Assembly (NCBI RefSeq): GCF_004331915.1
Contig: NZ_CP036528.1
Span: forward strand, 1,869,145 to 1,933,144
Direction of reading: 5' to 3'
Length of the DNA: 64,000 bases
DNA from: Ureibacillus thermophilus
Lineage (GTDB): Bacteria > Bacillota > Bacilli > Bacillales_A > Planococcaceae
The notes under the pieces are model-generated. The model did no database searches and was not told the origin of the DNA. It saw only the letters and a program-made list of their open reading frames with translations. A program made the position numbers and the translations under genes. The number at the start of each line of letters is the position of its first letter. Position 1 is the first letter of the stretch. Below are positions 1 to 64,000 of this stretch, piece after piece.

Positions 1-536
1 TAAGTATTTTTCCTCCGCGTACACGGGAAGATGCTTCAAGAGTTATGAAGGCAATGGACCATCAAATCAGCCATTACATACTTGGACAAATTTTAGTTTC
101 TTTCTGTATCGGTGTGATGATGACAATCGGCTTTTTAATTATTGGTCTTGATTATGCCTTCTTATTAGGTTTTATTGCAATGATTACAAGCGTCGTTCCA
201 TATTTAGGACCAGCAATTGCCATCACGCCTGCCATCATTATTGCGTTGGTTAATTCGCCTTTCATGGTGTTGAAGCTTATTATCGTCTGGACGATTGTAC
301 AATTAATCGAAGGAAAACTAATTACACCAAATATCATGGGTTCATCTTTAAAAATACATCCAATTACCATTATTTTTGTGCTGCTGACTGCCGGTTCATT
401 ATTTGGCGTGGCAGGTGTAGTACTTGGAATTCCAGGCTATGCTATATTGAAAGTGTTGGTTTCTTATTTATTCGAACTGTTTAAAAAGCGCTATAATCGT
501 TATGAAGAGGACGAATCATACAAATATAAAGTATAA
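1..536 (+). CDS. AI-2E family membrane transporter, C-terminal part (5' end outside the window)
   Basis: The reading frame is open from the first bases of the window, so the true start lies upstream; the first in-frame ATG at 45 is internal. About 178 residues are visible. They hold several hydrophobic segments, a conserved central stretch around [11 protein letters not shown], then the [18 protein letters not shown] region and a [13 protein letters not shown] segment. These are hallmarks of the C-terminal half of AI-2E/PerM-type permeases. The family has about eight membrane spans and includes exporters of uncertain substrate. The charged tail ([12 protein letters not shown]) is probably cytoplasmic. 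The gene ends just before a strong terminator, so it is the last of its unit. The substrate cannot be predicted from sequence. Confidence 0.85.
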
Positions 537-565
537 AATCGGCTGTTCATCGGCCGATTTTTTTC
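537..565 (+). terminator. Rho-independent terminator after the AI-2E permease
   Basis: An AATCGGC/GGCCGATT-type hairpin is followed by a run of T, starting immediately after the stop codon. Confidence 0.8.
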
Positions 566-660
566 GTTTTGCAAATCCTATGCTGGATGTTGTTTACGGA
601 GATGAAAAAAAGGATAAGCTATACATCCTAATTTTTTGAATGATAGCTTATCCGGAAAAT

Positions 661-1827
661 TTAACATTTTAATTTGCGCAATCTTTCTATTGCTTCCTGC
701 AACCGCTCTTTTTCTTGAAAAAGGGCGATGCGCACATAACCTTCGCCTTCAGAACCGAATGAAGTGCCAGGCACCATTACAACGCCAGCTTGCTTAATCG
801 CTTGAAATGCAAAGGAAACGCTGTCGATGGCAAATGGATATTTAGCCCATACAAACATGCCGCCAGTGGATGGGGCATATTCCCATCCGATGTTTTCAAG
901 CCCTTTTGTCATGATGCGATGTCTTTCGGCAAAGGTTTTGCGCAAATGATCAGTAATGATTTCAGAATGGTCTAATGCAAGGGCTGCAGTTGATTGAATA
1001 GGTTCAAAAATGCCATAGTCTAAATTGGACTTGAGTTGTTTCATAATTTGAATCATTTCACTATTTCCTACGATGTAAGCCACTCGGGCGCCGGCTAAGC
1101 TGAAACTTTTCGATAATGAATTGATTTCTATTCCCACATCTTTTGCGCCCGGAGCGTTTAAGAAGCTGATTGGGCCGTTTCCGTCAAAGTAAAATTCAGA
1201 ATAAGCAGCATCATGCAATACGATAATATTATATGTTTTGGCAAATTCCACGACTTCTGTGAAATATTCTAATGATGGCATTGCTGGCACGGGATTGCCC
1301 GGCAAATTCAAAATCATTAATTTGGCGTGTTTTGCCATTTCCTCAGGAATGGCCGACAAATCTGGAAGATAGCCTCTTTCTTTATTTAATGGTATGTAAT
1401 GGGCTTTTGCGCCTGCTAAATGAATTCCGGCCATATATGCCACGTAGGCGGGATTGGTTGTTAACACTATATCGCCTGAATCGCAAAAGGCAATTGGAAG
1501 ATGCACTAATCCTTCCTGGGAACCCATTGTCAACAACACTTCTGTATCGGGATCAATATCCACTTTATTGACCCGTTTATAATAGCGTGCAACGGCTTCA
1601 TTGAATTCTTTCGTTCCGGTTAGTGTATATCCATAGGCATCCGGATTTTTGCTTTTTTCAGCCATATGATTTCTCAGCAATTCATGGGGAGGCAGGTCTG
1701 GGCTGCCTAGACTTAAATCAATAATTTTCAGTCCTTTCGCTTCTTCCGCTTTTGCAGCTTCCTTTAATTGTCCAAATATCGCTGGTTCAAATAAGGACAT
1801 CTTCTTCGATGGAACTATTTTCAACAT
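661..1827 (-). CDS. PLP-dependent class I/II aminotransferase
   Basis: A 388-residue fold-type I aminotransferase of the LL-DAP-aminotransferase/aspartate-aminotransferase superfamily. Visible marks are LGSPDLPP near residue 40 (substrate contact), a GSQEGL cofactor-phosphate region, the SLSKSFSLAGAR block around residue 235 with the Schiff-base lysine, and a GGMFVWAKYP segment near the C-terminus. The usual NYPNNPTGA loop is replaced by NLPGNPVPA, a subgroup variant. The ATG at 1827 is chosen because an AAGGAG site sits 5 nt upstream; the GTG at 1833 overlaps that site and cannot be used. It stands alone, transcribed away from the P-loop gene. The amino donor and product are not predictable; aromatic or alanine-type transamination is equally possible. 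Confidence 0.85.
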   Translation of the reverse strand: MLKIVPSKKMSLFEPAIFGQLKEAAKAEEAKGLKIIDLSLGSPDLPPHELLRNHMAEKSKNPDAYGYTLTGTKEFNEAVARYYKRVNKVDIDPDTEVLLTMGSQEGLVHLPIAFCDSGDIVLTTNPAYVAYMAGIHLAGAKAHYIPLNKERGYLPDLSAIPEEMAKHAKLMILNLPGNPVPAMPSLEYFTEVVEFAKTYNIIVLHDAAYSEFYFDGNGPISFLNAPGAKDVGIEINSLSKSFSLAGARVAYIVGNSEMIQIMKQLKSNLDYGIFEPIQSTAALALDHSEIITDHLRKTFAERHRIMTKGLENIGWEYAPSTGGMFVWAKYPFAIDSVSFAFQAIKQAGVVMVPGTSFGSEGEGYVRIALFQEKERLQEAIERLRKLKC

Positions 1828-1912
1828 AAACACTCCTTAAGTCTAACAAATTCAAACAGTAAAAATATTTTAGCATATTTTGATTCTTTCAAAATTATAG
1901 AAATTAAGGATT

Positions 1913-1941
1913 TTGCTTTCCGTTCATATTTTGTTTATGAT
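1913..1941 (+). promoter_or_regulatory. Sigma-A-type promoter for the P-loop/Asp23-like gene
   Basis: TTGCTT at 1913-1918, a 17-bp spacer and TATGAT at 1936-1941. This places transcription initiation just ahead of the ribosome binding site and rules out a translation start at 1913. Confidence 0.55.
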
Positions 1942-1972
1942 ACAAGAAAGAAAAGGTGTTGGAGTGAAAAAA

Positions 1973-2776
1973 ATGAAAGTTTATTCATTAAGCGGCCCAA
2001 GCGGTTCAGGGAAAAGCACAAGCGCTTTGCAATTCGCCCATGATCATGAAATTGAAGCAATCATTGATGACGGATTGCTAATCAAAAATGGACAAAAAAT
2101 CGCAGGGACTTCAGCAAAATTTGAAAAAAATACAATTAAAGCCATTCGAAGAGCCGTTTTTCAAGATGAAGAACATCGGAAGGAAGTAATGGATGCCATC
2201 CAGAAGCATAATATTCAATCCATTTTGATCATTGGCACAAGCGATAAAATGACAAAAAAAATCGCGGAGCAGCTGGATCTAGAACCCATCCAAGCATTTT
2301 ATTACATCAATGATATCCGCTCAAAAAATGAAATCCAATTATCCCAATTTATCCGCACCACGCAAGGAAAGCATTTGATGCCCATTCCATATAGGCAAGT
2401 GGAACAAAACTTTTTTAAACGGATTATTCAAAAGGGGTTTGATATTTTTTCAAAAAATCGGGTGAAATTAGGGGAGACAACCATTGTTCAACCGGATTTC
2501 CATCGGCAAACGATTGAGATTTCATTAAATGTTTATACGGATTTAATTCAATTTGTCGTTGCCAATAATCCTTTCATTGCAAGAGTGGATGCAGTGCAAT
2601 TTACGATGAAAAAATTGCAGCCAAAAATTTATGTTTCTCTCCATCTAAAGACACCGGTTAATTATGATGTAGTTTACATATTGGAACAGCTTCAAAAACA
2701 GATTGATTTTGAATTCCAGCGGCATTTTGAATTTGCGCCGATGCATATTCTCATTTTCGTTAAAGGAATCATGTAA
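1973..2776 (+). CDS. P-loop NTPase with an Asp23-like C-terminal domain
   Basis: A 267-residue protein. The N-terminus carries a perfect Walker A motif, GPSGSGKST (about residues 7-15), in an AAA/kinase-like domain with an IIDDGLL segment shortly after. The last 100 residues (from GETTIVQPDFHRQT) alternate strands and helices with an IYVSLHLKTP strand and an LEQLQKQI helix. By eye this resembles the alkaline-shock Asp23/Gls24 domain, as in the YqhY-like protein at 61175. The start is ATG 1973 behind GGAG; GTG 1964 behind AAAGGTG is a near-equal alternative. It is a single-gene unit ending in a bidirectional terminator. Function is unknown; regulation of envelope stress or metabolism by an NTP-binding switch is only a guess. 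Confidence 0.7.
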   Translation: MKVYSLSGPSGSGKSTSALQFAHDHEIEAIIDDGLLIKNGQKIAGTSAKFEKNTIKAIRRAVFQDEEHRKEVMDAIQKHNIQSILIIGTSDKMTKKIAEQLDLEPIQAFYYINDIRSKNEIQLSQFIRTTQGKHLMPIPYRQVEQNFFKRIIQKGFDIFSKNRVKLGETTIVQPDFHRQTIEISLNVYTDLIQFVVANNPFIARVDAVQFTMKKLQPKIYVSLHLKTPVNYDVVYILEQLQKQIDFEFQRHFEFAPMHILIFVKGIM

Positions 2777-2809
2777 AATGTGGTTGGCGAATTGCCAACC
2801 ACATTTTTT
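2776..2809. terminator. Bidirectional terminator between convergent genes
   Basis: AAAATGTGGTTGGC pairs with GCCAACCACATTTTTT across a 5-nt loop. It serves the P-loop gene and the convergent crotonase gene. Confidence 0.85.
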
Positions 2810-3603
2810 CATCGTTTTCTTGTGAATTGAGGCATCCGTTTTTCGACGAAAGCGCGGACACCTTCCGGAAAATCGACAGAATCCACAAATGGTGTAGAGC
2901 CTTGCCAAAGAGCAGGGGTAGAAGTAACACACTCTTTTACTGCATTTTTCACGGCAAGTAGTGAAGCAGGGGACATGCTTGCTACAAGTTTACCTAAACG
3001 AATGGAAAATCTCGTTAATTCTTTTTCGGGCACCAAGTAGTTTAACATGCCAGCTCGATACGCTTCTTCGGCTTTAAAAGTGCGGCCGGTGAATACAAAA
3101 TCTTTCGTTGTAGATGGTCCGACTAAATCGACAAGGCGTTTTGCAAATTTGTTATTTAACGTAATGCCAAGCTTGCCGACGGGAATGCCCAAACGAGCTT
3201 TTTCTGAGCCGATGCGTATGTCGCAAGCTAAAGCAAGCTCAAGACCGGCGCCCATGGCAGGCCCGTTAATGACGCCGATTGTAGGGAGCGGCAAATTTTC
3301 AATAGTTGAAATCGTATTTTCCATTCTTACAAAAGCTTCTTCTGCTTCTTCTAATGACATCCGATTGAATTCCTTAATATCTGAACCGGCAGTAAAATTT
3401 TCACCGGAACCGCGAAGAATCAATACTTTGTTTTTTGGATTTTCAATCGATTGTGTTGCAATTTTTGCAAGTTGATCCCACATATTAGCTGTCAATGCAT
3501 TTTTTAATTGCGGCCGGTGGATGGTAATAATGGCTAAACCAGCAGTTTCCTGATAAACAATTTTGGCTTCTTCTTCTTCCATTCTTGTTGTTCGAACTTG
3601 CAT
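2809..3603 (-). CDS. Enoyl-CoA hydratase/isomerase (crotonase) family protein
   Basis: A 264-residue crotonase-fold protein. Family marks are the oxyanion-hole strand (GENFTAGSDIKEF near residue 70), the second oxyanion segment INGPAMGAGLELALACDIRIG (glycine-rich, around 115), and a C-terminal FVEKRMPQF region. The usual glutamate in the second active-site block is not clearly positioned (GIPVGKLGITLNNKFAKRLVDLVG), so hydratase activity is not assured; isomerase, hydrolase or carnitine-type activity is possible. ATG 3603 has AAGGAGG 9 nt upstream. The gene is monocistronic, with a shared terminator at the 3' side. It may act in fatty acid or branched-chain acyl-CoA breakdown, but no pathway partner is nearby. 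Confidence 0.8.
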   Translation of the reverse strand: MQVRTTRMEEEEAKIVYQETAGLAIITIHRPQLKNALTANMWDQLAKIATQSIENPKNKVLILRGSGENFTAGSDIKEFNRMSLEEAEEAFVRMENTISTIENLPLPTIGVINGPAMGAGLELALACDIRIGSEKARLGIPVGKLGITLNNKFAKRLVDLVGPSTTKDFVFTGRTFKAEEAYRAGMLNYLVPEKELTRFSIRLGKLVASMSPASLLAVKNAVKECVTSTPALWQGSTPFVDSVDFPEGVRAFVEKRMPQFTRKR

Positions 3604-3762
3604 CCCTAGATACCTCCTTAACATTAGTTCCATCTTACTTGAAACAAGGAAATCATCCTAGAGTTATTTCAATATTCATAAAAAATTAAACAATTTTCAG
3701 AAAAAATCAACTGTTTTATAACAGATTACTTAATGGAACTGTATTGATAAATGAAAAAAGCT

Positions 3763-4712
3763 GAGGTTGGGACAAATCTAAAAAAACATCATTTTCTCCA
3801 AGGAGAAAATGATGTTTTTTTGATATGTTATTAAAATTGATTTCCGTTCCGGGGACGCTTTCATGCGAATGAAAGACGACTATATGAAAAACGGTCAATT
3901 GAAAGCTGGATACAATGTACAAATCGCAACAGAAGGTCAATACGCACTAGCTTATAGCATCTTTCCAAATCCTACTGATACACGTACATTAATTCCGTTC
4001 TTGAATAAGATAGAAAAGAATTATTTTCCGTTGCCAAAGTATATTGTCGCAGATGCTGGTTATGGTAGTGAACAAAACTATGAAGACATCCTTTCGAATC
4101 GAAAATGTGAGGCACTCATTCCATATACCATGTATGAGAAAGAACAAAAGAAGAAATATAAACAAAATCCATTTCATCCAGACAATTGGATGTACGACGA
4201 AGAAAGTGATACCTACATTTGTCCAAATCAGCAGCGAGTAACCTTCCGTTATCGTTCTGTACGTACAGATAAGACTGGTTTCAAACGAGAATTGAAAATT
4301 TATGAATGTGAAAACTGTTCAGGATGTCCATTTCGTTCATCATGCACAAAAGCAAAGGAAGGCAATCACCGAAAGGTCATGGTGAATGAAAAATGGGAAC
4401 AACAAAAAGAATATGTAAGAGCGAAGCTTTCAGAAGAAAAAGCTGGTTCTATTTTCCGTCAACGTAAAATAGACGTAGAACCAGTTTTTGGATTCTTGAA
4501 GGCTAATTTGCGTTTCACTCGATTTTCCGTTCGAGGAAAATCGAAAGTGGAAAATGAAATGGGCATTGCCTTAATGGCCGTGAATTTACGAAAATACACG
4601 GCCAACAAAGATCAACTAACCAAAAACAATGGGGATAAATGGAAAAAAGGAGAATTTGAGTTGGCTCAAATTCTCCTTTTTCCTATCTAGAAGCTAGTTT
4701 TGTCCCAGCCTC
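3763..4712 (+). mobile_element. Remnant of an IS1182-type insertion sequence
   Basis: A 950-bp segment bounded by inverted ends: GAGGTTGGGACAAA at 3763-3776, and at 4699-4712 a sequence whose reverse complement is GAGGCTGGGACAAA (13 of 14 identical). Just inside the left end is a perfect hairpin around 3786-3818 ending in a T run, and just inside the right end is a terminator-like hairpin (4648-4682). Intact family members are about twice this length. The N-terminal half of the transposase is gone, so the copy is an internal-deletion derivative that cannot transpose alone. No clear target-site duplication was seen. Confidence 0.75.
3863..4690 (+). pseudogene. IS1182 family transposase, C-terminal fragment
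   Basis: The 275-residue frame holds the second half of a DDE transposase: MKNGQLKAGYNVQIATE, then DAGYGSEQNYE with the second catalytic aspartate region, a cysteine cluster (CENCSGCPFRSSC) typical of IS1182 relatives, and RKIDVEPVFGFLKANLRFTRF carrying the catalytic glutamate. Family members are about 450-550 residues and carry the first catalytic aspartate in the missing N-terminal half. No plausible start or ribosome binding site exists for the fragment, and the frame runs into the element's left end without the expected sequence. Confidence 0.8.
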
Positions 4713-4726
4713 TTTTATACATTGTT

Positions 4727-4903
4727 TTACATCATTGGAGGATATCCCTGATGAACGATTGTCATGATTGTAAACCAACCAAAAACAAGTCCAGCAGCTA
4801 GTCCAAAAATAATAGCAAGAACATTTTTAGCTTTGATAGCACGGAATGCCGCAACTAATGAAAGAATAGCAATTAAACCAAAGATTAACATTAATAAGTT
4901 CAT
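4727..4903 (-). CDS. DUF2759 small membrane protein
   Basis: A 58-residue, two-span hydrophobic protein (MNLLMLIFGLIAILSLVAAF, then FGLAAGLVFGWFTIMTIV) matching the small DUF2759 family (YqgW in B. subtilis). ATG 4903 lies about 13 nt after an AAAGGAG site, a little far, but no closer start codon is in frame. It diverges from the YqgX-like gene, as in B. subtilis, which supports the assignment. The IS remnant sits directly beyond its 3' end. The function of the family is not known. Confidence 0.7.
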   Translation of the reverse strand: MNLLMLIFGLIAILSLVAAFRAIKAKNVLAIIFGLAAGLVFGWFTIMTIVHQGYPPMM

Positions 4904-5062
4904 GAAAAATATTACACTCCTTTCGACATCCACAGAGTATGTCGGTAAAACAATATTCCTTCTTTATTTTATAGCAACGGTCATAAAATGTCGAGGATTA
5001 AAAGTGACGTTTATTTGAACAACCTCAATTATTTCGTCCATAAGATACAAATAGCTATGGAA

Positions 5063-5091
5063 TGTTCATTTTTTCCAAACCATTGTATAAT
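5063..5091 (+). promoter_or_regulatory. Probable sigma-A promoter of the yqgX-like gene
   Basis: A perfect TATAAT at 5086-5091 with a weak -35 (TGTTCA) 17 bp upstream. Initiation near 5098 gives a very short leader, which supports a TTG start at 5110. Confidence 0.4.
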
Positions 5092-5109
5092 ACGCTAGAG
5101 GTGATGAAA

Positions 5110-5748
5110 TTGTTGGATGTAAAAATTTTAACTGTTGGACCTGTACAGGCCAATTGCTACATCGTAAGCAATAAAGAGAAAGATTGCATCATTTTTGATC
5201 CCGGTGAAGAAGGAGAAAAAATTCTTTCAACGATTCAAAAAGAGCAGTTGAAGCCGAAAGCGATTTTTTTAACTCATGCTCATTTTGACCATATTGGCGC
5301 CGTCGATATAGTGAGAGAAGCTTTTCATATCCCGGTTTATCTTCATAAAGAAGAAGAGGATTGGCTTTTTGATCCAAATAAAAATGGCTCTGGAAAATAC
5401 GTTGGGCTGCCGACATATCGTTTAAAGCCGGCAGATGAAATCATCAACAAAGAGCAATCCTTTGAAGTGGCGGGCATGAAGTTCCGTGCAATTTTTACAC
5501 CAGGGCATTCTCCGGGAAGCATTTCTTATATTTTTGAAGAAGATGGTTTTGCGATTGTAGGAGACACGCTGTTTCAAGGAAGCATTGGCCGGACTGATTT
5601 GCTTGGCGGTTCCTTGGAGGTATTACTGAAATCCATTCATGAGAAATTGCTTGTGTTGCCTGATGACTTTATTATTTATCCAGGCCATGGTCCTTATACA
5701 ACACCTGCCCATGAGATGGATTCAAATCCGTTTCTGCATGGTTTTTAA
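5110..5748 (+). CDS. yqgX: MBL-fold metallo-hydrolase, glyoxalase II-like (YqgX type)
   Basis: About 212 residues with the metallo-beta-lactamase metal-binding set: THAHFDHIG (HxHxDH), TPGHSPGS with the next histidine, VGDTLFQGSIGRTD with the bridging aspartate, and YPGHGPYT with the last histidine. Family members hydrolyse thioesters such as S-lactoyl conjugates (in this group possibly of bacillithiol) or related substrates in the cytosol. TTG 5110 is favoured: GAGGTGAT lies about 8 nt upstream, whereas ATG 5104 sits almost on that site; TTG 5113 is also possible. The gene lies between DUF2759 and DUF2626 genes exactly as in B. subtilis. It is monocistronic with a terminator behind it. Confidence 0.85.
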   Translation: MLDVKILTVGPVQANCYIVSNKEKDCIIFDPGEEGEKILSTIQKEQLKPKAIFLTHAHFDHIGAVDIVREAFHIPVYLHKEEEDWLFDPNKNGSGKYVGLPTYRLKPADEIINKEQSFEVAGMKFRAIFTPGHSPGSISYIFEEDGFAIVGDTLFQGSIGRTDLLGGSLEVLLKSIHEKLLVLPDDFIIYPGHGPYTTPAHEMDSNPFLHGF

Positions 5749-5761
5749 TTGATGTGCAAAA

Positions 5762-5797
5762 TAAAAAGCATCGAAAAAATCCGATGCTTTTTTATTT
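5762..5797. terminator. Bidirectional terminator
   Basis: AAAAGCATCG and CGATGCTTTTTT pair across a short A-rich loop between the convergent yqgX-like and DUF2626 genes. Confidence 0.8.
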
Positions 5798-5804
5798 TCA
5801 TTTA

Positions 5805-6047
5805 TTAATGTCCTGCACCAGGAACGTGGATAAAGGTTGTGTAATAAGTAAATCCAGCAAAGAATATTGTTAAATATGCTCCAAAAATGTACATATACAT
5901 GCGTTCTGAAAGGTTTAAGAAGCCTAATAATAAGAATAATACCGAATTACCAATAAATAATAGCGAAACCTCGACCATATCGCCAAGGTAGAACATTACG
6001 GCGAAAATACCTGTCCAGAATGCTAAAACTTTATACATATTAGCCAT
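5805..6047 (-). CDS. DUF2626 small membrane protein (YqgY type)
   Basis: An 80-residue, almost entirely hydrophobic protein with three likely membrane spans and an N-terminus MANMYKVLAFWTG typical of the Bacillales DUF2626/YqgY family. ATG 6047 is preceded by an AAGGAGGG site 7-8 nt away; longer versions of the frame would translate through that site. Function is unknown. Its conserved position next to the yqgX-like hydrolase is the strongest extra support. Confidence 0.75.
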   Translation of the reverse strand: MANMYKVLAFWTGIFAVMFYLGDMVEVSLLFIGNSVLFLLLGFLNLSERMYMYIFGAYLTIFFAGFTYYTTFIHVPGAGH

Positions 6048-6161
6048 GTCGATTCCCTCCTTTTTGTAGCGACACAATATTTCAATGCTTATTATAAATG
6101 ATAATTGACAATATTGTAAACTGAATACTTCAATAGATTTGTGACAATCAAGTGTAAAATT

Positions 6162-6863
6162 TTAGAATGTTACATTTGGAACATTGATTTCATATTTGCA
6201 AAAGTCGCATTCGTGAATCATACTTTCAAATTGGACAAAATTATTTTCTTCAAATAACGCGTCGATTTGTCCGTTTAGATATGACTGGTGCAAATCACAA
6301 AGAATATCGCTATATTCAGTAATTTGGCTTCTGAAAGGGCAATTATAAATCGTTAAAATCACTTTTTTCCCTTTTTCAGTATCGACAATTTTTGGAATGT
6401 AGCCTACAAGTAAAGCCGCTTCAGATAATATTTCCACCTTTTTTTCAAAAGATACTGGCAAATTTATTTTAGCAAGACGGGTGCGCATTTCATTGTATCC
6501 ATCTTTGTAGCTGATTTTTTTTGCTTTTTTTAATCCTTCTTCTCCAAAGGCTTGTACGAGTTCAATCGCCCATTTGACTAAATATTTATCTTCCCTTTTT
6601 GGAAAACTTAAATCGACGCCTTGTTCTGACACTTTATATATACGGCCAGGTCTTCCGCCTTTGCCTGATTTTAAAAAGTCCGCAGTGATTAAATGGATTT
6701 CTGCAAGTTTTGTTAAATGCAATCTTGCCACATTGGGATGTATATTAAATTTATCTGCTATATCTTGTACGGTAAAAAATCTTTTTTGCTGCAACATATA
6801 TTCATAAATTTGAAAACGAGTTTCGTCAGCCAATGTGCTAGTAATTTTTAATGGATGCAACAT
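6162..6863 (-). CDS. Winged-helix transcriptional regulator with a four-cysteine C-terminal domain
   Basis: A 233-residue regulator. Residues 1-75 form an ArsR/DeoR-like winged helix (ADETRFQIYEYM, then FTVQDIADKFNIHPNVARLHLTKL as recognition helix). The C-terminal part carries cysteines in the order NCPF, 13 residues, CDLH, then CDFC about 30 residues later. The spacing recalls SufR-type regulators that hold an iron-sulfur cluster and sense redox state or iron. ATG 6863 is behind AAAGGTGGG at good distance. It is divergent from the comG operon with about 270 bp between, so it could act on comG or on itself. The ligand and the target are inferences; zinc binding is the main alternative. Confidence 0.7.
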   Translation of the reverse strand: MLHPLKITSTLADETRFQIYEYMLQQKRFFTVQDIADKFNIHPNVARLHLTKLAEIHLITADFLKSGKGGRPGRIYKVSEQGVDLSFPKREDKYLVKWAIELVQAFGEEGLKKAKKISYKDGYNEMRTRLAKINLPVSFEKKVEILSEAALLVGYIPKIVDTEKGKKVILTIYNCPFRSQITEYSDILCDLHQSYLNGQIDALFEENNFVQFESMIHECDFCKYEINVPNVTF

Positions 6864-7136
6864 TCTGTAATCCCACCTTTAAGTATATATATTATGCTAA
6901 TTCAATTGTATCTTTATTTTTAATGAAATGATAGTGAAAATATAATCACTCTCTAGAATCTTAGGAAAATATTCAAAAAATGTAACAAAATTTGTCAATA
7001 TCTTTTTGAAAATAAATATTTTGATTGGAAAAAAGGCCGAAATAAAAATTTTCAGAAAAACCCTTTTCGAAGGGTGCAGTTCGGCTTATACTAAATAAAA
7101 AAGCGGTCACAATTCTTGGGGAAGAAGGTGATATGT

Positions 7137-8159
7137 TTGGAAGTTGAGTCCGTCGTTGAGACGAAAGCCAATCAGCTTTTGTTAAAGGCCATGCATTTTG
7201 GGGCGAGCGATATTTATATAGAACCGGGGCCGAATCATTATATTGTTCAATTCCGGAAATATGGAAAAGTATTCCCTTCCGGCCAACTTCCCATCGATTT
7301 AGGGGACCGAATCATCTCTTTTTTTAAATTCAAATCTTCATTAGATATCAGTGAAAAAAGAAAGCCTCAAAGCGGTTCCTTTGAACAAAAGATTTCGGAT
7401 TGTTTGTATTCCTTTCGAATATCCACTTTGCCTTCCGTCTATAAAAAAGAAAGCCTCGTGATTCGTTTATTTCTTCAAAATGCCTCCTATCCAATTACTT
7501 CATTATGTTATTTTCTCCCGACAGCTGAAGAGTTATTAAAATTGGTTTCGAAAAGCCAAGGATTGATTTTATTCTGCGGTGCAACGGGTTCCGGCAAAAC
7601 GACGACTCTTTATTCGTTAGTGAAATATTGCAGCGAAACATTGGGCCGGCATGTGATTTCATTGGAAGATCCTGTCGAAAGCAGCCAGTCGTATATGCTT
7701 CAAATTCAAGTAAATGAGCGGGCAGGGGTAACATATGCAAGCGGATTGAAAGCGATTTTAAGACATTCACCGGATGTCATTATGATTGGCGAAATCCGGG
7801 ATGAAGAAACGGCGCAGATTGCAGTCAGAGCAGCGCTTTCAGGGCATTTAGTGCTTTCCACCATTCATGCGAAGGATACGGTTAATTGCATTTACCGGTT
7901 GATGGATTTACACATCTCCATTGAAGAAATTCGGCAAGCTGCGGTAGCGATTATTGCCCAGTGTTTAATCCATTTAAAGGACAGCGACAGCCGCAAAGCA
8001 ATCTATGAAATTTTAGCTGATGATGTTTTGCATGATGCCATGAAAGCAATCATTGAGGGAAGGGAGTATCAACTGCCTGTTGAGAGAACGTTGGAGTATC
8101 AAAGGGCTTGGATTGAATCAGGAAAAGACCAGGTTACAACGAATGGGTCAATTCGCTGA
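7137..8159 (+). CDS. comGA: ComGA, competence pseudopilus assembly ATPase
   Basis: A GspE/PilB-type secretion ATPase, about 340 residues, that powers the DNA-uptake pseudopilus at the membrane. Visible motifs are ASDIYIEP near the N-terminus, Walker A GATGSGKTTT, the Asp box SLEDPVES, Walker B VIMIGEIRDEETA and the His box STIHAKD. B. subtilis ComGA, as I recall it, has a cysteine-rich zinc motif after this block; here QCLIHLKDSDSR follows with no cysteine tetrad. TTG 7137 is chosen because AAGGTGAT lies 4-5 nt upstream. A TATACT -10-like element is at 7087-7092. The 3' end overlaps comGB, as expected for translational coupling. Confidence 0.93.
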   Translation: MEVESVVETKANQLLLKAMHFGASDIYIEPGPNHYIVQFRKYGKVFPSGQLPIDLGDRIISFFKFKSSLDISEKRKPQSGSFEQKISDCLYSFRISTLPSVYKKESLVIRLFLQNASYPITSLCYFLPTAEELLKLVSKSQGLILFCGATGSGKTTTLYSLVKYCSETLGRHVISLEDPVESSQSYMLQIQVNERAGVTYASGLKAILRHSPDVIMIGEIRDEETAQIAVRAALSGHLVLSTIHAKDTVNCIYRLMDLHISIEEIRQAAVAIIAQCLIHLKDSDSRKAIYEILADDVLHDAMKAIIEGREYQLPVERTLEYQRAWIESGKDQVTTNGSIR

Positions 8160-9195
8160 TGCCTTCTTGCATAAGAAAAAGGAAAAAGTGCGGGATGTTC
8201 CATCGCTTTTAAAAAGAACGAGCGTTTTATTGAAGGAAGGATATATTTTTTCAGACGCTTTATTCATGCTGCTACCTTACCATGTGCAAGAGTTGGAAAA
8301 ATGGAATGGGAAGCTTCAGCAAGATTTTAATAACGGTGCATCGGTGACGGATATTTTAAAAAATTTTCCCATTCCAAAACATCTTCTGTTGACGATTCAA
8401 CTGGCGGAAGAAAAAGGGGAATTGGCCGAAACCTTGTCACAAGTTAGTGAACAGATGAAATTTCAGCAGGATTTGCAGAAAAATGTGGGGAAGTTGCTTG
8501 CCTATCCTGCATTTTTAATGATGATTTTAACGATCATTTTTGTTGTATTTCGGAATTACTTTTTGCCAAATATCCAGCAGATTACTGCAAACAGTGATTC
8601 AGAAGAGTTAACGAGCTTAAAATTAGCGGTTGTATTGCTCCATTTTCCGGATTTTCTGCTTCTATCTCTTGTTATCACTTTTATATTCATCGTTTCATGT
8701 CGCCATTATTTCAGAAAATGGAAGGTTCGTGAGCAATTAAAGATTATCATGAAAATTCCCATTGTTCGTTCGGTCTATCAATATCATTTTACAAGACAAT
8801 TCTCTTATTTAATTGGGAGTTTATTAGTATCAGGAATTTCTCTTCAACAAGCATTGTCCATTTTGGAAGAACAGAAAACAAGCCACTATGTTTCCTATAT
8901 TGCAACTCAATTAAAACAGCGGGTCATTTTTGGAGATTCTTTATCTGAGGCTGTAAAAGTAACGCAATTTTTTGCCTCGAATTTTGAAGAATTTATTAAG
9001 CATGGAGAGAGGAGCGGTTACTTAGGACGGGAAATGCTTATTTTCAGCGAAATGCTTTATGAACGGATGCAATCGATATTAAAAACTTGCATGGCCGCCA
9101 TTCAACCGCTTTTCTTTATACTGATTGCCATTTGCATTATTGCTGCTTATATCAGCATGTTGCTTCCAATTTACGACCTAGTTGAAATTATGTAA
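8113..9195 (+). CDS. comGB: ComGB, competence pseudopilus inner-membrane platform protein
   Basis: A 360-residue GspF/PilC-family polytopic protein. It has two related halves: an N-terminal LLKRTSVLLKEGYIFSDAL block with a membrane segment at LLAYPAFLMMILTIIFVVF, and a second FSYLIGSLLVSGISLQQALSILE block with a C-terminal anchor (PLFFILIAICIIAAYISMLLPIY). It anchors the ComGA ATPase and the pseudopilins. TTG 8113 follows AAAGGG by 6 nt; ATG 8143 has only a weak site and would remove ten residues. The gene overlaps comGA by 47 bp and lies 12 bp before comGC. Confidence 0.92.
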   Translation: MNQEKTRLQRMGQFADAFLHKKKEKVRDVPSLLKRTSVLLKEGYIFSDALFMLLPYHVQELEKWNGKLQQDFNNGASVTDILKNFPIPKHLLLTIQLAEEKGELAETLSQVSEQMKFQQDLQKNVGKLLAYPAFLMMILTIIFVVFRNYFLPNIQQITANSDSEELTSLKLAVVLLHFPDFLLLSLVITFIFIVSCRHYFRKWKVREQLKIIMKIPIVRSVYQYHFTRQFSYLIGSLLVSGISLQQALSILEEQKTSHYVSYIATQLKQRVIFGDSLSEAVKVTQFFASNFEEFIKHGERSGYLGREMLIFSEMLYERMQSILKTCMAAIQPLFFILIAICIIAAYISMLLPIYDLVEIM

Positions 9196-9207
9196 AGGGG
9201 TGGGAGA

Positions 9208-9507
9208 TTGAACCAAAAAGGCTTTACATTAATTGAAATGTTAATCGTACTTTTTATTATCTCCATCTTAATTTTAATTACCGTTCCGAACGTTACAAAA
9301 CATATGAATTCCATCGATGAAAAGGGCTGCAGCGCCTACCTGCAAATGGTTCAAGGGCAAGTGGAATCTTACCGGATTGATCATAAAACGATTCCTACAA
9401 TGGTGGACTTACTGAATGAAGGGTATTTAAAAGAAGACATGGACAAGTGTCCGAACGGAAAAGCAATTTCCATTCATGAAGATGGAACGGTTTCTTTAGT
9501 TGAATAG
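9208..9507 (+). CDS. comGC: ComGC, major competence pseudopilin
   Basis: A 99-residue type IV pilin-like protein, the main subunit of the transformation pseudopilus. The prepilin signal is NQKG|FTLIEML with glutamate at position 5 of the mature form, followed by a long hydrophobic helix. Two cysteines (GCSAYLQM and DKCPNG) bracket the soluble part, as in other ComGC proteins, where they form a disulfide. The TTG start lies behind AAAGGGGTGGGAG. Maturation needs the ComC prepilin peptidase, not found in this window. Confidence 0.95.
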   Translation: MNQKGFTLIEMLIVLFIISILILITVPNVTKHMNSIDEKGCSAYLQMVQGQVESYRIDHKTIPTMVDLLNEGYLKEDMDKCPNGKAISIHEDGTVSLVE

Positions 9508-9523
9508 CTGGGGACGGATTGGC

Positions 9524-9952
9524 ATGAAAGACGAAAAAGGCTTTACTTTGCTTGAAATGCTGTTGGTGTTAATGATTGTTTTATTAATTGGTGGAATCAC
9601 TTCATCTTTCTCAATCAAAGTGACGGAAAAAATGATTGTTGACCAGTTTTTCCATCAATTAAAATTAGATATTCAAATGGCGCAAATGTGGGCAATTGAA
9701 CATGAAAAGAGCTGCTATGTTTCCTTTTCATCCTCCAAAAAATATAAGATTTTTCATCAAATGAATGAAGTACTCCTTGAGAGGGAAATTCCTGAACTAA
9801 TTACATTCAGCAATTTAAGTACTTTATCAACCCTTTCCATCAATTCGAAAGGGATTGTGAGGAATTTTGGCACGCTCACTTTTCATACCCCAGATGGTGT
9901 AAAGCTTCTCATTATCAATATTGATAAAGGGCGAATTCGTTATGTGGAATGA
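9524..9952 (+). CDS. comGD: ComGD, minor competence pseudopilin
   Basis: A 142-residue minor pseudopilin. The processing site is DEKG|FTLLEML followed by a hydrophobic helix (LLVLMIVLLIGGITSSF). The rest is weakly conserved, as usual in this family. ATG 9524 is preferred over TTG 9500, which lies inside comGC and would place 12 extra residues ahead of the signal. It overlaps comGE at its 3' end. Confidence 0.9.
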   Translation: MKDEKGFTLLEMLLVLMIVLLIGGITSSFSIKVTEKMIVDQFFHQLKLDIQMAQMWAIEHEKSCYVSFSSSKKYKIFHQMNEVLLEREIPELITFSNLSTLSTLSINSKGIVRNFGTLTFHTPDGVKLLIINIDKGRIRYVE

Positions 9953-10253
9953 AAAGGGTTTTTCCATGATTGAATCACTGTTAACTATCAGCATTCTTTT
10001 TATGTTGATCAGCCTAGTACCAATCGTTTTCCAATTGAACCATTCGTTTTATAACAAAGTCCTTGAATACCATGCCATCCAAGTTGCCTATGAGGGAGTG
10101 CTGATTGCAAAGACAACGGGGATGATGGTAGGGAGCAAATGGATTGATGAAGTGGAATTTCATTGGAATTTTCAACATGATGGAATTTGTGTCCAATACC
10201 ATGATTTAGATAAGGAACGATCAAAATGCGTCAATGGAAACGGGGAGTTTTAA
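9942..10253 (+). CDS. comGE: ComGE, minor competence pseudopilin
   Basis: A 103-residue protein with prepilin signal NEKG|FSMIESLL and one hydrophobic helix. Assignment to ComGE rests on size and position between comGD and comGF, because these minor pseudopilins diverge fast. ATG 9942 overlaps the end of comGD by 11 bp; AAAGGG at about 9925-9930 may be the binding site. One cysteine pair is present (GICVQYH and SKCVNG). Confidence 0.82.
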   Translation: MWNEKGFSMIESLLTISILFMLISLVPIVFQLNHSFYNKVLEYHAIQVAYEGVLIAKTTGMMVGSKWIDEVEFHWNFQHDGICVQYHDLDKERSKCVNGNGEF

Positions 10254-10678
10254 AGCATCAGAAAGGATTTACCCTCATCGAAGCGCTTTTTCAATTAGTG
10301 GTTTTTGCGCTATTTACTCAATTGGCGATAGGTTTTTATCTTCTAATTCAACATTGGAATGCAAGTTTTTTTACAGAAGAATCTATAGAATGGGAAATTT
10401 TTATCCAAGATTTTCAACAATATTTGCTGGAAATTGAAGAGATTTATCAAACGGGGAATGCTTTATATATTGTAGATTCGTCGGCGGAGAACATAAAAAT
10501 TGACAAAATTTCAGACGTGCTGCGGCTTCAGATAAACAATAAAGGATACGTACCTTTGCTCATGGGCATCAAAAATGTCGATTTTTCCATCTCTGATCCT
10601 TTTCTGACGGTTAAGATAGAGTTTTTAAATGGTATTGTAAAGGAGAGAGAGTTGTTTATCCAATATGTTGAAAAATGA
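10226..10678 (+). CDS. comGF: ComGF, minor competence pseudopilin
   Basis: A 150-residue protein with prepilin-like signal HQKG|FTLIEALFQL and a ComGF-type body containing repeated aromatic and acidic segments (EWEIFIQDFQQYLLEIEEIY). ATG 10226 follows TAAGGAA by about 8 nt and overlaps comGE by 28 bp. It is needed for pseudopilus assembly in B. subtilis. Confidence 0.85.
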   Translation: MRQWKRGVLKHQKGFTLIEALFQLVVFALFTQLAIGFYLLIQHWNASFFTEESIEWEIFIQDFQQYLLEIEEIYQTGNALYIVDSSAENIKIDKISDVLRLQINNKGYVPLLMGIKNVDFSISDPFLTVKIEFLNGIVKERELFIQYVEK

Positions 10679-10832
10679 AAAAGGAATAATGTATCCCATC
10701 GCAATTCTATTATTGTTTTTTGTCACCTCTTTTGTAATCTTTTATAGCACATCCTATTTAACTCAATTTTCAATCATTAATTCATTGGAAAACATCTATG
10801 TTCGTGCTACGATTAATTTATTGAATAGATAG
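10665..10832 (+). CDS. comGG: ComGG-like minor pseudopilin, short version
   Basis: A 55-codon frame too short for most gene finders. It begins MLKNEKGIMYPIAILLLFFV, which matches the ComGG N-terminus: a prepilin-like KG site, then a hydrophobic helix without the position-5 glutamate, as is usual for ComGG. It then continues for only about 30 residues. B. subtilis ComGG is about 124 residues, so the soluble domain is missing. It starts inside the end of comGF and is the last comG gene. It could be a truncated but still useful helix, or a decaying gene. Its ribosome binding site is poor, with AAGGAGAG about 17 nt upstream. Confidence 0.65.
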   Translation: MLKNEKGIMYPIAILLLFFVTSFVIFYSTSYLTQFSIINSLENIYVRATINLLNR

Positions 10833-10863
10833 TTGAGAGTTTTGTGCAGAAAGGTGTCAAAAA

Positions 10864-11376
10864 ATGAGGAAAATCTATTTGGTAGGATTCATGGGATGCG
10901 GTAAAAGTGCAATCGGACGCCGATTAAGCTACACATTAAGATTGCCTTTTTACGATATGGATAAAGAAATCGTAAGGCAACAAGGCATGTCGATTCCAGA
11001 AATATTCGAAAAATACGGTGAGGAGCATTTTCGAAATTTAGAGACGGAATTTTTAAAAAATTTCCGCGACGAAGCATGCATCATTGCGACGGGCGGCGGT
11101 GTTGCGATGAGGCCAGAAAACCGGCAAATTATGAGAAAAACAGGTTTAGTCTTTTTTCTCGATGCTCCTTTTGAAGATATTTATAATCGAATCAAAAATG
11201 ATAAAAATCGACCAATTGTACAACGGTCAACGAAAAAAGAATTGGAGCGGCTATTTTATTACAGACGGAAATTTTATCGAAGAGCTGCTCATATCCGTGT
11301 CTTTACCCATAATCGCAGCATGCGGCAAATCGTCAATTATATGGCTTTCCAAGTGAATCGATTAAAAGGCGAATAA
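10864..11376 (+). CDS. aroK: Shikimate kinase
   Basis: A 170-residue P-loop kinase that phosphorylates shikimate with ATP in the chorismate pathway. Motifs are GFMGCGKSAIGRRL (Walker A), a DMDKEIV shikimate contact, FRNLETEFL with its arginine, ATGGGVAM and a lid region NDKNRPIV. ATG 10864 follows GAAAGGTG. Placement right after comG and ahead of the glycine cleavage genes matches B. subtilis. aroQ of the same pathway lies at 52843. Confidence 0.93.
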   Translation: MRKIYLVGFMGCGKSAIGRRLSYTLRLPFYDMDKEIVRQQGMSIPEIFEKYGEEHFRNLETEFLKNFRDEACIIATGGGVAMRPENRQIMRKTGLVFFLDAPFEDIYNRIKNDKNRPIVQRSTKKELERLFYYRRKFYRRAAHIRVFTHNRSMRQIVNYMAFQVNRLKGE

Positions 11377-11504
11377 ACATAAAATTATTTTAGAAAAATG
11401 TTCGTATTTTTAGCGGAATTTTAAAAAAATGTTGCCTTCTTTTCTATTCAATGTTAGGATATTTCCAAAGATATCTATGAATGAAAAAATTTCATATTGA
11501 GCGG

Positions 11505-11720
11505 ATGATTGTGCGGGGAGAGAACGTTTTTACGTCGCCGAAGGAGCAAGTAGTGGAACTATGAATCTCTCAGGCAAAAAGACTCGTACGGGACGCAACT
11601 CTGGAGAGTGCTGATTTTCAGCCACCCAAGAGGAAAGCCTGCTTGCCAATACTGCAGGTGTAACTTTCAGGTGAAAGGACAGAGAATTCCCAAAACAAGG
11701 GGGATTTTCTGTCCTTTTTT
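11505..11720 (+). promoter_or_regulatory. Tandem glycine riboswitch with intrinsic terminator
   Basis: Two glycine aptamers lie in series. The first covers about 11512-11609, with GCGGGGAGAG, GCCGAAGGAGCAAGT and AATCTCTCAGGCAAAAAGAC as conserved blocks. The second covers about 11610-11685, with CACCCAAGAGGAAAGC and CTTTCAGGTGAAAGGACAGAG. The expression platform is a terminator: GGACAGAGAATTCCC at 11677-11691 pairs with GGGGGATTTTCTGTCC at 11699-11714, followed by six T. By analogy with the known gcvT riboswitch, glycine binding prevents this terminator and turns the cleavage system on. The downstream gene is gcvT. Confidence 0.95.
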
Positions 11721-11775
11721 ACCTAATATTATTTATGAATATGTTTTTAACCAATCATTCAAGGGAGGTTTCTCG

Positions 11776-12876
11776 ATGGGAGAATTAAAAAGAACCCCGT
11801 TATATGATGAGTACGCAAAATATGGAGCAAAAACCATTGATTTTGGCGGGTGGGAATTGCCAGTGCAATTTTCATCGATTAAAGAGGAACATGAAGCTGT
11901 AAGAAACCGTGCTGGTCTTTTTGATGTTTCGCATATGGGAGAGATTATTGTCGAAGGGGAAGATTCCCTCTCATACCTTCAAACATTGTGTTCCAATGAT
12001 ATTTCTAAAATTTCTGTCGGTGGTGCACAATATAATGTTATGTGCTATGAACATGGCGGGGTGGTGGATGATTTAATTGTTTATCATCTTAAAGAACATC
12101 AATACTTGCTTGTTGTCAATGCGGCAAATATCGAAAAAGATTTTGAATGGCTGAAAAAGCATGCACAAGGCGATGTAAAAATTACAAACAAATCCGATGA
12201 GTACGCCATGATTGCTGTTCAAGGCCCTCTTTCAGAAAAAATATTGCAAAAATTAACAAATACACAATTGTCAGAAATTAAACCGTTCCAATTTAAATCT
12301 TCTGTCGATATTGGCGGTTATTCTGTACTGCTTTCTCGGAGCGGCTATACAGGGGAAGATGGTTTTGAACTTTATGGGGAACCGAAAGCCATTGTTGCAT
12401 TATGGAATCGCTTATTAGAAGCAGGAAAAGAGGACGGGCTTATTCCATGCGGCCTTGGCGCTCGTGATACCCTTCGTTTTGAAGCATGCCTTCCACTTTA
12501 CGGACAAGAATTATCGGAAGAAATTTCTCCTCTTGAAGCAGGCATTGGCTTTGCTGTGAAACTTCAAAAAGAGTCGGACTTTATCGGCAAGTCTGTACTT
12601 ATAAAGCAGAAAGAACAAGGACTTTCAAGAAAACTTGTAGGGATTGAAATGATTGAAAAGGGAATCCCTCGCCATGGCTATAAAGTCTTTAAAGGAGATC
12701 AAGAAATCGGCGTTGTCACAACGGGAACACAGGTGCCTTCCACAAAGAGAAATTTAGGACTTGCCTTGTTGGACATCCAATATACAGACATTGGCACAGA
12801 AGTGGATGTGGAAATTCGAAATAAGAAGGTAAAAGCGCAAGTTGTGCCGAAACCATTTTATAAGCGGGAAAAATAA
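11776..12876 (+). CDS. gcvT: Glycine cleavage system T protein (aminomethyltransferase)
   Basis: 366 residues, full family length. It transfers the aminomethyl carbon from GcvH-bound lipoamide to tetrahydrofolate, releasing ammonia. Marks are [10 protein letters not shown] near the N-terminus, [12 protein letters not shown], a [17 protein letters not shown] folate-site block containing the catalytic aspartate, [27 protein letters not shown] and a C-terminal barrel domain ending [21 protein letters not shown] 11776 follows AAGGGAGG. It is first in an operon with gcvPA and gcvPB, under the glycine riboswitch. Confidence 0.96.
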
Positions 12877-12893
12877 TACATGGAGGTCAAAAA

Positions 12894-14232
12894 ATGAAAC
12901 ATCGATATCTTCCAATGACGGAACAAGATAAACAAGAAATGCTTGCTACAATCGGGGTAGAAAGCATTGACGATTTATTTTCGGACATTCCAGAAGAGGT
13001 TCGTTTTAAAGGGCTTTACAATATTAAAGAGGCAATCTCTGAGTCTGCATTATTGAAAGAACTAAAAGCATTAGCAGATAAAAATACGAATACGGAAACG
13101 GCTGTTTCATTTTTAGGTGCAGGCGTCTACAATCACTATAAACCTGCCATCGTTGATCACGTCATTTCCCGTTCTGAATTTTACACAGCTTACACGCCTT
13201 ACCAGCCGGAAATTTCACAAGGGGAATTGCAGGCAATTTTTGAATTCCAAACGATGATTGCCGAATTAACGGGCATGGATTTGGCAAACTCCTCTATGTA
13301 TGATGGCGGAACGGCGCTCGCTGAAGCAGGGATGCTTGCCGCTGGTTCAACTCGACGCAAAAAACTTATCGTTTCTGAAGCGATTCATCCGGAATACCGT
13401 GAAGTGGTGAAAACATATGCTTACGGCCAATCCATTGAAGTAGTGGAAGCGCCAATCAAGGATGGAGCCACAGATATCGAAGCGCTTAAGTCCCTGCTTG
13501 ATGAGCAAACAGCCGGGGTGATGGTACAGTATCCAAACTTCTTTGGTCAAATTGAAGATATTAAAAAAATCGGCGACCTTGCTCATGAAGCAAAAGCGTT
13601 ATTCATCGTTTCAGCTAATCCGCTTGCATTAGGCATTTTAACGCCTCCTGGAAAACTTGGTGCGGATATTACCGTTGGAGATGTGCAGCCATTTGGGATT
13701 CCTGAAAATTTTGGTGGGCCGCACTGCGGATATTTTGCCACAACTTCCAAATTAATGCGGAAAGTTCCAGGGCGTCTTGTCGGTCAAACGGTAGACCAAG
13801 AAGGCCGTCGCGGCTTCGTGTTGACATTGCAGGCCCGCGAGCAGCATATTCGCCGTGAGAAAGCAACTTCCAACATTTGCTCCAACCAAGCATTGCTTGC
13901 CCTTGCTGCTTCTGTTGCAATGACGGCATTAGGCAAACGGGGCATTCAAGAAATGGCAACGCAAAATATTATGAAAACTCGTTATGCAAAAAATGCATTT
14001 GAACAAGCTGGCTTTACCGTTCCATTCCAAGGTTCTCACTTCAACGAAATCGTTGTGAAGGTCAATAAGCCAGTAAGTGAAATCAATCAAAAATTATTAG
14101 AAAAAGGCATTATTGGCGGCTACGATTTAGGCCGTGATTATCCGCAGTTAGAAAACCATGTGCTAATCGCTGTTACAGAATTGCGTACGAAAGAAGAAAT
14201 CGACCAACTCGTACAGGAAATGGGGGCTTACA

Positions 14233-14240
<8 letters not shown>
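12894..14240 (+). CDS. gcvPA: Glycine dehydrogenase (decarboxylating) subunit 1
   Basis: 448 residues, the N-terminal-half subunit of the split P protein found in Firmicutes. It pairs with GcvPB to decarboxylate glycine and pass the aminomethyl group to GcvH. Conserved runs include [43 protein letters not shown] and [15 protein letters not shown]. It carries no Schiff-base lysine; that residue is in subunit 2. ATG 12894 is behind GGAGG, 18 bp after gcvT, and the 3' end overlaps gcvPB by 8 bp. Confidence 0.96.
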
Positions 14241-15696
<1,456 letters not shown>

Positions 15697-15700
15697 TAAA

Positions 15701-15736
15701 AAATATCCATGAGCTTAGCCCTCATGGATATTTTTA
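15701..15736 (+). terminator. Terminator of the gcv operon
   Basis: AATATCCATGAG pairs with CTCATGGATATT across a 7-nt loop, followed by T-rich sequence. Confidence 0.85.
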
Positions 15737-15793
15737 TATGATTTTTATATGTTTTCATAAGATAGACGTATCAGAATAAACATAACGAGAAAG

Positions 15794-16180
15794 TTAATTT
15801 TTTGTTTTCACTTTTCCTGTCCAAGTTTTAAAACCGCCTTGTAGTTGATAAAGCTGGTTGTAGCCTTTTTTCTTTAAGAATAAAGCTGCCCGGGAACTTC
15901 TTGTCATATTTTGGCAATATAAATAGACAGGTAAATCTGGTCGAATTTCTTTGTAACGTTGACGCAATTGGGTGAAAGGAATATTGCGAGCCCCTAAAAT
16001 GTGGCCCGATTCGAATTCTTTTGTTTCGCGAACGTCAATCAACTGAGCTTTTCGATAGCCTTTAATAAATTCCTCCTGCGTCAAATTTGTGACAGCTTTT
16101 TTCAATCGGAATGAGCTAATGAGTACATAGATAATGATAGCACCTAGTATAATTGCAATCGTATATAATACTGTTGCCAC
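15794..16180 (-). CDS. yqhL: Membrane-anchored rhodanese-like protein (YqhL type)
   Basis: 128 residues: one N-terminal membrane helix (VLYTIAIILGAIIIYVLISSF) and a single rhodanese domain with the active-site loop YCQNMTRSSRAA, whose cysteine can carry a persulfide. The HILGARNIPF block typical of the fold is present. GTG 16180 is used, with GAAAGGAG about 10 nt ahead; the longer frame to 16258 has no binding site. It lies between gcvPB and lipM as in B. subtilis. Sulfur relay is plausible, perhaps serving lipoate or Fe-S assembly, but unproven. Confidence 0.85.
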   Translation of the reverse strand: MATVLYTIAIILGAIIIYVLISSFRLKKAVTNLTQEEFIKGYRKAQLIDVRETKEFESGHILGARNIPFTQLRQRYKEIRPDLPVYLYCQNMTRSSRAALFLKKKGYNQLYQLQGGFKTWTGKVKTKN

Positions 16181-16376
16181 TTCAAAATATCTCCTTTCTA
16201 TTACAAGAACATTATAAATAAGAATAGGGCATAATGCTAGGAATTTCTTTAGCCTCAATGATTGATAGCCATTTATAAATATTGCTCACACACTTTGTTT
16301 TACACGGAGATCTAAACGACTGCAAAACTCCTTGGAATTGGGGAAATCATGCAGATGTACTATTGAAAAACACAAT

Positions 16377-16424
16377 CCAATCAAAAGAGCCGAAACGATT
16401 CATCGTTCGGCCTTTTTGATTGGG
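16377..16424. terminator. Long hairpin, probable bidirectional terminator
   Basis: CCAATCAAAA..GCCGAA and CGTTCGGC..TTTTTGATTGG form a 48-bp imperfect palindrome centred on a TTCA-type loop. It lies downstream of the formamidase gene on the minus strand. I see no gene in the remainder of 16181-16626. Confidence 0.7.
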
Positions 16425-16626
16425 TCTATTGTATATAGTTGGAAAGATTTTTTTAGAACATCAATTTTGCCGGAAGTTGACAACGACTTTTCTATATAGG
16501 AATTGAAATAAACGGGAATATCTTAAAATACTGTTTGACAAAGAATGTGGGAAGCGAATAACTGGATGAAATAGGATGGTTATTTTGGGCGAGATGAGAG
16601 ATTCCAATCATCAGAAGTTGAAATGG

Positions 16627-17955
16627 CTATTTTTCAGTTTCATATTGTTCTTCGGCTAATTCGAGCAGATTCAATTTTTGTAACTTGTTCTTTGGAATCA
16701 AGAAGGTTGCTGTCACAACACCTGGATGGCGTCCAATTTCGATTGATCCATTAATTGTAGCGCGGTTCATGACTTCGGGTACCGACATATCCAATAAATT
16801 GGCTGCACGGTTTAATGCGTTGTCTGTTGCGATGTTTAAGTTTTCACCCGTACCAATAAAGGAAAGAGGGAGAGATTCCTCAAGGGTTTCAAAGCCAAAC
16901 GTTTTTGCCAATTTTTGTGCGGCAATGAGTTCTTCTTTTGAAAATGGTTTGGCTGTGTATGGTAAATCTTCTATATTTGGTAGTAAAATCGGTCCTTCAA
17001 TGGTCAATCCTTTTAATACATGTACTTCCAGTTCCACAAGTCCCGCAACGTCTGTTGTATGACCGGCGATTTCTCCATCCCCTTGCATTGCGTGCATATC
17101 TCCCACATAAACGCCACCACCCGGAACTTTTACCGGACAAATTAGGATGGCTCCTTTACGTACCCGGCTTATATCCATATGACCATCTGTACGGTGTGTA
17201 TCCAATTCCTCTTTTGTTACGCTGTATTCGTGGGGTGCTCCAATTAAAAAGGATCCGAAGTCTCCAGCGTTGTGTGAATCAGGCAAGGCAATTGAAGGGG
17301 TTGTCCCTAATTGTCCCAGAAATGGGCGCATTCGAGCGATGGCACCGACTAAGTCGCCTGGAGCAAAAGTGGTAATGGGGTTTTGCTGAGAGTTTTCAGG
17401 AATACGCATATATTTGTATGATTGTTCAGCGATTTTTTCTGCCGTTTCTTTTGGTACTGTGACACCAATGGGAACTTTGGGATGGAAGGTCATAGTGTAG
17501 CCATGATCGATTTTAAAAGGTGAAGCTTCTGATCCACAGTTGGCACATCGTACAGCTGATTGGCCGATTCCTTTTAATACTGTCTTTGGTGCAATTTCTC
17601 CACAATTCGGGCATTTTCCAGCTACAAACGGATCGCCGATGAAACGATCTGAAATTGTCACATCATGACCGGATGCTGTGGCGATTGATTTCACTTCGAT
17701 GGATTTGATTTTTATGGCAATCGCGTCACCAACTTCAGCACCTTCAACATATACAGGTTTTGTTACTTCATGTCCACCGCGAATCGATGGCGTAATCATC
17801 GGACCCCAACAACCGGGGGCGGTATTTGCAATAATTGTGCCACCATCACGTACAGGTCCCAGCATTTCATCTTCAGGATTTAAAATGCCGTTTGTAAATT
17901 GGTTGACGAATAGCGTTTCTACCGCTTTCGCAGCAGTATGTGTTTTTCTAGACAT
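16627..17955 (-). CDS. Acetamidase/formamidase family protein with a CxxC pair insert
   Basis: 442 residues of the FmdA-type amidohydrolase family, which hydrolyses formamide or short amides to ammonia. Visible blocks are TIIANTAPGCWGPMITPSIRGG near the N-terminus, HNAGDFGSFLIG, VGDMHAMQGDGEIAGHTTDVA (metal and active-site region) and GSIEIGRHPGVVTATF near the end. Around residues 115-142 there are two CxxC motifs, CPNC and CANC, 18 residues apart, which look like a zinc ribbon. ATG 17955 follows AAAGGGG by 8 nt. It is monocistronic and fits a nitrogen-scavenging role beside the purine genes, but the substrate is not certain. Confidence 0.85.
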   Translation of the reverse strand: MSRKTHTAAKAVETLFVNQFTNGILNPEDEMLGPVRDGGTIIANTAPGCWGPMITPSIRGGHEVTKPVYVEGAEVGDAIAIKIKSIEVKSIATASGHDVTISDRFIGDPFVAGKCPNCGEIAPKTVLKGIGQSAVRCANCGSEASPFKIDHGYTMTFHPKVPIGVTVPKETAEKIAEQSYKYMRIPENSQQNPITTFAPGDLVGAIARMRPFLGQLGTTPSIALPDSHNAGDFGSFLIGAPHEYSVTKEELDTHRTDGHMDISRVRKGAILICPVKVPGGGVYVGDMHAMQGDGEIAGHTTDVAGLVELEVHVLKGLTIEGPILLPNIEDLPYTAKPFSKEELIAAQKLAKTFGFETLEESLPLSFIGTGENLNIATDNALNRAANLLDMSVPEVMNRATINGSIEIGRHPGVVTATFLIPKNKLQKLNLLELAEEQYETEK

Positions 17956-18253
17956 TTGATTAGCCCCTTTCAAAATAAATTAATATAACTTATATTACCA
18001 TTTTTTTATAAGTTGTAAAACTATTTAGAATATTTTATATTTTGAGTTTTGCAGATGAATACCAAATGAAATTTTCATTCGTCTTTCGAAGCGAATTCTA
18101 TCAACTATATAAAACCTTTTATTCGTGTCGATATTAACTTTTGGAATTGAGGTTACTTACCTTATATGAAAGTAACAAAAAACAAAGAAGTAATAGAATA
18201 AGTGTTCTTTTTTTATGTAAAAAATAATTAAAAATCCGATGCAGTCATCTCTG

Positions 18254-18394
18254 TTAAATGCTGTCTAATTGTTTAAGTTCAACTTTTTGATCTAAGCTAA
18301 ATGGAATGTTTTTGGTGCAAGCTACATAATTCATTTGAGCTCTTTCAATTTCCTGTTCTAAGAAAGTGGCATTCGTCCATTCAGTTTGATACAA
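18254..18394 (-). other. Possible small gene or coding remnant between the formamidase gene and lipM
   Basis: On the minus strand an open frame of 46 codons ends at 18254 and has protein-like composition (LYQTEWTNATFLEQEIERAQ at its N-terminal part, then a cysteine and a basic/acidic tail). It could begin at TTG 18394 but has no ribosome binding site. It looks more like the C-terminal end of a lost gene than a functional one. I do not recognise the family. The rest of 17956-18420 holds only A/T-rich sequence without clear structure. Confidence 0.25.
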
Positions 18395-18420
18395 TGAGTT
18401 AGTTGTGAGGTGGGAAACGA

Positions 18421-19251
18421 ATGAAAACAAAATGGTATTTTATTAATTCGGGGCCATGCAGTCCATCTTATAATATGGCTTTAGATGAAGCGCTGCTTGA
18501 TTTCCACAGCAAAGGGGAAATTCCGCCGGTGATTCGCTTTTATCAGTGGAATCCGCCGACGCTTTCCATCGGCTACTTCCAAAAGGTGCAGGATATCAAT
18601 TTGGAAGCGTTAAAAGCGCAAAATATTGGGTTTGTCAGAAGACCGACCGGGGGAAGAGCCGTATTGCATGACAGTGAATTAACATACAGCATCATCGTGA
18701 CTGAACAATATCCAAACTTGCCTGAAACGGTGACAGAAGCTTATCGCTTTTTAAGTGAAGGTTTATTGAAAGGTTTCCATAATTTGGGGTTGGATGCCTA
18801 TTTCAGCATTCCGGATACTGGAGAGAAACAGGAAGCGTTGAAAAAGCCGAAAAGCGCGGTATGTTTTGATGCCCCAAGCTGGTATGAACTTGTTGTAGAA
18901 GGTAAAAAAGTCGCTGGCAGTGCACAAACTAGACAAAAAGGTGTTGTGTTGCAGCACGGTGCGATTTTATTGGACCTTGATGAGGACAAGCTGTTGTCTT
19001 TATTTAATTTTCCTTCAGAAGAAGCGAAAAATAGAATGCGCATCCATTTACCTGAGAGAGCCGTTGCCATCAACCGGCTCACAACCCGCCGAATTACCAT
19101 TGAGGAATGCATTGATGCGTTCAAAAAAGGGTTTGAAGAGGCTTTGCAAATCGATTTAGTCCCATATGAATTGACAGAAGAACAAAAGAATTATGTAAGA
19201 AAAATTGAAGAAGAAAAGTATGCAAATGACGAGTGGAATTTTAGAAAATAA
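18421..19251 (+). CDS. lipM: Octanoyltransferase LipM
   Basis: 276 residues of the lipoate-protein ligase A fold. In B. subtilis LipM moves octanoate from acyl carrier protein to GcvH, starting lipoate synthesis. Marks are [38 protein letters not shown], the nucleophile Cys148 in [12 protein letters not shown], and [21 protein letters not shown]. The cysteine and the lack of an adenylation-type C-terminal domain favour LipM over LplA. ATG 18421 follows GAGGTGGG. The nearby gcv operon is its functional context. Confidence 0.9.
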
Positions 19252-19384
19252 ATGTCTAAAATTGCGATAAAAATTTAACAATTTGCTCTAAAGCTAGATT
19301 TTTCAATGCATTCATAGATTTAATAAAAAATCAACTCTTGAAAGGTCTCTCAATATGAGGTAATCTTTTTTAAGTAATTACAAC

Positions 19385-19432
19385 TAACAATATATTGTAT
19401 GTTCTTTTCAGTGGACATACAATATATTGTAT
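19385..19432 (+). promoter_or_regulatory. Two NrdR-type boxes before nrdJ
   Basis: Two 16-bp sites at 19385-19400 and 19417-19432 share the perfect 12-bp palindrome ACAATATATTGT and are 16 bp apart (32 bp start to start, about three helical turns). This is the arrangement known for NrdR repressor sites before ribonucleotide reductase genes. The second box agrees with the NrdR consensus at about 14 of 16 positions. A TTGTAT / TATTAT promoter-like pair (19427-19432 and 19451-19456, 18-bp spacer) overlaps the second box, fitting repression by NrdR-dATP/ATP. Confidence 0.8.
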
Positions 19433-19494
19433 TTTATTGTTTTAATACGGTATTATTTTAGATAAATTATAGATGTACTAAGGGAGGCTGGCAG

Positions 19495-22053
19495 ATGGTA
19501 ATGACGTATACGACCATCCTCATTGATCAATTGAACAAGGATATAGAGCAATTTCCGCAAGTCCATCCGATAACTCCGGATATGCACATTACGCATAAAG
19601 GTGTATCGAGACTTGTCATGATTGACCGATATTCCTTCAAGGATACGGAAAAAAAGACATTAAAGCCTGGAGATTTTGTCGTTTTGACGATTAAAGAAGA
19701 TCCAAAATTTCCAGCCCGCGGTTTAGGGTATATTCAATCAATTGATTGGGAAGACAATAAAGCGGAAATTTTAATTGAAGAGGAATATCGCAATGTGCTG
19801 GATGATCCGAAAGAACAGGAAACAGGCATCATTGTACGTTCCCTTGATGTCATTGAAAAACCGCTTGAAATTTTTTATGAACAGATTGCAAAACGAAATG
19901 CTACTGGTTTAGCGGCTGTTGAAAAAACGGAAGAGAAGCGCAAAGAATGGTTCCAAAAGTTTTATGAACAATTAGCTTCGTTGAAATTTGTGCCAGCCGG
20001 ACGAGTTCTTTACGGTGCAGGTTCAGGTAAACAAGTTACATATTTCAACTGCTATGTAATGCCTTTCGTTCCTGATAGCCGTGAAGGAATCAGCGAACAT
20101 CGCAAAAAAGTAATGGAAATAATGAGCCGTGGCGGCGGTGTTGGGACAAATGGTTCCACATTAAGACCTCGCAACACCCTTGCAAGAGGAGTGAATGGCA
20201 GATCAAGCGGTTCTGTTTCATGGCTTGATGATATTGCGAAATTAACCCATCTTGTTGAACAAGGTGGATCCCGCCGTGGTGCTCAAATGATTATGCTTGC
20301 CGATTGGCATCCAGATATTGTGGAATTCATCATTTCCAAAATGCAAAATCCTCGTATTTTGCGTTATTTGATGGAAAATATGGAAGATGAATCCATCATC
20401 CGTCATGCGAAAGAGAAGTTGAAATTCACTCCTTTAACTCCTCTCGAAGAAGCGATGTATCAAGGAATTGTGAACTATAAAAATATTCCTGGTTTAGGAG
20501 GGTTCAGCGAGGCGATAATCAAGGAAGCGGAAGCAAAACTGCGCGATGGCGGAACCTACAGTGTGCATAATCCTGACTTTTTAACAGGCGCTAATATTTC
20601 CGTCACAATTACAAATGAGTTTATGGAAGCGGTGGAAAAAGATGAAGAATATCCGCTTCGATTCCCAGATGTGGAAACTTACACGCCGGAAGAAATGGCG
20701 ATTTACAACGAGAAATGGCACAAAATTGGCGACGTAAGAGAATGGGAAGCGCTTGGCTATCGGGTGCGCACTTATCGAAAAATCCGAGCAAGAGAGTTAT
20801 GGAAACTCATCAACATCTGTGCAACTTATGCAGCAGAGCCAGGTATTTTCTTCATCGATAATGCTAATGAAATGACAAATGCCCGCGCTTACGGCCAAAA
20901 AGTGGTGGCAACAAACCCATGCGGTGAACAGCCATTAGCGCCATATTCAGTATGTAACTTAGCAGCCATCAATTTGGCAAATTTTGCATTGAAAGACCAA
21001 AAAACAGTCGATTTTGAAGCATTAAAAGAAACAGTGCGCGTCGGCGTCCGCATGCAAGACAACGTCATCGATGCAACGCCGTATTTCCTTGAGGAAAATC
21101 GCAAACAAGCCCTTGGAGAGCGACGTGTTGGCCTTGGCGTTATGGGCTTAGCAGATTTACTCATTTACTGCGAAAAAGAATACGGTTCGAAAGAAGGCAA
21201 TGAGCTGGTTGATAAAGTGTTTGAAACAATTGCAACTACCGCTTATGAAACGTCCATTGAACTTGCAAAAGAACGCGGCAGCTTCCCATTTTTAGTAGGT
21301 GAAACGGAAGAAGAAACTAAACGGTTGCGTGAAGCTTTCATCAACACTGGCTATATGAAGCGCATGCCGGAACATATTCGTCAAGGAGTGCTTGAACACG
21401 GCATTCGCAATTCTCACTTGCTCACAGTTGCGCCGACTGGTTCAACAGGAACAATGGTTGGAGTAGCAACGGGCTTAGAACCTTACTTCTCCTTCGTATA
21501 CTATCGTTCTGGCCGCTTAGGAAAATTCATCGAAGTGAAGGCGGAAATCGTTCAAGAATACTTGAAAGAACATCCAGAAGCAGATGAACACAACTTGCCA
21601 CATTGGTTTGTCACAGCGATGGATTTAACACCGGAAGCCCATGCAGACGTACAATGCATCATTCAGCGTTGGGTGGATTCTTCCATCTCCAAAACGGTGA
21701 ATGCGCCAAAAGGATACACGGTGGAACAAGTACAAAAAGTGTACGAACGCTTATATAAAGGCGGAGCAAAAGGCGGAACAGTTTACGTGGACGGCAGCCG
21801 CGATTCACAAGTTTTAACATTAAAAGCGGAAATGACTCATGAAGAACAGTTAACATTTGAGGAATTGGAAGACGAAACGATTGAAAAACCGGTTGTGCTA
21901 GTTGAAACGATTGCGCCGCTTCAACAAACAAATGTGAAAATCGGTTCAGAAGTAGGCGATACTTGTCCTGTCTGCCGCCAAGGTACAGTGGAAGAGATTG
22001 GTGGATGTAACACTTGCACAGTTTGCGGTGCGCAGTTGAAATGTGGTTTGTAA
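19495..22053 (+). CDS. nrdJ: Adenosylcobalamin-dependent (class II) ribonucleotide reductase
   Basis: 852 residues. It reduces ribonucleotides to deoxyribonucleotides with a B12-generated radical and needs no oxygen. Marks are the FNCYVMPF cysteine, RGGGVGTNGSTLRPR, VATNPCGEQPLAPYSVCNLAA with the active-site cysteine/glutamate, SHLLTVAPTGSTG near the barrel end, and a C-terminal zinc-ribbon/redox tail CPVC...CNTCTVCG. ATG 19495 is preceded by AGGGAGG. It is monocistronic with its own terminator and two NrdR boxes. No cobalamin riboswitch was seen ahead of it. Confidence 0.95.
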   Translation: MVMTYTTILIDQLNKDIEQFPQVHPITPDMHITHKGVSRLVMIDRYSFKDTEKKTLKPGDFVVLTIKEDPKFPARGLGYIQSIDWEDNKAEILIEEEYRNVLDDPKEQETGIIVRSLDVIEKPLEIFYEQIAKRNATGLAAVEKTEEKRKEWFQKFYEQLASLKFVPAGRVLYGAGSGKQVTYFNCYVMPFVPDSREGISEHRKKVMEIMSRGGGVGTNGSTLRPRNTLARGVNGRSSGSVSWLDDIAKLTHLVEQGGSRRGAQMIMLADWHPDIVEFIISKMQNPRILRYLMENMEDESIIRHAKEKLKFTPLTPLEEAMYQGIVNYKNIPGLGGFSEAIIKEAEAKLRDGGTYSVHNPDFLTGANISVTITNEFMEAVEKDEEYPLRFPDVETYTPEEMAIYNEKWHKIGDVREWEALGYRVRTYRKIRARELWKLINICATYAAEPGIFFIDNANEMTNARAYGQKVVATNPCGEQPLAPYSVCNLAAINLANFALKDQKTVDFEALKETVRVGVRMQDNVIDATPYFLEENRKQALGERRVGLGVMGLADLLIYCEKEYGSKEGNELVDKVFETIATTAYETSIELAKERGSFPFLVGETEEETKRLREAFINTGYMKRMPEHIRQGVLEHGIRNSHLLTVAPTGSTGTMVGVATGLEPYFSFVYYRSGRLGKFIEVKAEIVQEYLKEHPEADEHNLPHWFVTAMDLTPEAHADVQCIIQRWVDSSISKTVNAPKGYTVEQVQKVYERLYKGGAKGGTVYVDGSRDSQVLTLKAEMTHEEQLTFEELEDETIEKPVVLVETIAPLQQTNVKIGSEVGDTCPVCRQGTVEEIGGCNTCTVCGAQLKCGL

Positions 22054-22064
22054 TATCATAAAAT

Positions 22065-22104
22065 ATATCCCCTTTAGATTTGATGGATCTAAAGGGGATT
22101 TTTA
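22065..22104 (+). terminator. nrdJ terminator
   Basis: ATATCCCCTTTAGAT pairs with ATCTAAAGGGGAT over a short loop and is followed by TTTTT. Confidence 0.88.
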
Positions 22105-22121
22105 TGTTTATTTTCCTATTT

Positions 22122-22291
22122 TGCGATTATCCGAGATGGAGTAAGGCTAATTTTTCACCTGGCGATTATCTTTATAGTTTTTGGTGATTCTAACTTCCAA
22201 TGTGGCGATTATTTATCTCATCTTGGCGATTATCCGACAGCATGAAGGGACAGTTTTTAATCCTAACGATTATCTTTTACGATAACTGGCG
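22122..22291 (+). repeat. Degenerate short repeats with about 20.5-bp phase after nrdJ
   Basis: The motif GCGATTATC or a near match occurs at 22123, 22162, 22184 (as GTGATTCTA), 22205, 22226 and 22267 (as ACGATTATC). Steps are 39, 22, 21, 21 and 41 bp, that is one or two units of 20-21 bp, about two helical turns. An inverted CGATAACTGGC copy ends the array near 22290. Sequence between the motifs is not conserved. It is non-coding as far as I can see; a 68-codon frame across it has no start site. Confidence 0.6.
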
Positions 22292-22476
22292 GAAAAGAAA
22301 ATTTCACGTAAAGCCTCTTGTGCCCGTAGCGTTCAACGTCCTTTCAATCATATCGATAGGCTATGTGGAAAGAACTCTGCAATGGGGACAAATAGAGGAT
22401 GTATAATGAAGAACTCCCAAAATGAAACGTTAGGCACGTTTTAATCGTAATGATGAAATAAAAACATGTATATTGC

Positions 22477-22786
22477 TTGGAATATTTTAGAATTGCAATT
22501 CATGCGTCGGATTTCCAAAAAGGTTTTGGACTCATTATATCTTCCAATCCTCATTCAGCTTTTGGAATTCTTGCGTATTGCCTACTGGCGGTTGCCTTAT
22601 TTGAATTGAATCGGAACATAAGAAAGAAAATAGTTCAGAAGATGAAAAAAGAAAAAACACAAGATTCAATTATTCCAAAATTTAAAAATGTTCTGTACAT
22701 ATATCGTTTATGTTGTCCCAATCATTGTTTTAACAGCATTTCTCGAAACATACGTAGCTGGATTCCTATTTACAATGTTTCGATAA
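22477..22786 (+). pseudogene. Decayed membrane-protein gene, SpoIIM/DUF95-like C-terminal part
   Basis: The first frame (from about 22477) reads a hydrophobic segment, SAFGILAYCLLAVALFELN, and a basic linker. At an A-rich run near 22685-22692 the sense shifts by one base. The new frame reads YVVPIIVLTAFLETYVAGFL and stops at 22786. Joined, this resembles the C-terminal membrane helices of stage II sporulation protein M-type proteins, where a glutamate sits in the last helix (AFLETYV here). There is no good start or binding site. The downstream sequence to 23000 is A/T-rich with a weak CTTATGT/ACATAAG hairpin at 22902-22930. Confidence 0.4.
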
Positions 22787-23033
22787 GGGTGGAACAAAAT
22801 ATGGTGAAGCTCAGTTCCCCCTATTTTTCAATTCACGGCCTCAAGCTTTATAACAATTATAGATGTATAGTTTGATGCAACGTTTTCAAACTTTTCAACA
22901 TCTTATGTATGAAGAAACATAAGGAGTTTTTTATCAAATGATATTTTTTAAAAAGTTTTAAATTTTATTATAATATGTTCTTTTCAAAAAAAGATTTTTT
23001 ATGATAAAACTAGTTTACAAGGGAGGAAATAAA

Positions 23034-24404
23034 ATGAAAAACTATAAAGAAATCGAACAACGACTGCTTACATTTTTATCAAAAGAACAAGTAACAACGA
23101 ACGAAACGGTTCGGCAGCTTCATGGACAAGATGAATCTTATCACACACCAGCCTTGCCTGATCTTGTTGTATTCCCTCGTTCAACGGAAGAAGTGAGTAA
23201 GATTTTAAAAATCGCCAACGAATATGAAGTGCCTGTAACTCCCTTTGGGGCAGGTTCTAGCTTAGAAGGCCATGTGATTCCTTATGAGGGCGGCATTTCC
23301 ATCGATTTTAATGAAATGAATCAAATTCTTGAAATCGATCCGGAAAGTTTTATTGTGCGCGTACAGCCAGGAGTTCGGCGTGTGCAATTAAATAAAGAGC
23401 TGAAAAAATATGGTTTGTTTTTCTCGGTTGACCCAGGTGCAGATGCAACGTTGGGCGGAATGGCTGCGACGAATGCCAGCGGAACAACAGCCGTAAAATA
23501 TGGCGTGATGCGCGACCAAGTATTGGATTTGGAAGTGGTATTGGCAAACGGCGACATTATTCATACAGGTAATAAAGCAAGAAAATCCTCATCGGGCTTG
23601 CATTTAAATGGTTTATTTGTAGGTTCAGAAGGCATTTTGGGCTGTATTACAGAGCTTACATTAAAAGTCTATGGCATACCTGAATTTGAAGTGGCAGGAC
23701 GGGCAGTGTTCAAATCCACTCATGAAGCAGTGCAAGCGGTGACAGCTCTTAAACAGGCAGGCATTCCGATTGGCCGGGTGGAACTCGTCGATGCGGAATC
23801 CATCCAAGTGGTGAATAAACACAGCGAAACCAATTATGCAGAAGCACCGACTCTATTTTTAGAGTTCCAAGGAAATGAAGCAGGCCTTCAAAGCGATATC
23901 GAATTTGCCAAAGAAGTGTTAAAAGAATTTGACTGCGAAGATATTCAATTTGAAAAAGATACGGCTGCCCGCAATACCCTCTGGCACGCGCGGCATAATT
24001 TGGCTTATGCATATAAACACGCATTTCCTGGAAGAAAGCTGATGACAACAGATGTATGTGTGCCAATCAATGAACTGGCTAACAGCATCGAATACGCCCG
24101 CTCTTTATTAGAAGAATTAAAAATTCACGGTGGCTTATTGGGCCATGTGGGTGATGGAAACTACCATGCCTGCATCATGATTGATCTTAACGATGAAGAA
24201 GAAGTAGCCCGGGCTAAAAAATTTAATGAAATGATTGTAACAGATGCGATTAAACGCGGCGGCACATGCACGGGAGAACACGGTGTCGGCGTTGGAAAAC
24301 GGATGTATCAGGAATTGGAACATCGAAATGCTCTTGAAGTCATGCGGGCGATTAAAAAAGCCCTCGATCCAAAAGGCATTTTAAATCCAGGAAAAATTCT
24401 TTAA
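23034..24404 (+). CDS. FAD-binding oxidase, GlcD/D-lactate dehydrogenase type
   Basis: 456 residues. An N-terminal PCMH-type FAD domain (PLPDLVVFPRSTEEVSKIL; PFGAGSSLEGHV; GADATLGGMAATNASGTTAVKYG) is followed by the FAD-oxidase C-terminal domain with GHVGDGNYHA and GGTCTGEHGVGVGKR. Such enzymes oxidise 2-hydroxy acids such as glycolate or D-lactate. ATG 23034 follows GGGAGG; the longer frame has no signal. A TATAAT at 22969-22974 may be its -10. There is no GlcE/GlcF partner, so a single-subunit enzyme passing electrons to quinone or cytochrome is more likely. Glycolate/glyoxylate metabolism would fit the purine genes next door, but this is inference. Confidence 0.88.
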   Translation: MKNYKEIEQRLLTFLSKEQVTTNETVRQLHGQDESYHTPALPDLVVFPRSTEEVSKILKIANEYEVPVTPFGAGSSLEGHVIPYEGGISIDFNEMNQILEIDPESFIVRVQPGVRRVQLNKELKKYGLFFSVDPGADATLGGMAATNASGTTAVKYGVMRDQVLDLEVVLANGDIIHTGNKARKSSSGLHLNGLFVGSEGILGCITELTLKVYGIPEFEVAGRAVFKSTHEAVQAVTALKQAGIPIGRVELVDAESIQVVNKHSETNYAEAPTLFLEFQGNEAGLQSDIEFAKEVLKEFDCEDIQFEKDTAARNTLWHARHNLAYAYKHAFPGRKLMTTDVCVPINELANSIEYARSLLEELKIHGGLLGHVGDGNYHACIMIDLNDEEEVARAKKFNEMIVTDAIKRGGTCTGEHGVGVGKRMYQELEHRNALEVMRAIKKALDPKGILNPGKIL

Positions 24405-24415
24405 TTGCAATCTTG

Positions 24416-24450
24416 GGACTGGATGGCTTGTTGTCATCAGTCCTTTTTTT
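24416..24450 (+). terminator. Terminator after the glcD-like gene
   Basis: GGACTGGATG and CATCAGTCC pair, followed by eight T. Confidence 0.75.
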
Positions 24451-24538
24451 TGCAAACTTAAAATTATTGAATTTTTAGAAAATTTATGATATTGTATGGC
24501 ATTATATTTTAAAGTGTCAACCTTTGGGAGGGTCTGAA

Positions 24539-26293
24539 ATGAAAAAGAATATTGCTGTTTCGCAACATCGCCAAAAAGCAGATTTCATATTACGAAATGC
24601 GAAAATTGCAGATGTTTTTTCCCTTAAGTGGAAAGAGGCGGATCTTGTCGTTGCCAATGGAAAAATTATCGCCCTTGATACGGAAGGGAAGTATGAAGCG
24701 GAAAAGGTGGAGGATGCCAGAGGACGATGGGTCATTCCTGGTATGATTGATACCCATATTCATATCGAATCAACGATGCTCACCCCTGAACAGTTCAGCC
24801 GAATTATATTGCCTTTCGGTGTCACTTCCGTCATAGCGGATCCCCATGAAATCGCAAACGTCTCCGGAACAGAGGGCTTAAAATATATGCTTGATGCCGC
24901 AAAAAACAGCCCCCTAGATATTTACTATATGCTTCCATCAAGCGTGCCGGCCACTTCCTTTGAACATGCAGGTGCAGTGTTGAAAGCGTCCGATTTAGCG
25001 CCGTTTCTAAAAAATGAACAAGTGCTTGGAATTGCAGAAGTGATGGATTATCCAGCGGTTTTATCCTGCGATGAGGAAATGCTTGCGAAAATTCAGCTAG
25101 GCCATGAACATGGCATGATGATCGACGGCCACGGCGCTGGTTTGAATGGACAACAATTAGCAGGTTACCGTGCAGCAGGCATTCATACGGACCATGAATG
25201 CATCACGCTAGAAGAAGCGTTGGAGCGCATTGAAATGGGAATGTATGTATTAGTACGGGAAGGTTCTGCATCGAAAAATCTAAAAGCTTTGCTCCCCGCA
25301 ATCACCCCTTATAACGCCCGCCGTTTTGCATTTTGCACAGATGACAAACATTTAGATGAAATCATTCAAGAAGGCACCATCAACCATAGTGTGAAATTGG
25401 CCATTGCGGAAGGAATTGAAGTGCTTCAAGCAATTCAATTGGCCACATTAAATGCGGCTGAATGTTACCGCCTATACGACAAAGGAGCTGTTGCACCAGG
25501 ATTTACGGCAGATTTTGTTTTATTGGATGATTTGGAAGAAATGAAGATTGCCGCAGTATGGAAAAATGGTGTAAAAGTTGCGGAAGACGGAGAAATGTTG
25601 CTTCCAGAAACGGCTCCAATCGATGTGCCTGCCCGCATTTGCCATTCAGTCCATTTGCCAGAAGTAAAGGTGGATGATTTGGCATTGCCATTAAAAAGCT
25701 CCTTTGTAAACATCATTGGCATTATTCCGAATCAAATCGTGACTAAAAAATTGCAAGACTATGTGGATGTACAAGACGGAAAGTTCGTGCCAAATATAGA
25801 AAAGGACTTTTTAAAACTCGCTGTCTTTGAAAGACATTTGCACCGCGGAACAAAAAGTGTAGCTATTGTACATGGCTTGGGACTAAAAGCGGGAGCCATT
25901 GCCACAACAATAGCCCATGACTCTCATAATGTTATAGCAGTTGGTACAAACGATAAAGATATGGTGCTTGCCTTAAATGAAATTCAAGCCATTCAAGGAG
26001 GACTGGTTGTTGTAAAGGATGGCAAAGTGTTAGCGAACCTAGAGCTGCCTGTTGCAGGACTCATGACGAATATTCCTGCCCGAGAAGCTGCCGAAAAACT
26101 GAGAGCATTGCATGATGCATTACATGAATTAAATCCACCCCTTCATTTCCACCTATTTTTGACATTATCTTTCTTAAGCCTTCCAGTTATTCCAGCATTA
26201 AAGCTCACAGATACCGGATTATTTGATGTGGAACAATTCCGGCATATTCCTATAGAAGCGGAACAGCCTAGCCAAATCAAAATCAGCAGCTAA
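24539..26293 (+). CDS. ade: Adenine deaminase
   Basis: 584 residues of the amidohydrolase superfamily; converts adenine to hypoxanthine and ammonia. Marks are the metal-binding MIDTHIHIESTM, the DPHEIANVSG block, GHGAGLNGQQLAGYRAAGIHTDHE, FCTDDKHLDEI, and the C-terminal HDSHNVIAVGTND domain special to Ade. ATG 24539 is behind GGGAGG. It opens the purine island but has its own terminator-like hairpin behind it. Hypoxanthine made here would feed the xanthine dehydrogenase at 29470-33121. No purine riboswitch was found in the leader. Confidence 0.95.
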   Translation: MKKNIAVSQHRQKADFILRNAKIADVFSLKWKEADLVVANGKIIALDTEGKYEAEKVEDARGRWVIPGMIDTHIHIESTMLTPEQFSRIILPFGVTSVIADPHEIANVSGTEGLKYMLDAAKNSPLDIYYMLPSSVPATSFEHAGAVLKASDLAPFLKNEQVLGIAEVMDYPAVLSCDEEMLAKIQLGHEHGMMIDGHGAGLNGQQLAGYRAAGIHTDHECITLEEALERIEMGMYVLVREGSASKNLKALLPAITPYNARRFAFCTDDKHLDEIIQEGTINHSVKLAIAEGIEVLQAIQLATLNAAECYRLYDKGAVAPGFTADFVLLDDLEEMKIAAVWKNGVKVAEDGEMLLPETAPIDVPARICHSVHLPEVKVDDLALPLKSSFVNIIGIIPNQIVTKKLQDYVDVQDGKFVPNIEKDFLKLAVFERHLHRGTKSVAIVHGLGLKAGAIATTIAHDSHNVIAVGTNDKDMVLALNEIQAIQGGLVVVKDGKVLANLELPVAGLMTNIPAREAAEKLRALHDALHELNPPLHFHLFLTLSFLSLPVIPALKLTDTGLFDVEQFRHIPIEAEQPSQIKISS

Positions 26294-26312
26294 CGAGTTT
26301 TATTCTATTTTG

Positions 26313-26346
26313 CCTTGATTAGCAGCAAGCTTTTCAAGGTTTTTAT
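26313..26346 (+). terminator. Probable terminator after ade
   Basis: CCTTGA and TCAAGG pair around a 16-nt loop, followed by TTTTTATTTT. Confidence 0.55.
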
Positions 26347-26434
26347 TTTGATGAAAGGTGAAATCATGCGGCTATGCCATTTATAAAAAAATACCCATTT
26401 TTTATACATTTTGGATGAAGATTTCTTGGGTAAA

Positions 26435-26464
26435 TTGACTTTCAATTCTGAAATTTGTTAATAT
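26435..26464 (+). promoter_or_regulatory. Sigma-A promoter of the xdhC-mobA-moaA operon
   Basis: TTGACT at 26435-26440, an 18-bp spacer and TAATAT at 26459-26464, 30 bp before the xdhC start. Confidence 0.6.
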
Positions 26465-26494
26465 ATCAAAAAAGCATGAGTAGGTGATTTATTC

Positions 26495-27535
26495 ATGTCA
26501 AAGATGTATGAATTGAAAGAAATTTATTCCAATATTGAGAAAGCTTGGGCACAACAAGAAAAAGCGGTTTTAGTTATTTTAACGGATGTGAAGGGCTCGG
26601 CCTATCGTCTGCCAGGGAGTAAAATGCTGATGACATCAAGCGGAAAAATGGTTGGGACGATTAGTGGAGGATGTTTAGAAGCGGATTTATACGCTTGGGC
26701 TGAAAAAGTATTTGAATCCAATCAACCCTTCGTGCATCAATATGATTTAAGCGATACCGAAATTTGGAGCTTAGGCATTGGTTGCAAGGGTGATTTGCAG
26801 TTTTTATTTTTGCCGGTTCTGAAGGAAGATCCATCATGGCGGACTATCCAGCAATTGATACAGGAAGAAAAGGAGTTTTCGATGGTGATTAATATGAAAA
26901 CAGGTGGAAAAGCAATTCTAGCAGAACAATTTTTTGAAAATCAAGAAATTCCAGAAGCAGTTTTACAAGAGGCGAGACAATTAGCAGAACATCAAACTCG
27001 GGCAAAAGTGTTCACATATGAAAAAATTCCATATTTGATTGATGCAATTAAGTCAAGTGAACGCGTAGTGGTTGCAGGCGCCGGGCATGATGCAATTCCG
27101 GTGGCAGAGCTTGCCCATCAAGCGGGATTTAGAGTAACCGTGATTGATAGCCGCACCCATTTCAATAATGATAAGCGATTCCCCAATGCCATCCATATTA
27201 CAAAAGAGTTTGATGAGATTTCCCGGAAAGAATTTTCGAATAGTTGGTGGGTGATTATGAATCATCATCAGCTGAAGGATGAGGAAGCGCTTCGACTTGC
27301 CATCGAGAGCAAACCAAAATATATCGGTGTATTAGGTCCAAGATATCGGACAGCGGAAATGTTAGAACATATTGGTTATGATTTCGCAAGTGGTCCGATT
27401 TACTCGCCGGTAGGATTGGATTTAGGAGCAGAAACCATGTATGAAGTTGCAGTAAGCATTGTATCCGAAATGATGAGTTTACGTGCAGGGCGGACAGCTC
27501 AATCCCTTCATGGCAGGGAAAAAATCCATGTGTAA
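26495..27535 (+). CDS. pucA: XdhC/CoxI-family molybdenum cofactor maturation protein (PucA-like)
   Basis: 346 residues. The N-terminal XdhC_CoxI domain carries TDVKGSAYRLPGSKM and TISGGCLEADL; the C-terminal Rossmann domain has VVVAGAGHDAIPVAELA and DSRTHF. The family binds molybdenum cofactor and helps insert the sulfurated form into xanthine dehydrogenase. ATG 26495 follows AGTAGGTGAT. It overlaps the MobA-like gene by 8 bp. In B. subtilis pucA and pucB begin the same operon as pucCDE; here they are with moaA in a separate unit about 330 bp upstream. Confidence 0.9.
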   Translation: MSKMYELKEIYSNIEKAWAQQEKAVLVILTDVKGSAYRLPGSKMLMTSSGKMVGTISGGCLEADLYAWAEKVFESNQPFVHQYDLSDTEIWSLGIGCKGDLQFLFLPVLKEDPSWRTIQQLIQEEKEFSMVINMKTGGKAILAEQFFENQEIPEAVLQEARQLAEHQTRAKVFTYEKIPYLIDAIKSSERVVVAGAGHDAIPVAELAHQAGFRVTVIDSRTHFNNDKRFPNAIHITKEFDEISRKEFSNSWWVIMNHHQLKDEEALRLAIESKPKYIGVLGPRYRTAEMLEHIGYDFASGPIYSPVGLDLGAETMYEVAVSIVSEMMSLRAGRTAQSLHGREKIHV

Positions 27536-28133
27536 AATTGGAGCCGTTATTTTAGCAGCAGGAAAATCCACCCGCATGGGAAAACCAAAGCTTTTATTAC
27601 CATATAAAGGAAAACCTCTTTTTATGCATCCACTTCAACTAGCACTCCAACATCAATTGCATCCTATTGTTTGTATTACAGGTTGTTACCATGAACAAAT
27701 GAGACACCTATTATCTCCTCTTGAAAAGGATGTGGCAGTAGTATTCAATTCCTCTTTTGAAAGCGGGATGGCCTCTTCTTTAAAAATCGGTATCCAATCG
27801 ATGCCAAAACAGGTCGATGCGGCGCTAATTTTTTTAGGAGATCAGCCCCTTATACCAGAAAAAGTGGTGCAAAGAATCATGAAGGAATTTAAAAAAAGCA
27901 AAAGGGAAGGAATCAAAATTATTCGGCCGCTATTTGGCAAGCGGTTGGGGCATCCGATTTTATTTGAAAAAAGCCTATTTCGAGAATTTGAAGGATTAGA
28001 AGGAGATGAAGGAGGAAAATCCATCATCAATCGGCACAAAGAGGCTTTAAAGCTTTTGCACTTTGAAAGGGAGGAATGGGGAATCGATATTGACACGGAA
28101 GAAGAATACAGGATTTTAATTGAAAAGGACTGA
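27528..28133 (+). CDS. pucB: MobA-like nucleotidyltransferase (PucB-like)
   Basis: 201 residues with the nucleotidyltransferase signature GAVILAAGKSTRMGKPKLLLPY and the metal-binding FLGDQPL. Relatives attach CMP or GMP to molybdopterin; for xanthine dehydrogenase the cytidyl form (MocA-type) is usual. ATG 27528 is chosen (AGGGA about 10 nt upstream, 8-bp overlap with xdhC); ATG 27510 would add six residues. The order pucA-pucB matches B. subtilis. Confidence 0.88.
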   Translation: MCKIGAVILAAGKSTRMGKPKLLLPYKGKPLFMHPLQLALQHQLHPIVCITGCYHEQMRHLLSPLEKDVAVVFNSSFESGMASSLKIGIQSMPKQVDAALIFLGDQPLIPEKVVQRIMKEFKKSKREGIKIIRPLFGKRLGHPILFEKSLFREFEGLEGDEGGKSIINRHKEALKLLHFEREEWGIDIDTEEEYRILIEKD

Positions 28134-28139
28134 GGAGCG

Positions 28140-29141
28140 ATGACGATTTTTGACGCATGCGCTAGACCACTCCATAGTGTAAGAATTTCCGTAATCGACC
28201 GCTGCAATTTGCGCTGCACTTATTGCATGCCTGCTGAAGTTTTCGGAAAAGATTATCCCTTTTTGCCGGCTAGTAAATTATTATCCTTTGATGAGATTGA
28301 AAGGCTAACGCGGATTTTTGCATCCCTCGGAGTCAGAAAAATTCGTTTAACAGGGGGTGAACCGCTGCTCCGTAAAGGGTTGACGAAACTTGTTGAGCGA
28401 TTGTTGAACATCAAAGACATTGAAGATGTATCCATTACGACAAACGGGTTGTTACTTGGGGTGTATGCTGCGCGACTTGCAAAAGCCGGCTTGAAACGCA
28501 TTAATGTAAGTTTGGACAGTTTAAATCCCCAAATCTTCGGCCGGATGAATGGGCGCAATGTTTCGGTGGAAAAGGTGCTTTCTTCCATTGAAAAAGCGGC
28601 AGAACAAGGTTTGAAAATTAAAATTAATATGGTTGTGCAAAAGGGCATAAATGATGGGGAGATTTTAGAAATGGCGAAGTTTTGTTATGACCATGATTAT
28701 ACATTGCGCTTTATTGAATATATGGATGTGGGGAATACAAACAGTTGGGAGCTGTCGCAAGTTTTTCCCAATAGAGAGATTCTAAAAATTCTCAAGCAGC
28801 ACTATGAAATCATCCCTGTTTCTGATATGGAAATGGGGGAAGTGGCAAAACGGTACAAATATAAAGGAACCCATAAAGAAATCGGCTTCATTTCATCTGT
28901 CACAGAACCTTTCTGCTCGGGCTGTAACCGGCTGCGCATTTCTGCAGATGGTAAACTTTATACTTGTTTATTTGCATCCCAAGGAAAAGATTTACGGCAT
29001 TTGTTGCAAAAGGGCAGCGATGAGGAACTGAAACAGATGATTTCAACTATTTGGCAAATGCGAAAAGATCAATATTCAAACGAACGGGGTTCAATGGTCA
29101 ACAATAAAAGCAAAATAGAAATGTCATACATTGGTGGTTAA
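28140..29141 (+). CDS. moaA: GTP 3',8-cyclase MoaA
   Basis: 333 residues of the radical SAM superfamily; catalyses the first step of molybdopterin synthesis. It has the radical-SAM cluster motif CNLRCTYC near residue 21, LTGGEPLLR, and the second iron-sulfur cluster motif in EPFCSGCNRLRI with CLFA further on. The double glycine at the very C-terminus (YIGG) that stimulates the reaction is intact. It lies 6 bp after the MobA-like gene. It is the only moa/moe biosynthesis gene in the window, so MoaC, MoaD/E and MoeA must be elsewhere. Confidence 0.94.
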   Translation: MTIFDACARPLHSVRISVIDRCNLRCTYCMPAEVFGKDYPFLPASKLLSFDEIERLTRIFASLGVRKIRLTGGEPLLRKGLTKLVERLLNIKDIEDVSITTNGLLLGVYAARLAKAGLKRINVSLDSLNPQIFGRMNGRNVSVEKVLSSIEKAAEQGLKIKINMVVQKGINDGEILEMAKFCYDHDYTLRFIEYMDVGNTNSWELSQVFPNREILKILKQHYEIIPVSDMEMGEVAKRYKYKGTHKEIGFISSVTEPFCSGCNRLRISADGKLYTCLFASQGKDLRHLLQKGSDEELKQMISTIWQMRKDQYSNERGSMVNNKSKIEMSYIGG

Positions 29142-29421
29142 TATTTTTTATTTTTCTTTTTATTCCAGGTAAGTCTCTTTGTTTACATTATTTAAGCTGA
29201 TCGGCTAACGAATATGCAAGTTTTTTCGACGAAATCTAAATCCTCTTAGAAGCTGCAAATCGTTTATTTCCTCTAGAAAAACATTTCCTCTCAGAAACTG
29301 GCATGTTAGTTTTTGTGACATCAATTTGTAAGATTTTTTATTATGTTTGTTTAATATATACAAAAAAATTCTTAATTTTTAGTGATTGTATTGATAGTTA
29401 TTCCATTTTTCTGTTGATATC

Positions 29422-29440
29422 ATGTAATAAAATCTTACAT
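29422..29440 (+). promoter_or_regulatory. Candidate operator before the xanthine dehydrogenase operon
   Basis: The 19-bp ATGTAATAAAATCTTACAT is an ATGTAA-N7-TTACAT palindrome. It differs at only two positions from a site at 47209-47227 between pucR and pucF. A partial copy in the opposite sense (12 leading positions nearly identical) is at 29326-29344. The rest of 29142-29469 is A/T-rich without a gene. A regulator such as PucR is the natural candidate, but the sequence differs from the PucR box reported in B. subtilis. Confidence 0.5.
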
Positions 29441-29469
29441 GAAAATTGAAATGAAAAGGAGGAGTGTGA

Positions 29470-30348
29470 ATGGCGGTTCAAAAAGTTTCCTCTCAAATCT
29501 CGACTGTTTGGATACCATCCAGCATACAAGAAGCGGTTTCGCTAAAAAATCGTCTTGCCCCGGATGCAGCATACGTTTCAGGTGCAACATTGCTTCAACT
29601 TAAATGGCAAGCAGGCGTAGAGATGCCAAAGCATCATATTAGTTTGGAAAAAATTCCTGATTTACGGCAGCTGAACGTAGATAAGGGCCATTTAGAAATT
29701 GGTGCGGGTACGACACTAAGCACATTGCGTAACCATTCTGTGATCAGAACGGTACACCCAATCATTTCGGAAGCTGCAAAAACCATTGCAGCGCCAGCCG
29801 TTCGAAATCGAGGAACAGTAGGCGGCAATGTCATGTGGGGGGAAGGGGATTTAATCCCTTTGTTATTAACCATGGAAGCCCAGTTGACATTCTTTGCAAA
29901 AAATGGCTTTCAAACCGTTGAAATGGCAGATTGGTTAAACAGCTCCGATTTTCGCGATGTATTATTAGTAAAAGTGGCCATTCCTGAAAGAGATTCCTCC
30001 ACCCAATCCTTTTACAGAAAAATTGGCAGAAGGGAAACATTCACGGCAGCAATTGTAACCATTGCCGGTCAAGTGCGGTTTTCCAATAAAGATGGGTTTA
30101 CGGAAGTTCGTCTTGCCATTGGCGGAGGAAGCAATAAACCTTTGAGGCTTGTTAAAATAGAACAATATTTATTGGGAAAATCAGTGGAGAAAATCCATTG
30201 GCCAACTGTTTATCAATGGATTTTAAAGGAATTTCATCCGTCAAGCGATGCATTTGTCTCTAGCGAGTATAAGAAAAAAGTGGCTGCCAATTTAATCATT
30301 TCGGAACTTCGGCGGTTGTTGTTCCTACAAGAGGAGGCATGTGTATGA
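29470..30348 (+). CDS. pucC: Xanthine dehydrogenase, FAD-binding subunit (PucC/CoxM type)
   Basis: 292 residues with the PCMH-type FAD fold: YVSGATLLQLKWQAG, GAGTTLSTLRNH, AAPAVRNRGTVGGNVMWGEGDLIPLLL and a CO dehydrogenase flavoprotein C-terminal domain (AIGGGSNKPLRL). It passes electrons from the 2Fe-2S subunit to NAD+ or another acceptor. ATG 29470 lies about 6 nt behind AAAGGAGGAG. It overlaps pucD through ATGA. It heads an operon of seven genes, pucCDE plus an ABC importer. Confidence 0.9.
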   Translation: MAVQKVSSQISTVWIPSSIQEAVSLKNRLAPDAAYVSGATLLQLKWQAGVEMPKHHISLEKIPDLRQLNVDKGHLEIGAGTTLSTLRNHSVIRTVHPIISEAAKTIAAPAVRNRGTVGGNVMWGEGDLIPLLLTMEAQLTFFAKNGFQTVEMADWLNSSDFRDVLLVKVAIPERDSSTQSFYRKIGRRETFTAAIVTIAGQVRFSNKDGFTEVRLAIGGGSNKPLRLVKIEQYLLGKSVEKIHWPTVYQWILKEFHPSSDAFVSSEYKKKVAANLIISELRRLLFLQEEACV

Positions 30349-32624
30349 AAGGAAACATACAAGAAAAGGAAAAACGCATTCGGCCAGATGGTGTGGAAAA
30401 AGTAACAGGAAAAATAAAATATTTAACAGATTTATCATTTCCAAACATGCTTGTTGGCAAAGTGCTTCGAAGTGAATATCCCCATGCTAAGATTCTTTCC
30501 ATCAACACAGAAAAAGCAAAACAAATTCCTGGTGTTCATGCGGTGATTACCCACGAGGACATACCAGCAATGAATGGATTCGGTTTAGTAACGCCGGACC
30601 AACCGGTATTTTGCGTCGATCGAGTGCGCTATATCGGGGATGCCATTGCGGCAGTGGCAGCTGAAAGTCTTGAAAGTGCCGAAGAAGCATTGCGTTGTAT
30701 TGAAGTAAAATATGAGCCTTTGGAAGTGCTGGATAGCCCAGAAAAAGCATTGCACCCGGATGCAATCAAACTGCACCCACAAGGCAATATTTGCCATAAA
30801 GCTTCCTATAAAAAAGGAAATGTGGAAGAAGCGTTTAAACAATGTACTTACATAATAGAAGAAACTTACGAACTTCCAAGACAAATGCATGGGTTTATTG
30901 AAACTGAAGGAGGCGTTTTTGTTCCAGATGAAGACGGCGGCATCACGGTGTTTGCAGGCACACAGCACGGATTTAAAGACCGCTTTCAACTTTCAAGAAT
31001 TTTAGGAATTCCTGAAACGAAAATTCGGGTGATTTCCAGTCCAATGGGCGGCTCATTTGGCGGAAAGGATGAATTGAATATCCAACCTTATGGCTCACTG
31101 CTTGCCCTTAAAACGGGACGCCCTGTGAAAATTCACAATACAAGAGTGGAATCTGTTCGAGCTGGAATAAAGAGACATCCGATGAAAATTACCATGAAAA
31201 CCGGCGTAGATGCAAATGGCAAGCTCCTAGCGCACAAAGTCAACATCGTGGCGGATAAAGGGGCTTATACGACATTGGGTCCGGCAGTATTAGATTTCGC
31301 CGTTGAACATGCAGCAGGGCCGTATATGATACCAAATATCGACACAGAAGGGGTATTAGTTTTCACCAATAATGGAATGTCTGGAGAGTTTCGTGGATTT
31401 GGCGGCAATCAGGTAACCTTTGCTTTAGAAGGGCAACTGGATCGTTTAGCGGAAAGGCTTCAAATGGATCCTATTGAGTTACGGCGAAAAAATTTAAGAA
31501 AAGAAACGGACTTGGGGCCAGTAGGGCAAATGATCGCTCCAACCGATGGCGCTTCACTTGTATTAGAAGGTGTAAGCAAATTGATGAACACCAACCGAAA
31601 GCAACAGGATGAGCAGCCTTGGATTTTTAAAGGCACAGGAATAGCTATTGGCATGCATGGCGGAGGTCTCGGAAAAGGGCGAATTGACCATGCAGGAGGA
31701 CGGTTGTCATTAGCGAAAGATGGGAAAATTGAAATTTCCTTTGGTTTTGAAGAATGCGGCCAAGGATTAGTGGCAGTGATTGAAAATTTAACGATTTCAG
31801 AGCTTGGATGCGGCAAAGATGATATTCGGATTGTCATCAGCGATACAGATCGGGTGCCGATTTCCGGTTCATCCACTGCTTCACGCAGCACGAATATGGT
31901 TTGGCAATCTTTAAAAAGATTAAAAGAACCATTTATGAAAATGTTATACGAAGAAGCTGCTGAACTGCTGAAATTGCCGGAAGATGAAATGACATTGGGC
32001 GTCGGCGGCATATGGCTTAAAGGTCGATCAGATGGTCCGTGTATCACGTATGAAGAAATGGCGAGAAAATCCGAAAAGGAACTTTCCTATACAACGAATT
32101 TCCATTTCCCTATTACACCAACCCCTGATGCCATACCTGGTGCACATTTTTTATATACCTTTGGCGGCATCAAAGTGGACGTGGAAGTAAATGGATTAAC
32201 AGGCAAAGTGATAGTAACATCCATTGACCATGTAATTTCGGCAGGGCCGGTGGTGAGCCCGAATGGCTACGTTGGGCAAATTGAAGGCGGCGGGGTCATG
32301 TCCCTTGGGTATACATTGCTGGAAGAAGCAAAAATGATTGATGGAAAATATGCATCAGAAAATTTTGATACGTATTTGATGCCAAATATTGTAGATGTAC
32401 CATTCGATACAAATGTTTATGCCATTGAGGAATTGGCTGAAGGAGATGAGTATGGGCCTAGAGGTGTAGGAGAAATTGGAACAATCGCCATTATCCCTGC
32501 TATTGCCAAAGCCGTTCATGATGCAACCGGCCTTTGGATCAATAAACTTCCGATTTCGCCAGAGGAATTGCTAAATCATATGGAACAAAAGGGGATGATT
32601 CCATGGGTATTAAACAAGATGTGA
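30345..32624 (+). CDS. pucD: Xanthine dehydrogenase, molybdenum cofactor-binding subunit (PucD type)
   Basis: 759 residues, the catalytic subunit that hydroxylates hypoxanthine and xanthine to urate. Recognisable blocks are VTGKIKYLTDL near the N-terminus, SPMGGSFGGKDELNIQPYG, GMSGEFRGFGGNQVTFALEGQ (molybdopterin contacts), ISGSSTASRSTNMVW, and GPRGVGEIGTIAIIPA, which carries the catalytic glutamate. ATG 30345 is 7 nt after GAGGAGG; ATG 30339 is too close to it. The 3' end overlaps pucE by 22 bp. Confidence 0.92.
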   Translation: MKGNIQEKEKRIRPDGVEKVTGKIKYLTDLSFPNMLVGKVLRSEYPHAKILSINTEKAKQIPGVHAVITHEDIPAMNGFGLVTPDQPVFCVDRVRYIGDAIAAVAAESLESAEEALRCIEVKYEPLEVLDSPEKALHPDAIKLHPQGNICHKASYKKGNVEEAFKQCTYIIEETYELPRQMHGFIETEGGVFVPDEDGGITVFAGTQHGFKDRFQLSRILGIPETKIRVISSPMGGSFGGKDELNIQPYGSLLALKTGRPVKIHNTRVESVRAGIKRHPMKITMKTGVDANGKLLAHKVNIVADKGAYTTLGPAVLDFAVEHAAGPYMIPNIDTEGVLVFTNNGMSGEFRGFGGNQVTFALEGQLDRLAERLQMDPIELRRKNLRKETDLGPVGQMIAPTDGASLVLEGVSKLMNTNRKQQDEQPWIFKGTGIAIGMHGGGLGKGRIDHAGGRLSLAKDGKIEISFGFEECGQGLVAVIENLTISELGCGKDDIRIVISDTDRVPISGSSTASRSTNMVWQSLKRLKEPFMKMLYEEAAELLKLPEDEMTLGVGGIWLKGRSDGPCITYEEMARKSEKELSYTTNFHFPITPTPDAIPGAHFLYTFGGIKVDVEVNGLTGKVIVTSIDHVISAGPVVSPNGYVGQIEGGGVMSLGYTLLEEAKMIDGKYASENFDTYLMPNIVDVPFDTNVYAIEELAEGDEYGPRGVGEIGTIAIIPAIAKAVHDATGLWINKLPISPEELLNHMEQKGMIPWVLNKM

Positions 32625-33121
32625 AATTAGAAATGTCGGCTTTACATTATGAAAACCTTATGACGTTAAGCGTCCGAATCAACGATGAAAAAGTGGAAGT
32701 CAAAGTGCCGCCGACGCTATCGCTTGCGGTCATTTTAAGAAATTATTTTCAATTGACTGGCACGAAAATTGCTTGCGGCATTGGACGATGCGGCGCTTGC
32801 TCCATTTTGCTGGATGATGAGCTGGTCAATGCTTGCTTGGTGATGGCTTACCAAGCTAATGGTAAAAGCATTACGACCATTGAAGGGCTCAGCAAACTAT
32901 CTTTAGATGAGGTACAGGAAGCCTTTTTAAAACAAGGCGGTTACCAATGCGGATATTGTACACCAGGGATGATTATGGCGGTAAAGGCAATGTTTGATCG
33001 AAACCCACATCCCCAAGAATCGGATATTGAAGAAGCGTTGGCGGGCAATTTATGTCGCTGTACAGGATATGGAGGCATATTACGGGCAGTCAAATATGTT
33101 ATGAATCAAAAACATTATTGA
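32603..33121 (+). CDS. pucE: Xanthine dehydrogenase, 2Fe-2S subunit (PucE type)
   Basis: 172 residues with both iron-sulfur motifs: the plant-ferredoxin-like CGIGRCGACSILLDD with a further cysteine in NACLV, and the four-helix motif QCGYCTPGM...CRCTGYGG. It carries electrons from the molybdenum site to FAD. ATG 32603 follows AAAAGGGGATG. It is slightly longer at the N-terminus than most relatives. The importer ATPase begins 14 bp further on, so uptake and oxidation genes are co-transcribed. Confidence 0.93.
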   Translation: MGIKQDVKLEMSALHYENLMTLSVRINDEKVEVKVPPTLSLAVILRNYFQLTGTKIACGIGRCGACSILLDDELVNACLVMAYQANGKSITTIEGLSKLSLDEVQEAFLKQGGYQCGYCTPGMIMAVKAMFDRNPHPQESDIEEALAGNLCRCTGYGGILRAVKYVMNQKHY

Positions 33122-33135
33122 AAGGAGGGGATTTC

Positions 33136-34698
33136 ATGGAATCACCGCTCTATGCCATTGACATGCAGGATATTGTAAAAAAATTCGGCAGCGTTATTGC
33201 TCTTGACCATGTGAACTTTCAAGTGAAAAAAGGAGAGATTCATGCGTTATTAGGGGAAAATGGCGCCGGCAAAAGCACCATTATGAGTATATTATCAGGA
33301 ATTTATCGGGCAGATAGCGGAACGGTTGCCATTAATGGAAAGATGGTGGATATCCGTTCTCCAAAAGAGGCAATAGAATTAGGGATTGGAATGGTCCATC
33401 AAAACTTCCGCTTAGTAGATTCCCTAAATGCTATTGAAAACATCATTTTAGGGGAAACAAAACATAAATGGCGCGGCGCTTCCTGGATGAAAAAGAAGAA
33501 GCAACAAATAGCAGAAATTAGCGAGCGGTATGGATTGATTTTTCCAACCGATGTCCCGATTTGGCAACTATCCGTTGGGGAGCAGCAGCGGGTTGAAATT
33601 GTCAAAACCCTCTATAAAGAGGCAGATATTATTATTTTTGATGAACCGACATCGGTGTTGACGCCCGGGGAAGCCGAGCAGCTTTTTGTTACAATGCGCG
33701 CTTTAAAAAAAGCTGGAAAAACGATGATTATCACAACTCATAAATTAAAAGAAGTTATGGCCGTTGCCGATCGCATTTCTGTCATGAGAAAAGGGAAGAT
33801 GATTGCCCAATTCGATCGGAAGGAAACAACAATGGAACAGTTGGCAAATTTAATGGTTGAAAATGCAGCAGCACATGAAATTCCTATTCCTTTTCTTCCA
33901 TTGGGAAAACCTATTTTGGAAGTGAAAGATTTAACCGTAAAAACAAAGCAGCATTATGAGGCGCTGAAAGGAATCGAGTTTACCGTTCATGAACATGAGA
34001 TTGTAGGAGTCGCCGGTGTTGCCGGAAATGGTCAAAAACAGTTGGCCGAGGCGTTAACCGGATTAATTCCTTGGACACAAGGGTCAGTCACATTAAATGG
34101 AGAAAAGCTAGCCTCCACAACGGTAAAAGAGTTGATTGATAAAGGCGTTGCTCATATCCCCGAGAATCGCATGAAAAGCGGTTTAGCTGGAAGTTTAGGT
34201 TCGGTCGATAACTTGCTAATGAAGTCGTATCGAACAAATCAGCGCACAAAATATGGACTATTGAAGAAAAAGCAAAATGACGCATGGGCCATGGAGCTAA
34301 TAAAAAAATTTAATGTACGGACGCCTGATTTAATAAGCCCTGTACGCCAGCTTTCAGGCGGCAATCAGCAAAAGCTGCTGTTTGCTAGAGAAATGGATTT
34401 GAATCCAAAGCTAATGATTGCTGTGCATCCTACCCAAGGGCTTGATGTCGGGGCGACAAAAGCTGTACATGAAATGCTTTTATCCCTGCGGCAAAAAGGA
34501 AGCGGCGTATTGCTGATATCTGAAGATTTAGATGAAATTTTGCAGCTGTCGGATAAAATTTTAGTTCTTTACAACGGCCGCATCACGGGTGTATTGAGCC
34601 GTCAAGAAGCGACAAAAGAATGGATTGGCCGATTGATGGCCGGATTAACATATGAAGCGGAAGCGGGTGGCAGAAATGATTCAAAAATCGTCGTATGA
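33136..34698 (+). CDS. ABC transporter ATPase of a BMP-type purine/nucleoside importer
   Basis: 520 residues with two fused ABC domains, as in sugar and nucleoside importers (NupO/YufO type). Domain 1 has Walker A GENGAGKST, signature SVGEQQRVEI and Walker B IIFDEPTSVL. Domain 2 has a degenerate Walker A (GVAGNGQKQL), signature SGGNQQKLLFA and MIAVHPTQGLD. Two permeases and a lipoprotein follow. Being in one operon with xanthine dehydrogenase, the substrate is likely a purine base or nucleoside, perhaps hypoxanthine, xanthine or urate. ATG 33136 follows AAAGGAGGGG. Confidence 0.9.
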   Translation: MESPLYAIDMQDIVKKFGSVIALDHVNFQVKKGEIHALLGENGAGKSTIMSILSGIYRADSGTVAINGKMVDIRSPKEAIELGIGMVHQNFRLVDSLNAIENIILGETKHKWRGASWMKKKKQQIAEISERYGLIFPTDVPIWQLSVGEQQRVEIVKTLYKEADIIIFDEPTSVLTPGEAEQLFVTMRALKKAGKTMIITTHKLKEVMAVADRISVMRKGKMIAQFDRKETTMEQLANLMVENAAAHEIPIPFLPLGKPILEVKDLTVKTKQHYEALKGIEFTVHEHEIVGVAGVAGNGQKQLAEALTGLIPWTQGSVTLNGEKLASTTVKELIDKGVAHIPENRMKSGLAGSLGSVDNLLMKSYRTNQRTKYGLLKKKQNDAWAMELIKKFNVRTPDLISPVRQLSGGNQQKLLFAREMDLNPKLMIAVHPTQGLDVGATKAVHEMLLSLRQKGSGVLLISEDLDEILQLSDKILVLYNGRITGVLSRQEATKEWIGRLMAGLTYEAEAGGRNDSKIVV

Positions 34699-35791
34699 CA
34701 AATTATCACCAGACCTTCAACCCTCAAGAAAAAAAGCATTCTTCTTTCCCTATAGTTTGCAATATGATCCCCATAAAAAATCGAATCCATGGCTGGTGCC
34801 AATTTTATCTGTAGTTGCAGCTTTATTCATTTGTTCCGTTTTTCTATTATTCAATGATTATAATCCGATAGAAGTTTATCAAAGAATGTTTTCAAGCGCC
34901 TTTGGTTCCAGTTTTGGCATCAGTGAAACGATTGTCAAAGCCATTCCATTATTATTGTGTGGTTTAGGTGTGGCCATTGCTTATAAAATTGCTATTTGGA
35001 ATATTGGGGCGGAAGGGCAATTTGTATTAGGAGCGATTGGGGCAACAGCCATTACCATTTATTTTCCTAATTTGCCTGGAGTCCTGTACATTCCATTGAT
35101 GATGTTTGCAGGAATTGCAACAGGCGCCTTATGGGGATTATTTACCGCCATTCCTCGAACTTATTTTAAAGTGAATGAACTCATTACTTCCCTCATGTTG
35201 AATTATGTGGCATTGCTTTTGCTCGACTACTTAGTCTATGAACCTTGGCGCGATCCGGAAGGGTTCAATTTTCCGGGCACCCCTCAGTTTACCCCCTTTC
35301 AAATGTTAGCGAATATCGGAAGCACCCGTCTTCATTTTGGTTTGATATTTGCAATTGCTGCTTTGATTATATTTGCCTTTTTGCTGACAAAAACTCGCTG
35401 GGGATATGAATTGAAATTATTAGGGGCAAATAAAGAGGCAGCTCAAAATGCCGGGATTCATATCAACCGACATATTTTGCTTGTGATGCTAATCAGCGGT
35501 GGTTTGGCAGGATTTGCAGGGGCAATCGAAGTTTCAGGTGTAGCCCATCGATTAATGTATGGCATTTCACCGGGATATGGTTATACCGCCATCATTGTGG
35601 CATGGCTCGCGAAATTAAATCCTTGGGCAATGGTAATCACTTCTCTCTTTATTGGCGCTTTAATTGTCGGGGGCTATAGTGTGCAACTGATTGGGCTGCC
35701 ATCCTCATTTTCGTCCATGATTCAAGGACTGATTCTCATTTGCTTATTGAGTGGTGAAATGCTCAGCAAATATCGATTGAAAAGAATGTAA
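34676..35791 (+). CDS. ABC transporter permease 1 (BPD/BMP-type importer)
   Basis: 371 residues, about ten membrane spans, in the branched-chain/nucleoside permease family. Key blocks are AYKIAIWNIGAEGQFVLGAIGA and VNELITSLMLNYVALLLLDYLV in the first half and GYELKLLGANKEAAQNAGI, the loop that contacts the ATPase. It overlaps the ATPase gene by 23 bp. ATG 34676 is used; GTG 34667 is possible. It forms the channel with the next permease. Confidence 0.88.
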   Translation: MIQKSSYDKLSPDLQPSRKKAFFFPYSLQYDPHKKSNPWLVPILSVVAALFICSVFLLFNDYNPIEVYQRMFSSAFGSSFGISETIVKAIPLLLCGLGVAIAYKIAIWNIGAEGQFVLGAIGATAITIYFPNLPGVLYIPLMMFAGIATGALWGLFTAIPRTYFKVNELITSLMLNYVALLLLDYLVYEPWRDPEGFNFPGTPQFTPFQMLANIGSTRLHFGLIFAIAALIIFAFLLTKTRWGYELKLLGANKEAAQNAGIHINRHILLVMLISGGLAGFAGAIEVSGVAHRLMYGISPGYGYTAIIVAWLAKLNPWAMVITSLFIGALIVGGYSVQLIGLPSSFSSMIQGLILICLLSGEMLSKYRLKRM

Positions 35792-35812
35792 TGGTAAAAG
35801 GAGGCTACCGCT

Positions 35813-36742
35813 ATGGACGTCATTCCACTGATACTTGTAGCAGCTATTTCCGGAGGGACAACGCTTTTATTTGCCGTACTGGGCGGCATTTTAAATGAAA
35901 AAGCGGGCGTCACCAATTTAGGCACGGAAGGAATTATGTTGATGGGGGCTGTGATTTCAGCAACCACTTATATTCGGACAGAAAGTATTTTGTTTGCGGT
36001 TTTCGTCACGTTGATTGTAGCAGGCATATTAGGACTTGTTCATGCGATACTTTGCGTTACTCTCAGGACGAATCAAACGGTGACAGGGCTTGCCATGACG
36101 CTCTTTGGAACGGGTTTTAGCGCATATTTAGGAAAACCGGTGGCAGGATTGCCGATTTCTGCAAAGATCCCCTCTTTTGATATACCAGGTTTGAGCGCCA
36201 TTCCATTCATTGGCGTCATGTTTCAACAGTTCAATCTATTTATATTGTCAAGTATTTTACTTGCCATTTTCTTATATGTTTATATGTTTAAAACCTCTTG
36301 GGGGCTCCATCTGAAAGCAGTAGGCGATAACCCATCCACATCGGATGCGATGGGGATTTCGGTTGTAGGTATCCGCTATTTTCATGTGATTGCAGGTTCC
36401 ATGCTCATGGGGTTGGCCGGCTGTTATTTAGTGATGGTGTATTCCCCTAGCTGGATTGAAGGGATGACGGCAGGAAGAGGATGGATTGCCATTGCTTTAA
36501 TCATTTTCGCTCGTTGGAATCCATTATTTGCAATTTTTGGTTCTTATTTCTTTGGCGGTTTAGATTCCCTCGGCTTCCGTTTGCAGCTGGTGGAGATTGC
36601 GGTGCCATCCTATTTCTTGAAGATGATTCCATATATTGCAACCATTCTAGTGCTGATGTTTATTGGATGGAAAAATCGCCATAAACCTTCAATCGAGCCA
36701 AAATCTTTAGGCATTCCTTATTTTCGTGAACAACGCTTTTAA
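35813..36742 (+). CDS. ABC transporter permease 2 (BPD/BMP-type importer)
   Basis: 309 residues with eight or nine hydrophobic segments. Marks are GGILNEKAGVTNLGTEGIMLMGA, LRTNQTVTGLAMTLFGTGFSAYLG and the ATPase-contact loop GLHLKAVGDNPSTSDAMGI. It is the NupQ-like partner of permease 1, encoded 21 bp after it behind AAAAGGAGGC. Confidence 0.88.
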   Translation: MDVIPLILVAAISGGTTLLFAVLGGILNEKAGVTNLGTEGIMLMGAVISATTYIRTESILFAVFVTLIVAGILGLVHAILCVTLRTNQTVTGLAMTLFGTGFSAYLGKPVAGLPISAKIPSFDIPGLSAIPFIGVMFQQFNLFILSSILLAIFLYVYMFKTSWGLHLKAVGDNPSTSDAMGISVVGIRYFHVIAGSMLMGLAGCYLVMVYSPSWIEGMTAGRGWIAIALIIFARWNPLFAIFGSYFFGGLDSLGFRLQLVEIAVPSYFLKMIPYIATILVLMFIGWKNRHKPSIEPKSLGIPYFREQRF

Positions 36743-36815
36743 TTAAAGGTGGTGGTGTGAAGGAGAAGATGCTTTTTTTAAAAATGGAAAATTGCAGGAA
36801 ATGGAGGAAAATGAA

Positions 36816-37979
36816 ATGGAATTCAGAAAAAAATGGATTAGCCAATTCTTATTTGCTACTTTCATGCTTGTTTTGCTTTTTGCATTAACTGCTTGCTCAC
36901 AAGGTTCAGATAGCAGCGAAGGGACAAAGGAGAAGGAAGAAAATACGGCAGCAGAAAATTCATCAGATGATTCCAAAGAGAAAAAAATGCCTAGAGTGGC
37001 CTTCGTCTATATTGGCGTACCTTCTGATGGCGGTTGGACGAAAACCCATGATGAAGGACGGGAACTCGTTGATAAAACTTTTGGCATCAAATCGACAACA
37101 GTTGAAAATGTGCCAGAAGGTCCGGATGCCGAGCGCGTCCTCGAAGAATTAGCGCAAGATCATGATATTATTTTTGCGACAAGCTATGGTTACATGGATT
37201 ATGTCATCAATGTGGCTAAAAAATATCCGAATGTAACATTCCTTCATGCAACAGGCTATAAAAAAGCTGAAAACGTTGGCACATATCAAGTGAAAGGCTG
37301 GGAGTCCAGCTATTTAGCGGGTACCGCAGCTGGTTTGCTGGCGAAAAACGGAAAAATTGGATATGTTGGGGCATTCCCAATTCCAGAAGTCATTTATTCC
37401 ATCAACGCCTTTACATTAGCAGCAAAAGCAGTAAATCCTGATGTTGAAGTATCCGTAGTGTGGAGCAACACTTGGTTCGACCCAACAGCTGAAAAACAAG
37501 CAGCTGAAACTTTGCTTGATCAAGGCATTGATGTACTAGCAAACTATCAAGATTCTCCAACAGGCATCCAAGCAGCGGCTGAACGCAATGTTTGGGGAAT
37601 GGGCAACGATGCGGATATGAGTGCTTATGCACCTGAAACATATATTACAAACCCGATAATTAACTGGGGCGACTACTATGTTCAAACCGTTCAAAGCTGG
37701 ATTGATGGTAGATGGAAATCTGAGTCTTATTTGGGCGGATTGAAAGAAGGAATGGCCAATATTGCCCCATTCGGCAAAAATGTTCCGGATAAAGTAAAAC
37801 AAAAAGTGGAAGAAGTCAGAAAATCCATCATGTCTGGCGAAACTGTAATTTTCAAAGGCCCACTTTATGACAACACTGGACAACTTCGTGTAGCGGAAGG
37901 CGAATCTTTAACAGATGAGCAAATTTTATCCATGGATTGGCTTGTAGAAGGCGTAAAAGGCAGCATTCCGAAAAATTAA
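36816..37979 (+). CDS. BMP-family substrate-binding lipoprotein
   Basis: 387 residues. A signal peptide ends in the lipobox LTAC with the lipidated cysteine at residue 27, followed by an acidic, serine-rich linker and a BmpA/Med-type binding domain (RVAFVYIGVPSDGGWTKTHDEGR; FATSYGYMD; AGTAAGLLAKNGKIGYVGAFP). Family members bind nucleosides or purines. ATG 36816 is 8 nt after GGAGG. It is the last gene of the xanthine dehydrogenase/importer operon, followed by a strong terminator. Placing the binding protein last is unusual but known. Confidence 0.9.
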   Translation: MEFRKKWISQFLFATFMLVLLFALTACSQGSDSSEGTKEKEENTAAENSSDDSKEKKMPRVAFVYIGVPSDGGWTKTHDEGRELVDKTFGIKSTTVENVPEGPDAERVLEELAQDHDIIFATSYGYMDYVINVAKKYPNVTFLHATGYKKAENVGTYQVKGWESSYLAGTAAGLLAKNGKIGYVGAFPIPEVIYSINAFTLAAKAVNPDVEVSVVWSNTWFDPTAEKQAAETLLDQGIDVLANYQDSPTGIQAAAERNVWGMGNDADMSAYAPETYITNPIINWGDYYVQTVQSWIDGRWKSESYLGGLKEGMANIAPFGKNVPDKVKQKVEEVRKSIMSGETVIFKGPLYDNTGQLRVAEGESLTDEQILSMDWLVEGVKGSIPKN

Positions 37980-38011
37980 CGTTTTCGAAATTTGGGCTTC
38001 CAAAAATAAGA

Positions 38012-38060
38012 TACCCTGTAAAAGTTAGATGCTTATCTAATTTTTACGGGGAATTTTTTT
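38012..38060 (+). terminator. Terminator of the xanthine dehydrogenase/importer operon
   Basis: ACCCTGTAAAAGTTAGAT pairs with ATCTAATTTTTACGGGG around GCTT, followed by seven T. Confidence 0.82.
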
Positions 38061-38235
38061 CTTTAGTTTGAAGATTGATATAGTTATAGTTAATATTAAA
38101 ATTTTTTAAAAGGGTGAAATAAACAAATACAGCGCCTACTTTATAAATATTGAGATAACTGCCATTTTTCCTTTTCTTTTTTAAGGTTCTATCTGTTGTT
38201 TGTTGGAATAACAGAAGAGGTCTTTATTGAAAATG

Positions 38236-38281
38236 AAAAACCTCCCATGAAATAGTTTATTGCAATTTCATGGGAGGTTTT
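38236..38281. terminator. Perfect 17-bp hairpin, terminator of guaD on the minus strand
   Basis: AAAACCTCCCATGAAAT at 38236-38252 is exactly complementary to ATTTCATGGGAGGTTTT at 38265-38281. It lies just beyond the guaD stop. A sequence resembling an IS1182-type end follows at about 38298-38312; I see no gene in 38061-38323. Confidence 0.7.
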
Positions 38282-38323
38282 CGTTGGAAGGATAGATTTT
38301 ATCCCAACCTCATTAAACGAAAT

Positions 38324-38791
38324 TTAATATGGAATTTTTTCATCTGCTCGTTCCCAATATTCAAAGGGTTTTAAATAGCCTTCTGGTTGAACTTGTTTCA
38401 TTTCGATAAAACGTTGGGATTTATCTTTTGCTAATTCTTCATATATGAAATGATCATCGAATCCAATTTGAGCTGCATCGTGTTGGGTCGCTGCATAATA
38501 AATTTTTTCAATTCTTGCCCAATAAATCGCGCCTAAACACATAGGGCATGGTTCACAGGAAGTGTAAATCTCGCAATGATCTAATTGGAATGTATTTAAA
38601 TTTTTACAAGCATCGCGAATCGCCATAATTTCCGCATGGGCAGTCGGGTCATTCTTCGTTGTTACAGAATTTTTTCCAACCCCTACGATTTTTCCATCTT
38701 TCACAATAATGGCTCCAAAGGGTCCTCCATTTTTCGATTGTGCGCTTTGTAAAGCCATTTCCACCGCTTGGCTCATCAACTTTTTTTCCAT
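38324..38791 (-). CDS. guaD: Guanine deaminase
   Basis: 155 residues of the CDA/tRNA-adenosine-deaminase fold, the short GuaD type of Bacillus that converts guanine to xanthine. Zinc ligands are in THAEI and CEPCPMCLGA; the proton-shuttling glutamate is in HAE. The C-terminal swapped segment (FEYWERADEKIPY) matches GuaD rather than cytidine deaminases. ATG 38791 follows AAAGGAGGG. It is divergent from the amidase gene. Xanthine feeds the pucCDE enzyme. Confidence 0.93.
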   Translation of the reverse strand: MEKKLMSQAVEMALQSAQSKNGGPFGAIIVKDGKIVGVGKNSVTTKNDPTAHAEIMAIRDACKNLNTFQLDHCEIYTSCEPCPMCLGAIYWARIEKIYYAATQHDAAQIGFDDHFIYEELAKDKSQRFIEMKQVQPEGYLKPFEYWERADEKIPY

Positions 38792-38942
38792 CGAAATCCC
38801 TCCTTTTCTCTTAATGTAACATTCTGAATTTTTTTGAAATATAGTTAAACTGACTAAAAATATTGGGCACATTTGACAATTGCACCGATGCAATTTGTAT
38901 GAAAATTATTTACAATAGGTGCAAATATAGGAGGAGTTGTAC

Positions 38943-40073
38943 ATGAACGAGATTTATAGGAATGAAAAAGTGGAAATGGCCCCTTTAAAAGAAGGGCGAT
39001 TGTCAGGATATACCTTTGCGGTGAAGGATGTATTTGCCGTGGAAGGAGAAAAAAACAGCGCAGGAAATCCAGATTGGCTGGTTACTCATGAGGCGAATAC
39101 ATTCACGGCGCCGGTAATCGAGCACCTGCTCTTGAATGGAGCAACTTTAAAAGGGCTGACCCATACAGATGAGCTGATGTATAGCTTAAATGGTGAAAAC
39201 ATTCATTATGGCACGCCGCCAAATCTGCTTCATCCGGACCATATTCCAGGGGGATCATCGAGCGGTTCTGCCAGTGCGGCGGCGGAGAGGGATTTTACCC
39301 TTGGCACAGATACTGGCGGTTCTGTTCGTGTACCGTCCAGCTACTGTGGTCTATATGGCATCCGACCAACCCATAATGCTATTTCGATGAAAGGTGTCAT
39401 ACCCCTTGCCCCAAGTTTTGATACGGTCGGCTGGATGTCCAAATCGAGCCGCATATTGAAAGAAGTGGGAGATGTTTTGTTGCATGATGAAATCATTGAG
39501 TTTACAAACATCACCATTGATCTGCAAGGTTGGAATTTTTTGCAGCCAGAGGACCGGCATTATTTAGAGGCGGCAATAAACAAATTAGAGGTTGAAACTA
39601 AGGAAATAACAGGGCCATTGGAAGAGTGGGCGACCTTATTTCGAACAATACAAGGAATTGAAATTTGGAAAGTCCATGGGGAATGGATTCGTTCTGTAAA
39701 ACCAACTTTTGCACCGTCCATAGAAAAACGTTTTCAATGGGCAAGTACACTGGATGCAGGTATGTATGATGAGTTGAAGTTAAAGCAATTGGCTATTCAA
39801 GAGTATTTGCAAAAACAAATAGGAGAGAAGGGCTTGCTTGTCATTCCAACAACTCCTTCCATAGCTCCTAAGAAAAAGGCAACATCTGAAGAAGTGGAAG
39901 ACGTTCGTACCAAAACGATGCAGCTTACCTGCATTGCAGGGTTGAGCGGTTTTCCGCAAGTGACCGTTCCTATTATGCGGGCAGATGGATTAGCGCTAGG
40001 ATTATCCTTTATCGCGACAAGGGGACGGGACCGTGCTTTGCTTCATTTTGTAGATCAATATTTTGGAAGCTAG
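38943..40073 (+). CDS. Amidase-signature hydrolase in the purine island
   Basis: 376 residues of the amidase-signature family. The catalytic Lys lies in TFAVKDVF, the cis-serine in GGSSSGSASAAA and the nucleophile in DTGGSVRVPSSYCG. It has no GatA-like long C-terminus, being shorter than GatA (about 485). ATG 38943 is behind TAGGAGG. A gamma-glutamyltransferase-family gene follows 69 bp downstream. In Klebsiella hpx clusters an amidase (HpxX) and a GGT-family oxamate hydrolase (HpxW) are also found together; that parallel suggests a role on oxalurate or a related ureido acid. This is inference; the substrate cannot be read from sequence. Confidence 0.85.
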   Translation: MNEIYRNEKVEMAPLKEGRLSGYTFAVKDVFAVEGEKNSAGNPDWLVTHEANTFTAPVIEHLLLNGATLKGLTHTDELMYSLNGENIHYGTPPNLLHPDHIPGGSSSGSASAAAERDFTLGTDTGGSVRVPSSYCGLYGIRPTHNAISMKGVIPLAPSFDTVGWMSKSSRILKEVGDVLLHDEIIEFTNITIDLQGWNFLQPEDRHYLEAAINKLEVETKEITGPLEEWATLFRTIQGIEIWKVHGEWIRSVKPTFAPSIEKRFQWASTLDAGMYDELKLKQLAIQEYLQKQIGEKGLLVIPTTPSIAPKKKATSEEVEDVRTKTMQLTCIAGLSGFPQVTVPIMRADGLALGLSFIATRGRDRALLHFVDQYFGS

Positions 40074-40142
40074 CAGGTAAGATGATTAGTCAAGAATTTA
40101 TCATGACACAAAGGGTTTAAATAGGATGAAGGGGGAAATGAA

Positions 40143-41774
40143 ATGCAGTATCGTGCAACAACAATGGGGGTTAATGGTATGGTGACAACCCCTCATTATT
40201 TAGCTTCACAAGCAGCATTAAAAGTTTTACATAATGGGGGAAATGCAGTCGAAGCAACGATTGCGGCCGCTTCGGTTCTTGCCGTCGTCTATCCGCATAT
40301 GAACAGCATTGGCGGGGATAATTTTTGGTTGATTTATAATGCGAAAACTAAGGAAGTCAAAGCATTAAACAGCAGCGGCCGTGCCGGGGAAAAGGCGACC
40401 ATTGATTTTTATAAACAACAAGGTTTCGATAAAATTCCAGCCCGTGGAGCCCTTTCTGCCAATACCGTTCCAGGAGCGGTAGCCGGGTGGGGAGAAGTGC
40501 ACCTGTATGCGGAAAAGGAAATGGGTAATGGATTGACTTGGCAAGAGTTGCTGGAGCCGGCGATTGGTTATGCGAGGGACGGCTATCCCGTTACAGAAAG
40601 CCAACATTATTGGACAACTGTGAATTTAGAAGAAGATGCAGAGTTTCGTGGTTTACATCGTTTTGATGAGTTTGCCCGCATCTTTTTGCACAACGGAAAA
40701 GTCCCGAAAGTCGGTTCCATTTTCAAACAGCCGGATTTAGCGGATACGTTGGTCTATATTGCTGAAAATGGAGCAAAAAGTTTTTATGAAGGCGAGATTG
40801 CCGAAAAAATCGTGAAAGATTTGGAACGGTTGGGAGGCATCTTAACAATCGATGATTTTAAAGCTCATAAAAGCGACTGGGTCGAACCGCTTTCCGTTGA
40901 TTACCGCGGATATAAGGCGTATAATTTGCCGCCGAATACCCAAGGATTTGCGAGCCTGTCCATTTTAAATATATTAAACCATCTAAATCTTCAAGAAATT
41001 GAAGAAGGTTCGCCGGAATATTATCACATCTTAGTGGAAGCGGTGAAACTTGCCTTTATGGATCGGGACCAATATTTAACAGACCCGGAATTTGTCGAAA
41101 TTCCTCTCGATGATTTATTAAGCCCGGAACATGGCAAAGAGCTGGCGAATCAATTAAAACAAAACCTTCAGGCAAGAAAGTTGCAGCCCCTTGATGCAAA
41201 GGGCGATACGGTATGGTTTGGCGTTGTGGATAGAGAAGGGAATGCGGTTTCCTGCATACAAAGCATTTATCATGAATTTGGCTCAGCCATTATTCCTCGG
41301 GGCACTGGCGTGGTTTTACAAAATCGGGGCAGCTTTTTCTCATTGGATGAAAATCATGTCAATTGTTTAGCGCCGAGAAAACGTACATTGCATACGTTGA
41401 ATCCTGCCATGCTCTTAAAAAATGGCCGTCCCGTTCTTGTATACGGAACGATGGGTGGGGAAGGGCAGCCGCAAACACAGGCGATGCTTGTAACCCGCAT
41501 TATTGATTATGGAATGAACGTGCAGGAAGCTATTGAAGCCCCTCGTTTTCTATACGGTCGCACATGGGGAGCCTCATCAAATACATTAAAACTGGAAGGA
41601 CGCATTCCTCCAACGGTTCAATCTAAGCTTCGAGAGTGGGGACATGAAATTGAGGTACTTCCAGACTTCACAGATACGATGGGGCATGCCGGGGCAATTT
41701 GGATTGACCAAGAAACAAATGTAAAATTTGGCGGTGCTGATCCTCGTGGAGATGGGGCTGCAATCGGTTATTAA
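40143..41774 (+). CDS. Gamma-glutamyltransferase-family amidohydrolase (possible oxamate hydrolase)
   Basis: 543 residues, an Ntn-hydrolase of the GGT family. It begins directly with TTPHYLASQAALKVLHNGGNAVEA and has no signal peptide, so it is cytosolic, unlike classical secreted GGT. Self-cleavage should occur before Thr356 in KGDTVWFGVVDREGNAVS; the usual TTHF is changed to DTVWF. GGEGQPQTQAMLVTRIIDYG and a C-terminal GHAGAIWID block are present. The cytosolic form and purine context resemble HpxW, the oxamate amidohydrolase of Klebsiella purine breakdown. ATG 40143 follows GAAGGGGG. A glutathione- or poly-glutamate-directed role is the alternative. Confidence 0.82.
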   Translation: MQYRATTMGVNGMVTTPHYLASQAALKVLHNGGNAVEATIAAASVLAVVYPHMNSIGGDNFWLIYNAKTKEVKALNSSGRAGEKATIDFYKQQGFDKIPARGALSANTVPGAVAGWGEVHLYAEKEMGNGLTWQELLEPAIGYARDGYPVTESQHYWTTVNLEEDAEFRGLHRFDEFARIFLHNGKVPKVGSIFKQPDLADTLVYIAENGAKSFYEGEIAEKIVKDLERLGGILTIDDFKAHKSDWVEPLSVDYRGYKAYNLPPNTQGFASLSILNILNHLNLQEIEEGSPEYYHILVEAVKLAFMDRDQYLTDPEFVEIPLDDLLSPEHGKELANQLKQNLQARKLQPLDAKGDTVWFGVVDREGNAVSCIQSIYHEFGSAIIPRGTGVVLQNRGSFFSLDENHVNCLAPRKRTLHTLNPAMLLKNGRPVLVYGTMGGEGQPQTQAMLVTRIIDYGMNVQEAIEAPRFLYGRTWGASSNTLKLEGRIPPTVQSKLREWGHEIEVLPDFTDTMGHAGAIWIDQETNVKFGGADPRGDGAAIGY

Positions 41775-41779
41775 AATAC

Positions 41780-41807
41780 AAGGCTGCTCGAAGGAGAGCG
41801 GCCTTTT
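41780..41807 (+). terminator. Hairpin between the GGT-family gene and the chromate transporter
   Basis: AAGGCTGCTC and GAGCGGCCTT pair with one wobble, followed by TTTC. It may attenuate rather than stop transcription, since the next gene starts 17 bp later. Confidence 0.5.
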
Positions 41808-41823
41808 CTATAGGGGTGAGAAT

Positions 41824-42378
41824 ATGTGGAAAAGGCAAAAGGAAATTTTTATTGCATTTTTTCGTTCTGGAATATTAGGGTTTGGCGGCGGTCCATCTTC
41901 CATTCCACTTATGCATAAAGAAGTAGTGGAAACCTTTGAATTTATGAACGATGAAGAATTCAGCGACTGTTTGGCCATAGGAAATACGCTGCCTGGTCCA
42001 ATTGCTACTAAAATGGCCGGCTATATCGGCTATCGGGTCGGAGGGATGTTAGGATTGCTGAATGCATTAATTGCCACCATCCTTCCTACAGCGGTCGTTC
42101 TGATTTTATTTTTAACGGTGCTTCATGAATATAGTGATTTGCCCTTTATTCAAGGCATGACAAATGGCGTTGTACCAATTGTGGGGGTTATGATGTTTGT
42201 TTTAACATGGGAATTTATAAAAAAGGGGAAAAATGCCCTCGGATGGAAAAAAGGGATGTTGATTTTTTTAGCTTCATTTGCGGGGATTTGGCTGTTCCAT
42301 ATCAATCCGGGCATAATCATTGCCCTACTGCTTGGTCTAGCCCTGTTATTACCGTTGAAAAAGGGGGATGAAGCATGA
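41824..42378 (+). CDS. Chromate transporter family protein, first half-size subunit
   Basis: 184 residues with one CHR domain: FFRSGILGFGGGPSSIPLMHKEVVE, then DCLAIGNTLPGPIATKMAGYIGYR, and four to six membrane spans. Short CHR proteins work as pairs encoded in tandem, each equal to half of a long ChrA, and move oxyanions such as chromate outward. ATG 41824 follows GGGGTGAG. It overlaps its partner through ATGA. The setting among purine genes raises the question of an organic acid substrate. Confidence 0.88.
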   Translation: MWKRQKEIFIAFFRSGILGFGGGPSSIPLMHKEVVETFEFMNDEEFSDCLAIGNTLPGPIATKMAGYIGYRVGGMLGLLNALIATILPTAVVLILFLTVLHEYSDLPFIQGMTNGVVPIVGVMMFVLTWEFIKKGKNALGWKKGMLIFLASFAGIWLFHINPGIIIALLLGLALLLPLKKGDEA

Positions 42379-42905
42379 TTTATATACAAATATTTTTGGC
42401 CTTTTTCATCCCCAATATTATCGGTTATGGGGGCGGACCAGCAGCGATTCCACTGATTGAACATGAAGTAGTGGATCGCTATCGCTGGATGACGACAGAA
42501 GAGTTTTCGGATGCATTGGCTCTTGGCAATGCGCTTCCTGGCCCCATCGCAACAAAAATGGCGGCCTATATCGGATATGAGCAGGGAGGCGTTTTAGGAG
42601 CAATCATTGCGCTGTTTGCAACAGTAGGCCCTTCCTTAATTTTAATGCTCTTATTGCTTGGACTTTTGTATCGAAATCGCAATTCGCCGCGTGTCAAACG
42701 TTTGTCGACTTTTGTTTTGCCTGCCATTGCCATTTTAATGGCGGAATTGACATTTGATTTCTTTCAAACTTCCGTTGAGTTGATTAACTGGCTGCCAACT
42801 ATTTTCATTGCTTTTATTGCCTATTTTGCTTTGGAAAAATGGAAGGTGCATCCGGCTGTAGTGATTGGAATCGGACTTGTTGCGGGAGGATTGTTTTTAA
42901 GTTAA
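42375..42905 (+). CDS. Chromate transporter family protein, second half-size subunit
   Basis: 176 residues with one CHR domain: IFLAFFIPNIIGYGGGPAAIPLIEHEVVD and SDALALGNALPGPIATKMAAYIGYE, clearly a duplication of the preceding protein (the GPIATKMA block is identical). The two probably insert with opposite topology. It ends ahead of two terminators. Confidence 0.88.
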   Translation: MIYIQIFLAFFIPNIIGYGGGPAAIPLIEHEVVDRYRWMTTEEFSDALALGNALPGPIATKMAAYIGYEQGGVLGAIIALFATVGPSLILMLLLLGLLYRNRNSPRVKRLSTFVLPAIAILMAELTFDFFQTSVELINWLPTIFIAFIAYFALEKWKVHPAVVIGIGLVAGGLFLS

Positions 42906-42936
42906 AGGGGAGTCTTTAAGGATTCTCCTTTTTTGT
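42906..42936 (+). terminator. Terminator after the chromate transporter pair
   Basis: An AAGGGGAGTC / GGATTCTCCTT hairpin followed by six T. Confidence 0.7.
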
Positions 42937-42959
42937 AGGAAAAGTTCATAGAACATGAG

Positions 42960-42995
42960 AAAAACCGATCTGCTTTTTTCAGATCGGTTTTTTTA
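42960..42995. terminator. Bidirectional terminator, serves the flavoprotein gene
   Basis: AAAAACCGATCTG pairs with CAGATCGGTTTTTTT. It lies directly after the stop of the minus-strand flavoprotein gene. Confidence 0.82.
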
Positions 42996-44420
42996 CTAGG
43001 CAACGGGAGTGGAGGAGGATGGTAAATCTGCTATAAATTCTTCCTCTTGATATTCATAGAATTCTTTTAAAATAAATGCTTTGTCTTCTACAAACAATTC
43101 ATCTGCAATGCCTTTCACTAGTTTTGGAATGGCAAAACGGATGCCGGATAAAGCGGAAGCAGAAAGGCCGCAGCTCACTAATGCCGAATAGTTGAAGGCG
43201 AAAATGCCGCGCACTCGGTTTTGGCCATCTTTATCCAAAGGGACAAATTCGAATTCTGGAGTTAAATAAGGATGGCGGTCGACTAATGGATTGCGGATTT
43301 CATCAGGGGCCTTGATGACATCTCCCCATGTGGCAATTGACTTGTGAATCAGGCGCAGTTCAGGGCGTAAACTTGGATCTGAAATAAGACCGGTGCTAAT
43401 AATTAAAAAATCGTATTCGTATTCATCGTGAGGGGTTACGACTTTAACGCCATTTATTGTCGGTTCAACGGAAAGCCATGGGGAATCTGTAAAGAGTGCA
43501 AAACCAGGGAAGCTTGCCGCACGCTGGAAAGTATCATTCGTCGGAGGTTGATTGTATTTAAAGAAATGGGAGATGACAGCGTATTTTTCAATATCGGATA
43601 ATGTATGGAAGCGTTCGATGATGCCTGAATGTTCCAGGTGGCGAATCGGATTGATTCTTTGCATTTGTTTGCGGCGAATAAACACATGCGCTGCTTTCGC
43701 CCCATGCAATAGAGCATAGTTGGCATTGTCAAAGGCTGACGCACCGCCGCCTAAAATTCCAATCCGTTTTCCTTTCAACTGCTGAAAATCGATTTGTTCA
43801 GACGTGTGGGCATATAAATGTTTTGGCAATTCTTTGATAAATGCTGGCACATGCCATTCTCCACCGCCTTGTATGCCTGTGGCCAATACCACTTTTCTTG
43901 CGAGTATAACCTTTTGTTCACCTTTTTCGATAACATGGAGTTTATGGTATCCTTCATCAGTCGGTTCAATAAGGTCCAGTTTCACTTCATTTTTTACGGG
44001 AATCTTCAGCACGTTTCTATACCATTTTAAATACTCCATCCAATCGGTGCGGGGAATTTTATCAAGCTTCTCCCAAGCTTCGGCACCATTTTTTGCGATA
44101 TACCATGATTTGAACGTTAGAGAGGGCACTCCTAAGTCAATGGAAGGAAGTTCTTTTGGGGTGCGGAGTGTATACATGCGGGCGTAAGTAATCCAAGGGC
44201 CTTCAAAGCCTTCCGGATTTTCATCGATGACAAGGAAATTCGTAATCCGCTCCCGCATTAAACCGAAAGCAGTTCCTAACCCGCTTTGACCCCCGCCCAC
44301 AATGACCACATCGTAAACATGCCCTTCCTTAGTCAATTTTGGCTTTACCCATTCTTTTTTGCTGAGTGAAATGGAGGATAAATCGGACAGTACTTGTTTA
44401 TTTAGCTGTAGTAAACTCAT
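42996..44420 (-). CDS. FAD/NAD(P)H-dependent monooxygenase, candidate urate hydroxylase
   Basis: 474 residues with two dinucleotide-binding folds: FAD motif VVIVGGGQSGLG (GGGQSG at 42-47) and NAD(P)H motif GILGGGASAFDNA (224-229), with the VVLATGIQ motif between them. The layout is that of flavin-containing monooxygenases and N-hydroxylases, not of HpxO-type aromatic hydroxylases. It is the third catabolic gene of a minus-strand group after OHCU decarboxylase and HIU hydrolase. No cofactor-free uricase is in the window, so this protein is the best candidate to convert urate to 5-hydroxyisourate. A flavoprotein urate hydroxylase unrelated to HpxO (HpyO) has been described; I cannot tell by eye whether this is its orthologue. 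ATG 44420 follows AAAGGAGATG. Confidence 0.8.
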   Translation of the reverse strand: MSLLQLNKQVLSDLSSISLSKKEWVKPKLTKEGHVYDVVIVGGGQSGLGTAFGLMRERITNFLVIDENPEGFEGPWITYARMYTLRTPKELPSIDLGVPSLTFKSWYIAKNGAEAWEKLDKIPRTDWMEYLKWYRNVLKIPVKNEVKLDLIEPTDEGYHKLHVIEKGEQKVILARKVVLATGIQGGGEWHVPAFIKELPKHLYAHTSEQIDFQQLKGKRIGILGGGASAFDNANYALLHGAKAAHVFIRRKQMQRINPIRHLEHSGIIERFHTLSDIEKYAVISHFFKYNQPPTNDTFQRAASFPGFALFTDSPWLSVEPTINGVKVVTPHDEYEYDFLIISTGLISDPSLRPELRLIHKSIATWGDVIKAPDEIRNPLVDRHPYLTPEFEFVPLDKDGQNRVRGIFAFNYSALVSCGLSASALSGIRFAIPKLVKGIADELFVEDKAFILKEFYEYQEEEFIADLPSSSTPVA

Positions 44421-44539
44421 TGGCTACATCTCCTTTATGCAGAATTGTTTAAATTGCATATTATCACGAATTTTCAGAAAAACATTTAGATAATATGACT
44501 AATAATGTTGCAAGTATTGTAGAGGTTTAACAAAGGGTG

Positions 44540-44896
44540 CTAACTGCCGCGGTAAACTTGATAACCCCATGGAGAAACGAGCAGTGGGACGTGGTAATGG
44601 CCGCCGCATTCTTCCATCGTAAATTGCACTGGAACAGTAGTTAGGAAAGGGGGATTAGCAAGGGGAGTCTGCAAAGATTGAAAATAGTCGGCAATATAAA
44701 AGACTAGTTGATAAGTAGTAGGCTGCCAATCATCCTCTGCGATCAGTTTTTCATCGGTGCGCCCGTCCGCATTGGTTGTGACGGTTTTGACAAGCTTCCA
44801 TTCTTTTTCTTCCGTTCTGCAATAAAGCTCAATTTTTACATTTTGCGCAGGTTTACCATGAACTAAATCCAATACATGGGTAGAAAGTGAAGGCAT
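44540..44896 (-). CDS. pucM: 5-hydroxyisourate hydrolase
   Basis: 118 residues of the transthyretin-like family; opens 5-hydroxyisourate to OHCU. It has the N-terminal LSTHVLDLVHGKPA with catalytic histidine, an arginine in the NADGRTDE loop, HYHVPLLVSPWGYQVYRGS at the end with the diagnostic YRGS tetrapeptide. ATG 44896 follows AAAGAAAGGATG. It lies 21 bp after the OHCU decarboxylase gene and 119 bp before the flavoprotein. Confidence 0.95.
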   Translation of the reverse strand: MPSLSTHVLDLVHGKPAQNVKIELYCRTEEKEWKLVKTVTTNADGRTDEKLIAEDDWQPTTYQLVFYIADYFQSLQTPLANPPFLTTVPVQFTMEECGGHYHVPLLVSPWGYQVYRGS

Positions 44897-44917
44897 CCAA
44901 AATTCATCCTTTCTTTT

Positions 44918-45418
44918 TTAATCTGATGCAGCAATCTGGTTAAAACGGTTCCGTGCAATTTTATAGATTTCATTTAGGGCTGTGTGGAATTCGACAGTTT
45001 TGTTGTTTTGAAGCCTCGATTCCATAGCTTTCATAATAGACTGTTTATCAAGACCCGCAACGAAAATGATAAAAGGAAACTGGAATTTTTCTTTATATTG
45101 TTTGTTTAGTTTCGTCATCGTTTCGAATTCTTCAGAAGTGAGCGAATGAAGGCCGGCAGAAGCTTGCTCCTTTTGGGAATAATTGCTCATGGAGATGCGG
45201 CTAGCAAGCTCTGGATGTTTTAAAATTAACTTCTCTTTTTCTTCTTCACTAGCCTTTTCCACAATATTGCGCATTGCTTCAAAAGCGCTCTCCATGGATG
45301 GAAAAGGCCTTAATTGAGCCGCTTTTTCCGCAATCCATGGAGAATCTTCAAAGATTCCACCAAATACTTCTACAAATTGTTCTTCCGTGAATTGATTAAT
45401 GTCTTGTAATGTGGCCAT
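44918..45418 (-). CDS. uraD: 2-oxo-4-hydroxy-4-carboxy-5-ureidoimidazoline (OHCU) decarboxylase
   Basis: 166 residues, all alpha. The conserved histidine is in LILKHPELA; the SQKEQASAGL and FPFIIFVAGLD blocks complete the active site that gives S-allantoin. In B. subtilis this domain is fused to uricase in PucL; here it stands alone. ATG 45418 is behind GGGAGG, and the longer frame to 45463 reads through that site. It is the first catabolic gene downstream of pucR on the minus strand. Confidence 0.92.
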   Translation of the reverse strand: MATLQDINQFTEEQFVEVFGGIFEDSPWIAEKAAQLRPFPSMESAFEAMRNIVEKASEEEKEKLILKHPELASRISMSNYSQKEQASAGLHSLTSEEFETMTKLNKQYKEKFQFPFIIFVAGLDKQSIMKAMESRLQNNKTVEFHTALNEIYKIARNRFNQIAASD

Positions 45419-45561
45419 TTCAACAACCTCCCAATATAAACTGTAAAAACTAAGACGACTCAACTTTTATGTCATCTTTTATCAAAAATAAATAAGAATT
45501 TCATCTATGTCTTTGGAGAAAATAACGAATGGTTTTGCCCTGTTTGGATAGGGTAACTAAA

Positions 45562-47172
45562 CTATTGCTCTAAAATGAGATGATTGCGGATGCGCAAAGC
45601 TAGGCGAAGTTGGATGGTTACTTCCGGATCTTTCAAATCTTTTTGGAGAAGTGCGCTACATTTTTCCAACCGGTAAATCACCGTATTGCGATGGACAAAA
45701 AGCTTTTTCGCTGTCTCAGAAATTTGGCAATGATTTTCTAAATACTCATACAACGTTTCAAATAAGATTTGCTGTTCTTCCATCGGCAAAGCAAGCAATG
45801 GTTTAAAAATCATTTGTTGGTAGTTCCTTAAATCATTTTCTGGAATCATTTGAAGCAGCTCGTCTATTTCTTTAATGGTATAGAAGGATATAAGCGGGGA
45901 TTGAGGGCTGATAAAATGTACGGCACTTTGGGCTTCTTTCATAGCCCGGTGGATGTCGAAAAAGTTTGGAATCATATTGCTGGCTCCAAATGATATTGTT
46001 TGGTGGAAATATTGCTTAATGGACATGGAAAGTTCTTTAAATAACTCAGTGATGAATAATTTAAAATCCATTTCGGGATATTGCAGTTCATATAAAAAGA
46101 CAAGGTCGTTTTTCACTGTAAAAATGTGCATATGAATCCAAGGGCTTTGCAGCGATTCCTCGCAAAAACTATGAATTTGGTCCAGCAATTGCTGCATTTG
46201 ATAAGGATGCAAGTTGCCGATATGTCTTAGCCGCCCAACGATGCAGACATACGCCTGAAGTAACGGAATATGAAGTTCTTCCGCTTTGCTTTTAATCGTA
46301 TCATTGGTGATTTGCGGAATCTCCAGCAAGTCTGAAAATTGCTGATTGCGGATTTTTCGCTTTTGCTGCTGCAAGGCTTTTTCCTGCAAGATGGCAAAAG
46401 ACAGTACATTAATAGCCTGTTCAATTAATAAACGCAGCTGTGTATCGTTTGGTTCAACCATGCCTTCAATCAATAAAAAATGCTTTCCAGAATTAATGTT
46501 GATGGGGAAAAAAGAGTAGGTACTCCGATTGTCTAGCAATGAAAAGTGCCAAGAAGAAGTTGAAAAAATCGGGATTTCGAAATGGTGCTCCATCATTTTT
46601 TGGATGGATGCTAAGGCTTGAATGTATTGTTGAGATGAGTGGTAGGGGCGCAAATACGAATTGATTAAGTAGACTTCCCGTTTGATGAGGGAGGACAAAT
46701 GTTTCACTAACTGGTTGATTCCTTGCCCTTTAAAAATAATATCCGTAAATTGGCGATGGGCATTCATTGCATAGGTCAATAAGGCAGCCTCGCTATGCAA
46801 AATAAACTGAGTGACAATCAAGTTAATCTCACCGAGGGATAAATGTTCCGGCAATTCAATAAAAGGCACTTCCAGCTCATCTGCCAGTTCCAAAATATCT
46901 TTCGGAAATTCGTAAAGAAACCGATTTTTTTTAATGCCGATACCCGCACATTCCTTTTTCGCCATTTCGATAATCAATTCTTTAAAATAAGCTAAGTTAT
47001 TTTTTAAATGGTAGGCAGTCGTAATGATAAATTGGTCTGGATTTAAATATGGGATTATATCTGGAGCATCCATCATGGTGATGGTGCGGATTTGTCGATG
47101 TTTCGCCCTTTTGCCGGCAACAATCTTAATAGGCTGTAATTCTTTTTGATTTAATAATTGGGCAATGTCCAT
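45562..47172 (-). CDS. pucR: PucR-family transcriptional regulator of purine catabolism
   Basis: 536 residues. The N-terminal PucR domain (residues 1-125) has the typical DAPDIIPYLNPDQFIITTAYHL segment. A central GGDEF-like/CdaR region follows. The C-terminal PucR-type helix-turn-helix (about 480-535) reads CQISETAKKLFVHRNTVIYRL. ATG 47172 is 9 nt after GAAGGAG; the six-codon extension overlaps that site. It is divergent from pucF, with a candidate operator at 47209-47227 in between. It probably senses a pathway intermediate such as allantoin, as in B. subtilis. Confidence 0.92.
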   Translation of the reverse strand: MDIAQLLNQKELQPIKIVAGKRAKHRQIRTITMMDAPDIIPYLNPDQFIITTAYHLKNNLAYFKELIIEMAKKECAGIGIKKNRFLYEFPKDILELADELEVPFIELPEHLSLGEINLIVTQFILHSEAALLTYAMNAHRQFTDIIFKGQGINQLVKHLSSLIKREVYLINSYLRPYHSSQQYIQALASIQKMMEHHFEIPIFSTSSWHFSLLDNRSTYSFFPININSGKHFLLIEGMVEPNDTQLRLLIEQAINVLSFAILQEKALQQQKRKIRNQQFSDLLEIPQITNDTIKSKAEELHIPLLQAYVCIVGRLRHIGNLHPYQMQQLLDQIHSFCEESLQSPWIHMHIFTVKNDLVFLYELQYPEMDFKLFITELFKELSMSIKQYFHQTISFGASNMIPNFFDIHRAMKEAQSAVHFISPQSPLISFYTIKEIDELLQMIPENDLRNYQQMIFKPLLALPMEEQQILFETLYEYLENHCQISETAKKLFVHRNTVIYRLEKCSALLQKDLKDPEVTIQLRLALRIRNHLILEQ

Positions 47173-47208
47173 GGCATCACGCTCCTTCATTCAACTAAAA
47201 AAATACTT

Positions 47209-47227
47209 ATGTAAGAAAATCTAACAT
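47209..47227 (+). promoter_or_regulatory. Candidate operator between pucR and pucF
   Basis: The 19-bp ATGTAAGAAAATCTAACAT matches the site at 29422-29440 at 17 of 19 positions, including both ends. It is centred about 46 bp before the pucR start and 143 bp before pucF, fitting control of the divergent pair. Confidence 0.5.
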
Positions 47228-47360
47228 AGAAAAGAAGATTCGCCAAGAGTGATTGTGCAAATTATCTAAAAATTTATGCTTTTTTAGCAGTTCTACCAGT
47301 GATGATGGTGAAATCATTCTTTAAAATTTGAGCTAATCAACCATGAAAGGTGGAAAAAAC

Positions 47361-48616
47361 ATGATACATGAACAACTTTCTTCCATCCACTTAGAACATG
47401 AATGGACCATCGAATCATTGATTGAGTGGTTAGCTCAATTTGGGAAAACCGAAGAAGGCGGCGTTACCCGTTTACTATATAGCAATGTGTGGCAAAAGGC
47501 GCAGCAAGCCTTGCAGCAAAAAATGGCCCTTGCTGGATTGACCGCTTATTGTGATTCTGTAGGAAATTTGTTTGGGCGAATCACAGGCACTGAAAAACCG
47601 AATGAAGTAATTTTAACCGGTTCGCATATTGATACGGTTGTGCAAGGAGGAAAATATGACGGGGCATACGGAGTGTTAGCAAGCTTGTTGGCAGTGCAAA
47701 GGCTCCTTTCCACCTATGGGCCTCCCAAAAAAACGTTGGAAGTAGTTTCCCTTTGCGAAGAAGAAGGCAGCCGTTTTCCGCTGACTTTTTGGGGGTCTAA
47801 AAATATTGTGGGGGAATATGATTTGTCGGATATTGAAGGCGTAAGGGATGCAGATGATATTTTATTTCAAGATGCAATGAGAGAAGCCGGTTTTCCTTTA
47901 GAAAATTATCAATCCTTGAAACGTTCTGATATCGTCCATTTTGTGGAGGTACATATTGAGCAAGGTCCGATATTGGAAAAAAAAAACAACAAGTTGGCAT
48001 CGTGACGCATATCGTTGGGCAGCAGCGCTACATGATTACCTTTTTTGGCCAGACGAATCATGCGGGCACTACGGAGATGGCTGGCAGAAGCGATGCAATG
48101 GTAAGCGCCGCCAATGCCATTACGAGGTTGACTTCTTTGGCGAGTGAAAAATATGCTCCGGATTTGCGGGCAACGGTCGGCATGATAAAGGCTAAACCAA
48201 ATGTTTCCAATGCCATTGCAGGAGAGGTATGTTTTACGATTGATATACGCCATCATGACCAGACAGTCATCGATCAATTTGTAAAGGAAATGCACCGTAT
48301 TTTGAAGGATATCGATAAAAAATGGAACGTCACCCATCAAACGGAACTTTTTGCTATGGATGAACCGGTGCCGTTGGATAAAAAAATGCAAAAAGTGGCA
48401 ATGCAGCTGGCGAAGAAACGCAAGTTGAAGGCCATTGAAATGGTAAGCGGGGCAGGGCATGATTCCCAAGTATTTGCCAAGCATGTCCCCACAACTCTTC
48501 TTTTTGTTCCTAGCCGCAACGGAATCAGCCATTCGCCATTGGAATTTACTGAAGCGAAGGAACTAGAGAATGGGGTCCGTTTATTGCAGGACATTTTATA
48601 CTATTTAGCATATTGA
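47361..48616 (+). pseudogene. pucF: Allantoate amidohydrolase, interrupted by a poly-A frameshift
   Basis: The two parts (47361-48005 and from about 47987 onward in the next frame to 48616) make one complete M20-family zinc amidase of about 418 residues. Zinc and active-site blocks are TGSHIDTVVQGGKYDGAYG, CEEEGSRFP, VEVHIEQGP in part 1, and GQTNHAGTTEMAGR and MVSGAGHDSQVFA in part 2. The break is a run of ten A at 47977-47986; eleven A would read EKKKQQVGIV and restore the frame. As it stands, part 1 ends a few codons later. All catalytic residues are intact, so the lesion is recent, a sequencing error, or a slippage site. It releases ammonia from allantoate. ATG 47361 follows AAAGGTGG. Confidence 0.88.
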
Positions 48617-48631
48617 AAGGGCGTGTAATCC

Positions 48632-49888
48632 ATGAAAATGAAACCTTTGCAAGTCCCAAAACGCACTATTATGACGCCTGGGCCGGTGGAGGTGGACCCT
48701 CGTGTTTTGCAGGCAATGAGCACCCCTATTTTAGGGCAATTTGATCCTTGTTTTACAGATATTATGAATGAAGTGATGGAAATGCTGAGGGAATTGTTCC
48801 AAACGAAAAATCATTGGGCATTCCCCATTGATGGTTCTTCCCGTTCCGGCATTGAAGCCTTGCTTTGCAGCGTCATAGAACCAGGGGATAAAGTGCTTAT
48901 TCCCATTTTTGGACGGTTCGGCCATTTGCTTGTTGAAATTTGTGAACGTTACGGAGCCGATGTATATACGATGGAATGTCCATGGGGCGAAGTGTTTGAC
49001 CAGCAGAAAATCATTGCCAAAGTAAAGGAAGTAAAGCCGAAAATCGTTGCCATTGTACATGGCGAAACCTCTACAGGATGTATGCAGCCGCTCAATGAAC
49101 TGGGGCCTGCATGCCGCGAATTAGATGTACTATTAATTGTCGATGTGGTGGCATCCATTGGAGGGGCCAATGTAATGGTGGATGAATGGTGTTTAGATGG
49201 AGTGATTGGCGGCACGCAAAAATGTTTATCTGTTCCATCGGGCATGGCACCGATTACTTATAATGACCGCATCGAAAAAATTATTTTATCCCGAAAAAAA
49301 GTCGAAGCGGGCATTGCAACGGCAGAGGATATAGCATTGGGAAACAAGAAGAACCGTATCCATAGCAACTACTTCGATTTGGCCATGCTGCAAGATTATT
49401 GGAGTCCGAGAAGATTAAACCATCATACGGAAGCAACATCGATGCTTTACGCACTGAGGGAAGGGCTTCGACTTGTATTAGAAGAGGGTTTATATGAACG
49501 ATTCGGCCGCCACCAATACCACGAAAAGGCGCTTATAGCAGGGTTGAAAGCGATGGGGCTTGAAATATTTGGCGATGAACATCATAAACTTCCGACGGTC
49601 ACTTGCGTCAAAATACCTCTTGGAATCGATGGAGATTGGGTGCGGCAAATGATGCTTGAGCAGTTTGGCGTTGAAATCGCTTCTTCTTTCGGGCCTTTAC
49701 ATGGTAAAATTTGGCGTATCGGAACGATGGGTTACAGCTGCCGAAAAGAAAATATATTATCCGTATTATCTGCACTGGAAGCTTGTCTAATACGTGCGGG
49801 GGCAACTATACATCGGGGTGAAGGATTGCAGGCAGCCCTTGATTATTATGAAGCCCCGATTGCGGCAAAGGAGAATGCCAATGTTTGA
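48632..49888 (+). CDS. pucG: (S)-ureidoglycine-glyoxylate aminotransferase
   Basis: 418 residues, a class V PLP aminotransferase matching PucG in length and blocks: MTPGPVEVDPRVLQAMSTPILGQFDP, FPIDGSSRSGIEALL, GETSTGCMQPL, VDVVASIGG, GTQKCLSVPSGMAP with the cofactor lysine. PucG moves the amino group of ureidoglycine to glyoxylate, giving glycine and oxalurate. It lies 15 bp after pucF and overlaps pucH by 8 bp. Glycine produced here could be used by the gcv system in the same window. Confidence 0.93.
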   Translation: MKMKPLQVPKRTIMTPGPVEVDPRVLQAMSTPILGQFDPCFTDIMNEVMEMLRELFQTKNHWAFPIDGSSRSGIEALLCSVIEPGDKVLIPIFGRFGHLLVEICERYGADVYTMECPWGEVFDQQKIIAKVKEVKPKIVAIVHGETSTGCMQPLNELGPACRELDVLLIVDVVASIGGANVMVDEWCLDGVIGGTQKCLSVPSGMAPITYNDRIEKIILSRKKVEAGIATAEDIALGNKKNRIHSNYFDLAMLQDYWSPRRLNHHTEATSMLYALREGLRLVLEEGLYERFGRHQYHEKALIAGLKAMGLEIFGDEHHKLPTVTCVKIPLGIDGDWVRQMMLEQFGVEIASSFGPLHGKIWRIGTMGYSCRKENILSVLSALEACLIRAGATIHRGEGLQAALDYYEAPIAAKENANV

Positions 49889-51191
49889 TTTGTTAGTGAA
49901 AAACGGAAAACTTGTTTGTGAGAAGGAAGTTATTTTGGCCGACTTAGCTGTAAAGGATGGGGCCATTTGTGCGATTGGCAAAAATTTAGGGGAAGCTGTC
50001 CAAACAATCGATGCTCAAGGAAATTTGATTTTCCCGGGCGGAATTGATGTGCATGTGCATTTCAATGAACCCGGAAACGAAGAATGGGAAGGATTTGAGA
50101 CTGGTTCCCGCTTACTTGCAGCAGGCGGCATTACCCGTTATTTTGAAATGCCGCTAAACAGCAATCCCCCGACTATTGATGTTGGAGCCCTTCGTTTAAA
50201 GAAAGAGCTAGCAAAGGAAAAGAGCATTATTCCTCCTTACTTTTGGGGAGGCCTTGTCCCGGGAAATGTCCAGCAGTTGGCAGCTCTTGCGAAAGAAGGG
50301 GTTGTTGGATTTAAAGCGTTTTTATCCAATTCCGGCTTTGAACCTTTTCCGTCAGTGGAAAAGGAAACATTGCTTGAAGGTATGCGTGAAATTGCCCGCC
50401 TCGGAAAAATTTTAGCATTGCATGCGGAAAGCAATGAATTAACGGATTTTATGCAGCGGGAAAAACGGAAGAAAGGAAAAACAACGCCTCAAGATTATGC
50501 GGAGTCGCGTCCTATTATAGCTGAAGTGGAAGCGGTCCATCGTGCGCTCTATTTTGCAGAGTTGACAGGATGTTCCCTACATTTTGTTCATATTTCTAGC
50601 GCTAAAGCAGTGGAATTGATTCAAGAGGCAAAATCACGCGGAATGGATGTGACGGTTGAAACATGCCCCCATTATGTATGGTTTAATGATGAAGCATTGA
50701 ACGAGCGCGGAGTACTAGCAAAATGTGCGCCTCCTTTACGGCCGGAAAAGGAGCGCAAACAATTGTTGGATTGTCTCTTGAATGGCCAAATCGACATGGT
50801 TGCATCCGACCATTCCCCATGTCCCCCTTGGATGAAAGACTTAAAGAATCAGAATTTCTTTGAAGCATGGGGAGGTATCAACGGTGGACAATTTACACTT
50901 CTTGCCTTGTTGACATTATGCGACCAACATCAAGTTTCCTATGTCAATGTAGCCAAGTGGCTGAGTGCTAATCCAGCAAAACGTTTTCAACATGAAAGGG
51001 TAGGCCGTTTAGAAGTCGGGTGTGATGCGGATTTCACCATTGTGGCAAAAAAGCCGTTTACAGTGACACAGGAAAATCATTTTGCGAAACATAAAGCGAC
51101 CGTTTATGAAGGTGAAACATTTCACCATACGATTGTTGCAACCTATTGCAAAGGGCGATGTGTTTATGAGGAAAGTGGGCATCCTATTTAA
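49881..51191 (+). CDS. pucH: Allantoinase
   Basis: 436 residues of the amidohydrolase superfamily; opens allantoin to allantoate. Metal-binding blocks are GGIDVHVHFNEPG, GFKAFLSN with the carbamylated lysine, ALHAESNE, HFVHISSAKAVE, ETCPHY and ASDHSPCPPWMK. These and the length separate it from dihydroorotase and hydantoinase. ATG 49881 follows AAAGGAG inside the end of pucG. It closes the pucFGH operon. Confidence 0.94.
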   Translation: MFDLLVKNGKLVCEKEVILADLAVKDGAICAIGKNLGEAVQTIDAQGNLIFPGGIDVHVHFNEPGNEEWEGFETGSRLLAAGGITRYFEMPLNSNPPTIDVGALRLKKELAKEKSIIPPYFWGGLVPGNVQQLAALAKEGVVGFKAFLSNSGFEPFPSVEKETLLEGMREIARLGKILALHAESNELTDFMQREKRKKGKTTPQDYAESRPIIAEVEAVHRALYFAELTGCSLHFVHISSAKAVELIQEAKSRGMDVTVETCPHYVWFNDEALNERGVLAKCAPPLRPEKERKQLLDCLLNGQIDMVASDHSPCPPWMKDLKNQNFFEAWGGINGGQFTLLALLTLCDQHQVSYVNVAKWLSANPAKRFQHERVGRLEVGCDADFTIVAKKPFTVTQENHFAKHKATVYEGETFHHTIVATYCKGRCVYEESGHPI

Positions 51192-51205
51192 CTTTTGTAT
51201 GATGA

Positions 51206-51244
51206 CACAACACACTTAGAAAAGTGGGTGTTGTGTTTTTTTTA
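51206..51244 (+). terminator. Terminator of the pucFGH operon
   Basis: ACACAACACAC and GTGGGTGTTGTGT pair, followed by eight or more T. Confidence 0.82.
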
Positions 51245-51246
51245 TT

Positions 51247-51289
51247 AAAAAAGCTTAGAAGCTGAAAAATCAACTTCTAAGCCTTTTTC
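51247..51289. terminator. Bidirectional terminator serving yqhQ
   Basis: AAAAAGCTTAGAAG pairs with CTTCTAAGCCTTTTT, just outside the yqhQ stop. Confidence 0.8.
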
Positions 51290-52234
51290 TTAGTCATGGT
51301 GAAGCTCTGTAATGATTTCTGGATTTTTCTCAATTTCATGAAGCTTTTTAAATGATGCGATGGATACTTCCACCATATCGTCTTCCGGTTCCTTTGTCGT
51401 TAATAATTGAAGCCATAATCCAGGATAGCCTAAATAGCAAAGCACCGGAACATCTCTTAAAGAATTGGTAAATTGCAGCACTTCATAAGAAACGCCGATG
51501 ACAACCGGAATCAGCAAAATGCGAATGACGACGCGGAACCATAATGGGTCAACCGGGAAGAATAAATAAATGAACATTCCGATGATGACCGTAAACAAGA
51601 TAAAGCTGGAGCCGCAACGGTAATGCAATCTGGATTGTTTTTGAACGTTTTCAACGGTCAATTCAAGGCCGTTTTCGTAGCAATTAATCACTTTATGTTC
51701 TGCGCCGTGGTATTGGAACACTCGGCGAATAATTGGAGTCAATGAGATTAAATATAAATAAACAAGAAGCAAAACAAGTTTAAAGCCTGTTTCTAAAAAG
51801 ATTTGCGGGTATTTTCCAGTAACCCATGGCGAAAATAATTCCGCAAGAAATACCGGAACGAGCGTAAAGACAAATTTTCCAAACAGAAAGGAAAGGACGC
51901 CGACAATAGCCACACCAAAAATCATTTCCAGTTTCGATAACTCTGCGCCTTCTTGTTCTTCCCCCGGATCTACGTCATAGCGTTCGCTTGCAAATTGTAA
52001 ATGTTTTGAACCAATTCCTGCCGATTCAATGATGGCAATATTGCCTCGTATAAAAGGAATTTTTTTCAACTTCTGCATCCAAGGTTTTGTTTCTTTTTTC
52101 GCATAGTAATATTCGATGGATTGATCGTTTCGGCGAATGGCAGAAACGGTATGTTCTTTTCCCCCAAACATGACACCTTCCAAAAGTGCCTGTCCTCCAT
52201 ATATAGGTGTTTGATTGCTCAATGCTGACACCAC
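51290..52234 (-). CDS. yqhQ: DUF1385 membrane protein YqhQ
   Basis: 314 residues of the DUF1385 family. The N-terminal YGGQALLEGVMF(G) motif, RGNIAIIESAGIGSKHLQFASE, and YHGAEHKVINCYE followed by SRLHYRCGSSF are the conserved blocks, with several membrane helices between. Function is unknown; the histidine- and cysteine-containing block suggests metal binding. The start is GTG at 52234 or 52231 with only a weak AGAGAG site. It marks the return to the B. subtilis yqhQ-nusB order. Confidence 0.85.
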   Translation of the reverse strand: MVSALSNQTPIYGGQALLEGVMFGGKEHTVSAIRRNDQSIEYYYAKKETKPWMQKLKKIPFIRGNIAIIESAGIGSKHLQFASERYDVDPGEEQEGAELSKLEMIFGVAIVGVLSFLFGKFVFTLVPVFLAELFSPWVTGKYPQIFLETGFKLVLLLVYLYLISLTPIIRRVFQYHGAEHKVINCYENGLELTVENVQKQSRLHYRCGSSFILFTVIIGMFIYLFFPVDPLWFRVVIRILLIPVVIGVSYEVLQFTNSLRDVPVLCYLGYPGLWLQLLTTKEPEDDMVEVSIASFKKLHEIEKNPEIITELHHD

Positions 52235-52355
52235 TCTCTAACAAAATTTCATTCTACTAACTTTTTCATTTTACTAAATTTTCTTCAAAAGTACTACGGT
52301 TACGCATAGGAAAATTCCATAATGGAAAAAATATATAAAAAAAGGAGTGGGAATT

Positions 52356-52808
52356 ATGTTGTATTTGGCCTTCATTACTAGTTTGTTCGGTTCCATTTTT
52401 CTTACAGCGAGTATAAAAATGCTATCCGTATTCCATTTCATAGACTGGAATCCTATTGGGTTTGCAAAAAAGTATTATCTGTTTGAAGAAAGCCACCCCT
52501 TTATTAGTTGGCTGTTTTTGGCCGTCGTAATTTTTCTGATCAATTTTATTATTTACTTAATCATGCAATATGTTCATCAAGTGCCTGCATTTATCACTTC
52601 CTTAGTTATTGGAGGGTTGATTGCTGTCATTGCAGAATGGTTCATCTATGATTTGCCTGCCGAATTATACTCTTTTAAAAAACTATCAATTCCTTTTATT
52701 GTCATGGTGGTTATCACCGCAAGATTTATTTTTGAAACGGCTTCCTTCCATTATCAAGCGCAACTGGAACGAAATAGGTTGCCGTACAAGGAGTCTGTGA
52801 TAAAATAA
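52356..52808 (+). CDS. yqhR: Conserved membrane protein YqhR
   Basis: 150 residues with four hydrophobic helices ([60 protein letters not shown] and a last one). It matches YqhR by position between yqhQ (divergent) and aroQ and by the [16 protein letters not shown] segment. ATG 52356 is 8 nt after AAAGGAG. Function is unknown; it is probably co-transcribed with aroQ. Confidence 0.75.
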
Positions 52809-52842
52809 AAATGGAATTTTCTTAAAAAAAGGGGACTTGTGC

Positions 52843-53289
52843 ATGAAATTATTAGTGTTGAACGGGCCGAATTTGAATCGGCTGGGCAAACGGGAGCCTG
52901 AAATTTACGGAACGGAAACGCTGGAAGATGTAAAAGAACGATGTGTTGCCTTGGCGAAAGAATTCAACGCAGAGATTGAATTTAAACAGTCCAATCATGA
53001 AGGGGAGTTAATTGATTGGATTCATGAGGCGGAAGATGTTGGAATCGATGGCATCGTTTTTAATCCGGGAGCCTATACGCATACAAGCATTGCCTTAAAA
53101 GACGCCATTGCAAGCGTAAAGGTCCCGGTTATTGAAGTTCATATTTCCAATATACATAAAAGGGAAGAATTTCGTCATAAATCCCTTCTTGCAGCCGAAT
53201 GTATCGGACAAATTTGTGGGTTAGGAACTTTTGGATATGAATTGGCATTGCGCAAGTTTTTACAAGATAAGGAAGGAACAATAGGATGA
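52843..53289 (+). CDS. aroQ: 3-dehydroquinate dehydratase, type II
   Basis: 148 residues. It removes water from 3-dehydroquinate in the shikimate pathway. The type II signature is complete: [18 protein letters not shown] with the lid tyrosine, [31 protein letters not shown] with the catalytic histidine region. ATG 52843 follows AAAAAGGGGAC. Its 3' end overlaps yqhT through ATGA. It shares its pathway with aroK at 10864. Confidence 0.95.
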
Positions 53290-54347
53290 AAAGAATTGAA
53301 AAATTAAGAAAAGAATTAGAAAGCCGTCAAGTGGATGCAATGCTTATTACAAATCCGTACAACCGCCGTTATATGACAGGGTTTACTGGAACAAGCGGGG
53401 CAGCCGTTGTATCCAAAAACGATGCGGTATTCATTACGGATTTTCGCTATACAGAACAGGCAAAAAAACAAGTGAAAGACTTTCGCATTATTCAGCAGGA
53501 ATCTTCCATACTAAAGGAAGTAGCGAAAATTGCAGATGAATGGAAAATCAAAACTTTAGGTTTTGAAAAAGATACAATGACTTACGGAGAATTTGAATCC
53601 TATGAAAAAGTATTAAATGTGGAACTTGTCCCATTATCCGGTGTAATTGAAAAAATTCGCTTGATTAAGACCGATGAAGAGATTAAGATTATAAAGGTTG
53701 CATGTGAAATTGCTGATGCTGCATTTTCACACATTTTAAACTTTATTAAACCTGGCGTAACTGAGCTAGAAGTATCGAATGAGCTGGAATTTTTCATGCG
53801 CAAGCAAGGTGCATCGTCTTCTTCCTTCGATACCATTGTGGCAAGTGGTCTACGAAGCGCATTGCCTCACGGTGTTGCCACAGATAAAGTGATCGAAAAA
53901 GGCGATTTTGTCACCCTCGATTTCGGTGCAATATATAACGGCTATGTTTCCGACATGACGCGAACAATTGCCGTTGGACAGCCAAGTGCAAAATTGGTTG
54001 AAATGTATAACGTGGTGTTAGAAGCCCAATTGTTGGCTATTGAAAAAATCAAACCGGGCATGAAAGGCATCGAAGCGGACAAAATTGCAAGGGATTATTT
54101 GGCAGAAAGAGGCTATGGTGAGGCTTTCGGCCATTCTACAGGTCATGGAATAGGTTTAGAAGTCCATGAAGGTCCGAACTTGTCTTACCGTTCCGAGCAA
54201 GTTTTAGAGCCGAATATGGTAGTGACGGTCGAACCGGGCGTTTACTTGCCGGGTATTGGTGGAGTAAGAATTGAAGACGATATTGTCATTACGGAAACTG
54301 GCAATGAAAGATTGACTCATTCGCCGAAAGAATTAATTATCTTATAA
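53286..54347 (+). CDS. yqhT: Xaa-Pro aminopeptidase-like M24 peptidase (YqhT)
   Basis: 353 residues with a creatinase-like N-terminal domain and a pita-bread M24 domain. Metal ligands are in [21 protein letters not shown] (two aspartates), [17 protein letters not shown] (histidine), VVTVEPGVY and [12 protein letters not shown] (glutamates). It is expected to release N-terminal residues ahead of proline. It lies 16 bp before efp, the usual Bacillales neighbour. A ribosome-related link is suggested only by this conserved pairing. Confidence 0.92.
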
Positions 54348-54363
54348 TGATGGAGGAATATTG

Positions 54364-54924
54364 ATGATTTCAGTGAACGATTTTCGCACAGGGTTAACAA
54401 TCATTGTTGATGGAGAATTATATCGTGTACTTGACTTCCAACACGTAAAACCTGGTAAAGGTGCAGCTTTTGTCCGCTCCAAATTGCGCAACTTGCGCAA
54501 CGGGAACGTTGTAGAAAAAACGTTCCGCGCTGGTGAAAAAGTGGAAAAAGCGATGATTGAAAACCGCAAAATGCAATATTTATATGCACAAGGCGAATCT
54601 CATGTTTTCATGGACATGGAATCTTATGAACAAATCGAATTAAATGCGAACCAAATCGACTATGAGTTGAAATTCTTAAAAGAAAATATGGAAGTTTACA
54701 TCATGACTTATCAAGGCGAAATGCTTGGGGTTGAACTTCCAAACACAGTAGAATTAAAAGTGGTTGAAACAGAACCAGGCATTAAAGGAGATACAGCTTC
54801 AGGCGGTTCAAAACCTGCTACTCTTGAAACTGGTCTTGTGGTGCAAGTGCCATTCTTCGTTAACGAAGGCGATATATTAGTGATCAACACTTCTGATGGC
54901 TCTTATGTATCTCGTGCCAACTAA
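54364..54924 (+). CDS. efp: Translation elongation factor P
   Basis: 186 residues, three beta-barrel domains. EF-P rescues ribosomes stalled on polyproline. The tip loop [17 protein letters not shown] has the lysine (residue 32) that is modified with 5-aminopentanol in B. subtilis. The C-terminal signature [22 protein letters not shown] is present. ATG 54364 follows GATGGAGG. Two terminators follow it. Confidence 0.96.
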
Positions 54925-54937
54925 TGGAATGCAATGT

Positions 54938-54968
54938 TCAAGGACGCGCTCTTTGCGTCCTTTTTTTA
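54938..54968 (+). terminator. First terminator after efp
   Basis: AGGACGC and GCGTCCT pair, followed by seven T. Confidence 0.85.
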
Positions 54969-54984
54969 TTGGGGATGAAAGATT

Positions 54985-55017
54985 TTGTGGACGTGAAAAG
55001 CACGTCCATTTTTTTTA
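54985..55017 (+). terminator. Second terminator after efp
   Basis: TGGACGT and ACGTCCA pair, followed by eight T. Two in series isolate efp from the sporulation operon. Confidence 0.82.
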
Positions 55018-55024
55018 GGTTCTT

Positions 55025-55054
55025 GGTCTATTTAATTGAACAAGCTCATATATT
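55025..55054 (+). promoter_or_regulatory. Sigma-E-like promoter of the reduced spoIIIA operon
   Basis: GGTCTATTT at 55025-55033 and CATATATT at 55047-55054 are 13 bp apart. They resemble the sigma-E pair (ATA-containing -35, CATAxxxT -10). The -10 is about 22 bp before the spoIIIAC start, so the operon seems to begin at spoIIIAC. Confidence 0.5.
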
Positions 55055-55075
55055 GCTTTCACAAGGAGGAGTCAA

Positions 55076-55279
55076 ATGGAATTACAGGACGTATTAAGGG
55101 TGGCAGGAGTAGGACTAATCATAGCACTGCTGCACGTCTTTTTCGATCAAGTAGGGAAGAAGGAATTTACGTTCTATATATTCTTCATCGCATATTTATA
55201 TATGGCTGCAGAACTGATCAGATTCTTACGGCTTTTTTTCGGCGAAATAATGTTATTTTTCCAGTGGCTGACGAATTAA
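55076..55279 (+). CDS. spoIIIAC: Stage III sporulation protein AC
   Basis: 67 residues, two membrane spans; the segment VLRVAGVGLIIALLHVFFDQ and the following GKKEFTFYI are typical of SpoIIIAC. It is part of the mother-cell channel that feeds the forespore during engulfment. ATG 55076 is 6 nt after AAGGAGG. It is the first gene of the operon here because spoIIIAA and spoIIIAB, which precede it in B. subtilis, are absent. It lies 3 bp before spoIIIAD. Confidence 0.9.
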   Translation: MELQDVLRVAGVGLIIALLHVFFDQVGKKEFTFYIFFIAYLYMAAELIRFLRLFFGEIMLFFQWLTN

Positions 55280-55282
55280 GCG

Positions 55283-55660
55283 ATGACGATTTTAGTGTAT
55301 GCCGTAATTTTACTACTGATTTTAATACTGATTAAAGAAACGGTTCCAAAACTTTATTCACTCATTGCCATCATTTTCTTCTTTATTATATTGCATTTTC
55401 TTATATCCCAATCTGTACTTCCATTAATTGGACAAATCCTCTCCTATGTAAATTCAGTGCCCTATGTTCCTCAACTCGTCTATTCAGCTCTGTTCTATCA
55501 ATTAGGGATATTTTTTAAAATGCTCTTCGAAGAACGGGAGCATGAGACGATGGGGGAATTTGTGATGTTTTCGGTCCGGATCGTATTGCTCACTTATTGG
55601 GTTAATGAATTTGCAAAAGTGCTGTCAAGCTTTACCTCAATATTAGATAAGCTTCAATAA
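55283..55660 (+). CDS. spoIIIAD: Stage III sporulation protein AD
   Basis: 125 residues with four hydrophobic segments, close to the usual length of about 130. YSALFYQLGIFFKMLFEEREHETMGEFV corresponds to the conserved region. It is a membrane part of the SpoIIIA-SpoIIQ channel. Confidence 0.87.
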   Translation: MTILVYAVILLLILILIKETVPKLYSLIAIIFFFIILHFLISQSVLPLIGQILSYVNSVPYVPQLVYSALFYQLGIFFKMLFEEREHETMGEFVMFSVRIVLLTYWVNEFAKVLSSFTSILDKLQ

Positions 55661-55671
55661 GGGGCTTTCAC

Positions 55672-56583
55672 ATGGATGAACTATTAAATATTTTTCTCGA
55701 TCCATTAAAAATTGCAGGCAAATCGATCATATTGGTCCTCACCTATTCCATATTGTTTCTCACTTTGGAAGCCTTTGTACCGCAATTTAAAAAATGGGGA
55801 GATACTTTATTCATTGTTGTCCTCGTGTTGACACTTGGACAAACTGTAATGGAAGCGTTCAGTTTAATGGGAGATATTGTGAATATTGCGAGTGACTTCT
55901 TTTTATCTATCACTCCAATCTTAATGTCGATTATCGTTGTGTTAAATGCAGTGTTTTCCTTTATTGCTTGGAGCCCGATTGTCATTGCCATTTTTGAATT
56001 TTTGATATTGCTTTGCCAAAAGGTATTGCTTCCGGGAATTGTAATCGCCATGTTGCTTGACTTTTGTACAAGATTTATTGGGGAAATGTCCTTCTCAAAA
56101 GCTTCGGATTTAATCCGCGGCACGGTAATGACGCTAATTACCGCATCGCTTCTATTGTTAGTTGCCTTTTTATCCTTTGCGGGAGTGGCCTTTTTTACGG
56201 TGGATAAAGCCATTGCAAGCCCTGTAAAAAAGGTGATTGAACAGACAATTCCGATTGTTGGTTCATTAATAGTGGAAGGATTTTCAATATTCCAAAAATA
56301 CCAATCGGCAGCAACTACTTTTGCAGGATTCAGCGCTATGACCGCCTTTTGGATGGCTGCTTTTTATCCTGCTGGAAAGCTTTTGATTCACGCCATGACT
56401 TTTAAAATTTTGGCTGCCATTGTAGAGCCATTTTCAGGAGGAACGATCAGTGGGTTTCTTGATGATATTGGAAAGTCGCTGCTCATCTTGTGTGCATCCG
56501 CCATTTTGTTGGGGATTGCCTTCGTCTTCATGTGGCTCATCTTTATGATTATCTTGCAGCTAGGGGTGGGGAAAAGTTTTTGA
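55672..56583 (+). CDS. spoIIIAE: Stage III sporulation protein AE, N-terminally short
   Basis: 303 residues against nearly 400 in B. subtilis. The membrane body is present (about eight helices; AAIVEPFSGGTISGFLDDIGKSLLI matches the AAILQPLGG-type block). The N-terminal signal peptide and extracytoplasmic region of the B. subtilis protein are missing. ATG 55672 follows AAGGGG, so the short form is not a mis-chosen start. It probably still forms the membrane platform of the complex. Confidence 0.82.
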   Translation: MDELLNIFLDPLKIAGKSIILVLTYSILFLTLEAFVPQFKKWGDTLFIVVLVLTLGQTVMEAFSLMGDIVNIASDFFLSITPILMSIIVVLNAVFSFIAWSPIVIAIFEFLILLCQKVLLPGIVIAMLLDFCTRFIGEMSFSKASDLIRGTVMTLITASLLLLVAFLSFAGVAFFTVDKAIASPVKKVIEQTIPIVGSLIVEGFSIFQKYQSAATTFAGFSAMTAFWMAAFYPAGKLLIHAMTFKILAAIVEPFSGGTISGFLDDIGKSLLILCASAILLGIAFVFMWLIFMIILQLGVGKSF

Positions 56584-56717
56584 TCAAATTAATCGCCATT
56601 ATATTAATTGGAAAATGTTTGCTGCTGCTCGCTGGTGAAAGTGAGATTATGGTTTATGTCAAACTAGCAACCTTTTTAATCGTCATCACCACTTTGTTAG
56701 ATTTTCTAAATCTATAA
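56580..56717 (+). CDS. spoIIIAF: Very short SpoIIIAF-like membrane protein
   Basis: 45 residues, two short hydrophobic segments with a tyrosine-lysine hinge (MIKLIAIILIGKCLLLLAGE, then VYVKLATFLIVITTLLDFL). It overlaps the spoIIIAE stop through TTGA and has a GGGGTGGGG binding site upstream. B. subtilis SpoIIIAF is about 206 residues: two N-terminal helices plus a ring-building domain. Only the helices seem to remain. Position, not strong similarity, supports the name. An unrelated small membrane protein is the alternative. Confidence 0.55.
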   Translation: MIKLIAIILIGKCLLLLAGESEIMVYVKLATFLIVITTLLDFLNL

Positions 56718-56786
56718 AGCATAGAGCTTGTACTTTCTTCATACAATGTTTTGAACATTAGGGAAAGGGGGCGCTAAGAACGTGAG

Positions 56787-57185
56787 GTGGAAAAGAAATG
56801 GACAAAGTTAAACTTCTTAATCATTCCGATTGCAGTTCTAGCGTTCATTCTGTACATTTCATCAACAAGTGATTCTGCCAGCGGGTTTGAAACTCTTTCG
56901 CCTGAAGGTAGACTTGAACAAGCTTTAAGTGAAATAGAAGGTGTTGGAAAAGTAAAGGTTTACTTTCATTATGATGAAAACCCATCGAAATCCAATGAGA
57001 CATTAAGCAACTATTTCCGCTCAACCAATCAAACCACTACTATATCAGGATTGCTCATCGTTTCGGAAGGGGCCAAAAATCCAGCAATTCAAAGGCAGCT
57101 TCTTGAAACGGTCAGCAAAGTCATGCAAATGCCTGCTCATCGAATTATGATTGTACCGATGGAAAGTAAAGGAGATGAACAATGA
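56787..57185 (+). CDS. spoIIIAG: Stage III sporulation protein AG, short form
   Basis: 132 residues against about 229 in B. subtilis. One N-terminal membrane helix is followed by a ring-building domain: LEQALSEIEGVGKVKVYFHY, then SGLLIVSEGAKNPAIQRQLLETVSKVM and PAHRIMIVPM. The long insertion that forms the tall beta-barrel of the SpoIIIAG ring is reduced to about 20 residues. The GTG start at 56787 has a rather distant AAAGGGGG. It overlaps spoIIIAH through ATGA. Confidence 0.85.
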   Translation: MEKKWTKLNFLIIPIAVLAFILYISSTSDSASGFETLSPEGRLEQALSEIEGVGKVKVYFHYDENPSKSNETLSNYFRSTNQTTTISGLLIVSEGAKNPAIQRQLLETVSKVMQMPAHRIMIVPMESKGDEQ

Positions 57186-57724
57186 AGGTTAAAAGAAGAA
57201 CAGTATGGCTATTAACATTATTAAGTTTAGCGGCTGTGATTTCAGTGTATTATGTATTTGAACCAAATCGCAATGTGAATTTAATGACTATCTTTACGGA
57301 TGGAACACTTGAAGAAACAACATTGACAAGCGTTGATAAAGAAGAAACAACAACGACTACTGTATCAGAAAGCCATTTATTTGAGGATTTGAGAATGGAA
57401 ATTGCTAATGAACGAAGCCAATTAAGAGAGCAGTTGACACAAAAAATTGCATCCGATGATTTAAGTACAGAGGAAAAGAATGAAGCTTTTAATGAAATGA
57501 ATGAGCTCATTAAGAAAGAATCAGCAGAAGCAATGCTGGAAATGCTTATTGAATCCTTAGGCTATTCCGATGCATTAGTCCATGTTCAGGATGATAAAGT
57601 GACAGTAACAGTGTTATCAGATGAAATTTCAAAATCTCAAGCAGATGAAATTATTTATCTTGTTCGCCAAAAAGTAGAAGATATTAGTAATGTGACAGTA
57701 AGTGTTCAATCAAATTATTATTAA
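57182..57724 (+). CDS. spoIIIAH: Stage III sporulation protein AH
   Basis: 180 residues (about 218 in B. subtilis, with a shorter linker here). An N-terminal membrane helix (VWLLTLLSLAAVISVYYVF) is followed by a helical, acidic region and the YscJ/FliF-like domain (YSDALVHVQDDKVTVTVLSDEISKSQADEIIYLVRQKVEDI). It bridges to forespore SpoIIQ across the intermembrane space. It is last in the operon, before a terminator. Confidence 0.9.
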   Translation: MKVKRRTVWLLTLLSLAAVISVYYVFEPNRNVNLMTIFTDGTLEETTLTSVDKEETTTTTVSESHLFEDLRMEIANERSQLREQLTQKIASDDLSTEEKNEAFNEMNELIKKESAEAMLEMLIESLGYSDALVHVQDDKVTVTVLSDEISKSQADEIIYLVRQKVEDISNVTVSVQSNYY

Positions 57725-57768
57725 AATAATAATATTGATGAAAAGTATGTTCTATAACAGAAGGCGCG

Positions 57769-57804
57769 CAGTGCTTCGTTTACGCAACGAATGCACTGTT
57801 TTTT
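57769..57804 (+). terminator. Terminator of the spoIIIA operon
   Basis: CAGTGC..TTCGTT pairs with AACGAA..GCACTG, followed by six T. Confidence 0.8.
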
Positions 57805-57899
57805 GCGCGTTTTATAGAAAAATTAAAAATATTGTTTCAAATTTTGTCGAAAGGATATAAAATGTTTATTGTACTGAAAAAAAAGAAGGGGTGTCTATC

Positions 57900-58427
57900 T
57901 TGTTTAAAGTACAAGAACTTCGTGAGATTATTAAACTCGTTGACTCATCATCTCTTGACGAATTTGTTTATGAAGTAGATGGTGCAAAATTGAAATTAAA
58001 GAAAAATAAAGGTGTTGTGACAGAAGTTATTACTCCACAAGCACCGGCTGTTGTACAACAAGCTCAGCCACAAGCAGCACCACAACCAAAAGAAGAACCA
58101 AAAGCTGAACCAAAAGTGGAAGTAAAACAAGAAGAAAAAGCAGCTGCTCCAGCTGAAAAATCAAGCAAATTAGATGATCCTACACTATATAAAATTACAT
58201 CTCCAATGGTAGGAACATTCTATCGTGCTCCATCTCCAGATTCACCTCCATATGTACAAGTAGGTGACAAAGTAGAGCCAGATACAGTGGTTTGTATCGT
58301 TGAAGCAATGAAACTATTCAACGAAATCGAAGCAGAAGTAAAAGGCGAAATCGTTGAAATCCTTGTAGAAAACGAACAACTTGTTGAATTTGGACAACCA
58401 CTATTCCTAGTGAAACCTACAGAGTAA
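57900..58427 (+). CDS. accB: Acetyl-CoA carboxylase biotin carboxyl carrier protein
   Basis: 175 residues. It carries the biotin that shuttles CO2 from AccC to the carboxyltransferase in fatty acid synthesis. An N-terminal helix-rich part is followed by a proline/alanine/lysine/glutamate linker (about residues 45-90) and a biotinyl domain with [15 protein letters not shown], whose lysine is biotinylated. TTG 57900 is chosen: AGAAGGGG ends 8 nt before it and overlaps GTG 57891. Confidence 0.94.
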
Positions 58428-58447
58428 TGTAAGGGGTGCCTACCTAA

Positions 58448-59824
58448 ATGTTAAAAAAAGTATTAATCGCTAACCGTGGCGAGATTGCGGTTCGAGTTAT
58501 TCGCGCTTGTAAAGAATTAGGAATTCAAACAGTAGCTGTTTATTCTGAAGCTGACCGGGATGCTTTGCACGTAAAACTTGCGGATGAAGCATACTGCATT
58601 GGTCCAAAATTATCAAAAGATTCCTACTTGAGTTTTCCAGCTGTATTAAGTGTTGCTGAAAAAACAGGTGCTGATGGAATCCATCCGGGTTATGGATTCC
58701 TTGCTGAAAATGCTGACTTTGCGGAAGCATGTGAAAATGCGGGAATTAAATTCATTGGACCTTCTTCTAAATCCATTCACATCATGGGTATAAAAGACGT
58801 TGCCCGAGCGGAAATGCAAAAAGCTGGAGTGCCTCTTGTTCCTGGTACAGGCATTGTTCCTGATATTGAAACAGGTAAAAAATGGGCAGCTGAAATAGGC
58901 TATCCAGTCATCATTAAAGCAACTGCTGGCGGTGGCGGTAAAGGTATCCGTGTTGCTCGTACGGAAGAAGAATTAGTAAAAGGTATTGAAATTACTCAAA
59001 AAGAAGCTCAAGCAGCTTTCGGAAATCCTGGTGTATATTTGGAAAAATACATCGAGTTCTTCCGTCACTGCGAAATCCAAGTATTGGCAGATGCGTATGG
59101 AAATGTAATCCATTTAGGAGAACGTGACTGTACAGTACAACGCCGTATGCAAAAATTAGTAGAGGAAGCTCCATCTCCTGCCCTTTCACCAGAAAGACGT
59201 GCTGAGATGGGTGAAGCGGCAGTAAAAGCGGCAAAAGCTTGCGGCTATGAAGGTGCTGGTACAATCGAATTTATTTACGATTATAAAGAGGACAAGTTCT
59301 ACTTCATGGAAATGAATACGCGTATCCAAGTAGAACACCCAGTTACTGAAATGGTTACTGGCATCGATCTAGTAAAACAACAATTATTAATTGCTTCTGG
59401 CGAAAAATTAACAATTAAACAAGAAGATATTCAATTAAAAGGATGGGCAATTGAATGCCGCATCAATGCAGAAAACGCATACAAAAACTTTATGCCAGCT
59501 GCTGGTACAGTTGAAACATATATTACACCTGGCGGCCCTGGAGTGCGCATTGACTCTGCGGTGTATCCTGGCTACACAATCCCGCCATACTACGATTCCA
59601 TGGTGGCAAAATTAATTGTCCATGCGGATACTCGTGAAGAAGCAATTGCCCGCATGAAACGTGCATTAAGCGAATTTGTTGTGGAAGGACCTGGTATCCA
59701 TACAACAATTCCTTTCCATTTAGCATTAATGGATAACGAAGTGTTTAAATCAGGAAAATTCAATACGAAATTCCTTGAAGAAAACGATGTGCTTAATGTG
59801 AAAAAAGAAACAATGAAAAACTGA
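58448..59824 (+). CDS. accC: Acetyl-CoA carboxylase biotin carboxylase subunit
   Basis: 458 residues, ATP-grasp fold. Marks are [94 protein letters not shown] and [11 protein letters not shown]. It carboxylates AccB-bound biotin with ATP and bicarbonate. It lies 20 bp after accB behind AAGGGGTG. Confidence 0.97.
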
Positions 59825-59831
59825 TGGTAAT

Positions 59832-59868
59832 AGAAGAGTCTTCCTAAGGGAGGCTCTTTTTTTTTGCA
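59832..59868 (+). terminator. accBC terminator
   Basis: AGAGTCTTCCT and AGGGAGGCTCT pair with small mismatches, followed by nine T. Confidence 0.78.
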
Positions 59869-60073
59869 AATAAACAGGAAATTCTAGAAATTACTAAAAC
59901 TATGTCATCAACGATTGCAGTTAGAATATTTGCTCCATCATTCTCCATAATCTAAAATGGATTTGCTAGTAGATTATAAGCGCAATCAGAAATTTTCCTT
60001 TATTGGAAAAATATTAGTCAAAAGAATTGGATAAGTTTATACTTTTGTTATGCATAGAAAGGAAGTGGAATAG

Positions 60074-61063
60074 ATGTCTCCAAAATTTTCCGTCCTTGAT
60101 TTGGCTCCTGTTTTGGAAGGTGAGACTCCGGCGGATGCTTTTCGCCACAGCCGGGATTTAATACAAGTAGCAGAAAAATGTGGATATTATCGGTATTGGG
60201 TGGCAGAACATCATAATATGGAGGGCATTGCCAGTTCCGCCACAGCGGTTCTCATTTGCTACTTGGCGGGGGCAACGAATAAAATCCGCGTCGGTGCAGG
60301 AGGTATCATGCTTCCTAACCATTCACCTTTAGTTGTTGCGGAACAATTTGGAACATTGGAATCCATGTTCCCGGGAAGAATCGATTTAGGATTGGGCCGG
60401 GCTCCTGGAACGGATATGTTGACTGCAAGAGCGTTAAGACGGGATGAAGCGGGCGCCTATCAATTTGATCAATTGGTGGATGAATTGATGAGCTATTTTG
60501 AAGATGAAGAGCGGGCAGTGATTGCCGTGCCGGGCAAAGGCTTAAACATCCCTATTTGGCTGTTGGGTTCCAGTTTATACAGTGCAAGACTTGCCGGCAT
60601 TTTAGGGTTGCCTTTTGCTTTTGCCAGCCACTTTGCACCAGACTTATTAGATGATGCCATTGATTGCTACCATCGCCATTTTACACCTTCAGAATATTTA
60701 CAATCCCCTTATACGATGGTCAGCATCAATGCCATTGTAGGAGAAACGGATGAAGAAGGGGAATTTTTGGCAAGCACCCTCTATCAGCAATTTTTGCGAA
60801 TGATTCGGGGTAAAAAAGGGAAAACGCCTCCTCCTGCCAATATGGAATTATTATGGAATGATTATGAGAAACAACAAGTGATGCACACATTGAAATATAC
60901 CTTTGCTGGTTCAAAAGAAACCGTTTTTCGCAAAATTATGGACTTTTGTTCCGAAAGAAACAAACCGATTGATGAAATTATGGTGAACTGTCCAATCTTT
61001 GACCAGAAGAAAAGACAGCAATCTTTAGAATACCTTGCCCAAGTTTTCAAGGAACATTCATAG
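60074..61063 (+). CDS. LLM class flavin-dependent oxidoreductase
   Basis: 329 residues of the bacterial luciferase-like superfamily, the MsnO8/YceB-type subgroup that starts [54 protein letters not shown] and [16 protein letters not shown] are family blocks at the flavin site. It is expected to be an FMN- or F420-type oxidoreductase or monooxygenase; FMN is likely in this lineage. The physiological substrate is unknown. It sits between accC and yqhY, which are neighbours in B. subtilis, so it is an inserted gene. ATG 60074 follows GAAAGGAAGTG. Confidence 0.85.
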
Positions 61064-61174
61064 AAACTTCTATGAATTCCTTTGTTTCTGTACAGGTATG
61101 TGAAAAAATTTTGTATAATAATAAACACAATGGTTTTAGTGCCAGTTTTGAAAAGAAAAGAGAGGATGAAAGAG

Positions 61175-61588
61175 ATGGCTGAGAAGTCTGGAAAAGCGTT
61201 TGTACAACCTGCTCCTTCCGGAAAAGAAGAACTTGGAACAATCGAAGTGGCCCCTGAAGTAATTGAAGTGATTGCAGGGATTGCCACCAATGAAGTTGAA
61301 GGGGTTGCATCGACTCGCGGCAATTTTGCTTCTGGCGTTGCGGAGCGTTTCGGCAAAAAAGTGCATTCCAAAGGTGTGAAAGCGGCGATTACGGATGAAG
61401 GCGAAATCATTATCGACGTTTATTGTACGGTAAAATTCGGCTATTCGATTCCAAAAGTGGCAAAAGACATTCAAACAGCGATTCGACAAGCGATTTATAA
61501 TATGACTTCCATCGAAACAAGCGAAGTCAACGTCCATATTACAGCGATTCAATTTGAAACAAATGCTGAAGAGGAATCTTCCATATAA
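61175..61588 (+). CDS. yqhY: Asp23/Gls24 family protein YqhY
   Basis: 137 residues. The Asp23 domain runs from LGTIEVAPEVIEVIAGIATNEVEGV to VHITAIQFE. In B. subtilis YqhY is linked to control of acetyl-CoA carboxylase activity. ATG 61175 has GAGG about 9 nt upstream; ATG 61166 overlaps it. It is separated from accBC here by the LLM oxidoreductase gene, and nusB lies two genes further on. Confidence 0.88.
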   Translation: MAEKSGKAFVQPAPSGKEELGTIEVAPEVIEVIAGIATNEVEGVASTRGNFASGVAERFGKKVHSKGVKAAITDEGEIIIDVYCTVKFGYSIPKVAKDIQTAIRQAIYNMTSIETSEVNVHITAIQFETNAEEESSI

Positions 61589-61603
61589 AAATAAATTTCA
61601 AAC

Positions 61604-61647
61604 AACATCAAGGATGACCTTTTCTGGAATCCTTTGATGTTTTTTAT
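61604..61647 (+). terminator. Terminator after yqhY
   Basis: AACATCAAGGAT and ATCCTTTGATGTT pair, followed by a T-rich run. Confidence 0.85.
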
Positions 61648-61673
61648 TTTTTCTTTTCCGAAAAGGAATATGA

Positions 61674-63221
<1,548 letters not shown>

Positions 63222-63274
63222 TATCTCTCCAAATGAAGCTCAAACTAATGAGGAAACCATTTGAAAGGAGAGAG

Positions 63275-63418
63275 ATGATGAAAAAGCCGATTCATGAAAG
63301 ATTGACGGAGAAAAACAACGGGCTTACAAAAGCGCAAGAAGTGCTTTATCAAAGAGATTTTAAACAGGCAAAAGAAACGGCAAAAAATATTGAGCATGAA
63401 AACAAAATCAATATGTAA
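63275..63418 (+). CDS. Small hypothetical protein
   Basis: 47 residues, highly charged, rich in lysine, glutamate and asparagine, with no membrane segment or cysteine. It starts MMKKPIHERLTEKNNGL behind a strong AAAGGAGAGAG site, which supports translation; the longer frame to 63233 reads through that site. It follows glpK by 53 bp. I do not recognise the family. A hairpin AAGCTCCAT/ATGGAGCTT at 63427-63463 may end the unit. Confidence 0.55.
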   Translation: MMKKPIHERLTEKNNGLTKAQEVLYQRDFKQAKETAKNIEHENKINM

Positions 63419-63628
63419 TTTGTTTTTTAAGCTCCATTTGTCCAAAAAGACGGATGGAGCTTTCCACTGCTCAATTTAAAATTTTTTATCAATACTAACA
63501 GAACTCTTTTTTGTAGTCATGTTATAATAGTAAATGTTGTATTTCTAAGAAATTGTGATTTACTAATGTATTTTTTGAAAACAATAGTTATAATTAGGTA
63601 CGAATGTTAGAAATGAAGGAGTTATAAT

Positions 63629-64000
63629 ATGAAGCGGCACGAAATTCGTGAGAAAGCGTTGCAAGTTTTATTTCAACTTGATAATACAGATTTAACTTTA
63701 GAAGAAGCTATCAGCCATATTTTTGAAGAAGATCAGGAATTGAATCCTTTTTTCAAAACGCTTGTCTATGGCGTGGCAAAAAATCTTGAAGAAATTGATG
63801 AACGATTGAAACAAAAATTGGAAAATTGGTCTTTATATCGTTTGCCAAAAATCGAAAGAACGATTTTGCGAATGGCATTATATGAACTGAAGTACATGGA
63901 AGAAACGCCGCCAGCAGTAGTATTGGATGAAGCCATTGAACTTGCCAAAACTTATGGAGATGAAAAATCCAGCAAATTTGTCAATGGTGTGCTCTCAAAA
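63629..64000 (+). CDS. nusB: Transcription antitermination factor NusB (3' end outside the window)
   Basis: 124 codons are visible and the frame is still open at the edge, a few residues short of the usual 130. [40 protein letters not shown] and [19 protein letters not shown] are the NusB signature blocks. It binds boxA RNA with S10 in rRNA antitermination. ATG 63629 follows AAGGAG. TATAAT hexamers at 63523-63528 and 63589-63594 are possible -10 elements without a convincing -35. Confidence 0.95.

Follow-up and report, generated by a model that had tools for sequence, protein, structure and literature searches.

A flavin monooxygenase in a purine gene island

The window, the whole 64,000-nucleotide stretch of Ureibacillus thermophilus DNA analysed here, carries an island of purine catabolism genes with the following features.

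29470-30348, 30339-32624 and 32603-33121, + strand: three xanthine dehydrogenase subunit genes (open reading frames, ORFs)
38937-40073, + strand: amidase (profile scans)
40143-41774, + strand: gamma-glutamyltranspeptidase-family gene (profile scans)
42996..44420, - strand: probable HpyO-type urate 5-hydroxylase, a flavin monooxygenase (FMO) of 474 aa (ORF and motifs)
44421..44539, - strand: spacer of 119 bases separating uraH from the FMO gene; an AAAGGAG stretch resembling a ribosome-binding site precedes the FMO ATG (sequence reading)
44540..44896, - strand: uraH/pucM, 5-hydroxyisourate hydrolase (TIGR02962, 124.8 bits, cut-off 87.45; PF00576)
44918..45418, - strand: uraD, OHCU decarboxylase, free-standing, without uricase fusion (TIGR03164, 174.2 bits, cut-off 96.25; PF09349)
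45562..47190, - strand: PucR-type purine catabolism regulator (PF07905 and PF13556)
47343..48616, + strand: pucF-like allantoate amidohydrolase gene, split (M20 peptidase family; the pucF name is drawn from the neighbourhood)
48632..49888, + strand: pucG-like aminotransferase, ureidoglycine-glyoxylate type (PF00266; best NCBIfam match BhcA, 184 of 650 bits; putative function, drawn from the neighbourhood)
49794..51191, + strand: allB, allantoinase (TIGR03178, 538.5 bits, cut-off 357.85)

The PucR-type regulator, uraD, uraH and FMO genes follow one another on the minus strand, and the pucF-like, pucG-like and allB genes face away from the regulator. The FMO reading frame opens with ATG and is 474 residues long; its motifs GGGQSG and GGGASA span residues 42-47 and 224-229, respectively. 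The protein, both motifs and the position downstream of uraD and uraH are as the original prediction described. That prediction also spoke of a complete purine pathway, which holds for uraH, uraD and allantoinase and falters at the pucF-like gene, formed by two overlapping frames (47343-48005 and 48002-48616, each scanned separately) broken at a run of A. A sequencing error, a slippery site or genuine loss could each account for the split. The true start of allB is probably inside the ORF as called. A promoter and terminator scan returned fewer sites than it did in shuffled sequence.

The molybdenum and iron-sulphur subunit ORFs of the window match annotated xanthine dehydrogenase genes at L016, a locus with a divergent FMO relative. 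The same stretch encodes a transporter with a Bmp/PnrA-type binding protein, plus a deaminase. The amidase and gamma-glutamyltranspeptidase-family gene probably serve the oxalurate/oxamate end of the pathway, the oxamate role being one that we presume from known biochemistry. Among the best 80 of 587 FMO loci, a gamma-glutamyltranspeptidase-type gene is found in 21 and an amidase in 15; both occur with FMO in Bacillota and Sphingomonadaceae loci L013, L014, L027, L041, L048 and L063, the last of these although no uraD or uraH is nearby. Two half-size chromate transporter family genes (PF02417; 41728-42905, + strand) point towards FMO within the island.

Family and conserved residues

FMO matches the Pfam families Pyr_redox_3, NAD_binding_9, Lys_Orn_oxgnase, Pyr_redox_2 and DAO, a set that is, on profile matches, the pattern of a two-dinucleotide-fold monooxygenase. 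FAD_binding_3, which we take to be the family of HpxO, is absent from these matches, and an HpxO fold is therefore not indicated, in line with the original prediction. The NCBIfam scan agrees: zero models exceed their cut-offs, the best being ArsO (NF040505, 52.3 bits against a cut-off of 425), and the HpxO model NF033623 is not among the matches. NCBIfam likewise names none of four scanned relatives, one each from Xanthomonas, Paenibacillus, Priestia and Agrobacterium.

The nearest solved structures by sequence are the small flavin monooxygenases 4c5o, 4a9w and 4usr (40-42 bits with the FMO family profile), and our statement on fold is based on these matches and on Pfam. ArsO and the small monooxygenases have FAD and NAD(P) domains in common with FMO, but they are shorter (357-361 residues), have other functions and score no higher than ~42 bits with the family profile. 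Five residues are invariant in 44 aligned FMO rows (G42, G44, G47, G224 and R249) and two are nearly so (G226 and R250); the arginine pair R249/R250, following the second dinucleotide fold, suggests use of NADPH. Residues particular to the urate-linked group include I183, Q184, N295 and G405; the comparison comprises four outside rows only, and we do not assign these positions to a urate pocket.

The urate step in the host genome

The host genome is a single contig of 3,017,325 bases, rated 100% complete. Searches of all of it gave no match to cofactor-free uricase (PF01014; B. subtilis and Haloferax volcanii controls positive), so that the lack of this enzyme noted for the island extends to the genome, and none to PuuD (PF06181; Caulobacter control positive). 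The best HpxO score (NF033623) is 25.7 bits against a cut-off of 500; since 0 of 14 control genomes exceed this cut-off, the HpxO negative has weaker controls than those for uricase and PuuD.

Uox/PucL, the cofactor-free uricase, fills the same pathway slot as FMO, ahead of UraH and UraD, but has an unrelated fold and is absent here. PuuD, a cytochrome c urate oxidase, acts at the same step but is a membrane protein, also absent. HpxO, the FAD-dependent urate hydroxylase of Klebsiella, presumably has reaction and cofactors in common with FMO while belonging to a different flavoprotein family.

Gene neighbourhood of homologues

Eight genomes of the host's order have a full-length FMO (L001-L008), and all eight place uraD and uraH inside ~1.5 kb on each side. 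For a wider view we read 80 loci in named genomes, the best 80 of 587 confirmed candidates, which lean to Bacillota. In this set uraH is present at 17/17 Pseudomonadota and 16/63 Bacillota loci, and 32 of those 33 also have uraD. The other 47 loci, mainly from Paenibacillus and Cohnella, have neither gene nearby. By position, then, homologues mostly lie outside purine clusters (47 of the best 80 of 587), an outcome that the original prediction had set against itself. In meaning the result differs: uraD occurs elsewhere in 40 of the 45 genomes searched (all but those of L053 and L066), leaving five without it.

In a whole-genome search of 48 FMO-bearing genomes (L088, L041, L030 and L048 left out), 43 proved to have uraD, three belonging to Pseudomonadota, and 8 to have uricase. 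The 30 best uraD loci were read, comprising 22 uricase-free Bacillota, 3 Pseudomonadota and 5 with uricase. In all 22 uricase-free Bacillota loci uraH is at most 350 bases from uraD, with FMO elsewhere in the genome, and 19 of them also carry allB. The five loci with uricase have uraH ~1 kb from uraD, with uricase in between.

FMO also matched 335 plasmid records, eight of which were opened. The Priestia filamentosa plasmid (L012, CP136440.1, 26439-30121) carries a nucleobase symporter, uraD, uraH and FMO in a row, a compact arrangement that suggests a transferable urate-use module. A Tn3-family transposase gene is located ~4 kb from this row. In plasmids of Novosphingobium, Sphingobium and Niveispirillum the order is uraD-FMO-uraH. 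An annotated plasmid copy of FMO is labelled just 'NAD(P)/FAD-dependent oxidoreductase'. A nucleotide search of plasmids with the uraD-uraH-FMO stretch returned only 2 records.

Co-occurrence with uraD and uricase across Bacilli

We surveyed 398 Bacilli genomes, scoring at most four FMO candidates in each; the uraD, FMO and uricase counts are taken to concern the same genomes, as handles and numbers agree. There are 48 genomes with uraD, 32 with full-length FMO and 31 with uricase. Every uraD-bearing genome has at least one of the two candidate enzymes (17 FMO only, 16 uricase only, 15 both, 0 neither), and none of the 350 uraD-free genomes has uricase or full-length FMO. This partition strongly supports the original proposal of a candidate urate hydroxylase. 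Where FMO and uricase coexist, FMO is redundant or otherwise employed.

The association of FMO with uraD has a Fisher p of 1.4e-35 per genome, kinship ignored. Because the genomes share ancestry, with one family (f3) contributing heavily, this value overstates independence. The per-genus count is fairer: of 146 genera 20 have uraD, and these include 8/8 FMO genera (p 3e-8). Weak partial matches in G346, G377, G379, G425 and G581 (E 2e-11 to 3e-14, 25-34% identity, approximately residues 24-251) were not counted as FMO; all five genomes are without uraD. An additional weak match in G500 was also ignored.

In a separate survey of 200 genomes of the order, 10 have uraD: 8 with full-length FMO, one with a broken FMO (G065) and one with uricase (G118). 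A sub-cut-off uricase match with internal stops in G089 (21.2 bits) was not counted. G065, from the host's family, holds broken FMO pieces only (L009-L011) and a weak uraD (71 bits); its pathway looks as if it were decaying. In a 2.2 Mb Bacilli genome, a uraD match (G261:C14:30766-31233) lies within a 1147-residue open frame adjoining uricase, which is either an unusual fusion or merely a long open frame.

Relation to HpyO

Michiel et al. reportedly described HpyO in 2012 as a flavoprotein urate hydroxylase of Xanthomonas. We found an FMO homologue in 31/35 genomes of this genus, 30 of them full-length (52-54% identity over residues 1-472 or 1-473, one per genome) and one in two pieces; it is missing from the other 4. 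All 20 Xanthomonas loci read have the order uraD-FMO-uraH. In the Xanthomonas dyei genome neither uricase nor PuuD was found, and HpxO scores 119.7 of 500 bits at most. By elimination, and from its position between uraD and uraH, we infer that the Xanthomonas protein is HpyO. The U. thermophilus FMO is, on sequence, probably an orthologue or close co-member of Xanthomonas HpyO, the identity being reached through the Xanthomonas locus homologues.

The two share several features: HpyO is a flavoprotein not homologous to HpxO, the Xanthomonas relatives sit between uraD and uraH, and the U. thermophilus genome is devoid of the other urate oxidases sought. They differ in host phylum (Bacillota), in gene order (uraD-uraH-FMO in the window instead of uraD-FMO-uraH) and in linkage, as FMO is unlinked to uraD/uraH in the Paenibacillus loci fetched from the best 80 of 587. 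In our tree, a single starred branch of 91 rows unites Bacillota with Sphingomonadaceae and Xanthomonas and excludes the relatives in other contexts. A Niveispirillum protein with uraD and uraH adjoining (L015, 45% identity) falls outside this main group, at a position for which the rooting is unsure; the tree is of a quick kind with long outgroup branches, and we draw no fine conclusions from it. The HpyO kind is thus known already; its spread through Bacillota, where the gene often lies apart from the pathway genes, looks new.

Exceptions and divergent relatives

The five of 48 FMO-bearing genomes without uraD are also without uricase (L077, L078, L079, L081 and L085), and all are Paenibacillus on one branch of the tree. 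An EamA-family exporter gene is next after FMO in L078 and L079, the two scanned; L081 and L085 have an ORF of the same size at this position, and L077 has two shorter ORFs. As a tentative and rather doubtful suggestion, FMO in these P. alvei-type Paenibacillus, paired with an EamA-type exporter, might hydroxylate urate or a related compound for redox, signalling or an export product, while close relatives serve purine catabolism. These genomes, like the 15 of 398 that have both enzymes, show that the FMO family has more than one use, but they leave the main reading standing.

Half of the eight plasmid loci opened (L016-L019) hold more distant relatives, from rhizobia and Lichenicola and 37-42% identical; uraD and uraH are missing from their surroundings, and L016 adjoins xanthine dehydrogenase-family genes. 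L018 is a locus of Agrobacterium fabrum C58, whose growth on urate is abolished by deleting the puuD gene Atu2314, according to PMC4562309. The distant relative at L018 does not, therefore, replace urate oxidase in that strain. Relatives seem to stop acting on urate somewhere between 45% and 37% identity.

Proposed reaction and alternatives

We consider it very probable that FMO is an FAD-containing, class-B-like monooxygenase of the HpyO type that would catalyse NAD(P)H-dependent C5 hydroxylation of urate to 5-hydroxyisourate, feeding UraH and UraD. This reading builds on direct observations of gene order, nucleotide-binding motifs, uricase and PuuD absence, a sub-cut-off HpxO score, co-occurrence with uraD and a neighbourhood maintained across two phyla. 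The substrate, cofactor and chemistry are proposed by analogy with HpxO and HpyO, as treated in PMC4562309. The FAD of FMO would be reduced by NAD(P)H, probably NADPH, and the reduced flavin would react with O2 to give a C4a-(hydro)peroxyflavin. This species would hydroxylate urate at C5, yielding 5-hydroxyisourate with water, not H2O2, as the other product. The unstable 5-hydroxyisourate would then be converted to allantoin via UraH and UraD, encoded just upstream of FMO, and allantoin would be degraded by AllB and later enzymes.

FMO could instead act on another purine or urate-derived compound of the pathway, leaving the first step to an unrecognised enzyme. The wider family is indeed varied, with the four relatives at 37-42% identity away from uraD/uraH, and FMO coexists with uricase in 15/398 genomes. 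We nevertheless judge this very unlikely, given that 0/48 uraD genomes are without both uricase and FMO, that in Sphingomonadaceae and Xanthomonas FMO is flanked by uraD and uraH, and that the host genome has no known alternative (uricase, PuuD or HpxO above cut-off). FMO might also sit in the cluster by chance and have a role of another kind (ArsO-like, N-hydroxylating or Baeyer-Villiger, for instance). This would fit the general nature of the best curated matches (Pyr_redox_3, and ArsO at 52.3 of 425 bits). We regard such a coincidence as scarcely credible: the linkage seen in two phyla and the co-occurrence with uraD go far beyond chance.

A further alternative keeps the urate reaction and alters the ancestry: FMO would form a separate urate hydroxylase lineage, a new Bacillales class with an independent origin inside the same flavoprotein superfamily. 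Its case draws on the link to the characterised HpyO being inferred and not made by direct alignment, and on the Niveispirillum protein beside uraD/uraH lying outside the main tree group. Set against it are the Xanthomonas homologues, alike from end to end (52-54%) in 30/35 genomes, one in each, with uraD-FMO-uraH at 20/20 loci, and the joining of Bacillota with Sphingomonadaceae and Xanthomonas rows on the starred 91-row branch; a separate origin is accordingly very unlikely. The original prediction had left the choice between a relative of HpyO and a new class in Bacillales: full-length Xanthomonas orthologues between uraD and uraH favour the former, and the latter lacks support. We therefore retain the HpyO-type hydroxylase as the preferred reading.

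Distribution and significance

The survey in PMC4562309 assigns HpxO and HpyO to a limited number of bacteria and describes uricase as prevalent in monoderms. Our literature search, with subscription journals mostly outside its coverage, found no description of HpyO in Bacillota, and in PMC5270733, PMC10117892, PMC5138847 and PMC9067508 the name appears in reference lists only. An annotated FAD-dependent urate hydroxylase is invoked in two reports on the Bacillus cereus group (PMC10460076, PMC12029181); we could not link it to the FMO family. Ordinary PucL uricases are recorded in a Bacillaceae species in PMC11332149.

Among the Bacilli sampled, the HpyO type and uricase are nearly equal in frequency (32 versus 31 of 398 genomes). 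With no NCBIfam name and, on an annotated plasmid copy, a generic oxidoreductase label, the HpyO type makes the urate step look missing in many Bacilli. If it works like HpxO and HpyO, FMO would be a soluble urate-degrading enzyme that forms no H2O2, of relevance to the search for uric-acid-lowering enzymes. Judged by their gene content, many other Bacilli appear to use an HpyO-type FMO for the urate step.
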